Part shown: positions 1-45,502 of the stretch, piece by piece
Layout: the number at the start of each line of letters is the position of its first letter
Position numbering within the stretch: position 1 is the stretch's first letter
Assembly: GCA_021203865.1 (NCBI GenBank)
Contig: JAJQAJ010000076.1
Coordinates: forward strand, 1 to 45,502
DNA length: 45,502 bases
Direction: 5' to 3'
From: Clostridia bacterium
GTDB taxonomy: Bacteria; Bacillota; Clostridia; Christensenellales; Borkfalkiaceae
The notes under the pieces: model-generated
The model's input: the letters and a program-made list of their open reading frames with translations, nothing else
What the model was told of the DNA's origin: nothing
Databases searched by the model: none
Position numbers and translations under genes: made by a program

Positions 1-33
1 CTGCATATATTTGAAAAACTTTTATAAAACGCC

Positions 34-62
34 TTGATTATTTCGGGCCCACGAATTATAAT
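34..62 (+). promoter_or_regulatory. Predicted sigma-A promoter of the first gene
   Basis: A -35 TTGATT at 34-39 and a perfect -10 TATAAT at 57-62 are separated by 17 bases, so transcription should start near 69. The only gene downstream is the small unknown protein starting at 136. This is a sequence match only. Confidence 0.6.
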
Positions 63-135
63 AAGTTTCGTTTTGACGGGACCGAAGAAGTTTTATGTGC
101 TGAAAAGTTTTGAATTTTGAAGGAGCAGAGATTCT

Positions 136-555
136 ATGAAAATAAAGGAAATACTCACTGCGTTCTGGCGTTACAGCAAAGCATACGACGGGGACATCTC
201 ATGCAAGAGATCCGAGCAGAGAGACGGGTATACGTTTTTCACCATAGACACTGACAAGACAGAGTATCTCGCCGCCGTAAACGACAACGCCGAGAAGAAG
301 TTGGTATTTTTTTCTGTGGCCGGGTCCAATGAGTGGCAGACGGCCGATAAAATGGTCGCGATAGTGGGTGAAGACGGTCTTCCCAAAATCAAGGAGGGAG
401 ATGATCCCGCAAAGACTCCCGTGGAGCTTGCCGCGGAGAGTGGGAAGAGCATCGCCACAGTCTACAAGCTCGCGAAGCAGTTCGGACGTCTTCCGACGGT
501 CGAAGAACTTCAGACGGACAGAAAGTCTCCCGGAAGGCCTAGGAAGTACTGGTGA
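136..555 (+). CDS. Hypothetical protein with C-terminal HTH-like segment and AT-hook-like tail
   Basis: I do not recognise a family for this 139-residue protein. The ATG follows a good ribosome-binding site (GAAGGAG) and a strong promoter, so it is probably a real gene. The first 95 residues look like a mixed alpha/beta domain with aromatic strands. Residues about 97-125 (from TPVELAAESGKSIATVYKL) resemble a helix-turn-helix or other three-helix unit. The last residues contain PGRPRK, like an AT-hook that binds the minor groove of AT-rich DNA. No membrane segment or signal peptide is visible. A DNA-binding role is an inference from the tail. It stands alone, with a terminator downstream and decayed genes after it. 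Confidence 0.6.
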   Translation: MKIKEILTAFWRYSKAYDGDISCKRSEQRDGYTFFTIDTDKTEYLAAVNDNAEKKLVFFSVAGSNEWQTADKMVAIVGEDGLPKIKEGDDPAKTPVELAAESGKSIATVYKLAKQFGRLPTVEELQTDRKSPGRPRKYW

Positions 556-632
556 TATGCCACGTTTTGGAAATGCGTGGCGCGGTCTTTAATAATAAAC
601 ATCATAACGAGGCTGAAATGGCCGTTGCCGGA

Positions 633-673
633 AGCTTGCGGGACGTATCATGTCCGCGGGCTTTTTTATTTTG
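633..673 (+). terminator. Rho-independent terminator
   Basis: Arms AAGCTTGC-G-GGAC (633-645) and GTCCGCGGGCTT (653-664) pair over 12 positions with one bulged G and two G.U pairs around a seven-base loop. The tail is T-rich (663-673). A weaker hairpin, GCCACG/CGTGGC at 559-581, precedes it. Together they would end the transcript of the 136-555 gene. Confidence 0.7.
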
Positions 674-732
674 TCGTTCCGCCGGAGGGTTGAGTTCATG
701 GTATTGCGTTTTTTTACATCCGGCTGTAAAAC

Positions 733-1237
733 GTGACAAATGAAGAATGTATAAGTAGTGAGATAATGGATGAGGTTAAAAGAAAAATAGGTGTCTCCGC
801 GGACAGTGATTTTGTCAGCACGGTTACAAAGTGCTACTTCGTGTACAAATCAGTGTTGATAAAAGATTTGATAGATGATGTTGATCAGAACAGCTATCAT
901 TCGAAACTTTTTACGAGACCCAGAAGGTTCGGTAAGTCCCTCAATCTCGTCATGATAAAGATTTTTTGAAAAGACCAAAAGGGATACACCGTGTCTATTT
1001 CAAGGACCTTGAGATATGAAAGGCGGCAAGAAATACACATCCATGCAGGGAAAGTATCCGGTCATATATCTAGATTTCAAAGAGGTGACACAAGGTTCTC
1101 ATGATGATGCCATGAGGCTTATGTCCGACATTCTTTCTTTTGAGTTTTCGAGACATAAAGAGTTTAAACGAAGTTTGCGGGTCAACAGAGAATATGATTT
1201 GAAGACATACAAGAAAATTGTGTGGAAAAAATCATAG
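733..1237 (+). pseudogene. Broken AAA-ATPase-like gene (PF09820-like N-terminal remnant)
   Basis: Two adjacent open segments together resemble the N-terminal half of the AAA-ATPase-like family that usually carries a C-terminal PD-(D/E)XK nuclease domain. The first (733-969) has YKSVLIKDLID, matching the family's YVDKS motif, followed by FTRPRRFGKSLNL, its Walker A region. The frame is lost in a T-run near 963-969, and skipping one T restores an EKTKRDTPCLFQG continuation. The second (1016-1237) restarts with GKYPVIYLDFKEV, also typical of the family, and ends at residue 73. The rest of the ATPase and the nuclease domain are missing. I read this as a frameshifted, 3'-truncated remnant. Confidence 0.65.
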
Positions 1238-1254
1238 CATTCTTACCTTTTTCT

Positions 1255-1510
1255 TTAAATTCCTATCGCAGCCGTCTGACCTTTATCTACGGGCGAAATA
1301 ATTGGATTATTCTCCTGGTATAGTCCCTGCTCGTATCTCTCCCTGAATATTGCAGGAGGTAATCCATCTGGGTTGAATGTGTTTACTCGTACCCTATTGT
1401 AGTTCGTAAAGATATTTCGAATATCGCCGACTTTATTTCTTCCACAGTTATTTTGTATGTGGGTAGTTTATAAATGAATTCTTTTTTAGAGTAGCCCAAT
1501 ATGATTCCAT
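1255..1510 (-). mobile_element. IS3-family transposase remnant (C-terminal part, frameshifted)
   Basis: Minus-strand translation gives two segments in different frames. From 1510 downwards it reads MESYWATLKKEFIYKLPTYK and on to EEIKSAIFEI, then after a shift near 1412-1420 FTNYNRVRVNTFNPDGLPPA, ending at a TAA at 1255-1257. This matches the end of IS3-type orfB integrases: the catalytic glutamate in an ES(Y/F)WxxLKKE context, then a YNxxR...LPP(A/S)xFR tail. No upstream part of the transposase, no terminal repeats and no target duplication were found, so only a fragment remains. Confidence 0.6.
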
Positions 1511-1831
1511 TTTTTATACGAATATGCGGATAAAGAATGGAGGTGTGCAGCGGCTACACCAAGACGGGGGTCACAGATGATGGTAAGATAAATCCACATA
1601 CGTCGTTCTGTTTCTGAATCCGTGACACGTCTGCGTCGGTCTGTGCGGACCGGACGGGATTGAAGTGTTCAGAAGATAAAAAGCCCAAGGAGAAGATTCT
1701 GCAAAAAATGCGGACGAACCGGAGACGTCCTTTGCGGAATATCTCTTTGATTTAAAGGTCGGTGGAGAATTTTCGGTGAGGATTTTAAAAACATATTTTA
1801 CGGAACAGGGGTTGAATTTTCGATAATAATC
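1511..1831. other. Non-coding or decayed stretch
   Basis: No intact gene is visible. On the plus strand one open stretch of about 45 codons ends at a TAA near 1830 and contains DEPETSFAEYLFDLKVGGEF. Its composition looks coding, but it has no start codon and I cannot assign it. It may be the 3' end of another lost gene. Confidence 0.4.
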
Positions 1832-1860
1832 TTGACTTTTGCAATAATGTCGTATATACT
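1832..1860 (+). promoter_or_regulatory. Predicted sigma-A promoter of the DUF234-type ATPase
   Basis: A -35 TTGACT (1832-1837) and a -10 TATACT (1855-1860) are spaced by exactly 17 bases, placing the start near 1867. The -10 overlaps the first copy of an operator-like repeat. Confidence 0.65.
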
Positions 1861-1931
1861 CAAAAAAGTTGAGTGAAAAAGTTTAACACAAAAAATTTGT
1901 ATAAAATATTCATACTCAAAAAAATTGTGTG
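1856..1931 (+). repeat. Two operator-like direct repeats in the ATPase leader
   Basis: A 20-base unit, ATACTCAAAAAAGTTGAGTG at 1856-1875, recurs as ATACTCAAAAAAATTGTGTG at 1912-1931 with two differences. The first copy contains a perfect inverted repeat, ACTCAA-aaaag-TTGAGT. It covers the -10 and transcription start, and the second copy lies in the untranslated leader. This arrangement fits a repressor site, but no cognate regulator is identified. Confidence 0.55.
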
Positions 1932-1960
1932 GAAATATATTGATACTGAGGAGGCGTCAC

Positions 1961-3340
1961 GTGTTTTACGGCAGAGAAAAAGAAATTGCCCAGATAGACG
2001 AAATGCTTTTGAAGCCTTCCGCCTTTGTTATAATCTACGGCACGAGACGTGTCGGCAAGACGGAGCTCATAAAACACTCTCTTAAAAGAAGCATGGATAA
2101 AACGATATATTTTGAATGTACTTCGGGGGCTCTTTCCTACAACATCGGCATGTTTTTAAACACGCTTGAGGACTGCGGTTTCGAGGTTGATCGGGGAAAA
2201 CTTACAGACTTCGACCGTGTGTTCAATTATCTCAACGGATTCGATGAAACGTTCAATGTGGTGATAGACGAGTATCCGTATCTGAAAAAGTCATCGAAGC
2301 CGGATTTTATCGACAGTGTGTTCCAAAACTTGGTTGACAGACGTCTGAAGAACATCAGACTTTTCGTTTCCGGTTCCGACGTCGGCATGATGAAGGACCT
2401 TAGCACGTACGACAATGCTCTGTTCGGTAGGGCGACGCTTATAATTGAGCTCGAGCAGTGGAATTACAAAGAGGCGACGGTATGCTATCCCAATCTTACG
2501 CCGTACGACAAGGTGGCGTTTTATTCCGTGTTCGGCGGCACGCCTTTCGTGGACATCGAGATTGATCCGTCCAAATCGTTGAAGGAAAACATAACAGCGA
2601 TGTATCTCACTAACCACGGGGCCGCACGCGTATACGCGGACCAGCTTTTGATGACGGCCTCCGCGAAGGAGAAGGATTCTCTCGAGCCTATTCTGGCGAC
2701 ACTGGGAAACGGCAGAAAAAAATTCACTGAGATAAAAAACAGTGTGGGTTCCGAGCACGACTTCACGCTCTGCAACGTCCTCGACACGGCGGTGAGACTC
2801 GGTCTCGTAGCCAAAGTCTATCCCATAAACAAGGAGAATAATCCTAAAAGAGTCGGATACGAGATTGCCGACAACGTGTTAAGATTTTACTACATGTACA
2901 TTTACGGACGCGCGGGGAGGATATTCGACATCGGACCGGATGTCTTTTACGACAGATACATAGCCCCGACTCTCACAACCTTCATAGCGCATAGGTTCGA
3001 GGACATATGCAGGGCGTATTTCAGAAGTGTGCTCAGGGCCGGAGAATATAAGGACGCATGCCGTGTCGGAACATATTTTTACGACGACCCTGTCAATAAG
3101 ACAAACGGGGAGTTCGACGTAGCGATAAAGATTGAACCGCGCAGGGACATGTTTCTCTACGACATATACGAGGTCAAATATTTTGAAAAGCCGTTTTCCG
3201 AAAGGCGAGTTCTTTTCGAGACCGAACAGGTGGAGGCGATAAGGGACATCAAAATCCAAAATGTCGGCTTTGTCTCGATAAACGGCTTTGAAGAGGATTG
3301 TGACGGCATTCTAATAACCGGCGAGGACCTCTATAGGTAG
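1961..3340 (+). CDS. AAA-type ATPase with C-terminal DUF234 nuclease-like domain
   Basis: This 459-residue protein has a Walker A motif, IYGTRRVGKTEL, about 25 residues in, and a Walker B-like NVVIDEYPYL near residue 90. The C-terminal 85 residues have the DUF234 pattern: GEFDVAI followed by YDIYEVKYF, a D...ExK arrangement expected of a PD-(D/E)XK fold. Such ATPases (PF01637 plus PF03008) are common in mobile regions of anaerobes. Their function is not established, though defence or DNA-mobility roles have been suggested. I chose the GTG at 1961 because GAGGAGG lies six bases upstream and the conserved FYGREKE start follows. An upstream TTG at 1925 would add 12 unconserved residues. The gene looks intact among broken neighbours. 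Confidence 0.8.
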   Translation: MFYGREKEIAQIDEMLLKPSAFVIIYGTRRVGKTELIKHSLKRSMDKTIYFECTSGALSYNIGMFLNTLEDCGFEVDRGKLTDFDRVFNYLNGFDETFNVVIDEYPYLKKSSKPDFIDSVFQNLVDRRLKNIRLFVSGSDVGMMKDLSTYDNALFGRATLIIELEQWNYKEATVCYPNLTPYDKVAFYSVFGGTPFVDIEIDPSKSLKENITAMYLTNHGAARVYADQLLMTASAKEKDSLEPILATLGNGRKKFTEIKNSVGSEHDFTLCNVLDTAVRLGLVAKVYPINKENNPKRVGYEIADNVLRFYYMYIYGRAGRIFDIGPDVFYDRYIAPTLTTFIAHRFEDICRAYFRSVLRAGEYKDACRVGTYFYDDPVNKTNGEFDVAIKIEPRRDMFLYDIYEVKYFEKPFSERRVLFETEQVEAIRDIKIQNVGFVSINGFEEDCDGILITGEDLYR

Positions 3341-3398
3341 GTCCGTGGCGCAGGAGGATAATGGATGCATGAGCAAACTTACTGAAAACGCTAGCGCT

Positions 3399-3595
3399 TG
3401 TAATTATCATACTAAAAGTGATCCACAAAATCAGTTGAAAAGTGATCCACCCAGTTGAAAAAAATGCTATCCTTATAAGATAGAGAATTCTTATAAGGAG
3501 AGTGAAATGAGGTGATTACATTGGACCAAAAAATCGATATCATTGAGTTGCATGTCTCCGGCGTATCCAGCAGAAAGATTGCCAAAGAAAAGTAG
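3399..3595 (+). mobile_element. Truncated left end of an IS21-family element with istA start
   Basis: Two copies of AAAAGTGATCCAC (about 3414 and 3438), each followed by an AGTTGAAAA block, look like the multiple end repeats of IS21 elements. A GTG at 3512, behind TAAGGAG, opens a 27-codon frame reading MITLDQKIDIIELHVSGVSS and then RKIAKEK, which is the N-terminal helix-turn-helix of an IstA transposase. It stops at TAG 3593-3595, and the sequence then becomes the antitoxin remnant. The rest of istA and all of istB are absent. The left tip near 3399 is a guess from a TGTA motif. Confidence 0.55.
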
Positions 3596-3605
3596 ATTTA
3601 TTGCG

Positions 3606-3836
3606 TTGACAGTGAATACGACAGAATTCAGAAAAAATCTAAAACACTATATGGAACTTTCCAACACAGAGGATGTTTACGTGACGTCTGGCGGGAAGGT
3701 TTTGACCGTGCTTACCAGTCCGGTAGCCAAAGATCTTGAGATTGTCTAATCTCTTTTTGGATGCATTTCCGCTGTGGATGACGAAACAATCGAAAAGATG
3801 AAGATGGAGAGAATTCTAAAGCTATGTATGCATTGA
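3606..3836 (+). pseudogene. Phd/YefM-type antitoxin remnant with in-frame stop
   Basis: From a TTG at 3606 the frame reads MTVNTTEFRKNLKHYMELSN and continues with TEDVYVTSGGKVLTVLTSP, the Phd/YefM fold that binds promoter DNA and masks a partner toxin. A TAA at 3747-3749 interrupts it. The same frame then continues with FGCISAVDDETIEKMKMERI up to TGA 3834-3836, which resembles the toxin-binding tail of this family. The original gene would therefore have overlapped the toxin start by 13 bases. The native start appears to have been replaced by the IS21 fragment. I infer an inactive antitoxin, although a product ending at 3749 could still bind DNA. Confidence 0.65.
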
Positions 3837-4236
3837 TTGACACATGCGCTGTTTTGGATGTAATGTTTAGAGATGGGTTTGCTGACATCGCAAAGGAGAT
3901 ATTCAGGCTGGCGACTAAAAAGGTCTTCAATGGATTTCTTTCCCCAAAGACTGTCTTGGATACATACTGCTATTTGCATAAAAATTTTTACATGACGACA
4001 TAGCTATGCAGGGAAATATCAGAGGGCTCAGACGTGCATTCGCACTCCTAGACGTGTTGTGGGATGATTGCGATAATGTGCTTGATTCTCCACTGACCGA
4101 TTATGAGGATGCTGTAGTAGAGGAAGTCGCGTTACGTAGCGATATACAATATATTTCACAAGAAATATATAAAGATTATAATGATTCGAGAGTTGAAGTA
4201 ATTGAACCAGACGATTTTCTGGCACTTCTTCGGTGA
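3824..4236 (+). pseudogene. PIN-domain toxin, frameshifted
   Basis: From the ATG at 3824 the frame reads MYALIDTCAVLDVMF and onward through TVLDTYCYLHKNFYMTT to a TAG at 4001-4003. It carries the first PIN aspartate in LIDTCAVLD. The other half lies in another frame: FLHDDIAMQGNIRGLRRAF, then LTDYEDAVVEEVALRS with the second acidic cluster, ending FLALLR at 4236. The switch falls in the A5/T5 run at about 3980-3989 and is explained by one extra base. The combined protein of about 137 residues would be a normal VapC-like PIN RNase. Unless the shift is a sequencing error or is bypassed, the toxin is dead. Confidence 0.65.
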
Positions 4237-4255
4237 GATTAACCCATAGAAAATT

Positions 4256-4284
4256 TGGGATGGTTGGTACCTTCCCATTTTTTT
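4256..4284 (+). terminator. Rho-independent terminator after the toxin remnant
   Basis: Stem TGGGA-t-GGT (4256-4264) pairs with ACC-t-TCCCA (4269-4277) around a four-base loop and is followed by seven Ts (4278-4284). Confidence 0.8.
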
Positions 4285-4473
4285 ACGTTACGTGATAGCC
4301 TCTATCATGGCTATATGTGCCTAAACCGAGTAAAATTGATGTTGCGGGCACCCGTCGTTTGACAGCCGTGGGGGAGAATATCCCAAAACTGTTAGTTTCT
4401 AAAAAAAAAGCCTTACCCACTCCCCTGATCGTAATGTCAGGCCGGGTGTGGATTTTTGGGACGTCCAAAAAGA
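4285..4473. other. Intergenic region with small hairpins only
   Basis: No gene is visible. There is a short inverted repeat, ATAGCC/GGCTAT, near 4292-4311, and a weak hairpin with CCTGA/TCAGG arms near 4425-4442 followed by ATTTTT. The hairpin could be a leftover terminator. Confidence 0.35.
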
Positions 4474-4503
4474 TTGCTTTATTTTGTCAATTGTGACAAA
4501 ATA
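4474..4503 (+). promoter_or_regulatory. Perfect palindrome over a predicted promoter
   Basis: TATTTTGTCA at 4480-4489 is followed, after ATTG, by its exact reverse complement TGACAAAATA (4494-4503). The palindrome fills the spacer and covers the -10 of a weak promoter: TTGCTT 4474-4479, 17 bases, CAAAAT 4497-4502. This is how a repressor operator would sit. It does not fit the Rex spacing (arms two bases too close), and I cannot assign it to a known regulator. Confidence 0.55.
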
Positions 4504-4508
4504 GGAAA

Positions 4509-4606
4509 CGAGGACTGCTCCGGAAGGCGGGGCGCCGCAAAATTAAATTCATGCAACCTAATCGCGAAGGTATGTCCTGAGCGCAAAGGAGCGGAGCTTA
4601 TTTTTT
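4509..4606 (+). ncRNA. Candidate structured leader (riboswitch-like) of the TM1266-ABC operon
   Basis: If transcription starts near 4509, the RNA can form a three-way junction. P1 is AGGAC 4511-4515 with GTCCT 4574-4578, P2 is GGCG 4526-4529 with CGCC 4533-4536, and P3 is ACCT 4556-4559 with AGGT 4568-4571. A terminator-like hairpin follows (AGC-GC/GC-gga-GCT, 4580-4598) with the tail TATTTTTT to 4606. GCTCC at 4517-4521 could instead pair with either of two GGAGC copies (4588-4592, 4593-4597), giving an alternative fold. The stems are short. No known riboswitch consensus (TPP, c-di-GMP, cobalamin, SAM) is satisfied. Confidence 0.35.
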
Positions 4607-4668
4607 CATACGGCGGAATGGCAATGTGTAAGTTTCCTCCTTGCAGGTTTGCGGGGAGGATTTTTGTT

Positions 4669-4923
4669 ATGTCTGAAATGTCGGAAAAAAGGCTGGGCGT
4701 CGTGTCCATAATGGTTGAGGACAGGTCCGCGAGCGCGGAGGTGAATGGTGTTTTGTCGAGTTTCGGAGAGTATGCCGTGGGCAGAATGGGTATCCCGTAC
4801 AGGGAGAAAAACGTCAATGTGATTTGTTTCGTTCTGGACGCGCCCATGGAGGAGATTAACTCACTCTCAGGAAAGCTCGGGATGATACGTGGTGTCAAGG
4901 CAAAAGTCATAATGTCAAAGTAA
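4669..4923 (+). CDS. TM1266-family iron-only hydrogenase system regulator
   Basis: This 84-residue protein matches the TM1266 family, small ACT-like (NikR C-terminal-like) domains named from their link with [FeFe]-hydrogenase maturation genes. The body runs KRLGVVSIMVEDRSASAEVN, then GRMGIPYREKNVNVICFVLD and SGKLGMIRGVKAKVI, the usual two beta-alpha-beta repeats. The start at 4669 follows GGGGAGGA; the open frame extends upstream to 4456 but without family similarity. The family has no DNA-binding domain, so any regulatory role probably needs a ligand or a partner. It is followed after 18 bases by an ABC importer, an unusual but suggestive partner. No hydrogenase gene is present in the window. 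Confidence 0.8.
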   Translation: MSEMSEKRLGVVSIMVEDRSASAEVNGVLSSFGEYAVGRMGIPYREKNVNVICFVLDAPMEEINSLSGKLGMIRGVKAKVIMSK

Positions 4924-4941
4924 AAAAATCGGAGGTTTAAA

Positions 4942-5970
4942 ATGAAAAAAATCGGCAAAATTATCACAGTGATGACGTGCGCGGCGGTCATGGCCACGGC
5001 GGCTGTCGGCTTGGTGGGCTGCAAAGGCGGCAGCTCCATAAAGTTTTACATGCCGGACGGCGCGCCCGCGCTTTCGGCGGCTTACCTCATGGCCGGAAAT
5101 CATGATTTTGGCGGGGACGTCAAAATGGAGTACAACGTCGTCGACTCATCCGAGATAAACTCGTATGTGAGCGGCAAAAATCCGGAGGCGGACGTCTGCA
5201 TTCTTCCCGTGAATGCCGCGGCGCAGCTTTTGGGTTCGGGAGAAACTTATACTCTTCTCGGTACGGTGACGCACGGAAATCTCTTTTTGGTGTCGGCTGC
5301 GGATGATGATAATGAGGCCGTGGACATAACTAGCGAAAATCTTGACACTCTCATCGGGAAGGACGTCGGGGTTTTAAATCTTTCCGCCGTGCCCGGGATG
5401 ACTTTTGAGGTCATTTTGAACGATGCCGGCATTCCCTTCAACATAGTCGGCAACGAAGGCGACGAATCTGAGGATGCTGTAAACCTCCATGCCATGAGCG
5501 CCCCGGGGGACATGCTCGCGGCGGGATATGACTACGGCGTTGTGGCGGAACCTGCCATGTCTTTGCAGATAGAAAGCGGCAATCTCGTCAAAAGGGGAAG
5601 TTTGCAGGAGCTCTACGGCGAGGAGAACGGCTATCCCCAGGCCGTGATGGTGGCGAAAAACTCCCTCATTGAGAAGAACGGGACATTCATCGACGAGCTT
5701 ATAGCCGCGATGGAGGAAGGCGCCGAATGGCTTCTTGACGATACCACGGAGATGTCCGTCATATATGAGGCGGTGGAGAATAATCTCGCGTCGGGTCTCT
5801 CACCCACTTTCAGCGAGGATGTTCTTACGCCGGACGTCATAGAAAACTGCGCCATAAACTTTGTTGGAGCCTCGGACTGCAGGGATGAGATAGAGACGCT
5901 TCTTGAAAAGTACACCGCCGTGAACGGTGTCACATACACTCTGGAAGACGCGTTCTTCTACGGGGCATAG
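4942..5970 (+). CDS. ABC transporter substrate-binding lipoprotein (SsuA/THI5-like)
   Basis: This 342-residue protein starts behind CGGAGG with a lipoprotein signal: KK, a hydrophobic stretch and the lipobox LVGC with the lipidated cysteine at residue 27. The mature part looks like a type-2 periplasmic-binding fold of the NMT1/THI5/SsuA group: FYMPDGAPALSAAYLMAG near the start, then ADVCILPVNAAAQL and a hinge stretch, GVVAEPAMSLQ. It would bind a small organic ligand outside the membrane and deliver it to the permease encoded next. The ligand cannot be told from sequence; aromatic sulfonates, taurine and thiamine precursors are typical of the wider family. Confidence 0.8.
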   Translation: MKKIGKIITVMTCAAVMATAAVGLVGCKGGSSIKFYMPDGAPALSAAYLMAGNHDFGGDVKMEYNVVDSSEINSYVSGKNPEADVCILPVNAAAQLLGSGETYTLLGTVTHGNLFLVSAADDDNEAVDITSENLDTLIGKDVGVLNLSAVPGMTFEVILNDAGIPFNIVGNEGDESEDAVNLHAMSAPGDMLAAGYDYGVVAEPAMSLQIESGNLVKRGSLQELYGEENGYPQAVMVAKNSLIEKNGTFIDELIAAMEEGAEWLLDDTTEMSVIYEAVENNLASGLSPTFSEDVLTPDVIENCAINFVGASDCRDEIETLLEKYTAVNGVTYTLEDAFFYGA

Positions 5971-5978
5971 AGAGGTCT

Positions 5979-6776
5979 ATGGAAAAGACGGTTTCAAAAT
6001 CGAGGCGCGGCATCCCCGACAGGGTATACAACCTCATATTCGGGATTGTGGCGATTGTCATAATGTGGGTCGTCTGGATAATCGCATACTACGCCGAAGG
6101 AAACGACTACGTGATACCTGCGTTTTCGACGACGGTTTCATCCATGATTGACCTTTTCGCGTCGAAATCGTTCTGGGTGGCGTTCGGAAACACCATGCTA
6201 AGAACGCTGTACGCGTTTTTGGGATCATATGTTCTCGCCGCTATATTTGCGGTGCTCTCCTCTGCGTCCAGAACGGTGTCCGCGATAATGGGCCCCGTCG
6301 TCTCGATTTTAAGATCCATTCCGACGATGGCGATTATCCTCATACTATTGCTGTGGACGTCGCATTCCGCGGCGCCCGTGTTGGTGGGCGGGCTTGTCAC
6401 GTTCCCCATGGTCTATTCCCAGATGATGGCGTCTTACGGTGACGTCGACAAAAAGCTAGTGGACATGGCGAAAGTATACGGTGTGTCAAGGGCGGAAAGA
6501 ATCTTCAAAATATACATCCCGGGGTCTCTTCCCAACATCCTTTCACAAACGGGAGCTTCGTTCTCGCTGACACTAAAAGTCGTCGTGTCCGGTGAAATAA
6601 TGAGTAACACCTTCCGGAGCATCGGCGGAATGATGCAGCAGGCGAGGTCTCTTTACATAGACATTCCCCAGCTTTTCGCACTGACACTGGTCACCATAAT
6701 TGTCGGTTTCGTTCTGGAGTTTTCCCTATCTCAGCTAAGACACCTTTGTCGGAAGTGGAAAGGAGGAAAAGCGTGA
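5979..6776 (+). CDS. ABC transporter permease (SsuC/TauC type)
   Basis: The 265-residue integral membrane protein begins eight bases after the lipoprotein gene. About six hydrophobic segments are visible, the first around residues 18-38 (IFGIVAIVIMWVVWIIAYYA). The EAA-loop region (KLVDMAKVYGVSRAERIFKI), followed by YIPGSLPNILSQ, is typical of BPD-type permeases and contacts the ATPase. It should form the translocation channel as a dimer. The next gene overlaps its stop by four bases, so the subunits are translationally coupled. Confidence 0.85.
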   Translation: MEKTVSKSRRGIPDRVYNLIFGIVAIVIMWVVWIIAYYAEGNDYVIPAFSTTVSSMIDLFASKSFWVAFGNTMLRTLYAFLGSYVLAAIFAVLSSASRTVSAIMGPVVSILRSIPTMAIILILLLWTSHSAAPVLVGGLVTFPMVYSQMMASYGDVDKKLVDMAKVYGVSRAERIFKIYIPGSLPNILSQTGASFSLTLKVVVSGEIMSNTFRSIGGMMQQARSLYIDIPQLFALTLVTIIVGFVLEFSLSQLRHLCRKWKGGKA

Positions 6777-7432
6777 TAAGTTTACGGAAGGTTACCAAAC
6801 GATACGGGAAAAACACTGTATTCGAGGATTTTAATCTCGACGTCGAAGAGGGAAAAATCACCTGCGTTCTGGGAGAAAGCGGTGTGGGGAAAACCACACT
6901 TTTAAACATGCTCTCCGGAATTGTGCCGTATGATGGGGAAATTTCAAAAGTCAGGTGCTCGTACATTTTTCAGGAGCCGAGGCTTGTCCCCAATCTCACA
7001 GTCAGAAAGAATCTTCTTCTCGTCTCAAAAGACGAGTCGCGTATAGACGAGACCTTAAAATCCGTCGGGCTTTATGATAAAAGGGACGCGTACCCTGTCA
7101 CTCTTTCCGGAGGAGAGGCGAGACGCGTGGATTTCGCGAGGGCGTATGTTTACGATTCGGACGTCATACTTATGGACGAGCCTTTCACGTCGCTCGATTT
7201 GAAGCTCAAATTCGAGATGATGAACCTCTTTGCCGATTTGCAGAGGCAATCAAAAAAAACAGCAATATTTGTCACCCACGACATAGACGAGTGTGTCATG
7301 CTGTCACATAGAGCCATTGTTCTGAAAGTGGGGAAAATAATGTCAGACACGCGCTTTCCCGGCGAACCGGTGAGATCGTATGAAGAAACGGCGGATATAC
7401 GCGGGAAAATTTATGACGCGCTCATGACTTGA
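6773..7432 (+). CDS. ABC transporter ATP-binding protein (SsuB/TauB type)
   Basis: The 219-residue ATPase has every core motif: Walker A GESGVGKTTLLN, a Q-loop in YIFQEPRLVP, signature LSGGEARRVDFARA, Walker B VILMDEPFTSLD and the switch histidine in VTHDIDE. I place the start at GTG 6773, behind AGGAGG, because it overlaps the permease TGA as GTGA. A TTG 27 bases upstream would add residues unlike the family. The protein should energise import with the two genes before it. The signature arginine stretch (EARRVDFA) is slightly unusual but functional in look. Confidence 0.87.
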   Translation: MISLRKVTKRYGKNTVFEDFNLDVEEGKITCVLGESGVGKTTLLNMLSGIVPYDGEISKVRCSYIFQEPRLVPNLTVRKNLLLVSKDESRIDETLKSVGLYDKRDAYPVTLSGGEARRVDFARAYVYDSDVILMDEPFTSLDLKLKFEMMNLFADLQRQSKKTAIFVTHDIDECVMLSHRAIVLKVGKIMSDTRFPGEPVRSYEETADIRGKIYDALMT

Positions 7433-7484
7433 ATTCTTTGTACAAGGCAATTGAAGGCCGGCTTGTCCATGTGTGTTTTTAGAC

Positions 7485-7513
7485 TTGAATTTTTATCCGG
7501 CACATTGTAAGAT
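7485..7513 (+). promoter_or_regulatory. Possible promoter ahead of the structured RNA
   Basis: TTGAAT (7485-7490), a 17-base spacer and TAAGAT (7508-7513) would start transcription near 7520, exactly where the inverted-repeat RNA begins. Each hexamer has four of six consensus bases. Confidence 0.4.
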
Positions 7514-7519
7514 GTATTG

Positions 7520-7647
7520 GTAAGAAAACCGAAAAGATAAAGGCGGACAGCTGACGGACTGTGGTTAGACACTCGGACCGTGTTCCCATAGTGTGCGAAG
7601 ACGGGACCGCCATCAAAGTTTTTTCAATGTCCTTTTGGTTTTCTTTA
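7520..7647 (+). ncRNA. Candidate structured non-coding RNA
   Basis: A long imperfect inverted repeat pairs 7522-7539 with 7628-7645, with 17 of 18 positions paired including two G.U wobbles; the core is AAGAAAACC with GGTTTTCTT. After an asymmetric internal loop a second stem forms: GGCGG 7542-7546 with CCGCC 7607-7611. Inside, two hairpins are possible, ACAG/CTGT (7547-7562) and ACACT/AGTGT (7569-7594). No open frame covers it. It has its own possible promoter and lies between the ABC operon and the methylase promoter. It matches no RNA class I recognise. An alternative is a miniature inverted-repeat element. Confidence 0.45.
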
Positions 7648-7675
7648 TGACGTTAAAAGGATGTCGGGTTATAAT
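7647..7675 (+). promoter_or_regulatory. Predicted promoter of the restriction-modification operon
   Basis: ATGACG (7647-7652), 17 bases, and a perfect TATAAT (7670-7675) predict a start near 7682, about 25 bases before the methylase ATG. The -35 abuts the end of the structured RNA. Confidence 0.55.
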
Positions 7676-7706
7676 CTAAAACCGCAAATCGCATCAACGT
7701 AATGGG

Positions 7707-8651
7707 ATGTGTTGCATCATGGGAAGAACAGCGCTCAAACAAACAACTGAATGCGCAGAAGTATCGCTTAGACCCGTCATCAAATGGGTTGGCGGAAAGG
7801 GACAGCTTTTAGGTGAGATTGAAAAAAGGCTCCCCCGGGATTTAGGAAACGGCATCAGAAAGTATGCGGAGCCTTTCGTCGGAGGAGGCGCTGTACTTTT
7901 TTATATTCTGAGTAATTATGACCTTGACGACGTGTATATCAGTGACACAAACAAAGAGCTTATCAATGTCTATCGAAAAATACAGACGAATGTCGATGAC
8001 TTAACCGAATCACTGTACGGCTTACAGACGGAGTACTGGCGTTCAGATGAGGACGACAGAAAAAAGATGTTTTATGAAATGAGGAAAAAGTTCAATGGCC
8101 TGATAAAATCTGATGAAAGTGGGGACAGTGTCGAGGCCGCGGTTCTTTTCATATTCATCAATCGGACATGTTTTAACGGGCTCTACCGCGTAAATAAAAG
8201 AGGATTGTACAATGTCCCTGCGGGAAGATATAGTAATCCGCTCATATGTGACGCGGAAAATTTGAAAGCCGTGTCGAAGGCGCTTCGCGGTGTCATCATT
8301 GAATGTGCTGATTACAGGAAGTCTTATGATTTTATAGATAACGAAACTTTTTCGTATTTTGACCCCCCTTATCGTCCTCTCACAAAGACTGCAGCTTTCA
8401 CGTCGTACACCGAAAACCAGTTTGGCGACGACAACCAAAGGGAACTCGCTGAATATGCCGTCAAATTGAAGGCCAAAGGGGCTTTTGTGATGCTGAGTAA
8501 TTCTGATCCAAAGAACACAGACCCTAATGACAATTTTTTTGATGAACTATATTCTCAGTTTGACATAAGCCGCATACAGGCTGCAAGAGCCATAAACAGC
8601 AACGGCGACGCCCGCGGGAAAATAAGTGAGCTGCTCATTTGCGGATATTGA
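7707..8651 (+). CDS. Dam/DpnM-type DNA adenine methyltransferase
   Basis: This 314-residue enzyme should transfer a methyl group from S-adenosylmethionine to N6 of adenine, most likely in GATC as for DpnIIM and Dam. The SAM-binding signature is RPVIKWVGGKGQLL near residue 25, followed by AEPFVGGGAVLFY. The catalytic motif IV is YFDPPYRPL near residue 220, and the order (motif I before IV) is that of the alpha class. Length and order fit the MjaIII/DpnIIM family. An ATG at 7719 is an alternative start; neither has a clear ribosome-binding site. It protects host DNA from the endonuclease encoded next, and may also act in mismatch repair or regulation. Confidence 0.87.
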   Translation: MCCIMGRTALKQTTECAEVSLRPVIKWVGGKGQLLGEIEKRLPRDLGNGIRKYAEPFVGGGAVLFYILSNYDLDDVYISDTNKELINVYRKIQTNVDDLTESLYGLQTEYWRSDEDDRKKMFYEMRKKFNGLIKSDESGDSVEAAVLFIFINRTCFNGLYRVNKRGLYNVPAGRYSNPLICDAENLKAVSKALRGVIIECADYRKSYDFIDNETFSYFDPPYRPLTKTAAFTSYTENQFGDDNQRELAEYAVKLKAKGAFVMLSNSDPKNTDPNDNFFDELYSQFDISRIQAARAINSNGDARGKISELLICGY

Positions 8652-8667
8652 TGATAGAGGGGAAATT

Positions 8668-9614
8668 ATGGCAAGGGATTTTGAAGAATGGTTTCACACG
8701 TTTCGAGAAAGCATCAACACATTTGATTTCTATGTTGATTTTGAAAGTGTATACAGGAAGGCCAATGCTCATAAAACGGAGCTGTATCTTCTCAATTCTC
8801 TCATTGGTTCAAAAGACATAAAGCGTGATTTTAAAAAACTTGTGGAGGAATATCCTAAGGTATTAAATGCCGTTCCCATTCTTGTCGCCATCGGACAAAG
8901 TGACGAAAAGAAGACTGTGCATTGTGAGGATGATCTTCACACATACAACTATAACTTCAACATTCGCTCCGTGGAATCTTTGAATCAGGACAAAGACGAT
9001 GACATTGAGAACGATATGGAGGCGTATACCTATTTCATGGAGCAGACCGGTTTGTTTGATCTTCTTCAGAATCGTAAAGTTACCAATCTGTACGATTATG
9101 CCACAGGGGTTGAAGTTGGACTTGATTCCAACGGACGAAAAAATCGTAGCGGACACCTGATGGAAAACCTCACTCAGGGATACATAGAAAAGGCGAATTT
9201 CAAAATGGTGAATTATAGTCCCGAATTGAAAAATGACGGAAGTCTGGACTGGATTTTTTTCAAGGAACTGGACTCGACGAAGGTTGAGAAATTATTTGGC
9301 GTGGATCTTTCTCCAATTACGGACAACGGCGGGACAATAAAACGTTTTGATTTTGTGGTGAAGACGCCTTCCACAGTCTATGGAATAGAAACAAACTATT
9401 ATTCAAAAGGCGGCAGCAAACCAATCGAAACATCACGAAGTTACAAAAACATCGCGTTGGGAGCTCGTAACATTAAAGCTTCAGATTCGTCTGGTTCACG
9501 GATGGCAAAGGATGGGGCGACGGGAAACATCTGAAAGCGGCCTTTGATGTCCTTGAAGATTTGTACAACATTGCCGACATGGAAGAAAATATCATGTCAA
9601 ATATTTTCAAATAA
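8668..9614 (+). pseudogene. DpnII-type restriction endonuclease, frameshifted near the C terminus
   Basis: The frame opens at ATG 8668 behind GAGGGG and matches DpnII/MboI endonucleases that cut unmethylated GATC. The catalytic region is present: RFDFVVKTPSTVYGIETNYY, then GGSKPIETSRSYKNIALGAR. After codon 9475-9477 one G appears to be missing. The reading frame then runs into unrelated residues and stops at 9534, while the correct continuation FRFVWFTDGKGWGDGKHLKA is found from 9480 in another frame and ends at TAA 9612-9614. The intact enzyme would be about 315 residues. The loss removes the last 45. This may be true inactivation, phase variation or a sequencing error. Confidence 0.75.
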
Positions 9615-9621
9615 AGTGCAC

Positions 9622-10386
9622 ATGGGTAAGAAAAAATCTGTTGTTTGGGAACCGGAAAATTTTGAAGTTGAGACGTCGTCTGTCTGGAGTTTCCCCGACA
9701 GGGGTGACTGGGCGACACATGACGCCAAGTGGCGCGGAAATTGGTCTCCCTATATTCCCAGAAATGTCATCCTTCTGTATTCAGATGAAGGCGACGTCGT
9801 TCTCGACCAGTTTGTCGGAGGTGGCACGACATTGGTTGAAGCGAAATTGCTTCATCGTCATTCCATCGGAATAGACGTAAACGACAAAGCCCTGGAAAGA
9901 TGCAGGGAAAAGACGGATTTTTCGGTTCCGGGAGATGACAGCCATGTTTCCTTAGTCATTAGAAAAGGTGACGCCCGGAACCTTGATTTTATCGATTCCG
10001 GAAGCATAGACTTAATTTGCACGCATCCCCCCTATGCGAACATAATCCATTACAGCGAAGGACAAGACATAAATGAAGATTTGTCAAACTATAAACCAAA
10101 TGAATTTCTTGAAAGAATGAAGCAAGTCGCCTCAGAATGTTATCGCGTTCTAAAAAAAGACAAGTATTGCGCGATACTCATGGGTGACGCCAGAAAGAAC
10201 GGACACGTCGTGCCCCTCGCCTTCAACACAATGCAAATCTTCTTGGACGCCGGATTTGTCACAAAGGAGATAATCATTAAGGAACAGCATAACTGCAAAG
10301 CCACCGGATATTGGAAATCCACGGCTCAAAAGTACAAGTTCATGCTGCTTGCCCATGAATATCTGTTCGTTTTTCACAAAAAATGA
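9622..10386 (+). CDS. Second DNA methyltransferase of the DpnII-like locus
   Basis: This 254-residue methyltransferase starts at ATG 9622, eight bases after the restored end of the endonuclease frame. It has a motif I of the DxFxGxGTT kind (LDQFVGGGTTLVEAKLLHR) near residue 57 and a motif IV ICTHPPYANII near residue 134, and an N-terminal block RGNWSPYIPRN. It probably methylates adenine N6 or cytosine N4. By position it corresponds to the accessory methylase of DpnII systems, but order and sequence differ (here methylase, nuclease, methylase). Its target may be the same site, single-stranded or hemimethylated DNA. The specificity cannot be read from the sequence. Confidence 0.75.
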   Translation: MGKKKSVVWEPENFEVETSSVWSFPDRGDWATHDAKWRGNWSPYIPRNVILLYSDEGDVVLDQFVGGGTTLVEAKLLHRHSIGIDVNDKALERCREKTDFSVPGDDSHVSLVIRKGDARNLDFIDSGSIDLICTHPPYANIIHYSEGQDINEDLSNYKPNEFLERMKQVASECYRVLKKDKYCAILMGDARKNGHVVPLAFNTMQIFLDAGFVTKEIIIKEQHNCKATGYWKSTAQKYKFMLLAHEYLFVFHKK

Positions 10387-10412
10387 ATGCTCGCATGAGA
10401 GTAATGAAGAGG

Positions 10413-10435
10413 GAGCCGAATGAATGGCTCTTTTT
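10413..10435 (+). terminator. Terminator of the restriction-modification operon
   Basis: GAGCC (10413-10417) and GGCTC (10426-10430) form a short stem around GAATGAAT, with T5 directly after. Flanking ATGAA/TTCAT bases could lengthen it. Confidence 0.65.
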
Positions 10436-10500
10436 CATTTGGGACAAATAAATGTAAATTTCTCGCAACTCAAAATGTTTTTTTTCATGACCGATTTGAT

Positions 10501-10530
10501 TTTACAAGGCGAGGCTGGCTGTGTTATACT
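10501..10530 (+). promoter_or_regulatory. Predicted promoter of the purine operon
   Basis: TTTACA (10501-10506), 18 bases, and TATACT (10525-10530) predict a start near 10537. The leader then contains an inverted repeat, CATGTTGT 10534-10541 with ACAACATG 10565-10572, and an inner TGAC/GTCA. I see no guanine-riboswitch or PRPP-riboswitch consensus and no clear PurR box pair. The inverted repeat may be an operator or leader hairpin. Confidence 0.5.
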
Positions 10531-10609
10531 CTACATGTTGTTGGGTGACCGGTAGCTGTCAAGCACAACATGGTGTGTTTGATTTTATTTTTTTCACGGA
10601 GAGGGTCAT

Positions 10610-11107
10610 ATGGGCAAAATTGCGGTCGTGCTGGGGTCGAAATCCGATTTCCCCGTCGTTAAAAATTGTGTCGCCACGCTTAAAAATTTCGGAGCCGAGT
10701 ATGTCGTGAGAGTCATATCCGCGCACAGGACGGCGGATGAAGCGAGAAACTTCGCCGCGGACGCGAGAGAAAATGGGATTGACGTCATAATCTGCGCTGC
10801 GGGGAAGGCTGCACATCTCGGAGGGTTCATGGCGGCATACACGACGCTTCCCATAATCGGCCTCCCTGTGAAGACGGACATGATGGGCGGAATGGACAGC
10901 CTCCTTTCCATGGTGCAGATGCCTTCCGGCGTCCCGGTCGCGTGCGTCGGGGTGAACGGGGCAGAGAACGCCGCGCTTTACGCGCTTGAAATCGAGGGCA
11001 TAACGGACCCTAAGATGGCGTCCAGAATGGCGCTTTACCGTGACGCCATGAGAGATAAAATAGCAGAGGATGACAAAGCTCTGCAAGATGAGCTTTACGC
11101 GAAGTGA
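10610..11107 (+). CDS. purE: N5-carboxyaminoimidazole ribonucleotide mutase PurE
   Basis: The 165-residue protein belongs to the class I PurE family, which converts N5-CAIR to CAIR in the sixth stage of IMP synthesis. GSKSDFPVVKNC near the N terminus is the substrate phosphate-binding loop. SAHRTADEARNFA contains the conserved SAHR histidine, and AGKAAHLGGFMAAYTTLPII follows as in the family. It begins behind GGAGAGGG. No purK is seen next to it, so N5-CAIR must come from a synthetase elsewhere or the enzyme may work at high bicarbonate. It is the first gene of the purine cluster but is separated from purC by a terminator-like hairpin. Confidence 0.93.
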   Translation: MGKIAVVLGSKSDFPVVKNCVATLKNFGAEYVVRVISAHRTADEARNFAADARENGIDVIICAAGKAAHLGGFMAAYTTLPIIGLPVKTDMMGGMDSLLSMVQMPSGVPVACVGVNGAENAALYALEIEGITDPKMASRMALYRDAMRDKIAEDDKALQDELYAK

Positions 11108-11111
11108 AAAG

Positions 11112-11134
11112 AACCGCAGCACGCTGCGGTTTTA
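11112..11134 (+). terminator. Hairpin with T-tract between purE and purC
   Basis: AACCGCAG (11112-11119) and CTGCGGTT (11124-11131) form a perfect eight-base stem with a CACG loop, followed by TT then ATATATTTAT. The short T-run suggests partial termination, which would make purE more abundant than the rest of the operon. Confidence 0.6.
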
Positions 11135-11155
11135 TATATTTATAAGGAGATCGTT

Positions 11156-11875
11156 ATGGAAAAAAAGGAGCTTCTTTACGAGGGAAAAGCAAAAAAGGTG
11201 TATCTCACCGATGACCCCGATTTGGTCATCGTCGATTACAAGGACGACGCGACCGCGCTCAACGGGCTGAAGAAGGGAACCATCCAAGGGAAGGGCCCCA
11301 TCAACAACAGAATGTCCAACATGCTCATGGAAATGCTGGAAAAAAAGGGTGTCCCCACTCATTACGCGGGTCAGATTGATGACAGGAACACGCTCGTCAA
11401 AAGGGTGGAGATAGTGCCTTTGGAAACAATCGTGAGGAACGTCGCCGCTGGCAGTTTTTCAAAAAGGTTCGGCGTGGCGGAAGGCACGCCTCTAAAATCC
11501 CCCGCGGTGGAGTTTTCATATAAATCCGACGCTCTCGGTGACCCGTTCATCAACTCATCGCAGGCTATAGCGCTCGGGATAGCGACAAAGGAGGAGATAG
11601 AGAAGATAGAGGACATCGCCCTCAAAGTCAACGGGTACCTCATCGCCTTTTTCAAAGAGCTGAGAATCGACCTTATAGACTTCAAAATAGAGCTCGGAAG
11701 ATACAAGGGCGACATTATCCTCGCGGATGAGATTTCCCCCGACACATGCAGGTTCTGGGAGGCCGGCACGTGGGACACGACAAAGCACACGAGTTATGAC
11801 AAGGACAGGTTCAGAAGGGACCTCGGCGGTGTGGAAGACGCGTACGAGGAGATATTCAGGAGGATTGGCGGCTGA
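11156..11875 (+). CDS. purC: SAICAR synthetase PurC
   Basis: The 239-residue enzyme joins aspartate to CAIR using ATP to make SAICAR. The start (LLYEGKAKKVYLTDDPDLVI) is the ATP-binding N terminus of the family, and LETIVRNVAAGSFSKRFGV and LADEISPDTCRFWEAGT are the other diagnostic blocks. It is behind AAGGAG and of normal length. Its TGA is followed after one base by the purF ATG, so the two are coupled. purB, which would split SAICAR, is not in this window. Confidence 0.95.
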   Translation: MEKKELLYEGKAKKVYLTDDPDLVIVDYKDDATALNGLKKGTIQGKGPINNRMSNMLMEMLEKKGVPTHYAGQIDDRNTLVKRVEIVPLETIVRNVAAGSFSKRFGVAEGTPLKSPAVEFSYKSDALGDPFINSSQAIALGIATKEEIEKIEDIALKVNGYLIAFFKELRIDLIDFKIELGRYKGDIILADEISPDTCRFWEAGTWDTTKHTSYDKDRFRRDLGGVEDAYEEIFRRIGG

Positions 11876-11876
11876 A

Positions 11877-13304
11877 ATGGATTCGGATTGCATAAAGGCG
11901 CCGTTTGACTCATTCCATGAGGAATGCGGGGTTTTCGGAATATATTCGCCTGAGAACAGGGATGTCGCGAGGACAGTCTATTACGGCCTGTACGCTCTCC
12001 AGCACAGGGGGCAGGAGAGCTCCGGGATAGCGGTTTCATACGCCAACCGCATCCAGTATTACAAGGGTATGGGACTAGTTTCCGACGTGTTTTCCGGCGG
12101 CAGGCTTGACTCGCTTCCCCAGGGCGACATCGCGATAGGCCACGTCCGTTATTCGACGACCGGCGCGAGCCAGCTTCTGAACGCTCAGCCCGTCATACTC
12201 ACGGGCAAATGTGGAATGATGGCCGTCGCTCACAACGGCAACCTCATGAATTCAAAGGAACTTCGCGACGAACTGCTCGCACAAAACGCCGTTTTCCAGA
12301 CCACCATAGATTCGGAGGTAATGGCCGTTTTCATAAACTCCCTTTCCGACGGCGACATAATAAACGGTGTCAGGAGGGCGTGCCCGAAGTTCAGGGGCTC
12401 CTATGCGCTTTTGATAATGACCACAAACGAGCTTATCGCGGTGAGGGACCCCTTCGGCATAAGGCCGCTCTGCATAGGAAGGTCGGACGACGAATATTTC
12501 GTTTCGAGTGAGAGCTGCGCTCTTGACGCCGTCGGGGCAGATTTCGTGAGGGACGTCAAACCCGGCGAGATAGTCATAATCAGCGAGGACGGCATAAGAA
12601 GCGAGATGATGGACGATATCCCAGAAAAAAGCAGGATGTGCATCTTTGAGTATGTCTATTTCGCGCGCCACGACTCCGTAATGGACGGTTGTTCGGTTTA
12701 CGGAGCGAGATATGAGGCCGGAAAACTTCTCGCGAGACATTGCGGCATCGACGCAGACCTCGTCTCCGGCGTTCCGGATTCCGGTGTCGTCGCGGCGAGA
12801 GGATACGCTGAGGAGAGCGGAATACCATATGTTGAGGCGCTCGCCAAAAACAGGTACGTCGGACGGACGTTCATCCAGCCGGAACAGAAACAGAGAGAGA
12901 ACGCCCTGAACGTCAAAATGAACGCCCTTAGAGCCAACATCAAAGGAAAACGTCTTGTCATCATAGACGACTCCATCGTCCGCGGCACGACCATGAGACG
13001 GCTCGTCAAAATGCTCAGGGACGCCGGCGCGAAAGAAGTGCACATAAGGGTTTGCAGCCCCATAATAAAGCACCCGTGCCACCTGGGGATAGACATTCAG
13101 ACCTATTCGCAGCTCATAGGCGCGTACAAGGACGAAAAGCAGATATGTATAAGCCTTGGCGCGGACAGCGTGAGGTATCTTTCCGTCGAGGACCTCGTCG
13201 AAACCTGCAAATCGGCGAGCGTCGGGTTCTGTCTCGGCTGTTTTACCGGTGATTACCCCTATCCCGTTGATGGCTATGAGGCGGACAAACTTAAATTAGA
13301 GTGA
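11877..13304 (+). CDS. purF: Amidophosphoribosyltransferase PurF
   Basis: This 475-residue enzyme makes phosphoribosylamine from PRPP and glutamine, the committed step of the pathway. I set the start at ATG 11877. The 16-residue N-terminal propeptide would be cleaved to expose the nucleophile Cys17 (FHEECGVFGIYS). The PRPP loop is VIIDDSIVRGTT. The C terminus has GFCLGCFTGDYP, the CxxC that with two other cysteines binds the 4Fe-4S cluster in Bacillus-type PurF, so oxygen sensitivity is expected. The GATase domain includes GHVRYSTTGAS and AHNGNL. An upstream in-frame ATG at 11727 inside purC is ruled out by the propeptide. Confidence 0.95.
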   Translation: MDSDCIKAPFDSFHEECGVFGIYSPENRDVARTVYYGLYALQHRGQESSGIAVSYANRIQYYKGMGLVSDVFSGGRLDSLPQGDIAIGHVRYSTTGASQLLNAQPVILTGKCGMMAVAHNGNLMNSKELRDELLAQNAVFQTTIDSEVMAVFINSLSDGDIINGVRRACPKFRGSYALLIMTTNELIAVRDPFGIRPLCIGRSDDEYFVSSESCALDAVGADFVRDVKPGEIVIISEDGIRSEMMDDIPEKSRMCIFEYVYFARHDSVMDGCSVYGARYEAGKLLARHCGIDADLVSGVPDSGVVAARGYAEESGIPYVEALAKNRYVGRTFIQPEQKQRENALNVKMNALRANIKGKRLVIIDDSIVRGTTMRRLVKMLRDAGAKEVHIRVCSPIIKHPCHLGIDIQTYSQLIGAYKDEKQICISLGADSVRYLSVEDLVETCKSASVGFCLGCFTGDYPYPVDGYEADKLKLE

Positions 13305-13308
13305 ATAT

Positions 13309-14334
13309 ATGCCTATAAGTTACAAAGACAGCGGAGTGGACGTCACGCGCGGCTACGAAGCGGTGAAACTCATGAAAGGATATGCGCGGGAAACGTACAA
13401 CAGCCTCACTCTCAGTGACCTGGGGTCCTTCGGCGGATTCATGTCTCTTCCCGCGGGATACAGGGAGCCCGTGCTCGTTTCCGGCGCGGACGGCGTGGGA
13501 ACCAAACTAAAGCTCGCCTTTCTCGCGGACATACACGACACCATAGGCGTCGACGTCGTGGCGATGTGCGTCAACGACATAGTCGCCCAGGGCGCGAAGC
13601 CTTTATATTTTCTCGACTATTTCGCGACGGGGGGTCTTGACCCTCAAAAGGCCGCCGATGTCGTGAAAGGCGTGTCTCGAGGCTGCAAAGAGGCGGGATG
13701 CGTCCTCATAGGCGGGGAAACCGCCGAGATGCCGGGTTTTTATCCTCCCGGGGAGTATGACCTTGCGGGCTTTTCGACCGGCGTCGTGGAAAAAGAGAAG
13801 ATAATCACGGGAAAAGACATAAAGGAAGGTGACGTCCTGTACGGTATTCCTTCTTCTGGGCTTCATTCTAACGGTTTTTCGCTCGTGAGAAAGCTTTTCG
13901 GCGAAAAAAAGAAAAAGCTCTGCGTCCATTCCGATGAGCTCGGAGGAAGAATAATCGACGTTCTTTTGACACCGACGAAAATTTACGTCAAAACCGTGCT
14001 CTCCGTTTTGGACGCCGGTGTGGACGTGAAAGGCATGGCGCACATTACGGGAGGGGGATTCATCGAGAACATTCCGAGGATGATGCCGGAAGGTCTCGGC
14101 TGTGAGGTTAAAATTAACCAAGGGGAAATTCCGCCGATTTTCAAAATGATAAAGAGGATGTCGGGGCTTTGTGATGAAGAACTTTACAACACGTTCAACA
14201 TGGGCACGGGTTTTGTTATTATCGTGAGCCCTGATGAAGCTCAGAAGCTTGAGGACTGCCTTGCGGGTCTCGGCGAAAGATATTGGGAGATGGGTGAAGT
14301 TAAAAAAGGAGGAGGCGTGAAGCTTGTCGGCTGA
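13309..14334 (+). CDS. purM: AIR synthetase PurM
   Basis: The 341-residue protein cyclises FGAM to aminoimidazole ribonucleotide with ATP. The family start YKDSGVDVTRGYEAVKLMKG is followed by SGADGVGTKLKLA and AQGAKPLYFLDYFATG, with the glycine-rich GGETAEMPGFYPPGEYDLAG in the middle. Length is normal. It begins four bases after purF and ends in a small overlap with purN. Confidence 0.96.
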   Translation: MPISYKDSGVDVTRGYEAVKLMKGYARETYNSLTLSDLGSFGGFMSLPAGYREPVLVSGADGVGTKLKLAFLADIHDTIGVDVVAMCVNDIVAQGAKPLYFLDYFATGGLDPQKAADVVKGVSRGCKEAGCVLIGGETAEMPGFYPPGEYDLAGFSTGVVEKEKIITGKDIKEGDVLYGIPSSGLHSNGFSLVRKLFGEKKKKLCVHSDELGGRIIDVLLTPTKIYVKTVLSVLDAGVDVKGMAHITGGGFIENIPRMMPEGLGCEVKINQGEIPPIFKMIKRMSGLCDEELYNTFNMGTGFVIIVSPDEAQKLEDCLAGLGERYWEMGEVKKGGGVKLVG

Positions 14335-14953
14335 CCTTGAAAAGATAGCCGTCTTCGCCTCGGGGTCCGGGACAGACTTCCAGTCGGTGATTGACGCGAA
14401 CAAAAAAGATCCTTTTTGTGAGATAAGATATCTCATAGCCTCAAAGGCGGGCATAGGCGCCGTTGAAAGAGCCGAAAGGGAGGGAATAGAAGCGAGAGTC
14501 TTTTCCTCAAAAGACTTCTCCTCCCTGGACGTGCTCTATACGGAGCTTGAAAAGCTTCTTAAAGACGCGGGCGTAAAATATGTCGTCCTCGCGGGTTGGC
14601 TGAAAATCATTCCTTCCCGCTTCGTGAAGGCGTTTGAGGACAGGATGATAAACATCCATCCGTCACTCATACCGTCTTTCTGCGGCGAAGGGTTTTACGG
14701 CCTCAGGGTCCATGAGGCGGCGATAAATTATGGTGTCAAAGTGTCGGGATGCACGGTGCATTTCGTCGACGAGACCCCGGACGGCGGCGCGATAATAGCC
14801 CAGAGGGCGGTGGAGGTCTTCCCCTCCGACACGCCGGAGGAGCTTTCAAGACGGATTCTCAAAGAGGAACACGAACTTTTGCCGTTTTGTGTGAGAAAAC
14901 TCTGCGAGGGCAAATTAAAAAAAGACGGACGGAAAGTCACTCTTATCGATTGA
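14324..14953 (+). CDS. purN: Phosphoribosylglycinamide formyltransferase PurN
   Basis: The 209-residue enzyme formylates GAR using 10-formyl-tetrahydrofolate. The start is TTG at 14324, behind AAAGGAGGAGG within purM, overlapping it by 11 bases. ASGSGTDFQSVID is the substrate loop (usually GSGTN, here with D). The catalytic NIHPSLIPSF carries the Asn and His, and VDETPDGGAIIAQ the Asp. The PurN-type enzyme uses a folate donor; no formate-dependent PurT is seen. The protein is a little longer than typical (about 190 residues). Confidence 0.94.
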   Translation: MSADLEKIAVFASGSGTDFQSVIDANKKDPFCEIRYLIASKAGIGAVERAEREGIEARVFSSKDFSSLDVLYTELEKLLKDAGVKYVVLAGWLKIIPSRFVKAFEDRMINIHPSLIPSFCGEGFYGLRVHEAAINYGVKVSGCTVHFVDETPDGGAIIAQRAVEVFPSDTPEELSRRILKEEHELLPFCVRKLCEGKLKKDGRKVTLID

Positions 14954-14968
14954 AACGGAGGAAAAGAA

Positions 14969-16588
14969 ATGGAAAAGACAAAAAGAGCACTTGTAAGTGT
15001 CTCTGACAAGACGGGTGCCGTCGAGTTTGCAAAGGGTTTGAAAGAGCTTGGCTATGAGATAATTTCGACGGGCGGCACGGCGAAGGCTCTCAAAGACGCC
15101 GGAGTCGAAACCACGGAGGTATCCTCTGTCACAGGGTTTCCGGAATGCCTCGACGGAAGAGTGAAGACCCTTCATCCCGCAATACACGCGGGGATACTGG
15201 CGATGCGTTCAAACCCGAAACACATGGAGGAGCTTTCTATGCTGGGCATTGAGACGATAGACATAGTCTGCGTCAACCTCTATCCTTTCAAAAACACCGT
15301 CATGAGGGGAGCGGACTTTGCCGAATGTGTCGAAAACATAGATATAGGCGGTCCAACCATGCTGAGAGCGGCCGCGAAAAACTATCAGGACGTCGCGGTT
15401 GTGGTAGATCCCGCGGACTACGGCGTCGTCTTAGACGAGCTCAAAGCGGGCGGTGTTTCGCTCGGCACAAAAAAAAGGCTTCAGTTCAAGGTTTTTTCCC
15501 ACACGGCGGCGTATGACAGCATGATATCAAACTATCTCGCGTCTTCGCTCGGCATCAAATATCCCGACACGGTCACATATTCCTATGAAAAGGCTCAGGG
15601 CATGCGCTACGGCGAAAACCCGCAGCAGAGCGCGGTCTTTTATAACGACGAGTTCATAAAGAAGGGCTCTCTTTCGACGGCCAGACAGCTTTGGGGAAAA
15701 GAGCTTTCCTATAACAACATAAACGACGCCAACGGCGCGCTGATGCTTTTGAAAGAGTTCGGAAAAACCCCTGCCGTCGTTGCCTCCAAACACGCCAATC
15801 CCTGCGGAGTGGGTTGCGGGGATACGATATACGAGGCCTACATGCGCGCGTATGAATCTGACCCCGTGTCGGTTTTCGGCGGGATACTCGCGATAAACGG
15901 AGAAGTTGACGAAAAAACCGCCGCGGAGATAAACAAAATCTTCATAGAGATAGTCATGGCGCCCTCATACAGCGAAAAAGCTCTTGAAATTCTTGAAAGC
16001 AAGAAAAACATAAGGCTTTTGCAGATTGAAGACATTTCCGCCCCCGCGGAGGCGGGCGCTCTCGACATGAAGAAGGTCTACGGCGGACTTTTGGTGCAGG
16101 GCTTCGACACGACTCTTCTTTCGGGCGAGGACATGACTCTCTTTGAAAGGCGGGCCGACGTCGAAGAGACTACGCTTGAAAACGGCAAAGTGAGAACGTC
16201 CTACGGGCTCGGGGTGGTCACGAAAAGGATGCCGACAAAAGACGAGATTGATGCCATGATGTTTTCATGGCGCGTGGTCAAACACACCAAGTCGAACGCC
16301 ATCGTCATCGGCAAAAAGGGACGCACCACCGGGATTGGCATGGGACAGACCAACCGCATTTGGGCGGCGCAGCAGGCAATAGAACACGCCGGGAAGGAGG
16401 CCGCGGGCTCCGTCATGGCCTCGGACGCGTTCTTCCCGTTCTCAGACTGCGCCGAGGAGTGCGCCAAGGCCGGGGTGACCGCCATAATCCAGCCGGGCGG
16501 CTCGATACGCGACAAAGATTCCGTCGACGCGTGCGACGCGGCGGGGATAGCCATGGTCTTTGTTGGCGACAGACATTTCAGACACTGA
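14969..16588 (+). CDS. purH: Bifunctional AICAR transformylase / IMP cyclohydrolase PurH
   Basis: The 539-residue protein carries out the last two steps to IMP. Residues 1-about 195 form the cyclohydrolase (ALVSVSDKTGAVEFAKGLKE, then GGRVKTLHP-like CLDGRVKTLHPAIHAGIL). The rest is the transformylase, with the catalytic Lys-His pair in ASKHANPCGVGCG near residue 272. The C-terminal block is SDAFFPFSDCAEECAKAGV. It is behind CGGAGG. It is slightly longer than the usual 513 residues. Two hairpins follow before purD. Confidence 0.96.
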   Translation: MEKTKRALVSVSDKTGAVEFAKGLKELGYEIISTGGTAKALKDAGVETTEVSSVTGFPECLDGRVKTLHPAIHAGILAMRSNPKHMEELSMLGIETIDIVCVNLYPFKNTVMRGADFAECVENIDIGGPTMLRAAAKNYQDVAVVVDPADYGVVLDELKAGGVSLGTKKRLQFKVFSHTAAYDSMISNYLASSLGIKYPDTVTYSYEKAQGMRYGENPQQSAVFYNDEFIKKGSLSTARQLWGKELSYNNINDANGALMLLKEFGKTPAVVASKHANPCGVGCGDTIYEAYMRAYESDPVSVFGGILAINGEVDEKTAAEINKIFIEIVMAPSYSEKALEILESKKNIRLLQIEDISAPAEAGALDMKKVYGGLLVQGFDTTLLSGEDMTLFERRADVEETTLENGKVRTSYGLGVVTKRMPTKDEIDAMMFSWRVVKHTKSNAIVIGKKGRTTGIGMGQTNRIWAAQQAIEHAGKEAAGSVMASDAFFPFSDCAEECAKAGVTAIIQPGGSIRDKDSVDACDAAGIAMVFVGDRHFRH

Positions 16589-16594
16589 TTTTAG

Positions 16595-16640
16595 CAAGGT
16601 TAATTTTAACCTTGATGACGGAGAGGAGGATTTCCTCTCC
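16595..16640 (+). terminator. Two consecutive hairpins between purH and purD
   Basis: CAAGGTTA/TAACCTTG (16595-16602, 16607-16614) and GGAGAGGA/TCCTCTCC (16620-16627, 16633-16640) are both perfect eight-base stems. The bases after the second are CGAAAATTTTTAA, a weak tail. They may attenuate or process the transcript rather than terminate it completely, since purD and purL complete the same pathway. Confidence 0.5.
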
Positions 16641-16663
16641 CGAAAATTTTTAAGGGGTGAACC

Positions 16664-17944
16664 ATGAATGTTCTTGTCATAGGCTCCGGTGGAAGGGAGC
16701 ACGCCATTTTGAAGGCTCTTAAAAAAAGCCCGAGAGTGGAAAATCTTTACTGCATGAAGGGAAATGCGGGCACTGCGGAGATAGCGACAAACGTTGACGT
16801 CGACTTCATGAACGCTGAGGCTGTCAAAAAATACGTTCTTAAACACCCGGAAATAGACTATTTCGTGGTGACCCCCGATGACCCTCTCGCCGAGGGACTC
16901 GTCGACGAGCTGGAGTCGATGGGAAAGAGGTGTTTCGGACCGAACAGAGCCGCGGCGAAAATAGAGTCTTCCAAGTCGTTCGCGAAGGAGCTCATGAGAA
17001 AATACGGCATCCCCACTGCGAGGTCGGAAAGTTTCACCGACTACGGCAAGGCCCTCGAATACGTGAGAAAGCAAGGCGCGCCGATTGTTTTGAAGGCCGA
17101 CGGTCTGGCTCTCGGAAAAGGCGTCCTCATATGCGACACCATGGCCCAGGCCGAGGAGTGCCTCAAAGAGATAATGCTCGACAAGACGTTCGGAAACGCC
17201 GGAGACTGCGTGGTCGTTGAAGAGTTGATGAAGGGCCTTAAATACATCCCGGGAGAGGAGGTTTCACTTCTCTGCTTCACGGACGGCAAGACGGTGAAGC
17301 CCATGATTTCCGCGTGTGACCATAAGCGCGCGGCTGACGGCGACAAGGGTCTCAACACCGGCGGGATGGGAACTTTCGCGCCGTGTCCCTTCTTTACTCC
17401 GGAGGACGAGGAGGAGGTTATGAGAACCATCGTGCGTCCGACGGTCGACGCCATGCGCGCCGAAGGCACGCCCTTCAAAGGATGTCTCTATTTCGGACTC
17501 ATGAGGACGGACAGGGGCTACAAAGTCGTCGAATACAACAGCCGTTTCGGTGATCCCGAAACACAGGTCATACTTCCGATGCTGAAAACTGACCTTCTGG
17601 ACATTTTTGAGGCGGTGACGGACGAGAGACTTTCCGACATTGACATAGAATGGGATGACGGGGCCTGCGTCTGTGTCGTTTTGGCGTCGGGAGGTTATCC
17701 CATACACTACGAAAGAGGCGATGAAATATACGTGGGGAAGATATCCGGAGCCGACATAGTCCACGCCGGCACGGCGAGAAAAGGAGGCAAACTCGTGACG
17801 AACGGCGGCAGGGTTCTGAACGTCGTCGCGAAGGGCAAAAATATCGACGAGGCGAGACTTTTAGCGTACAGCGCCGCGTCCCAGATTGAGTGGAAAGGCA
17901 TGCAGTACAGGTCCGACATCGGGCTGAAATACAGGGAGGGATGA
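16664..17944 (+). CDS. purD: Phosphoribosylamine-glycine ligase PurD
   Basis: This 426-residue ATP-grasp enzyme joins glycine to phosphoribosylamine. VIGSGGREHAILKALKKSP is the diagnostic N terminus. The ATP-grasp blocks are VLKADGLALGKGVLICD, GEEVSLLCFTDG, and GGMGTFAPCPFFTPE. Its metal ligands lie in YNSRFGDPETQV. It starts behind AAGGGG. purL follows four bases after its stop. Confidence 0.95.
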   Translation: MNVLVIGSGGREHAILKALKKSPRVENLYCMKGNAGTAEIATNVDVDFMNAEAVKKYVLKHPEIDYFVVTPDDPLAEGLVDELESMGKRCFGPNRAAAKIESSKSFAKELMRKYGIPTARSESFTDYGKALEYVRKQGAPIVLKADGLALGKGVLICDTMAQAEECLKEIMLDKTFGNAGDCVVVEELMKGLKYIPGEEVSLLCFTDGKTVKPMISACDHKRAADGDKGLNTGGMGTFAPCPFFTPEDEEEVMRTIVRPTVDAMRAEGTPFKGCLYFGLMRTDRGYKVVEYNSRFGDPETQVILPMLKTDLLDIFEAVTDERLSDIDIEWDDGACVCVVLASGGYPIHYERGDEIYVGKISGADIVHAGTARKGGKLVTNGGRVLNVVAKGKNIDEARLLAYSAASQIEWKGMQYRSDIGLKYREG

Positions 17945-17948
17945 GAGC

Positions 17949-20900
17949 ATGATACAAAGGGTCTTTGTTGAGAAAAAAGACAGTCATCCCGCACGCGAGA
18001 CGCTGTCAGACATAAGGAACCTTCTCAAAATAGGCGCGAAATCCGTGCGCGTCTTCATCCGTTATGATGTCGAGGGCCTGACGGACGAAGAATTTGAAAA
18101 AGCCCTGACATCCGTCTTTTCTGAGCCGCCCGTGGACGTTGTGTACAGGGAAAAGCTTGAATTGCCCCCGGAATATGACGTGTTCGCGATAAGTTATCTC
18201 ACGGGCCAGTATGACCAGAGGGCGGACAGTGCCGCCCAGTGTGTGCAGCTTCTCACGATGAAAGGCCGTCCGGAAATCAAATGCGCGACGGTATACGCCG
18301 TCGAGGGCACGACGAAAGAAGAGATATCGAGGATAAAGGCGCATCTCATAAACCCCGTCGAGAGCGAGGAGGTGTCCCTTGAAAAACCCGAAACGCTTAT
18401 AAGAGAGGAGATCCGGGCGGGTGACGTGCCCGTGATGGAAGGCTTTCTCACGATGTCGGAAGACGGCGTGAAGAGGATGCATGAGGAAATGGGGCTTGCG
18501 ATGAACCTTTCCGACCTTCTTTTCGTCCGCGACTATTTTTCGCGTGAGGGAAGGGATCCCACCGAAACGGAGATAAGAGTCATTGACACCTACTGGTCCG
18601 ACCACTGCAGACACACGACTTTCAACGCTGAGATTAAAAACATAGAAATTCATTCCGACAATCCGGGGATAGAGGCTGCCCTTTCAGAATACAAGGCTCT
18701 TTTTTCAGAGCTCTACGCGGGAAGAGACGACAAATATGTCTCCCTCATGGATGTCGCGACGATAGCCTCAAAGAAGATAAAAAAGGACGGCGGGATACCC
18801 AATCTCGACGAGAGCGAGGAGATAAACGCCTGTTCGATTAAGCTTGCCGCCACGCTTGACGGGAAAGAGGTTCCGTACACCGTGACCTTCAAAAACGAGA
18901 CGCACAACCACCCCACGGAGATAGAGCCCTTCGGCGGCGCGGCGACCTGTCTTGGCGGCGCCATACGGGATCCGCTCGCGGGAAGGACGTATGTCATCCA
19001 GGGCATGCGCGTCACCGGTGCCGCGGACCCCACCGTGCCGCTCGGCGAGACCATGAAGGGCAAGCTTCCCCAGCGCGTTCTCACACGCACGGCGGCGAGA
19101 GGATTTTCCTCATACGGAAATCAGATAGGGCTCGCCACGGGACAGGTCACGGAACTTTACCATGATGGTTTCAGGGCAAAACGGCTTGAGACGGGTTTTG
19201 TCGTCGGCGGCGCGCCCTCAGACATGATACGAAGGTCCCGTCCCGAAGAGGGGGACGTAATAATTCTTCTCGGCGGGGAGACGGGAAGGGACGGATGCGG
19301 GGGAGCTACGGGCTCTTCCAAAGCGCATGACATAAAGTCCGTGCAGACCTGCGGCGCGGAGGTTCAGAAAGGCAACGCCCTCACGGAGAGAAAACTCCAA
19401 AGGCTTATCCTCAACAAAAAAGCCACAAACATGATTAAGCGCTGCAATGACTTCGGCGCGGGCGGCGTCGCCGTCGCCATAGGAGAGCTCGCTCCGGGAC
19501 TCGACATTGAGCTTGACAGGGTTCCCAAAAAATACGAGGGCCTCACCGGCACGGAGCTTGCCATATCCGAATCCCAAGAGAGGATGGCGGTGGTGGTCGC
19601 TTCCTCCGACGCGGACGAATTCATAAGGCTTTCCGCGGAGGAGAATCTTTCGGCGACTCCCGTCGCGCGCGTGACGGACACGGGGCGGCTCAAAATGTTT
19701 TTCCGGGGCGAGCCTATCGTCGACATATCGAGGGAATTTCTCGACACCAACGGCGTGAAAACCGAGACCGACGCGGAAATAAACGATTTCGTGACTCATT
19801 ATTTTGACTATAAAGCCCCGGCCGGGAGTCTTAGCGCGTATCTTTTTGACAGACTTTCCTCTCTCAACGTCTGCTCGGAAAAGGGACTTTCCGAAATGTT
19901 CGATTCGACGATAGGAGCGAAGTCGGTCTACATGCCCTTCGGCGGAAAATTCCAGCTCACGCCCGCGCCGTACATGGCCGCGAAACTTGTCGGCGGGGAA
20001 ACCGACGACTGCACGGTTTCGGCGTTCGGATACGAACCCTGCCTCATGTCCTCGTCTCCGTTCACGGGCGCGATATACTCGGTCGTGGCGTCGGTCGCCA
20101 AGGTGGTCGCCGCCGGCGCGGATTACAGGGACGTCAGACTCTCCATGCAGGAGTTTTTTTTGAGACTTCGCGATGACAAAAAAAGATGGGGCGTGCCTCT
20201 CTCGGCGCTCCTTGGCGCCATGCATGCGCAGTTGGGCCTCGGGGTTGCGTCCATAGGCGGAAAAGACTCCATGAGCGGCTCGTTTGAGGACATTGACGTG
20301 CCGCCCACACTCATTAGTTTCGCTCTTGCCCCCGCCAAGGCTTCAAAACTCATAACCAACGTTCTTTCCGGCTCCGGGAAGAAACTATATCTTCTGCCCA
20401 TGAGAAAGGACACCGCGCGTTGCCCCGATTTTTCCTATCTCAAAACCCTTTACACAAAAGTTCATGAGGGCATCGAAAAAGGTGTCATCGATTTTTGTCA
20501 GGTTGTCGAAAGCGGCGGCGCCGCCGTTGCGGTCGTCAAAAGCTGTTTCGGGAACATGACGGGCTTCAAATTTTTCTGCGACGAAGGATGTCTCGTGCGC
20601 GAGCTCTACGGCGACCTCATTGTGGGCTGTGAGGACGAAAATTTTCTGTCCGGGCTGGATTTTGTCCTTCTCGGCGAGACTGTGTTAGGCAGTTCCATTG
20701 AATTTCGCGGCGAGAAAATACCGCTTTCCGAACTTTTGGAGAGCTTCATGGGAAAACTTTCCGGAGTCTTTCCTTCAAAAGCCGATGAGAAAGAGAAAAA
20801 AATTCCATTCAAGACGTACCTTTCCGATTTTCCCAAAAAAGCCTCATCCGTCAAAGTTGCGCGTCCGAGAGTGTTCATTCCTGCCTTCCCCGGCACGAAC

Positions 20901-21659
20901 TGCGAGTTTGACACTGCGAGAGCTTTTGAAAAGGCAGGCGCCGAAACGGAGATTCTCGTCATAAGAAACAGGTCACAAAGCGACATCACAGAAAGTGTCG
21001 ATGCCGTCGTCAAGGCTGTTGGCCGCGCCAACATGATAGCTTTTCCCGGCGGATTTTCTGGCGGGGACGAGCCTGACGGCAGCGGTAAGTTCATTACCGC
21101 GACCTTCAAAAACCCCGCCATCGCCGAAGAGGTCATGAAACTTCTGAACGTGAGGGACGGCCTCATACTCGGCATCTGCAACGGCTTTCAGGCGCTCATA
21201 AAGCTCGGACTTTTGCCGTACGGAAAAATTTTGCCGCAGACAGAAAAGAGTCCCACGCTGACTTACAATACGATATCGAGGCACGTGTCGACGCTCGTCG
21301 ACGTCAGAGTGGCGTCCACCCTAAGTCCCTGGCTCTCCTTCTGCGGTGTGGGTGAGGTTTACACTGTACCCGTGTCCCACGGCGAGGGGAAAATCGTGGC
21401 CGGTGCCCTCGACATGGAACGGCTTTACGCCAAAAACCAAATAGCCACTCAGTATGTGGGCCCGGACGGCGTCCCCACGATGGAAAGTCCCTATAATCCC
21501 AACGGCAGCGCATGGGCGGTAGAGGGACTCACCTCACCGGACGGCAGGGTGCTCGGCAAAATGGGGCACAGCGAGAGAATCGGCGAAAACCTCTACAAAA
21601 ATTGCGCGGGAAACTTTGACATGCGAATTTTTGAAAGCGGAGTTAAGTATTTCTCGTGA
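17949..21659 (+). CDS. purL: FGAM synthase PurL, long clostridial single-chain type
   Basis: The 1236-residue enzyme converts FGAR and glutamine to FGAM. It combines a PurS-like N-terminal domain, the AIRS-like synthetase halves, and a C-terminal class I glutaminase, so no purS or purQ is needed. The substrate site reads FKNETHNHPTEIEPFGGAAT. The glutaminase has its catalytic cysteine in ILGICNGFQALIKLG near residue 1077 and its histidine in VSHGEGK. Length and organisation fit the clostridial long PurL. The start ATG 17949 follows GGAGGG at the purD end. It closes the operon and is followed by a terminator. Confidence 0.95.
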   Translation: MIQRVFVEKKDSHPARETLSDIRNLLKIGAKSVRVFIRYDVEGLTDEEFEKALTSVFSEPPVDVVYREKLELPPEYDVFAISYLTGQYDQRADSAAQCVQLLTMKGRPEIKCATVYAVEGTTKEEISRIKAHLINPVESEEVSLEKPETLIREEIRAGDVPVMEGFLTMSEDGVKRMHEEMGLAMNLSDLLFVRDYFSREGRDPTETEIRVIDTYWSDHCRHTTFNAEIKNIEIHSDNPGIEAALSEYKALFSELYAGRDDKYVSLMDVATIASKKIKKDGGIPNLDESEEINACSIKLAATLDGKEVPYTVTFKNETHNHPTEIEPFGGAATCLGGAIRDPLAGRTYVIQGMRVTGAADPTVPLGETMKGKLPQRVLTRTAARGFSSYGNQIGLATGQVTELYHDGFRAKRLETGFVVGGAPSDMIRRSRPEEGDVIILLGGETGRDGCGGATGSSKAHDIKSVQTCGAEVQKGNALTERKLQRLILNKKATNMIKRCNDFGAGGVAVAIGELAPGLDIELDRVPKKYEGLTGTELAISESQERMAVVVASSDADEFIRLSAEENLSATPVARVTDTGRLKMFFRGEPIVDISREFLDTNGVKTETDAEINDFVTHYFDYKAPAGSLSAYLFDRLSSLNVCSEKGLSEMFDSTIGAKSVYMPFGGKFQLTPAPYMAAKLVGGETDDCTVSAFGYEPCLMSSSPFTGAIYSVVASVAKVVAAGADYRDVRLSMQEFFLRLRDDKKRWGVPLSALLGAMHAQLGLGVASIGGKDSMSGSFEDIDVPPTLISFALAPAKASKLITNVLSGSGKKLYLLPMRKDTARCPDFSYLKTLYTKVHEGIEKGVIDFCQVVESGGAAVAVVKSCFGNMTGFKFFCDEGCLVRELYGDLIVGCEDENFLSGLDFVLLGETVLGSSIEFRGEKIPLSELLESFMGKLSGVFPSKADEKEKKIPFKTYLSDFPKKASSVKVARPRVFIPAFPGTNCEFDTARAFEKAGAETEILVIRNRSQSDITESVDAVVKAVGRANMIAFPGGFSGGDEPDGSGKFITATFKNPAIAEEVMKLLNVRDGLILGICNGFQALIKLGLLPYGKILPQTEKSPTLTYNTISRHVSTLVDVRVASTLSPWLSFCGVGEVYTVPVSHGEGKIVAGALDMERLYAKNQIATQYVGPDGVPTMESPYNPNGSAWAVEGLTSPDGRVLGKMGHSERIGENLYKNCAGNFDMRIFESGVKYFS

Positions 21660-21687
21660 AATTCCCTTCCGGGAGCGCAAAATACCG

Positions 21688-21720
21688 CGGACCCGCGGAT
21701 TACGGGCCCGTTTGTTTTTG
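21688..21720 (+). terminator. Terminator of the purine operon
   Basis: CGGACCCG (21688-21695) pairs with CGGGCCCG (21703-21710) with one A.C mismatch and a seven-base loop, followed by TTTGTTTTTG. Confidence 0.7.
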
Positions 21721-21876
21721 TGACGATATCCATAAGATTGAACATCATGCTGATTGACGTTGTGTTATAGACGACCTTAGTTAATCAATTTTTGCCGAGA
21801 CTCTTTGCCCGGCATTTCAATTTGCGGCATTTTTTAACTTTGACCCGTGGTGTGTACCCTTTTTCTTTGATTTTGT

Positions 21877-21932
21877 TTGCATTATTCTTTATATAGTGGT
21901 AAAATAAATGTAAGGTACAAAATATGTATTAC
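21877..21932 (+). promoter_or_regulatory. nrdR promoter with possible NrdR-box-like sites
   Basis: TTGCAT (21877-21882), 17 bases with a TGG extended -10, and TAAAAT (21900-21905) form a plausible promoter. Two sequences resemble NrdR boxes (consensus like ACACnATATATnGTGT): 21884-21899 with TATATAGTGG, and 21917-21932 with ACAAAATATGT. They start 33 bases apart, close to the 31-32 seen for known box pairs. The matches are only about 11-12 of 16. Confidence 0.4.
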
Positions 21933-21945
21933 GTGAGGTGCATTC

Positions 21946-22404
21946 ATGAAATGTATGTTCTGCGGCTACGATGACAGCAAGGTCATAGACAGCCGATCCG
22001 CCGATGACAACAGAACCATAAGGCGCAGACGCGAGTGCCTGCAGTGCGGCAAGAGATTCACCACTTATGAGACGATTGAGGTGACGCCGGTTCTTGTGAT
22101 AAAGGCTAACGGCAACAGACAGGCGTATGATCCCCAGAAGATCAAAAACGCCATCATCAAGGCCTGCACGAAACGTCCCATTTCCATGGAAAAGATAGAT
22201 GAGCTCACAGAGGGCATCAACAAGCAGGTCTACAACACCATGGAGCAGGAGATTTCGTCTAAGGAAATAGGTGAAATGGTCATGAAGGAACTTAAAGAGA
22301 CGGACGACGTCGCATATGTGAGATTCGCCAGCGTTTACCGCGAGTTCAAGGACATAGACAGTTTCATGAACGAACTGCAGAGCCTGCAGCAGGAAAAAAA
22401 GTGA
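21946..22404 (+). CDS. nrdR: Transcriptional repressor NrdR
   Basis: The 152-residue protein represses ribonucleotide reductase genes when dATP is high. The N-terminal zinc ribbon is MKCMFCGYDDSKVIDSR, then RRECLQCGKRF, with four cysteines as CxxC pairs. The ATP-cone domain spans residues about 48-138, beginning VLVIKANGNRQAYDPQKIKN. It stands in its own transcription unit, with a promoter upstream and a UUCG-loop hairpin downstream. No reductase genes are in the window. Confidence 0.96.
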   Translation: MKCMFCGYDDSKVIDSRSADDNRTIRRRRECLQCGKRFTTYETIEVTPVLVIKANGNRQAYDPQKIKNAIIKACTKRPISMEKIDELTEGINKQVYNTMEQEISSKEIGEMVMKELKETDDVAYVRFASVYREFKDIDSFMNELQSLQQEKK

Positions 22405-22413
22405 AACATGGCG

Positions 22414-22433
22414 CGGTAAGCTTCGGTTTACCG
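22414..22433 (+). terminator. Hairpin with UUCG tetraloop between nrdR and ispG
   Basis: CGGTAAGC (22414-22421) pairs with GTTTACCG (22426-22433) around TTCG with one G.U pair; the tail TCATTTCTT is weak. It may be a terminator or mRNA-stabilising hairpin. The ispG ATG lies only 12 bases further, with no ribosome-binding site in between. Confidence 0.5.
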
Positions 22434-22444
22434 TCATTTCTTGT

Positions 22445-23509
22445 ATGGAAACTTTGAGGCGAAACACCAAAAAGGTCATGGTGGGAGACCTTCCGATAGG
22501 CGGTGGGGAGAGGATAAAGATACAGTCAATGACGACTGCACGGACGTCCGACATAGACGCCGTGACGAGGCAGATAAAGTCCCTCGAAGACGCCGGCTGT
22601 GACCTCGTGCGCATGTCCGTTCTGGATGAGGCGGACGCAAAGGCCATAAGGTCCATAAAAGACAGGATAAAAATTCCGCTCTGCGCCGACATACATTTTT
22701 CGTCCTCGCTCGCCATAGCGGCCGTCGAAAACGGATGCGACAAGGTGAGAGTTAATCCCGGAAACATAGGCTCCGAAGCCGAAACAGAGAAGGTTGCCGC
22801 GTGCCTCAGAAGTCACAGCGTACCCGTGAGGGTGGGCGTGAATTCGGGAAGTCTCAAAAAGGAATACCTGGAAAAATACGGAAGGACGGCGGAAGCACTC
22901 GTGTCATCCGCCATGGACGAAGTCAGGCGCTTCGAGAAATTCGGGGTGCGAGACATTGTCGTGTCCGTCAAATCGAGTTCGGTGAGACTTACGGTCGACG
23001 CGTATACAGAGCTTTCGCGCGTGTGTCCCTACCCTCTGCATCTCGGCGTGACGGAAGCGGGTCTGGAAGAGAGCGCGGTCATAAAATCCGCCGCGGCGTT
23101 TTCGCCGCTTCTTTTGTCTGGCATAGGCGACACCGTCCGGGTGTCCGTGACGGGTGACCCCGTGAGAGAGATTTTAGCCGCGAAGAGCATCCTGCGCGCG
23201 CTGGAGCTTGACACCGGCTTCGCTGAGGTTATATCCTGTCCCACATGCGGCAGGTGCACATGGGACGTTCAGTCGCTTGCGGAAAAAGTCACGGAAAGGG
23301 TGAAAGGGGTCACAAAGCACATGAAGATAGCCGTCATGGGATGTGTCGTGAACGGGCCGGGAGAGGCTTCGGACGCCGACCTCGGGATAGCCGGCGGAGA
23401 CGGGTACTGCCTCATCTTTAAGGACGGAAAACCCGTGAGGAAGGTCGACGCCGCGTCGGCCGAAAGAGAGTTCATGAATGAGATAGAGGGTTTGGTGAAT
23501 GGCTTCTAA
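22445..23509 (+). CDS. ispG: 4-hydroxy-3-methylbut-2-enyl diphosphate synthase IspG
   Basis: This 354-residue 4Fe-4S enzyme acts late in the MEP isoprenoid pathway. KVMVGDLPIGGGERIKIQSM is the family start. Two cluster cysteines are in ISCPTCGRCTWDV and the third in VMGCVVNGPGEASDADLG. The start at 22445 has no Shine-Dalgarno sequence but is the only start before the conserved region. It overlaps the next gene by 11 bases, as ispG and polC neighbours do in Clostridia. Confidence 0.95.
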   Translation: METLRRNTKKVMVGDLPIGGGERIKIQSMTTARTSDIDAVTRQIKSLEDAGCDLVRMSVLDEADAKAIRSIKDRIKIPLCADIHFSSSLAIAAVENGCDKVRVNPGNIGSEAETEKVAACLRSHSVPVRVGVNSGSLKKEYLEKYGRTAEALVSSAMDEVRRFEKFGVRDIVVSVKSSSVRLTVDAYTELSRVCPYPLHLGVTEAGLEESAVIKSAAAFSPLLLSGIGDTVRVSVTGDPVREILAAKSILRALELDTGFAEVISCPTCGRCTWDVQSLAEKVTERVKGVTKHMKIAVMGCVVNGPGEASDADLGIAGGDGYCLIFKDGKPVRKVDAASAEREFMNEIEGLVNGF

Positions 23510-25025
23510 GTATTTGGATGAAGTGAGAAAAATCCCGGCGTTCAGAAGGGCGGTCCTGAAATCCGCGATATTGTATTCCGAGGCGGGAAAGCTCGTCGTG
23601 TCGCTCATAACCGAAAAGTCGTATACCCGGGAAGACAGGGACGCTTTGGAAGCCGTGACGCAAAAATTTGTGCCGTCGTCTTTCACGTTCGAGCTGGACG
23701 TCACAAAAGTGGTCGCCGACCCGGATGTCGTGAGAAGACGCGCGTTCGAACTCGCGAAGGGGCTTTCGCCGATGGTCGAGTCAACTCTTGAGCCTAGGGA
23801 CATAGAAGTCAAATGCTCCGATGACAAAGTCGAGGTTAAAATTAACCTCACGGTGTTCAGACCGACGGACGAGGCGGCGGCTCTTCTCGAAAACGCGCTC
23901 TCGAAATGTTTTTGTTCGGAAATTTCTGTTGAACTCGCGAAAAAGGAAGTGGACGAGTCGTTTCTGACGGTCGAAAAGACTGAGTATAATGAGGACTTTC
24001 ATGTCGAACCCAGGACATTCCGCGTGACGAATTTCAAGCCGATACAGAGCCGCGACGGGGGATCTGCGGAGGCCACGTACATCGCGGATGCCGGATATTC
24101 CGCCGACGACGTTGTTCTTTGCGGCGTTGTCACATCGATAGAGCATGTGGGGTACCAGAGAAAAGAGGAAGAGAAGGAGTTTCTGGTCTTCAACATAACC
24201 GATACGACGGGGGCCGCGAGGATAGCTTGCTTCCCCAGGAAGTCAGACGCGGACGAAATAGGCGCCATAAAGGAGGGTGACAGTATAGTCTGCCTCTGCG
24301 TGGCGGAGGTGAGAGGCGATTATCTATCATACAAGTCCAAAAAAATCGACTACGGCTCCGTGCCGGAAAATTTCGTGCCGGAGAAAAAGCAGAGCCGTCC
24401 CGTTCCCAAAGTTTATGAAACGGTGAAGCCCGTGCCGTACGCCGACGAGACGCAGCAAAATTTTTTCAGTGTGAAAATCGTTCCCGATTTCGTCAAAAAC
24501 AACGTCTTCGTCGTCTTTGACATTGAAACGACGGGCACGAACACCGTTGCTTCCGGCAGTATGGACAAAATTATAGAGCTCGGCGCGTGCAAAGTGATAG
24601 GAGGGGAGATAGTCGAGACTTTTTCGTCGCTTATAAATCCGGAGATAAAGCTTCCCCGCAACATTGTCGAGCTCACGCACATAACCGACGAGATGATAGT
24701 CGGCGCCCCGACATATGACAAGGTGCTTCCTGACTTTTTCAAATTTTGCGACGGCGCGTATCTTGTCGGCCACAACATAGACGGATTCGACATAAAGTTT
24801 CTGGACTATTACTGGGGCACGCTAGGCTACATAAGAAGCAGCGAAACGATAGACACGCTGACTCTTTCGATAAGCGTCTTGCCGGGTCTTTCAAACCGGA
24901 AGCTGAAAACGCTCGCCGACCACTACGGATACGAACTCGACCCTCACAGGGCATGCAACGACTCCGTCGCGACCGCGAAAGTGTTCATGGACCTCGAGGA
25001 AGAGAAAGCGAGCCGCGGACTTTGA
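23499..25025 (+). CDS. PolC-derived protein: N-terminal domain, OB fold and DEDDh exonuclease only
   Basis: The 508-residue protein sits where full-length polC (about 1,430 residues) normally lies, between ispG and rimP. Residues 1-about 200 resemble the PolC N-terminal region. Residues about 205-290 form an OB fold like that of PolC (LVFNITDTTGAARIACF). The exonuclease follows, with FVVFDIETTGTN, HNIDGFDIKF and DPHRACNDS carrying the expected DEDDh residues. There is no PHP domain (no HLH motif before the exonuclease) and no polymerase domain. The TGA at 25023 is followed by a promoter, not by lost coding sequence. It may proofread or trim DNA in trans. A complete polC could exist elsewhere. 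Confidence 0.85.
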   Translation: MASKYLDEVRKIPAFRRAVLKSAILYSEAGKLVVSLITEKSYTREDRDALEAVTQKFVPSSFTFELDVTKVVADPDVVRRRAFELAKGLSPMVESTLEPRDIEVKCSDDKVEVKINLTVFRPTDEAAALLENALSKCFCSEISVELAKKEVDESFLTVEKTEYNEDFHVEPRTFRVTNFKPIQSRDGGSAEATYIADAGYSADDVVLCGVVTSIEHVGYQRKEEEKEFLVFNITDTTGAARIACFPRKSDADEIGAIKEGDSIVCLCVAEVRGDYLSYKSKKIDYGSVPENFVPEKKQSRPVPKVYETVKPVPYADETQQNFFSVKIVPDFVKNNVFVVFDIETTGTNTVASGSMDKIIELGACKVIGGEIVETFSSLINPEIKLPRNIVELTHITDEMIVGAPTYDKVLPDFFKFCDGAYLVGHNIDGFDIKFLDYYWGTLGYIRSSETIDTLTLSISVLPGLSNRKLKTLADHYGYELDPHRACNDSVATAKVFMDLEEEKASRGL

Positions 25026-25081
25026 CACAAAGGCAGGAAGCGGAAATTTTTAAAGACATTGCCCATATTCGGCAATTATTG

Positions 25082-25110
25082 TTGCTTTTTGTCACCCATA
25101 TATGTATAAT
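25082..25110 (+). promoter_or_regulatory. Predicted promoter of the rimP-nusA-infB operon
   Basis: TTGCTT (25082-25087), 17 bases, and a perfect TATAAT (25105-25110) predict a start near 25117. Together with the following leader this begins the long translation and RNA-processing cluster. Confidence 0.65.
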
Positions 25111-25120
25111 TAGGAGCGTT

Positions 25121-25161
25121 CTTAATCTTAACCGAGATTGAGTGCCTCGAGGGGCACTCAA
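25121..25161 (+). promoter_or_regulatory. Leader with two mutually exclusive hairpins
   Basis: Hairpin A pairs 25121-25128 (CTTAATCT) with 25135-25142 (AGATTGAG), with one G.U. Hairpin B pairs 25138-25146 (TTGAGTGCC) with 25153-25161 (GGCACTCAA) around TCGAGG, nine perfect bases. They share 25138-25142, so only one can form. After B there are only four Ts. This could be an attenuator or a protein-binding site for control of the operon. Confidence 0.45.
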
Positions 25162-25181
25162 AACTTTTATGAGGCGCGTGT

Positions 25182-25640
25182 ATGAGTTTCAAACCCAGGC
25201 AGGAGATAGAGGAGTTTCTGAAAAAATACGCGGACCGTCTGGGACTCGAAATTGTTGAAGTCGAGACGGACGCGAAAGAGAACTCAATAACGGTGTACAT
25301 AGACTGCGAAGGCGGTGTGGATCTCGACACGTGCGAAAAGTTTCACAATGAAATCATGGACCCCATAGACGAGCTCGATCCGTCGGAGGGAGCCCCGTAC
25401 ACGCTCAATGTGTCATCACCGGGGCTTGACAGACCATTTAGGACGGCGAGGGATTTTGAAAAAAACAAGGGAGGGGATGTGGAAATCAGGCTTTACGCCC
25501 CCTACAGGGGAAAGAAGTTTCTTGAAGGCGTGCTCATTGATTTCGACGACAACAGCGTGACGGTGAAGATTGGACGGGACACAGCAAAAATAGAATTAAA
25601 CCGCATAGCCAAAATCAGTAAGGCTATAAAGTTTGAGTAG
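25182..25640 (+). CDS. rimP: Ribosome maturation factor RimP
   Basis: This 152-residue protein helps assemble the small ribosomal subunit. FLKKYADRLGLEIVEVETDA, the SSPGLDRPF motif (VSSPGLDRPFRTARDFEKN) and the GVLIDFDDNSVTVKI C-terminal SH3-like part identify it. It is the first gene after the promoter and leader hairpins. The start ATG 25182 is preceded by a modest GAGGCG site. nusA follows eight bases after its stop. Confidence 0.94.
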   Translation: MSFKPRQEIEEFLKKYADRLGLEIVEVETDAKENSITVYIDCEGGVDLDTCEKFHNEIMDPIDELDPSEGAPYTLNVSSPGLDRPFRTARDFEKNKGGDVEIRLYAPYRGKKFLEGVLIDFDDNSVTVKIGRDTAKIELNRIAKISKAIKFE

Positions 25641-25648
25641 GAGGAGAC

Positions 25649-26725
25649 ATGGCCAACGAATTCATATCTGCACTGGATGACCTCGAAAAAGAGAAGGGAA
25701 TATCCAAAGAATCCTTCATGGATGTTCTCAGGACCGCCCTCGCTGCCGCCTGCAGAAAGCAGTTTCCGGACAGGTGCGGGGATGTTGACGTCCGCATAAA
25801 CGACGAGACGGGTGAGATATCGTATTACATGATCCGCCATGTGAGTGAGGAGCCTTTAGAGGGAGAGAATCTCATATCCGTTGAGGACGCGAAAAAAATC
25901 AATCCCGAAATAGAGGTTGGAGGCGACATAGAGGAGAAGTTTGATCCGGGCGTCGACTTTTCCAGGATAGCGGCGCAGGCCGCGAAGCAGATGATACTCC
26001 AGAAGATCCATGAGAGCGAGCGCGAGTCGTCGCTCAGTGAGATGTCCGGCAAGGAAGGCGAACTTATGACGGGGGTGATCCGCAAAATAGACCAGAAGAA
26101 CGTCTATTTGGACCTCGGAAAGGGCCAGGTCGAGGGCGTCATGGTGACCGCGGATCAGATTCCCGGCGAAAAATACAGCGTCAACGAGTCCATCCGCGTC
26201 TTTGTGAAGAAGGTGAGATCCGGATACAAGGGAGCGTCCATAACGGTCAGCAGGTCCTCGCCGGGGCTCGTGAGAAAGCTCTTTGAGGAGGAAGTCCCCG
26301 AGATAAAACAGGGTCAGATTCAGATAAAGGAAGTCAGCCGCGACGCCGGGTCGCGCTCAAAGGTCGCCATTTACGCCGCCGACCCCAGGATTGACGCCAT
26401 AGGCGCCTGCGTCGGCAACAAGGGCGTGAGGGTGAACGCCATAGTGGAGGAACTCGGTGGGGAGAAGATAGACATTATCCCTTGGAGCGAGGATCCCCTG
26501 GAGTTCATCGCCAAGTCGCTTTCCCCCGCGAAAGTTCTCATGGTTGTCGAGACCGAGGGTGAAAAGTGTGCCATGGCGGTCGTACCCGACGACAAACTCT
26601 CACTCGCCATAGGCAAGGATGGACAGAACGCCCGTCTCGCTGTTCGTCTCACCGGCTGGAAGATAGATGTCAAATCGAGGTCCGCAGCGGAGAAACTGGG
26701 GTACACCTTCGACGAAGGTGATTAG
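25649..26725 (+). CDS. nusA: Transcription termination/antitermination factor NusA
   Basis: This 358-residue protein binds RNA polymerase and nascent RNA. After the N-terminal domain (residues 1-about 125) comes the S1 domain (GVIRKIDQKNVYLDLGKGQV), then two KH domains; the second ends with LSLAIGKDGQNARLAVRLTG. It lacks the acidic C-terminal repeats of proteobacterial NusA, as usual in Firmicutes. It starts behind AGGAGGAG. Its location next to rimP is conserved. Confidence 0.95.
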   Translation: MANEFISALDDLEKEKGISKESFMDVLRTALAAACRKQFPDRCGDVDVRINDETGEISYYMIRHVSEEPLEGENLISVEDAKKINPEIEVGGDIEEKFDPGVDFSRIAAQAAKQMILQKIHESERESSLSEMSGKEGELMTGVIRKIDQKNVYLDLGKGQVEGVMVTADQIPGEKYSVNESIRVFVKKVRSGYKGASITVSRSSPGLVRKLFEEEVPEIKQGQIQIKEVSRDAGSRSKVAIYAADPRIDAIGACVGNKGVRVNAIVEELGGEKIDIIPWSEDPLEFIAKSLSPAKVLMVVETEGEKCAMAVVPDDKLSLAIGKDGQNARLAVRLTGWKIDVKSRSAAEKLGYTFDEGD

Positions 26726-26726
26726 G

Positions 26727-27011
26727 ATGCCTAAGACAAGAAAGATACCGCTACGCATGTGTGTCGTGTGCCGGCAGCTCAAAGAAAAAAAAGAGATGCT
26801 CCGTCTCGTCAAAGGTGCGGACGACAATATAATCATAGATATCACGTCCAAGGCGCCGGGAAGGGGCGCGTACATATGCGATAACCCTGAGTGCGTGGAG
26901 AAACTCAGGAAGAAAAAGCTTCTCGGCAAAATTTTTTCCTGCGCCGTGGATGACGGCGTCTACGACGCCATAGAGGAGGCGTATTTTGGCAGGGGGCGCG
27001 AGCAGGATTGA
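26727..27011 (+). CDS. rnpM: RNase P-modulating protein RnpM (YlxR)
   Basis: This 94-residue basic protein has the YlxR fold: MCVVCRQLKEKKEMLRLVK and GRGAYICDNPECVEKLRKKK are the diagnostic blocks. In Bacillus, RnpM binds and modulates RNase P. I chose ATG 26727, one base after the nusA stop, because the upstream in-frame start lies inside nusA and adds unconserved residues. The C terminus overlaps the ylxQ gene by 26 bases. Confidence 0.9.
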   Translation: MPKTRKIPLRMCVVCRQLKEKKEMLRLVKGADDNIIIDITSKAPGRGAYICDNPECVEKLRKKKLLGKIFSCAVDDGVYDAIEEAYFGRGREQD

Positions 27012-27336
27012 TTCCTACATCGGCTTCGCCATCAAGGCGGGGAAGGTGGTTTACGGGGGAGAAATGGTGTCCCGCGAGACACGCGGCGTTCAGCTGGTGA
27101 TAGTGTCCGCCGAGGCCCAAAAAAACACGCTCAAAGTGGCACAGAACGCCGCGCGCAGGTTCTCGTGCCCGGTGGTGATGTGTGCGGGGCTGGAAGATAA
27201 ACTCGGAAGGCAGGGCTGCAAAATATGCGCGATAAAAGAAGCGAGCCTCGCGAAAGCGATAGCAACAACCGCGAAGGAGAGCGATTCGGAAGGTTACAGC
27301 TTGTATATTGGAGGAGCTGATGGCGAAAAATCCTGA
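26986..27336 (+). CDS. L7Ae/YlxQ-like ribosomal protein
   Basis: The 116-residue protein starts at TTG 26986 behind GAGGAGG. It belongs to the L7Ae/L30e/YlxQ group of RNA-binding proteins that recognise kink-turns: IGFAIKAGKVVYGGEMV, VIVSAEAQKNTLK. It lies between rnpM and infB as in Bacillus, and its end overlaps the infB start by 17 bases, suggesting coupled translation. The exact role is unclear. Confidence 0.85.
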   Translation: MAGGASRIDSYIGFAIKAGKVVYGGEMVSRETRGVQLVIVSAEAQKNTLKVAQNAARRFSCPVVMCAGLEDKLGRQGCKICAIKEASLAKAIATTAKESDSEGYSLYIGGADGEKS

Positions 27337-30052
27337 AAACACGGAAAAAACGAGCAATATTATCTCAAACGAGAGTATAAACAACCTCACAAGGAGACTG
27401 TCAGGCGCCGAGAGGAGGATTTCAGAGATAATTAGTCTCATATCCGGGCTTGAAGTTTCACAGGCGGAGAAAAGGTCGGAAGAGGAGAGGCTCGCGCGCG
27501 AGGCGGAAGAGACCGAAAAGGCGGCTGAATCCGCACAGGAGTCCGAAGGTCTGAAAACCGCGTTGGATGAACCGGCGGCGTCGGAAGGCGGCGAGGAGAA
27601 AAAAACCTCTGAAGAGAGTGAATCCCATGCGGAGACGCCCGCGGACGCATTCCCGGCAAAACAGGAAGATGCCCCGGTTTTGAGGGAGGAGACGAAGGAG
27701 GAAGCTCCCCAGGGTGGCGACTTATCCCGTGTGGCGGCGTCTGAGGAACAGAAGAAAGTCACGCTCCAGCCCCAAAACGGACAGCGCGCGGAACAGGGCC
27801 AGGCGCAGCCCCAGAAGCCAGGACAGCCTCAGGGCCAGGGTGCACAGGGTCAGAAATCCGGACAGAAGACATGGCAAAGTTCATCTCAGTCCCGTCCGCA
27901 GGGACAGGGCCAGGGGCAAAGACAGGGCCAGGGCCAGGGCCAGGGCGGAAACCGTCCGCAGGGCCAAGGTCAGCAGCCGCAGAGGCAGGGTCAGGGCGGA
28001 AATCGTCCGCAGGGCCAGGGTCAAGGTCAGGGTCAGAAAGGTCCGCGTCCCGCCGGACAGCAGGGCGCGAAAGGCGGGTTTGCGGCTCCTTCGCAGCAGC
28101 AGAAGGGGAAACCCCCCGAAAAGAAGAAAGGCGCCGACAGGGTGTACGTGGACAGGGACAAACAGCACACCGCCGTCAACAAACGTGCGCTCGTTAGGCA
28201 GCAGGGAGCGTCCGTGGATGATTTTGACGAGGATAAATCGGGATACAGGAAGCTCCGCAAAAAGGGCAAAAAGATAACCTCGTCACAGATAAAGATTGAT
28301 TACGCTGTCGTCACGACCAGTGAAATTCCTTTGAAAACTCTCTCCGAAAAACTCGGCATTTCCGCCGTGGACATAACAAAGAGGCTTTTCAGGGAAGGCA
28401 TAATGAAGACGGTCAACGAGTCCATAGACTACGACACCGCGGCCGTAATCGCGGCCGACCTCGGCATCGAGCTCGAATACAAACCTGAAAAGAGCGCCGA
28501 GGAAAAGCTCATGGAGTCGCACGCCGACACCGTTGAGGAGATTGACAAGCTCGTTCCGAGAGCTCCCGTCGTCACCGTCATGGGCCACGTCGATCATGGC
28601 AAGACGTCGCTTCTCGACAAAATAAGGAATACAAGCGTCACCTCGGGAGAGGCGGGCGGCATAACCCAGCACATAGGTGCCTATTCCGTCACCGTCGGCG
28701 GAAAGAGCATAACCTTCATAGATACCCCGGGCCATGAGGCGTTCACCGCCATGAGAGCGAGAGGCGCCAAGGTCACGGACATAGTCATTCTTGTAGTCGC
28801 CGCCGACGACGGCGTCATGCCGCAGACGATTGAGGCGATAGACCATGCCAAAGCCGCGGAAGTGCCCATCGTCGTCGCGGTCAACAAAATAGACAAGGAC
28901 AACGCCGACCCCGGTAGGGTGAGACAGGACCTCATGAAATATGACCTCATCCCCGAGGAATGGGGAGGAGACACACAGTTTTGCGACATATCGTGCAAGA
29001 CGGGCGAGGGGATAGACAAACTTCTTGAAACCGTCATTTTGGTCGCGGAGATGAAAGAACTTCTCGCCAACCCTGACAGGGACGCGAGAGGAACGATAAT
29101 AGAGGCGCAGCTTGACAAGGGAAGAGGCCCCGTCGCCACGGTGCTCATACAAAACGGCACCCTTCATACGGGCGACAACTTCATATCGGGCACGGTTACG
29201 GGGAAGGTCCGCGCCATGCTCGACGACAGGGGGAGAATCATAAAGTCCGCTGGCCCTTCGAGCGCGGTGTTCGTTCTGGGCTTTGACGACGTTCCCGACG
29301 CGGGCGAGAACTTCTATTCCGTGTCCCCGCAGCTCATGAAGCAGGTCATGGACGAGAGAAAGAGAACGGAGTCCGACGAGAGGGCAAAATCAAGGATGTC
29401 GGTATCGCTTGACGAGCTCTTCGGTCAGATAGCCGAGGGTAACCTCAAAACCCTCAATCTCATAATAAAGGCCGACGTCCAAGGTTCGGTCGAGGCGATA
29501 AAACAGTCGGTCGTGAAGCTTTCCAATGAAGAGGTGACGGTCAAGGTCATACACGGCGGCGCGGGCGCGATAAACGACTCCGATGTCATGCTCGCGGAAT
29601 CGGCGAACGCCATAATTTTGGGTTTCAATGTGCGTCCCGACTCCAAGGCCAAAGCACACGCCGACCAGAGCCATGTCGAAGTCAAAACATACAGGGTCAT
29701 ATACGACCTTCTCGACGACATGGAGGCCGCGCTCAAGGGTATGATAACTCCCAAGTACCGCGACGTGTATCTCGGAAAGTGCGAGGTGCGCCAAACGTTC
29801 AGAATAACCGGTGTGGGAAACGTCGCCGGGTGCTATGTTCTTGACGGGAAGGTGACGCGCGGAGGAAAACTTCGGATATACAGGGACGATGTTCTCGTCG
29901 TGGAGGGCGGCGTTCAGCAGCTGAAGCGCTTCAAAGACGATGTGCGGGAGGTCGCCGCGGGGTATGAGTGCGGTGTCTCCATAGAAGGATTTGGTGACAT
30001 CAAAGTCGGCGACATCATAGAGTGTTACACGGTCGAACAGATTCCGGTGTGA
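27320..30052 (+). CDS. infB: Translation initiation factor IF-2
   Basis: The 910-residue GTPase places initiator tRNA on the ribosome. I prefer ATG 27320, behind GGAGGAG, over TTG 27308. Residues 1-about 265 form a long disordered region. A glutamine/glycine/proline/arginine-rich stretch (about residues 152-250) includes a 26-base DNA repeat at 27941-27966 and 27992-28017, 51 bases apart with one difference. A small IF2-N-like domain precedes the G domain, whose motifs are [28 protein letters not shown] and [10 protein letters not shown]. Domain II and the C-terminal IF2 domains follow to the end ([20 protein letters not shown]). Confidence 0.96.
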
Positions 30053-30070
30053 TTTTTTGGGGTGGCAGAA

Positions 30071-30457
30071 TTGGCATCGTACAGAAACCAAAAACTCAAC
30101 AGCCAGTTCCAGCAGGAGATATCCGCGATTTTGCAGCGCGAGATGCGCGACAGATGCAGGGACATGAGTCCCGTCATTTCGGTCACGGAGGCTGACGTGT
30201 CACCTGACCTCAAAAGCGCCAAGATATACATAAGCATCTTCGACACGAATGAGGAGAGGAAGAAAAAAAGCTTTGAGGCGATATGCGACAACGCAGGGTT
30301 CATACACGCCGAACTTTTCTCACGTCTTCATTTAAGGTCTATTCCGACGCTGAGATTCATCATGGACGGCAGCCAGGAATACGGCGCGAGAATAAACTCG
30401 ATACTTTCCAAACTTGACATACCGAAGGAAGAAAATGATGAAGACGATAAAAAATAG
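30071..30457 (+). CDS. rbfA: Ribosome-binding factor A RbfA
   Basis: This 128-residue protein helps 16S rRNA 5' end maturation. The KH-like body is ASYRNQKLNSQFQQEISAIL and SVTEADVSPDLKSAKIYISI, ending LHLRSIPTLRFIMDGS. I start it at TTG 30071, behind GGGGTGG, since MASYRxxxLN is the usual N terminus. A GTG nine bases upstream is possible. It overlaps nrnA by 20 bases. Confidence 0.91.
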   Translation: MASYRNQKLNSQFQQEISAILQREMRDRCRDMSPVISVTEADVSPDLKSAKIYISIFDTNEERKKKSFEAICDNAGFIHAELFSRLHLRSIPTLRFIMDGSQEYGARINSILSKLDIPKEENDEDDKK

Positions 30458-31550
30458 TGTCAGCATGGATGAGCTCGTTAAAGCTCTTCGCGGGATAAGG
30501 AAGTGCGCGGTGTTTTCACACCTTCATCCGGACGGCGACGCCATAGGAAGCGCGATGGCTCTGACTCTCGCGCTCGAGGGCGCCGGAAAAGAAGCTTGCT
30601 GCTACATAAAGTTTGATAATCCGGACAGCATGCTTCCCGAAAAATTCAGGTACCTTGAAAACCTCGACAAGGTGCGAAACCTCCGTGATTTCGGCTCTGT
30701 GCTCTGTCCCGCGAAAAGCGGCGCGAAAAAGATTATTCTAAAAGACTGCGAGGAGAGAGGACCCGAAATTGACTTAACTTCCATGGATACCATTGTTGCC
30801 ATTGACTGCGCGGAAGAGAAAAGAATCAGCACAGCCGCGGCGGAAATTTTCGGTTCATTTTCCGGCCTAACGATAAACATCGACCACCACGCTTCCGATG
30901 TCGGATACGCCAAAATCAACTTCATAACCGAGGAAGCCGCGACCTGCCAGATGCTCCCCGAAATATTCGACGCGTGCGGGTTTGACATAACCACTGACAT
31001 CGCGGAATATCTCGTCTGCGGCATAATGACCGACACGGGCAATCTCACCCACGCCGACGTCACGGCAATGTCATATGAAATAATGGGAAGGCTTCGCCGC
31101 ATCGGCGCGAAAACGGACAGGGACTATTTCGAGCTCATGTCGAAGCGCTCTCTTGAGAAAGCGAGACTTTACGGAAACGTTATTTCAAAAGTCAGGTATT
31201 TTGACGGAGAGGGGAATCCGATTGAGAAAAACGACGCGGTGCCGAGAATCGGCATAGTCATAACCACGCTTGAAGACCTTAAAAAGACAGGTGCCCTGCA
31301 AGAGGACACGTCGGGGCTCGTCGATTTTCCGCTGACGGTTGACGGCGTTCTGGTCTCGATAGCAATTATGGAGCAAAAACCCCGGGATTTCAGGATATCT
31401 CTGCGTTCAAAAGACGGCGTGGATGTCAATGAGGTCGCGGGTGAATTTGGCGGAGGCGGGCATGAGGCCGCGTCGGGCTGCAAAATCTATTGTGAGCTCG
31501 AAGAAGTCGTTGAACGCCTGGTTGCCGCCGTGGCGAGAAGGTTGCCTTAA
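30438..31550 (+). CDS. nrnA: DHH-family nanoRNase / pAp phosphatase NrnA-like
   Basis: The enzyme should degrade short oligoribonucleotides and dephosphorylate pAp. The DHH domain has HLHPDGDAIGSAMAL near residue 25 and NIDHHASDVGYAKIN further on; the DHHA1 domain has GGGGHEAASGCKIY near the end. At 370 residues it is longer than Bacillus NrnA (about 313). An extra stretch of roughly 35 residues (around LCPAKSGAKKIILKDCEE) lies between the first motif and DTIVAIDCA. The start at 30438 is preferred (AAGGAAG six bases upstream); 30435 is possible. It sits between rbfA and truB, as often in Firmicutes. Confidence 0.9.
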   Translation: MKTIKNSVSMDELVKALRGIRKCAVFSHLHPDGDAIGSAMALTLALEGAGKEACCYIKFDNPDSMLPEKFRYLENLDKVRNLRDFGSVLCPAKSGAKKIILKDCEERGPEIDLTSMDTIVAIDCAEEKRISTAAAEIFGSFSGLTINIDHHASDVGYAKINFITEEAATCQMLPEIFDACGFDITTDIAEYLVCGIMTDTGNLTHADVTAMSYEIMGRLRRIGAKTDRDYFELMSKRSLEKARLYGNVISKVRYFDGEGNPIEKNDAVPRIGIVITTLEDLKKTGALQEDTSGLVDFPLTVDGVLVSIAIMEQKPRDFRISLRSKDGVDVNEVAGEFGGGGHEAASGCKIYCELEEVVERLVAAVARRLP

Positions 31551-32393
31551 ATGACGGGTTTCGTTGTCCTCGACAAGCCGGAAGGCGCAATGTCGTCAAG
31601 GGAAACCGCGAGGGTAAAAAGACTTACCGGCTGCCATTGCGGGCACATGGGGACGCTCGACCCCATGGCTTCGGGAGTTTTGCCGATAGGTATAGGCAAC
31701 GCGTGCAGACTCTTCGATTATTTTCTGGACAAAAAGAAGACATACACTGCGGTGTTTTCCTTCGGTGAGGAGACTGACACGCTCGATTCGGAAGGTACGG
31801 TCACTGAGCGCGGAGGCAGGGTGCCCGCGGCAGACGAAATCAAAGCCGTCGTGCCGAAGTTTCTGGGCTACATCATGCAGGTCCCTCCCGCGTATTCCGC
31901 GAAAAAGGTGGGCGGCAAAAGAAGCTATGAGCTCGCGAGGGCGGGCGAGGCGGTTGAGCTTCCCCCTAAAAAAGTCAGGATTTATTCCGTGGACGTGAAG
32001 GAGCTTGGCGGCGCGGACTTCGAGTTTAACATTGTGTGCGGCGGAGGAACTTACATTAGGTCTCTCGCGAGGGATTTTGGGAGAGAGCTAGGCACATATG
32101 CGACGATGACGAAGCTCAGAAGAACGGCGAGCGGACCCTTCACCATTGACACGGCGATAAATTCCCGCGCTCTCACGAAGGAAAACATAGTCGAGCACAT
32201 AATCCCTACGGAAGATATGGTCTCTTTTGAGAGTCTGAATATATCCGGCGCGTCCGAAAGCTGGCTTCTCAACGGACGAGCCGTGCCGTGTGACGAGGCG
32301 GACGGATTTTACAAAGTCTATTTTTCCGGCGAATTTTACGGCATAGGAGAGGCCGAAAATCAAAAATTAAAAATCAGGACGAAGTTATGTTAA
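31551..32393 (+). CDS. truB: tRNA pseudouridine(55) synthase TruB
   Basis: This 280-residue enzyme makes pseudouridine-55 in the T loop of tRNAs. GHMGTLDPMASGVLPIGIG holds the catalytic aspartate, and CGGGTYIRSLARDFGRELGT is the second family block. It begins directly after the nrnA stop and overlaps ribF by seven bases. Confidence 0.95.
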   Translation: MTGFVVLDKPEGAMSSRETARVKRLTGCHCGHMGTLDPMASGVLPIGIGNACRLFDYFLDKKKTYTAVFSFGEETDTLDSEGTVTERGGRVPAADEIKAVVPKFLGYIMQVPPAYSAKKVGGKRSYELARAGEAVELPPKKVRIYSVDVKELGGADFEFNIVCGGGTYIRSLARDFGRELGTYATMTKLRRTASGPFTIDTAINSRALTKENIVEHIIPTEDMVSFESLNISGASESWLLNGRAVPCDEADGFYKVYFSGEFYGIGEAENQKLKIRTKLC

Positions 32394-33310
32394 TCGAAAA
32401 AGTTGAGTACAAAACCGGTGTTTACAACGAACCCAGCCTCATAGTTCTCGGATGTTTCGACGCCATTCACGCGGGACACAGGGAACTTCTGAAAAAGGCC
32501 AGACTCCAGGCGAAGATAAACGGCCTCGACCTTGGAGTGATGCTTTTCCGCGACGGAAAGGGGTCGGACACTATCTTCTCGCTGGATGAAAGGATGAGAC
32601 TTTTGGAGCCTTTCAACGTCAAATTCGTGCTTCTCGTCGATTACAACGATGAGTTCAAATCCATTCCCGCGAAAGATTTTCTCGACTCGCTCTGTAACCA
32701 GCTCAACGTCAAGGCGTTCATGAGCGGGCAGGATTTCACGTTCGGCGCCGGCGCCAAGGGCAAGTGCTCGACTCTGAAAGCTTACGCCGCCGATGAAGAA
32801 AACGCCATATGGTACATGTCCGTCAAAGACGTCAAAGATGAGGACGGGAAAAAGATTTCCACCGCCGACATCAAAACATACATTGAATCGGGACAGCTTT
32901 CCAAGGCGAACGCGCTTCTCGGCAGTAACTTCTGTCTCACCGGCGAGGTCGTGAAGGGAAAGGGGAGAGGAAAGGGCAGCCTCGGATATCCCACGGCCAA
33001 TGTCGTCTATCCGCAGGGTAAAACCGAACTAAGACACGGCGTGTACGTCGTAAGGACGATGGTTGATGACGTGACGTATTACGGAGTGGCCAATCTCGGG
33101 ATGCGTCCCACATACGATGAGCATGACATAACTTTGGAGGCTTTCTTCGACAACGCGGAGCTCAATCTCTACGGCAAGGTCATATCCGTCGAGTTTCTCG
33201 AGTATGTGAGAGGGATTGAAAAATTTGACAGCGACGCGAAGCTCTCCGCGCAGATAAAAAAAGACGTCGCTTTCCTCAGCGCGTACGTCAGGAGGGAAGT
33301 CAAAGAGTGA
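32387..33310 (+). CDS. ribF: Bifunctional riboflavin kinase / FAD synthetase RibF
   Basis: The 307-residue protein phosphorylates riboflavin to FMN and adenylates FMN to FAD. The N-terminal nucleotidyltransferase has LGCFDAIHAGHRELLKKARL (usually GxFDGxHxGH; here GCFDAIHAGH). The C-terminal kinase has KGKGRGKGSLGYPTANV and GVYVVRTMV. Length and location after truB are typical. The next gene overlaps its stop as GTGA. Confidence 0.94.
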   Translation: MLIEKVEYKTGVYNEPSLIVLGCFDAIHAGHRELLKKARLQAKINGLDLGVMLFRDGKGSDTIFSLDERMRLLEPFNVKFVLLVDYNDEFKSIPAKDFLDSLCNQLNVKAFMSGQDFTFGAGAKGKCSTLKAYAADEENAIWYMSVKDVKDEDGKKISTADIKTYIESGQLSKANALLGSNFCLTGEVVKGKGRGKGSLGYPTANVVYPQGKTELRHGVYVVRTMVDDVTYYGVANLGMRPTYDEHDITLEAFFDNAELNLYGKVISVEFLEYVRGIEKFDSDAKLSAQIKKDVAFLSAYVRREVKE

Positions 33311-34158
33311 TAAAGTTCGGACCTTCCGGAAACGGGGCAAGTTTTTCGGCGATGGGATTCAGACATACAGAGGACGATCCCGAATATCTCGAAAGATTCG
33401 GCCTCGACTGCTTCGAGTACTCCTTTGGACGTGGCATAACAATGTCCGAGGGAAAGGCGAAAATCATAGGCGAGGCTTTCCGCCAGCGCGGCAAGCAGTT
33501 TTCCGTTCACGCGCCGTATTTCATAAACTTCGCCAACCCGGACGATGCCATGGCTGAAAAATCGTACGCCTACGTCATAAACAGCGCGAAATATGCCAGG
33601 CTTTTCGGCTCAGAGAGAGTTTGTTTCCATCCCGCTGCGCAGGGCAAGGCCGAGCGGCGCGACGCCGTCGCCTTAACGTCAGAGCGGCTGAAAATTCTAA
33701 GAGACAGGATTTATGAAGAAGGCCTCGAAGACATCATGATATGTCCCGAGACGATGGGAAAACTCGCACAGATAGGCACCATTGAAGAGGTGGTGGAATT
33801 TTGTAAAATCGACAAAATCTTCGTTCCCTGCGTGGACTTCGGACACGTCAACGCGAGAGAGGGAGGGAGCCTCAAAACGACGGAGGATTTCAGGGCGCGG
33901 CTTGACTACATGGTCTCCGAGCTCGGATACGAGAAAATGAAAAACTTTCATGTCCATTTTTCCAAGATTGAGTACGGCGAAAAGGGAGAGATAAGACACC
34001 TCACCTTTGAGGACAAAAAATACGGACCCGAGTGTGAACCGTTCTTGGAGGCGCTGAAGGGTGCGAAGCTGGAGCCTTACATCGTCACTGAGTCTGCGGG
34101 AACACAGGCCGAGGACGCCAAATACATGAAGGACTGCTATTTCGGAGTCAGAAATTGA
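33307..34158 (+). CDS. nfo: Endonuclease IV-like AP endonuclease (Nfo family)
   Basis: This 283-residue TIM-barrel protein resembles endonuclease IV, which cuts DNA at abasic sites using three metal ions. The metal-binding residues are recognisable: SVHAPYFINF, VCFHPAAQG, ICPETMGK, CVDFGHVNA, FHVHFSKI and VTESAG. The position equal to E. coli Asp229 appears to be isoleucine (IRH instead of DRH), while the neighbouring His is kept. The start is GTG overlapping the ribF stop. The loss of one ligand could alter metal content or activity. Confidence 0.82.
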   Translation: MIKFGPSGNGASFSAMGFRHTEDDPEYLERFGLDCFEYSFGRGITMSEGKAKIIGEAFRQRGKQFSVHAPYFINFANPDDAMAEKSYAYVINSAKYARLFGSERVCFHPAAQGKAERRDAVALTSERLKILRDRIYEEGLEDIMICPETMGKLAQIGTIEEVVEFCKIDKIFVPCVDFGHVNAREGGSLKTTEDFRARLDYMVSELGYEKMKNFHVHFSKIEYGEKGEIRHLTFEDKKYGPECEPFLEALKGAKLEPYIVTESAGTQAEDAKYMKDCYFGVRN

Positions 34159-34183
34159 CACGATGAGCGGTTTTTGGTAGAAT
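34155..34183 (+). promoter_or_regulatory. Strong promoter giving a leaderless pepP transcript
   Basis: TTGACA (34155-34160), 17 bases and TAGAAT (34178-34183) form a near-consensus promoter. The -10 ends four bases before the pepP ATG (34188), so transcription should begin at or next to that ATG. The -35 overlaps the nfo stop codon. No Shine-Dalgarno sequence precedes pepP. Confidence 0.65.
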
Positions 34184-34187
34184 TTTC

Positions 34188-35240
34188 ATGAAATCAAACG
34201 CACAAAAAATTTTTGAAGCCGTCGGCGCCGACGCGGCTTTAACCGAACAGGAAGATTTGAGACGTTATCTCACGGGTTTTGAAGCCGAGTTCGGATACGT
34301 TCTCACCGACAAAAGCGGCACGACGCTTTACACCGACACGAGATACACGGAGGCCGCGGGAAAGTTCTTTTCCGGCTCCGACATCAAAGTCGAACTCTTT
34401 GAGAGGGGCGCCACGGCCTATTCACTTCTGGAAGGTTACAAATCAGTTGCCATTCCCGTCGGGATGACGCTCGCTCCCGTATACAACGAGCTTAAAAAGA
34501 GGGGCTTTGAGATAGTCGACAGCACGAAAGCCATAGTGGACGCCATGTCCCAAAAATCCGATGATGAGATTGAACGCATCTCAAAGGCGTGCGACATAGC
34601 CGACAGAGCGATAGAGAAGCTCTATGGCTATGTTAAAGAGGGTATGACCGAGACGGAAGTGGCCGCAATGCTGGAGTATTACATGCGCTCCATGGGCGCT
34701 TCCGGCACGTCGTTTGACACAATCTGTGCGTTCGGGCCTAACGGTTCTATGCCGCACTATGAGACGGGAATAAGGAAGCTCAAATTCGGCGACGTCGTGC
34801 TGATAGACTACGGCTGCAAATACAAAGGCTATTGCTCAGACAGCACGAGGACGTTTCTTTTCGGGGACGACGGCAAGAAGGACGACTTCAAAAAGGCGTA
34901 CGGCGTGGTTTTGGACGCTCAGCTTCTCGCGATAGACTCCATACGGCCCGGGATGACGGGAAGAGAGGCCGACGCCGTGGCGAGAGAACATCTCAAAAAG
35001 CATGGTTTGGACACATATTTCACGCACTCTCTGGGGCACGGCTTGGGTCTCAACATCCACGAGGCGCCGAGACTTTCCCCGGGTTCAGATGACGTTTTGA
35101 GGGAAGGCATGGTCTTTTCCGACGAACCCGGCGTGTATTTCCCGGACGGCTTTGGGATAAGGATAGAGGATACTTTGGTTCTTCGCGGCGGCGGGCCGGA
35201 GAAGCTCACACATTCAGACAAGAAACTTTTAACAATATAG
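34188..35240 (+). CDS. pepP: Xaa-Pro aminopeptidase (M24 family)
   Basis: This 350-residue metallopeptidase removes N-terminal residues ahead of proline. The M24 catalytic domain has all five metal ligands: the two aspartates in IDYGCKYKGYCSDSTRTF, the histidine in THSLGHGLGLNIHEAP, and the two glutamates in FSDEPGVYF and GIRIEDTL. Residues 1-about 130 form the usual N-terminal domain (LRRYLTGFEAEFGYVLTD). It starts without a ribosome-binding site, directly at the predicted transcription start. efp follows 23 bases later, an arrangement common in Firmicutes. Confidence 0.94.
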   Translation: MKSNAQKIFEAVGADAALTEQEDLRRYLTGFEAEFGYVLTDKSGTTLYTDTRYTEAAGKFFSGSDIKVELFERGATAYSLLEGYKSVAIPVGMTLAPVYNELKKRGFEIVDSTKAIVDAMSQKSDDEIERISKACDIADRAIEKLYGYVKEGMTETEVAAMLEYYMRSMGASGTSFDTICAFGPNGSMPHYETGIRKLKFGDVVLIDYGCKYKGYCSDSTRTFLFGDDGKKDDFKKAYGVVLDAQLLAIDSIRPGMTGREADAVAREHLKKHGLDTYFTHSLGHGLGLNIHEAPRLSPGSDDVLREGMVFSDEPGVYFPDGFGIRIEDTLVLRGGGPEKLTHSDKKLLTI

Positions 35241-35263
35241 AAGACACAAAAGGAGAATTCATC

Positions 35264-35851
35264 ATGGCAAGTATGATGGCAGGGGACATCCGCAAAGGTT
35301 CCACATTCGAGTACAACGGCAAGGGCGTATACACCGTAACCGACTTCCAGCACGTCAAACCCGGAAAGGGCGCGGCTTTTGTCAGGGCGACGATAAAGAA
35401 CGTCGTCACGGGACAGGTTCTCTCCGACGTGACATTCAACCCCTCCGCGAAACTCGAGGTGGCGCAGGTGGAGACGAAAAAGATGACTTATTCTTACAAT
35501 GACGGCGACTTCTATTACTTTATGGATCCCGACACGTTCGACATGATAAGCCTTGACAAGGCATCCGTCGAGGAGGCTCTCAAATACATCAAGGAGAACG
35601 ACGAGGTGACCGTTCGCTCCCTGAACGGCAAGCCTTTTTCCGTTGACCCCGACAATTTTGTCGAGCTCACCGTGGTTGAGTGTGAGCCCGGTGTGCGCGG
35701 CAACACCGCGACAAACGCCATGAAAAACGCCGTCCTCGAGACGGGCGCCGAGATTAAGGTTCCCATGTTCATAGAGCAGGGCGAGATTATCCGCATAGAC
35801 ACGCGTACCGGTGAGTACATGGCGAGGGTCGGGAAGGGCGACAGCAAATAA
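35264..35851 (+). CDS. efp: Elongation factor P
   Basis: The 195-residue protein rescues ribosomes at polyproline stretches. MASMMAGDIRKGSTFEYNG precedes the loop HVKPGKGAAFVR, whose lysine (residue 35) is the position modified in other EF-Ps. The two OB-like domains continue to FIEQGEIIRIDTRTGEYMAR. It begins behind AAAGGAGA. Its neighbours pepP and dtd fit a protein-quality role. No modifying enzymes are seen nearby. Confidence 0.95.
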   Translation: MASMMAGDIRKGSTFEYNGKGVYTVTDFQHVKPGKGAAFVRATIKNVVTGQVLSDVTFNPSAKLEVAQVETKKMTYSYNDGDFYYFMDPDTFDMISLDKASVEEALKYIKENDEVTVRSLNGKPFSVDPDNFVELTVVECEPGVRGNTATNAMKNAVLETGAEIKVPMFIEQGEIIRIDTRTGEYMARVGKGDSK

Positions 35852-36289
35852 ATGAAGGCTCTTATTCAGAGAGTCAAAAAAACCGTCCTTTCCGTAAATG
35901 GAAAAATGGTTTCCGAAATTTCCTTCGGACTTGTCGTCTATCTTTGCGTGGAGGCAGGGGACGACGAGGAAAAAGCGGAGAAAGCCGCGAAAAAGGCGGC
36001 GACCCTACGAATTTTTTCTGATGAGACGGGAAAAATGAACCTTTCCGTGAAAGACTTGGGAGGAGAGATTCTCGTCGTGTCGCAGTTTACTCTCGCGGGG
36101 GATTTGTCTCACGGCAACCGGCCTGATTTCACGCGCGCGGAAGAGCCCGGCAGGGCGGAAGAGATATATGAGCATTTTATCGAAAGCCTCCGCGGGATTG
36201 TGCCTTCCGTGAAGTGCGGCGTTTTCGGGGCGGACATGCAGATAGTGCAGCACAACGACGGTCCAGTGACCGTGATTTTGGAATTATGA
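35852..36289 (+). CDS. dtd: D-aminoacyl-tRNA deacylase Dtd
   Basis: The 145-residue protein hydrolyses D-amino acids from tRNA. The two active-site blocks are VVSQFTLAGDLSHGNRP and HNDGPVTVILEL, where the second gives the cross-dimer GPV motif. It begins immediately after the efp stop. A perfect hairpin follows before the next gene. Confidence 0.95.
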   Translation: MKALIQRVKKTVLSVNGKMVSEISFGLVVYLCVEAGDDEEKAEKAAKKAATLRIFSDETGKMNLSVKDLGGEILVVSQFTLAGDLSHGNRPDFTRAEEPGRAEEIYEHFIESLRGIVPSVKCGVFGADMQIVQHNDGPVTVILEL

Positions 36290-36295
36290 AATAAG

Positions 36296-36315
36296 GAGCA
36301 GGGACCGCCCTGCTC
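36296..36315 (+). terminator. Perfect hairpin after dtd
   Basis: GAGCAGGG (36296-36303) and CCCTGCTC (36308-36315) pair around ACCG. The following bases ATTTGACAAAA are too T-poor for a strong terminator, so it may be partial or mark the mRNA end. Confidence 0.5.
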
Positions 36316-36330
36316 ATTTGACAAAAGGCC

Positions 36331-37167
36331 ATGAAGATACAGTTTTTGGGCACGGCCGCGGCCGAGGGCATTCCCGCGCTGTTTTGCGACTGTGAGTTCT
36401 GTAAAGAGGCGAGACGCGACCCGTCACTTAGGCGTTCGCGCTCCCAGGTCCTCATAGACGGTGTCCTTTCGGTGGATTTCCCGCCTGACGCGTATTACCA
36501 TGCCGTTGAGTTCGGAGTGAATTTTTCCGCGCTCAAATATGTTTTGGTCACACATTCTCACATGGACCATTTTTACGCCCATGACTTTTGTCTCAGAGGA
36601 TACAAATATTCGCGGCACTCTGGCCGTGACAAACTTGAAGTTTTGGGAAACGGTGAGGTCATGAAGGTCTTTTCCGAATGCACAAGGCGCGAAATGAAGC
36701 CGGAAGTGGAAGAAGGATACGAACTTTCTGAAATCGCGCCGATTTCGGAGACATTTCTCGGCGGATACCGGGTCCTCGCTATCCCCGCCGCTCATTCCGC
36801 GGAGGAGGATGCTCTTCTTTTCTATGTCGAAAAGGATGGACGCGGGTACATGCATCTTTATGACACGGGCCCATTTGATTTATCCGGTCTCGACTTTCTG
36901 TCGGACATGGGCGCGAAAGCCTCGGTTGTCGCGTTTGACTGCACGATGGTGTCAGAGCGTTCTCCCGCCGGGGCGAGGCACATGGGTTTTCCTAACAATC
37001 TCGAACTTCGTGACGAACTTTTGAAAAGAGGTCTCGCCGACGCAGACACAAAGTTTGTCATAACCCATTTTTCGCATAATTCAAAACCCGGCAAAGAACT
37101 TCTTGAAAAAATAGAGCGTGACTGCGATGTAATCGCCGCCCGCGACGGGATGACGATAGAGGTATGA
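36331..37167 (+). CDS. Metallo-beta-lactamase fold hydrolase (PhnP-like)
   Basis: This 278-residue protein begins IQFLGTAAAEGIPALFCDCE, with two cysteines (CDCEFC) as in PhnP-type phosphodiesterases, then the metal motif VTHSHMDHFYAHD. Further metal ligands are in AIPAAHSA and ITHFSHNS. It should be a dinuclear metal hydrolase acting on a phosphodiester or cyclic phosphate. PhnP works in phosphonate breakdown, but no phn genes are near, so the substrate is open. The next gene overlaps its stop as ATGA. Confidence 0.82.
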   Translation: MKIQFLGTAAAEGIPALFCDCEFCKEARRDPSLRRSRSQVLIDGVLSVDFPPDAYYHAVEFGVNFSALKYVLVTHSHMDHFYAHDFCLRGYKYSRHSGRDKLEVLGNGEVMKVFSECTRREMKPEVEEGYELSEIAPISETFLGGYRVLAIPAAHSAEEDALLFYVEKDGRGYMHLYDTGPFDLSGLDFLSDMGAKASVVAFDCTMVSERSPAGARHMGFPNNLELRDELLKRGLADADTKFVITHFSHNSKPGKELLEKIERDCDVIAARDGMTIEV

Positions 37168-37787
37168 GCAGTAAATTTTTCGGACATCTGCGAACCATCA
37201 CAAAGCACAGGAACACCGTCATGAGGCATTGCTTCAAGGCGGGTCTTGTCTGGCGCGGGATAAGACATGACTGGTCCAAATATTCCCCTTCCGAGTTTTT
37301 TCCGGGTGTTAGGTTTTATCAGGGCACGCGCTCTCCACAGGCGAGAGAAAGAGAGGTGTACGGCTATTCCGAGGCCTGGCTCCATCACAAGGGCAGGAAC
37401 AAACACCACTTCGAGTACTGGAGCGAATGGAGCGGGAAAGAACAGGGCGAGAGAGTTTTTGTCGACATGCCGTGCGTCTATTTCGCCGAGATGGTCTGTG
37501 ACCGCGTGGCGGCGTCAAAGATTTACCTGAAGAAAAAGTACACCGACAGCGCCCCGCTCGACTACTATCTTAAACACACGGACATAAAGGGCATGCACTC
37601 TGATACCGCGAAAAGGCTCGAATATTTTCTCACTCTGCTTTCCGAAAAGGGCGAAAAGGCGATGTTCGCCGAGCTTAAAGCCTACGTCAAAGACGGAAAG
37701 AAAAAAGAGCGCGAAAAGAAGAGAGATGTGAGAGCGCGTCTAAGAGACGAAAGACGGTGTCTCAAATCGGAAAAGACAAAAAAATAA
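37164..37787 (+). CDS. DUF5662 family protein
   Basis: The 207-residue protein fits DUF5662: FFGHLRTITKHRNTVMRHCF, then RHDWSKYSPSEFFPG and AWLHHKGRNKHHFEYW, rich in histidines and tryptophans. The histidine and aspartate clusters suggest a metal- or nucleotide-handling fold, but the function is unknown. The C-terminal 30 residues are strongly basic (KKKEREKKRDVRARLRDERR). It overlaps the hydrolase gene before it, so the two probably act together. Its end overlaps the T-tract of the tRNA terminator on the other strand. Confidence 0.82.
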   Translation: MSSKFFGHLRTITKHRNTVMRHCFKAGLVWRGIRHDWSKYSPSEFFPGVRFYQGTRSPQAREREVYGYSEAWLHHKGRNKHHFEYWSEWSGKEQGERVFVDMPCVYFAEMVCDRVAASKIYLKKKYTDSAPLDYYLKHTDIKGMHSDTAKRLEYFLTLLSEKGEKAMFAELKAYVKDGKKKEREKKRDVRARLRDERRCLKSEKTKK

Positions 37788-37808
37788 AGGATTCCGCGAA
37801 AGAACCCT
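37776..37808 (-). terminator. Terminator of the tRNA-Gly transcript
   Basis: On the minus strand AGGGTTC pairs with GAATCCT (plus-strand 37802-37808 and 3788-94 of the same kilobase), with one G.U pair and a TTTCGCG loop, followed by TTATTTTTTT. The tail lies within the 3' end of the DUF5662 gene. Confidence 0.75.
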
Positions 37809-37810
37809 CA

Positions 37811-37885
37811 TGGAGCAGGTGACGGGAGTCGGACCCGCCGAAATCAGCTTGGGAAGCTGACGCCATACCGCTAGGCGACACCTGC
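37811..37885 (-). tRNA. tRNA-Gly (anticodon CCC)
   Basis: The minus strand folds as a full cloverleaf. The acceptor is GCAGGTG/CACCTGC. The D arm is GCC-TAGCGGTAT-GGC. The anticodon arm is TCAGC-TTCCCAA-GCTGA, giving anticodon CCC for GGG codons. The T arm is GCGGG-TCCGACT-CCCGT. Discriminator U is normal for glycine and the CCA end is encoded. It lies 48 bases downstream of ychF with its own promoter-like sequence. Confidence 0.93.
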
Positions 37886-37899
37886 AAATCCATGTATAA

Positions 37900-37928
37900 A
37901 ATATACCACAGATTTTCTCATTAGTAAA
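37900..37928 (-). promoter_or_regulatory. Predicted promoter of tRNA-Gly
   Basis: On the minus strand TTTACT (37928-37923), 17 bases and TATATT (37905-37900), with a TGG extended -10, point to a start about 7 bases before the tRNA 5' end. Confidence 0.55.
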
Positions 37929-37933
37929 GTCAT

Positions 37934-39034
37934 TTACACGTTGAAACGGAAGAGTACGACGTCGCCGTCCTTCATGACGTAGTCTTTGCCTTCCGAACGT
38001 ATTTTTCCTCTCTCTCTCGCGCCGTTGTATCCTCCGCATTCCATATATGTGTCGAAGTCGCACACCTCCGCGCGAATGAAGCCTTTCTCGAAGTCGGTGT
38101 GGATTTTCCCCGCGGCCTTCGGGGCTTTGGTCCCCTCTTTTATGGTCCAGGCGCGGCTTTCTTTTTCACCGGCGGTGAGATATGAGATGAGCCCAAGAAG
38201 GGAGTAAGACTTTTTGATGAGACGCTCTAGGCCGCTCTCTTTGAGACCAAGCTCTTCCAGAAACATTTTTGCGTTGTCTTCGTCCATCGCCGAAATTTCC
38301 TCTTCGGTCTTGGCGCATATGACGAGAACCTCGCTTCCCTCGGCCGCGGCCACCTCTTTGACTTTTCTCACAAACTCTATGTCGTCTTCGTCCTTACCCA
38401 TGTCCAGCTCTGATATGTTGGCGGCGTAGATCACGGGTTTCACGGAAAGAAGATTGAGGGCGTCAAAAAACTCCTCGTCGTCTTCCGAAACATCAAAAAG
38501 TCTCGCGGGCTTTTCAGAGGAAAGGTGTGCGTCCAGTTTTTCCAAAAATTCGTATTCGGCGTGCGCCTCTTTGTTGGCACCGCCACGTGCGGCTGACTTT
38601 ATTCTGTCCATGCGGCGTTCGACGGCCTCTATGTCGGAAAGAATGAGTTCAAGGTTGACCGTCTTTATGTCGTCCGCGGGATCTATGACCGTGGAGACGT
38701 GAGTTATGTTGGAGTCTTCAAAACATCTCACGACGTGTACAAGCGCGTCGCACTCGCGAACATGTGACAAAAATTTGTTGCCGAGTCCCTCGCCTTTGGA
38801 CGCGCCCCTGACGAGTCCCGCTATGTCGACGAACTCGACCACCGCGGGAGTGATTTTTTTGCTGTCGTAGAGCTTTGCGAGTTTGTCGAGTCTCTCGTCC
38901 GGCACGGCCACGACGCCGACGTTGGGTTCTATCGTGCAGAACGGATAGTTCGCCATTTCTGCGCCCGCCTTGGTTATGGCGTTGAAAAGCGTGGATTTGC
39001 CGACGTTGGGAAGACCTATTACTCCGAGCTTCAT
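37934..39034 (-). CDS. ychF: Obg-like ATPase YchF
   Basis: This 366-residue protein is a P-loop NTPase of the Obg family that prefers ATP and binds ribosomes. The G1 motif is [20 protein letters not shown] at the N terminus. [21 protein letters not shown] holds the switch II region. The TGS domain and the C terminus ([19 protein letters not shown]) follow. I start it at ATG 39034, which has AGAGGTG upstream; the extra nine residues of the longer frame are not conserved. It diverges from argS. Confidence 0.95.
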
Positions 39035-39068
39035 AAATACACCTCTTGAACGTGCATGCACAGTAAAA

Positions 39069-39096
39069 ATTATAACGATATTACCCGAAAAATCAA
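39069..39096 (-). promoter_or_regulatory. Predicted promoter of ychF
   Basis: On the minus strand TTGATT (39096-39091), a 16-base spacer and TATAAT (39074-39069) precede ychF. The 81-base region to the argS start must also hold the argS promoter, which I could not place with confidence. Confidence 0.6.
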
Positions 39097-39115
39097 ATTA
39101 TTTACGGAGCATACC

Positions 39116-40792
39116 ATGAATTACAAAAAGTACATCGCCGAAAAATTTGACATCCCCTCCCTGTCCCCGGAGGAGAGGGAGGAGCTTTTGTGCCTTCCGC
39201 CGTCAAGCGAAATGGGGGACTTTGCCTTTCCCTGTTTTCGTCTCGCCAAGGTCATGAGAAAATCCCCCGTCGCGATAGCCGAGGAATTGGCCGGAAAATA
39301 CCCCATCGACGATGTGGTGGTGAAAGTTTCCGCTGTCAGCGGTTATGTCAATTTTACAGTGGACAGACTGACGCTCGCCGCCGACACACTTGAAGAAATT
39401 CTTGAAAAAGGCGAGATGTACGGTTCATCCGACATTGGGATGGGCAAGACTGTATGCATAGACTATTCGTCGGTGAACATTGCGAAGCCATTCCACATAG
39501 GACATCTTTCGACGACCGTACTTGGCGGCTCGCTTTACAAGATATTTTCTTTTTTGGGTTATAGAACAATAGGCATAAATCATCTGGGCGATTACGGCAC
39601 GCAGTTCGGCAAGCTCATTTCGGCATACAAGCACTGGGGCGTCAGAGAAGAGGTTGAAAAAGGCGGCATACACGCGGTGAATGATTTGTATGTACGTTTC
39701 GGCACTGAGGCCACGGAGGAGATGGAGGCCGAGGCACGGGAGTATTTTCGCCTCATAGAGAGTGGTGACAGGGAGGCGAACGAGCTTTTTGACTGGTTTA
39801 AATCGATGACGCTTGATTATGTGAACGGCATATATGATAAGCTCAACGTGAAGTTCGACAGTTACAACGGGGAAAGATTCTACTCCGACAAGATGCAGCC
39901 CGTCATAGAAAGACTCGAGGAAAAAGGTCTTCTGAAGGAGAGCGAGGGCGCGAAGATAGTCGACCTTGAACCGTACGGAATGCCGCCGTGTCTCATTCTT
40001 CGCTCGGACGGCGCCTCGCTATATGCGACGAGGGACCTCGCTGCGGCGATTTACAGAAAAAACACGTATGATTTCGACAAGTGCCTTTATGTCGTCGCCT
40101 ACCAGCAGAATCTGCATTTTAGGCAAATTTTCAAAGTTCTGGAGCTCATGGGTTACGACTGGGCGAAAGACATGGTGCATGTGGCGTTCGGCATGGTGAG
40201 TCTTGAAGATGGCGCGATGTCGACGAGACAGGGGAAGGTGGTTTGGCTCGAGGACGTTATAAAAAAATGCGTCGAAAAGGCGTATCAGACGATAAATGAG
40301 AAAAATCCCGGCCTTGAAGACAAAGAAAAGACTGCCGAGACCGTGGGGATAGGCGCCGTCATATTCGGGGCGCTTTACAACGCCAAAATAAAGGATGTGA
40401 CGTTCTCATACGATAAGGTTCTCTCTTTTGAGGGTGAGACCGGGGTGTATGCCCAGTACACTGCCGCGAGGTGCGGCTCCGTCATTGAAAAAGGAGGTCT
40501 TCCCGCAGAATATGAGGTGGAGGAGATGGAGCCATCCGAACTTGAGGTCGTAAAACTTTTGGCGTCTTTCCCGGACACCGTCAAAGAGGCCGCTGAAAAA
40601 TACGAGCCGAGCTGTGTCGCGAGATACGCCGTCGACCTTTCCCAGAAATTCAACAAGTTCTACATAGACTGCAAGATTCTGGCGGCTCCGGAAGGCAGGA
40701 AAAATTTCCGGCTCACGCTCACCTGGGCCGTCCAGCGTGTTTTGAAAAACGCGCTCACGCTTTTGGGGATAGGCGCTCCCGACAAAATGTGA
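39116..40792 (+). CDS. argS: Arginyl-tRNA synthetase
   Basis: This 558-residue class I enzyme charges tRNA-Arg. The N-terminal tRNA-binding domain (about 1-110) is followed by NIAKPFHIGHLSTTVLGGSL, the HIGH motif. The KMSKS-like site is AMSTRQGKVVWLEDV. The DALR anticodon-binding domain begins near ARCGSVIEKGG and ends in NALTLLGIGAPDKM. The start at 39116 is chosen because the family begins here; the longer frame adds 20 unrelated residues. The HAD gene follows one base after its stop. Confidence 0.95.
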   Translation: MNYKKYIAEKFDIPSLSPEEREELLCLPPSSEMGDFAFPCFRLAKVMRKSPVAIAEELAGKYPIDDVVVKVSAVSGYVNFTVDRLTLAADTLEEILEKGEMYGSSDIGMGKTVCIDYSSVNIAKPFHIGHLSTTVLGGSLYKIFSFLGYRTIGINHLGDYGTQFGKLISAYKHWGVREEVEKGGIHAVNDLYVRFGTEATEEMEAEAREYFRLIESGDREANELFDWFKSMTLDYVNGIYDKLNVKFDSYNGERFYSDKMQPVIERLEEKGLLKESEGAKIVDLEPYGMPPCLILRSDGASLYATRDLAAAIYRKNTYDFDKCLYVVAYQQNLHFRQIFKVLELMGYDWAKDMVHVAFGMVSLEDGAMSTRQGKVVWLEDVIKKCVEKAYQTINEKNPGLEDKEKTAETVGIGAVIFGALYNAKIKDVTFSYDKVLSFEGETGVYAQYTAARCGSVIEKGGLPAEYEVEEMEPSELEVVKLLASFPDTVKEAAEKYEPSCVARYAVDLSQKFNKFYIDCKILAAPEGRKNFRLTLTWAVQRVLKNALTLLGIGAPDKM

Positions 40793-40793
40793 C

Positions 40794-41435
40794 ATGGTAA
40801 AAGCTATTCTTTTTGACCTTGACGGGACGCTTCTTGACACGTCTTCTGACATACAAAAGCTTCTAAATGAGTGTCTTTTGATGCATGGCCTTCCGGGGAT
40901 AACCCCAAAGGAAACGAGAAAATTCATAGGCAACGGCGCGAGGGCACTTGTCGAAAGGGCGGTGAAGGAAAGAGCTGATCTTGTAGATGTCGTTTTGTCC
41001 GATTATGTTCCAAGGTTCGCCGTCTGCGATAATTGCCTCACCCGGCTTTTTGAGGGCGAGGCTGAGTTTCTGACAGCCGCGAAGAGAAAGGGCGTGAAGA
41101 TGGCTGTCGTCACCAATAAACCCCAGAGGGCGACGGAAAACGTCTGCTCGCAGTTTTTGTCCGAATTTTCGTTCGACCTTCTTTTGGGCGCGAAGGGTGA
41201 TTATCCTTTGAAGCCTTCCCCGGATGGGACATATCTCGCCTTGGAAACCTTAGGCTTGTCGGCGTGTGACGCCCTGTTTGTGGGTGACGGGGAGACCGAC
41301 ATTGAAACCGCCCGGGCTGCGGGAGTGAGATGTGTGAGCGCGCTGTGGGGATATAGGTCCAAAGAAGAGCTAATGTCTTTCGGGGCGAAGGAGTTCGCGG
41401 AGAGCTTTTCCGATCTTATGAAGTTCATTGATTAG
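40794..41435 (+). CDS. HAD-family phosphatase (phosphoglycolate phosphatase-like)
   Basis: The 213-residue enzyme has the HAD motifs: FDLDGTLLDTSSD with the nucleophile Asp, VVTNKPQ, KPSPDGTYLALETLG and FVGDGETDIETARAAG. Helical cap between motifs I and II fits the Gph subfamily. Likely substrates are small phosphate esters such as phosphoglycolate. It is co-transcribed with argS and ends at a bidirectional terminator. Confidence 0.87.
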   Translation: MVKAILFDLDGTLLDTSSDIQKLLNECLLMHGLPGITPKETRKFIGNGARALVERAVKERADLVDVVLSDYVPRFAVCDNCLTRLFEGEAEFLTAAKRKGVKMAVVTNKPQRATENVCSQFLSEFSFDLLLGAKGDYPLKPSPDGTYLALETLGLSACDALFVGDGETDIETARAAGVRCVSALWGYRSKEELMSFGAKEFAESFSDLMKFID

Positions 41436-41451
41436 ACTTGAATGGAATAAC

Positions 41452-41482
41452 AAAAAAACGGGGCTTTGGCCTCGCTTTTTCA
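41452..41482. terminator. Bidirectional terminator between convergent genes
   Basis: CGGGGC (41459-41464) and GCCTCG (41469-41474) form a stem with a TTTG loop. T5 follows on the plus strand and A7 precedes it, giving T7 on the minus strand. It ends both the argS unit and the DegV unit. Confidence 0.75.
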
Positions 41483-42349
41483 GTATATTATGTAACATCC
41501 CGTACAAAGCGCCCCGGGTCCTAGATGGGCCGCGACACTTAGGTTGAGCTCGTCTATGCAAAGAAATCTTAGCTTCGGAAGCTCTTTGACAATCTGCGCC
41601 TTGAATTCCTCGGCTTCCTCCGGACACTGTGTGTGCGCTATCGCCGTGCCCATCTTTCCCGCTTCATATTCCTCTTTGAACTCGGTTTCAACGTTTCGCC
41701 TTAAAGCCTCTATCATGGCCTTTCTGCCCTGGGACGTCGTCATGACGTTTTTGTACTGCGTTATGCCGTCTTCTTTTATTTCAACAACCGGTTTTATTTT
41801 GAGAAGCTGGCCTATGGCCGCCTTTGAAGCGGAAATCCTTCCGCCGCGTTTCAAATATTCAAGGCTTGGGACCATTATGTAGATTTTGGAATACCTCGCC
41901 GTGTCTTCAAGCCATTTTTTAATCTCTTCCGGGCTCTTCCCTTCGTCCACCATCTTTTTCGCGTCGGCTATGCCCTGGCGCATTGTGACCGACACGCGTT
42001 TGTGGTCAATGACAAACACCTTCCCGTCGAATTTCTGCTTTGCTACCTTTTCGAGATTGTAACAAGATGTTGAAAGGCCAGAGGATATCGGAAAGTACAG
42101 TATCTGGTCATAGCCGCTGCCGAGTATCTTAGTCCATAGTTTTTCCGCCGAATAGGGACTTGGCTGAGAGGTTGTGACCTTGTGTCCGCCACGTAGTTTT
42201 TCGTAGAACTCGTCACTTGTTAGGTTGACGTCCTGAAAATACTGCTTGTCGTCGATGAGTATCGGAGTGGGCAGAAGGAAGAAGCCGCTTTTTTCGGCCT
42301 CATCACTCAGAATCCCGCTGTTACTGTCGAAGGCTATCGCTATTTTCAT
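41480..42349 (-). CDS. DegV family protein (first copy)
   Basis: The 289-residue protein belongs to the DegV family, which binds a fatty acid in a central pocket and, in Firmicutes, works as a FakB subunit that presents exogenous fatty acids to the FakA kinase. IAIAFDSNSGILSDEAEK is the N terminus, and YFPISSGLSTSCYNLEKVA contains the conserved Ser of the acyl-binding site. I start it at ATG 42349; the GTG at 42364 is an alternative. It ends in a bidirectional terminator and follows a closely related paralogue. fakA is not in this window. Confidence 0.86.
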   Translation of the reverse strand: MKIAIAFDSNSGILSDEAEKSGFFLLPTPILIDDKQYFQDVNLTSDEFYEKLRGGHKVTTSQPSPYSAEKLWTKILGSGYDQILYFPISSGLSTSCYNLEKVAKQKFDGKVFVIDHKRVSVTMRQGIADAKKMVDEGKSPEEIKKWLEDTARYSKIYIMVPSLEYLKRGGRISASKAAIGQLLKIKPVVEIKEDGITQYKNVMTTSQGRKAMIEALRRNVETEFKEEYEAGKMGTAIAHTQCPEEAEEFKAQIVKELPKLRFLCIDELNLSVAAHLGPGALCTGCYIIY

Positions 42350-42391
42350 AAAATTCCAATCCACGCTTGTAAAACCGCACGCGGACCCGTT

Positions 42392-43291
42392 TCAGTATTT
42401 TATCGCACACGTCAGTGCGAGAGCCCCCGGACCTATGTGACATGACACGCTGAGTGAGAGGGGGTCAATAAACGCTATCTCCATGCCGGGAAATGCTTCC
42501 TGAACTTCTCTCTCAAAAATCTTCGCCTCATCATAATTTTTGGTGTGAGCTATGGAAAGCACCATTTTTCCTTCGGCCGCGAGGTCTTTAAACCTTGTGT
42601 CAAGGTCTTTTTTGACGGCGTCTATCATGTTGGCCTTTGCCTCGGAAAGTTTTCTCGGCATCTTGAATCTGTCGAGTTTTTCACCTTGAATTTGCAAGAG
42701 CGGCTTTATTTTGAGAAGCGAACCTATCGCGGCGGCCGCGGGGGTGACGCGTCCTCCCTTTTTGAGGTACTTCATTGTGGCGACCATAATATATATGGAA
42801 GACTGCATTTTTGTCTCCATGAGCCAGTCGTATATCTCTTTGGCGTCTTTTCCTTCGTCCGCCAATTTCTTCGCGTCATAGACGCTCTGGCGCTGGGTTA
42901 CGGAAATTCTTTGGTTGTCGACGACGTACACCTTGCCGCAAAACTCGGGCGTGCTCTCCGCGTAGTGGATGAAAGTCGCGCATGTGTCGGATAGTCCCGA
43001 TGACATGGGGATGAAGATTATGGCGTCGTTTTCCTTTAAAAGGTCTCTCCATATTTCCCCAACGTCGAACGTGGCGGGTTGGGACGTCGAAACGTTCGCG
43101 TCCGCTTCAAGCTTTTCGTAAAACTCTTCCTGTGTTAAGGTGAGGTCTTCGAAATACTGCTTGATGTTCATCTCACCATTTTCGTCTTTTTCCTCAATGA
43201 GGACGGGCATGGGCACGACGCGCACACCTAATTCTTCACCTTCTTTCTGGGTTATGCCGCTGTTGCTGTCGGTTACGATGGCTGTTTTCAT
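42392..43291 (-). CDS. DegV family protein (second copy)
   Basis: A 299-residue paralogue of the preceding gene. MKTAIVTDSNSGITQKEG and FIPMSSGLSDTCATFIHYA are the family blocks, and KKGGRVTPAAAAIGSLLKIK the conserved middle. ATG 43291 follows a GGAG site. The two copies lie in tandem 42 bases apart and share the C-terminal HIGPGAL...C pattern. They may bind different acyl chains. Confidence 0.86.
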   Translation of the reverse strand: MKTAIVTDSNSGITQKEGEELGVRVVPMPVLIEEKDENGEMNIKQYFEDLTLTQEEFYEKLEADANVSTSQPATFDVGEIWRDLLKENDAIIFIPMSSGLSDTCATFIHYAESTPEFCGKVYVVDNQRISVTQRQSVYDAKKLADEGKDAKEIYDWLMETKMQSSIYIMVATMKYLKKGGRVTPAAAAIGSLLKIKPLLQIQGEKLDRFKMPRKLSEAKANMIDAVKKDLDTRFKDLAAEGKMVLSIAHTKNYDEAKIFEREVQEAFPGMEIAFIDPLSLSVSCHIGPGALALTCAIKY

Positions 43292-43340
43292 GTTGTTCTC
43301 CAAATATGGTTCTCTCTAACTTGTTTGTTATGGTGTGTGT

Positions 43341-43715
43341 TCAGATTTCGGCTGTGACCTCTATTTCGACTTTGGCGCCTTTCGGAATCTCTCTCACCGC
43401 CACGCAGGATCTTGCGGGCTTTGATGTGAAGTGTTTTTCATACACGGCGTTGAACGCCGAAAAATCCGCCATGTCGGAAAGGAAGCAGGTGGTCTTTATG
43501 ACTTTTTCAATGGATGTGCCGGCTGCTTCGAGAAGTGCCTCGACGTTTTGACATACCCGTTCGGTCTGACCTTCTATCGTTGTGTCTTCCATGTTCCCCG
43601 TTTCGGGGTTAATGGGAATCTGACCCGACGCAAAAACGAGGTTTCCGAAAATTTTTGCCTGGGAATAGGGTCCTATCGCCGCGGGCGCCTTGTCTGTTAC
43701 AACTGTCTTTGTCAT
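43341..43715 (-). CDS. ridA: RidA family enamine/imine deaminase
   Basis: This 124-residue protein hydrolyses reactive enamines and imines, such as 2-aminoacrylate made by PLP enzymes. APAAIGPYSQAKIFGNLVFA and the active arginine in RSCVAVREIPKGAKVEIE are both present. It begins eight bases after the threonine dehydratase gene, whose product generates its substrate, so the pairing is functional. Confidence 0.95.
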   Translation of the reverse strand: MTKTVVTDKAPAAIGPYSQAKIFGNLVFASGQIPINPETGNMEDTTIEGQTERVCQNVEALLEAAGTSIEKVIKTTCFLSDMADFSAFNAVYEKHFTSKPARSCVAVREIPKGAKVEIEVTAEI

Positions 43716-43723
43716 TTCATCTC

Positions 43724-44932
43724 CTAATTTTGCACGAGTTTGAATCCGTTTTCCAAGAGCTTGTCTTTTATCATCTTTATGTGCTCCGCGTCGCGGGTCT
43801 CTATCTCTATTTTGAGATAGCAGTCGTTGACCGACATGCCTTCATTCGAGCGGAGGTGCAGAATTTCCGTGATATTTCCGCCGCAGGCCGCGATAATTGA
43901 GGACACATCCCTTATCTGTCCCGGCCTGTCGCCTATCTCCAAAGTGAGGGAACATGACCTTCCGGACATCAGAAGTCCGCGGTAGATTATCCTTGAAAGA
44001 ATTGTGACGTCTATGTTTCCGCCGGAGAGGACGCAGCAGACTTTCTTTCCTTTTAGCTCCGGAATTTTGCCGAACATCACTCCCGCGAGCGCGGCCGCGC
44101 CCGCGCCTTCCGATATCATCTTTTGCTTTTCTATGAGGGAGAGGATGCTGGCCGCAATCTCGTCGTCGTTGACTGTGACTATCCCGTCGACGTACTCTTT
44201 GCAGATGTTGAAGTTTATGGGCGAGGTTTCCTTGACCGCGATGCCGTCCGCGATGGTCGAACAACTGTCAAGTGCGACTATCTTCCCGCTGGAAAGCGAT
44301 GCGAGCATGGAGGGGGACCCCGATGACTGCACGCCGTATATTTTTATGTTGGGGTTGAGTGATTTCACGGCGTAAGCTATCCCGGAGATGAGTCCGCCGC
44401 CGCCCACAGGCACTATTATCGCGTCAACGTCCGGCATTTCGTCCAAAATCTCAAGCCCTATCGTCCCCTGTCCCGCGATGACGCATTCGTCGTCGAAGGG
44501 GTGTATGAAGGTGTATCCGTATTTGTCCCTAAGCCTTTCCGCCTCGGCGTGCGCGTCGTCATATACGCCCGGCACCAGTATTATCTCCGAACCGTATGAG
44601 CGCGTGGCCTCGACCTTGGATATGGGCGCGCCTTCCGGCATGCATATTATGGATCGTATGCCGAATTTCTGGGACGCGAGTGCGACACCCTGGGCGTGGT
44701 TTCCGGCGGAGCAGGCGATGACACCTTTGGCCTTCTCCTCGTCGGTGAGCTGGGATATCTTGTAATACGCGCCGCGTATTTTGAACGAGCCGGTTATCTG
44801 CAGAACTTCGGGTTTGAGGAAGAGCTCACAGCCCGTCTGAGCCGAAAAGACGGGCGAATATATTATGTCCGTCTGCCTTATCGTGTCGCTTAAAATGTAT
44901 CTCGCATGATAAATTTTATCCAGTGTAAGCAT
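43724..44932 (-). CDS. ilvA: Threonine ammonia-lyase (threonine dehydratase)
   Basis: This 402-residue PLP enzyme deaminates threonine to 2-oxobutanoate, which feeds isoleucine synthesis or catabolism. ITGSFKIRGAYYKI holds the PLP lysine, and PVGGGGLISGIAYAV the phosphate-binding glycine loop. The C-terminal ~75 residues (GRSCSLTLEIGDRPGQIRDV) form a single ACT-like domain, so it is of the shorter, catabolic-type architecture rather than the E. coli biosynthetic one. It starts three bases after the membrane protein gene. Confidence 0.9.
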   Translation of the reverse strand: MLTLDKIYHARYILSDTIRQTDIIYSPVFSAQTGCELFLKPEVLQITGSFKIRGAYYKISQLTDEEKAKGVIACSAGNHAQGVALASQKFGIRSIICMPEGAPISKVEATRSYGSEIILVPGVYDDAHAEAERLRDKYGYTFIHPFDDECVIAGQGTIGLEILDEMPDVDAIIVPVGGGGLISGIAYAVKSLNPNIKIYGVQSSGSPSMLASLSSGKIVALDSCSTIADGIAVKETSPINFNICKEYVDGIVTVNDDEIAASILSLIEKQKMISEGAGAAALAGVMFGKIPELKGKKVCCVLSGGNIDVTILSRIIYRGLLMSGRSCSLTLEIGDRPGQIRDVSSIIAACGGNITEILHLRSNEGMSVNDCYLKIEIETRDAEHIKMIKDKLLENGFKLVQN

Positions 44933-44935
44933 TTC

Positions 44936-45352
44936 TCAACCTTCGCCGTCTTTTTTGTCGCCGCTGTTTTTGTCAGGTGCGGCGCTTTCCGCGTTTTTCT
45001 TGATTTTGTTGGCTCGGGACGTGAACGTGAAAAACCAGATGACGTCGATTATCGCTATGAACACCCCGAAAAGCAGTATTATGAACCCCGTCAGGATTTC
45101 CCCGTCGCTCGCGGCCGAGCGAAGCTCCATCACAAGTCCCACTACGACGAGCGCGAGAGCGACAATCTCTATCGCAAGGCATATGAACGCCGCCCGCCTC
45201 TGAAGATTTTTGGGGACGGGTTTGGGCGTCGCCGCCGGCTCCTCGGCAGGGATTTCCTCCGCGACGTTTATCGCCCCGCCTTCGGAGATTTCCTCCCTGT
45301 ATTCTTCGGAAAGAGCGTTTTTTTCATCTTTTCTTTCGTCGTTTTCTTCCAT
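44936..45352 (-). CDS. Small membrane protein with two transmembrane segments
   Basis: The 138-residue protein is not assigned to a family. The first ~45 residues are acidic and charged (ENDERKDEKNALSEEY). Two hydrophobic segments follow, about residues 54-73 (FICLAIEIVALALVVVGLVM) and 86-109 (TGFIILLFGVFIAIIDVIWF), then a lysine-rich tail. It should lie in the cell membrane with both ends on the same side. It is the first gene of the unit with ilvA, ridA and the DegV genes; a transport or anchoring role would be guesswork. Confidence 0.6.
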   Translation of the reverse strand: MEENDERKDEKNALSEEYREEISEGGAINVAEEIPAEEPAATPKPVPKNLQRRAAFICLAIEIVALALVVVGLVMELRSAASDGEILTGFIILLFGVFIAIIDVIWFFTFTSRANKIKKNAESAAPDKNSGDKKDGEG

Positions 45353-45379
45353 GTCCGGCCTTTTAGAAAATATAGTCTT

Positions 45380-45408
45380 ATTTTATCTTCACGGGGGAGC
45401 ATAGTCAA
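45380..45408 (-). promoter_or_regulatory. Predicted promoter of the membrane protein-ilvA-ridA-degV unit
   Basis: On the minus strand TTGACT (45408-45403), 17 bases and TAAAAT (45385-45380) give a strong promoter with a start near 45373, about 20 bases before the first ATG. Confidence 0.65.
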
Positions 45409-45502
45409 GTCAAATGCGCGATTTGCGGTCCCCGCATTCGCGCGGGAAACGTAAATTGTCAAAGTAAATTCCACTTGCCTCGTCGGCATGCGAGAAATGT
45501 TG

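What the first reader, a model, noticed from the sequence alone, without database searches (positions are those of the whole stretch)
23499..25025. Polymerase-less PolC at the polC locus
The gene between ispG and rimP, where Firmicutes normally carry full polC, encodes only the PolC N-terminal region, OB fold and an apparently intact DEDDh exonuclease (508 residues). PHP and polymerase domains are absent and the sequence after the stop is a promoter, not decayed coding DNA. This suggests a stand-alone proofreading or processing nuclease derived from PolC, working with another polymerase, perhaps DnaE.
Basis: partly seen in the sequence, partly recalled or inferred. Interest (0 to 1): 0.75.

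Follow-up and report, generated by a model that had tools for sequence, protein, structure and literature searches.

The report
Polymerase-less PolC turned clamp-bound exonuclease
A group of Clostridia appears to have lost the copying half of one of its two DNA-copying enzymes but kept its error-removing half as a separate protein with a likely hook for the replication clamp, which would be a natural re-wiring of how bacteria check their DNA copies.

Summary
Window 23499-25025 (+) encodes an intact 508-aa protein at the polC locus (ispG-X-rimP-nusA): PolC-type N-terminal region, OB fold and DEDDh exonuclease, no PHP, no polymerase. It is neither an assembly break nor decay: 88 of 151 sampled genomes of the order (15 of 27 families) carry the short form; none of the 88 shows a PolC polymerase, and DnaE is the only full-size Pol III alpha match. 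A DnaE tree needs one loss of the polymerase half. New here: where PHP was, the linker carries a beta-clamp-binding motif (QQNFF, residues 319-323), present in 39 of 44 nuclease-intact forms against 1.8 expected. Best reading: a PolC-derived, clamp-tethered proofreader acting in trans on DnaE, as B. subtilis PolC exonuclease does (PMC5627055). Against a purely nucleolytic role: DnaE's PHP site is intact in 38 of 38, and the nuclease died in three short-form lineages that keep the protein, so a structural replisome role is plausible too. No activity or binding was measured. New variant of a known kind; the literature searches named found no description.

The parts
22445..23509 (+). ispG, upstream neighbour; its last 11 bases overlap the start of the short polC
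   Evidence: conserved order ispG-short polC-rimP-nusA
23499..25025 (+). short polC (sPolC): 508-aa PolC N-terminal region + OB + clamp-motif linker + DEDDh exonuclease; no PHP, no polymerase
23499..23948 (+). N-terminal region, residues 1-150: two alpha/beta subdomains (about 1-72 and 73-150), perhaps type II KH-like
   Evidence: AF2 models pLDDT 81.8 and 79.6; fold matches borderline; profile match to PolC
24015..24362 (+). OB domain with the PolC-type lead-in, residues about 173-288
   Evidence: (205-272)
24363..24497 (+). linker, residues 289-333, in place of the first half of PHP; conserved P-x-x-Y-x-x-V-x-P (303-311), then the clamp motif
   Evidence: lower model confidence in part of it
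24453..24467 (+). beta-clamp-binding motif QQNFF, residues 319-323
   Evidence: 39 of 44 nuclease-intact short forms carry Q-x-x-[LMFI]-[LF] in the linker, 1.8 expected by shuffling; consensus from PMC12309361 (passages)
24510..24986 (+). DEDDh 3'-5' exonuclease domain, residues 338-496 (catalytic D341, E343, D431, H483, D488)
25082..25110 (+). possible promoter TTGCTT-17-TATAAT ahead of rimP
   Evidence: read directly; below the cut-off of the scan
25138..25161 (+). 10-bp inverted repeat (hairpin) between sPolC and rimP
25182..25640 (+). rimP, downstream neighbour

Best explanation
The gene is polC after loss of its PHP and polymerase parts in the ancestor of one clade of a Clostridia order (one loss on the DnaE tree; shown by sequence). 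A DnaE with DnaE1-like features became the only full-size Pol III alpha found (shown by genome searches). The leftover N-terminal region, OB and exonuclease was kept as a separate protein, with a sliding-clamp-binding peptide in the linker where PHP had been (motif shown; binding inferred). It most likely rides on the beta clamp beside DnaE and removes mispaired 3' ends in trans, as the PolC exonuclease already does for DnaE in B. subtilis (inferred), alongside DnaE's own PHP site. The N-terminal and OB domains probably also hold a structural replisome contact, which would explain why the protein persists in lineages whose nuclease is dead (inferred).
For: Conserved ORF at the polC locus. PolC ancestry of N-terminal region and OB: 268 columns, E 1.2e-15, against 77 OB columns only with DnaE; first Foldseek match in the PDB is PolC 9qpc. 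0 of 88 short-form genomes shows a PolC polymerase with PF07733, 86 of 88 have a DnaE match, while the same search finds PolC in full-PolC relatives such as G025. One change full/short on the DnaE tree, SH-aLRT 100. DEDDh intact in 44 of 58 short forms read. Clamp motif in 39 of these 44, expected 1.8; 1 of 14 in nuclease-dead forms, and there off the usual place. In the close trio L004/L005/L009 the exonuclease has the lowest dN or ties for it (0.09-0.13, N-terminal region 0.36-0.43). Published: PolC exonuclease proofreads DnaE in trans, and polymerase-dead PolC stimulates DnaE, slightly more with DnaN (PMC5627055 sections 3.7, 3.8).
Confidence: 0.6

Rival explanations
1. Structural replisome subunit: the N-terminal and OB domains, with the clamp peptide, keep an architectural contact that PolC used to make (clamp, clamp loader, SSB or DnaE); nuclease activity is a secondary, losable feature and DnaE PHP does the proofreading.
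For: Nuclease residues lost in three short-form lineages while a protein of 485-548 aa is kept in the 14 read in full; the one usable nuclease-dead pair (L108/L114) has dN/dS about 0.38 at dS 1.2; the linker motif around Y306 and P311 is visible in dead forms; DnaE PHP intact in 38 of 38.
Against: 44 of 58 read forms keep all five catalytic residues and the exonuclease is among the slowest-changing parts in close nuclease-intact pairs; the clamp motif tends to go when the nuclease goes, as if it served the nuclease, though three lineages are few.
Confidence: 0.22
2. Processing or repair nuclease rather than proofreader: trims 3' ends in mismatch repair, gap repair or primer handling, recruited by the clamp.
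For: A MutS match is present in 22 of 24 genomes checked, so mismatch repair could use a clamp-bound exonuclease; a solo copy of the exonuclease in the window genome lies upstream of miaB and mutS on C79.
Against: No repair gene among the neighbours looked for at the main locus, which are nrdR, ispG, rimP and nusA; the domain set is that of a polymerase-attached proofreader; of the two genomes without a MutS match, G061 keeps the nuclease and G043 has lost it, so no pattern.
Confidence: 0.13
3. Artefact or decay: truncated polC from an assembly break, or a pseudogene on its way out.
For: The window genome is a 98-contig assembly.
Against: 88 of 151 genomes of the order, 15 families, have the short form; rimP follows some 100-300 bp after the stop in the loci where both were seen, except L023, where a solo exonuclease copy lies between; constraint in close pairs; no PolC polymerase in any of the 88.
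Confidence: 0.02

Closest known systems
PolC (Bacillota replicative polymerase; structures of E. faecium PolC, 9QPC/9QRN)
   Same: Same locus; N-terminal region, OB and DEDDh exonuclease in the same order; first Foldseek match
   Different: No PHP, no polymerase, no C-terminal clamp motif; a clamp motif sits between OB and exonuclease instead
Pol III epsilon / DnaQ (E. coli) and the mycobacterial DnaQ
   Same: Separate DEDDh exonuclease polypeptide in a cell whose only full-size replicative polymerase found is a DnaE; clamp-type motif in a flexible stretch
   Different: Scores higher with PolC and some other DEDD families than with epsilon equivalogs; carries extra N-terminal and OB domains; motif is before, not after, the exonuclease (epsilon arrangement recalled)
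PolC lacking the exonuclease, in Clostridia and Negativicutes (PMC3919608, section 'Domain architectures' read)
   Same: Another clade-specific domain loss from PolC in the PolC + DnaE1 group
   Different: Reciprocal case: there the polymerase stays and the exonuclease goes
Trans-proofreading of DnaE by PolC in B. subtilis (PMC5627055, sections 3.7 and 3.8 read)
   Same: Same proposed activity: PolC-type exonuclease correcting DnaE from outside
   Different: There the nuclease is part of a complete, essential polymerase; here the polymerase is gone

Membership tests
PolC DNA polymerase | PolC N-terminal region and OB ahead of the exonuclease | tested here: met
   hhalign 268 columns, E 1.2e-15. 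Against: a Pfam scan of 13 short forms listed no PolC N-terminal family; full PolCs were not scanned as a control
PolC DNA polymerase | DEDDh exonuclease of PolC type | tested here: met
   best NCBIfam match PolC PRK00448, 145.6 bits, far under its whole-protein cut-off of 873 and only just above a DEDD family at 143.1; residues intact
PolC DNA polymerase | PHP domain split by the exonuclease | tested here: not met
   absent in Pfam scan and alignment
PolC DNA polymerase | Pol3 polymerase core and helix-hairpin-helix | tested here: not met
   ORF ends after the exonuclease; no PolC polymerase in the rest of the genome by PF07733
PolC DNA polymerase | clamp motif at the C-terminus | tested here: not met
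   8 of 8 full PolCs of the order that were read have it there; the short protein has it at 319-323
DnaQ/epsilon proofreading subunit | separate DEDDh exonuclease polypeptide | tested here: met
   TIGR00573 dnaq domain model 95 bits, cut-off 71.5
DnaQ/epsilon proofreading subunit | sequence membership of the epsilon equivalog | tested here: not met
   NF004316 76.8 bits, cut-off 196; TIGR01406 71.6, cut-off 222.7
DnaQ/epsilon proofreading subunit | stable contact with the DnaE polymerase | not testable with these tools
   no complex prediction offered
sliding-clamp client | QxxLF-type peptide in a flexible stretch | tested here: met
   39 of 44 nuclease-intact forms against 1.8 expected; residues 319-324 under pLDDT 50
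sliding-clamp client | measured binding to the clamp | not testable with these tools
   needs purified proteins
type II KH-like domains (predicted for the PolC N-terminal region, PMC3919608 passage) | alpha/beta fold matching solved KH type II domains | tested here: inconclusive

The most novel reading that the evidence does not exclude
A clade of Clostridia has changed from a two-polymerase to a single-polymerase replisome by cutting one polymerase down to a non-polymerase subunit, which gained a clamp peptide, and this subunit is a general replisome part whose nuclease can be dispensed with: a 'pseudo-polymerase' accessory factor with no counterpart in model bacteria.
Probability: 0.3. Interest if true: 0.85.

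Novelty: new variant of a known kind. Interest (0 to 1): 0.74.

Why it matters
PolC and DnaE are both essential in B. subtilis, and how bacteria change between PolC + DnaE and DnaE-only replication is open; PMC3919608 (passage) considers loss of PolC as one path. This clade looks like a preserved intermediate: the polymerase is gone, the proofreading half remains with a clamp peptide of its own, and in three sub-lineages the nuclease is lost too. It makes trans-proofreading by PolC, known to me from B. subtilis, testable as a dedicated subunit. [quoted passage not shown] Inference: these bacteria should not be targets of inhibitors of the PolC polymerase, although relatives in the same order that keep PolC may be.

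Tried and rejected
Assembly break or pseudogene: rejected. Hidden PolC polymerase: not found with PF07733 in any of 88 short-form genomes; second matches in G000, G104, G128, G136, G172 are small DnaE-like ORFs (279-368 aa) and in G080, G094 pieces of one DnaE. Only PF07733 was used for this; other polymerase models were not run.

Loss of DnaE PHP as the reason for keeping the nuclease: rejected, PHP signature intact in 38 of 38 (one search had failed to extract one of 18).

Mismatch-repair link by presence of MutS: no pattern. Exonuclease tree for ancestry: mostly unresolved (1 starred branch of 31); it only placed the two solo copies beside the window protein. dN/dS: most pairs are saturated for dS; only the closest are usable, and among genus g19 pairs OB and exonuclease change at about the same rate. 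N-terminal fold search: no PolC or tau structure listed, borderline matches only. rimP was not found in G020, G010 and G039, so the locus of G039 was reached through ispG.

Short forms outside the order: none in a class sample (5 of 118 genomes short, all five in the order; for the other 69 with E <= 1e-60 the best match lies in an ORF of 1113-1592 aa; 44 had no match at that threshold) nor in a phylum sample (1 of 398 at E <= 1e-85, the window genome itself; at most three candidates a genome were scored, and 377 unmatched genomes were not listed).

Name of the order: not obtained. I think of Christensenellales in GTDB terms from memory, untested; the named records are only 'Clostridia bacterium' and the like.

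Print: searches listed no paper that I recognised as describing a polymerase-less PolC family. Seen: PMC3919608 sections 13, 14 and passages; PMC12926913 section 14 and passages; PMC5627055 sections 22, 23 and passages; PMC12309361, PMC12592400, PMC11890065, PMC13003532 passages; PMC3774996 first part of three; the rest as listings. Supplements and most subscription papers could not be seen.

Full report
What is there. Window 23499-25025 (+) is an intact ORF of 508 codons starting in the last bases of ispG; rimP and nusA follow. Pfam finds the exonuclease (PF00929, residues 338-496) and a weak OB match. NCBIfam ranks a PolC-type polymerase first (145.6 bits, cut-off 873), just ahead of a DEDD exonuclease family (143.1), so the exonuclease alone does not settle ancestry. 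Among PDB sequences only the exonuclease matches, best a PolC exonuclease (2p1j), then E. faecium PolC.

Not an artefact. Of 24 same-genus genomes, 20 have an ORF of 493-518 aa, three have pieces, one (G020) has no match. In an order-wide sample of 151 genomes (at least 90% complete), I sorted the listing by hand: 74 have a short form matched through the exonuclease (one, G044, lies at a contig end; five, G070, G101, G136, G159 and G169, are listed with one stop inside the matched stretch, not looked into), 14 a short form whose match fades inside the exonuclease, 45 have the exonuclease inside an ORF of 959-1650 aa, and 18 fit none of these at this threshold. The 88 short-form genomes belong to 15 of the 27 families in the sample. 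Of the 18, G039 and G095 proved on reading to have a short form with a dead nuclease after ispG, and G036 a full PolC with a dead exonuclease; the other 15 were not read.

One polymerase only. PF07733 over the same 151 genomes gives, for the 88 short-form genomes, one match in 79, two in 7 and none in 2 (G060, G130). The seven second matches are a split DnaE (G080, G094) or small DnaE-like ORFs (G000, G104, G128, G136, G172). So 0 of 88 shows a PolC polymerase. The same search detects PolC in full-PolC relatives, as two lower-scoring pieces beside DnaE. DnaE of the window genome has PHP, palm, clamp motif, OB and a C-terminal part. In 38 DnaEs read from short- and full-form genomes, the PHP signature HHDHEHCDH and the palm aspartates are intact in all 38.

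History. On a tree of these 38 DnaEs (quick search, LG+G4), full and short forms are split by one branch (SH-aLRT 100), so one loss of the polymerase half suffices; the root is not inferred, but full PolC is what the class sample shows outside the order. Nuclease death needs four changes: f19, f28/g68, f16 and, among full PolCs, f13. No short form was found outside the order in samples of 118 (class) and 398 (phylum) genomes, with the limits told under tried and rejected.

The clamp motif. In the linker, where PHP was, lies QQNFF (319-323). I aligned 58 short forms (18 of the 38 then held, 40 more). Of 44 with all five catalytic residues, 39 have Q-x-x-[LMFI]-[LF] in the linker; shuffled linkers give 1.8. 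Misses: three of genus f6/g6, one other f6, one f1/g18. The consensus QL[S/D]LF or QxxLF is from PMC12309361 (passages). The eight full PolCs read have their motif at the C-terminus. Residues 319-324 are low-confidence in the model, as expected for a flexible peptide. Of 14 nuclease-dead forms only one has a motif by this pattern, at another place; several keep Q and the fourth position but not the fifth. Motif and nuclease thus tend to go together, but the dead forms are three lineages only, so this is suggestive, not proof.

Function. The pieces, a PolC-type exonuclease with intact catalytic residues, a clamp peptide and a genome whose only full-size Pol III alpha found is a DnaE, point to trans-proofreading. 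There is direct precedent: in B. subtilis DnaE recruits PolC to mispaired ends, exposes them to the PolC exonuclease, and a polymerase-dead PolC stimulates DnaE synthesis, a little more with DnaN (PMC5627055, sections 3.7 and 3.8). The short PolC is like a natural polymerase-less version of that reagent. Against a purely nucleolytic role stand the intact PHP of DnaE and the persistence of nuclease-dead forms. In the close trio L004/L005/L009 the exonuclease has the lowest dN or ties for it (0.09-0.13); in genus g19 pairs it is about level with OB; the one usable dead pair (L108/L114) has dN/dS about 0.38 at dS 1.2. I give the proofreader reading 0.6 and a mainly structural reading 0.22; both may hold.

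Known or new. PMC3919608 describes PolC + DnaE1 and DnaE1-only Clostridia and PolCs without the exonuclease, but removed fragments without a polymerase active site. PMC12926913 finds three active-looking proofreaders in most Clostridia and assigns stand-alone DnaQs only by homology to tested ones or by modelled complexes (section 14). Searches listed no paper that I recognised as describing this protein family. I call it a new variant of a known kind: the parts are known; the rearrangement and its clade-wide fixation are not, as far as I could see.

Noticed in passing
L071:3574-4215 (window genome, G000:C79:18082-18699) and L023:7564-8181: Solo copies of the exonuclease (213 and 205 aa) without N-terminal region, OB or clamp motif; catalytic motifs still recognisable. 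Tandem behind the short polC in L023; in the window genome beside thiI and upstream of miaB and mutS (MutS match begins 4.1 kb further on). The two group with the window protein.
   Followed up: partly
L080:1069-2079 (G000:C87): 336-aa DnaE-like ORF beside a ferritin-like gene (named by eye); the palm region is recognisable but the catalytic PDxDxD stretch is replaced. Similar small ORFs (279-368 aa) in G104, G128, G136, G172, not read.
   Followed up: partly
L104-L117; L164:2649-4016; L165:3-1490: Short PolCs whose exonuclease has lost all or nearly all catalytic residues while the protein keeps its length (14 by alignment, two by eye).
   Followed up: yes
L077 (G036) PolC: A full-length PolC with polymerase but a dead exonuclease (S, R, S, T, E at the five catalytic places), family f13.
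   Followed up: partly
window:24405-24431: Second conserved linker motif P-x-x-Y-x-x-V-x-P (residues 303-311; Y306 in 39, P311 in 41 of 44) ahead of the clamp motif, partly visible in nuclease-dead forms; partner unknown.
   Followed up: no
G058 (family f11): PF07733 finds only DnaE and the short-PolC profile matches weakly; perhaps a separate loss of PolC, or an assembly gap.
   Followed up: no
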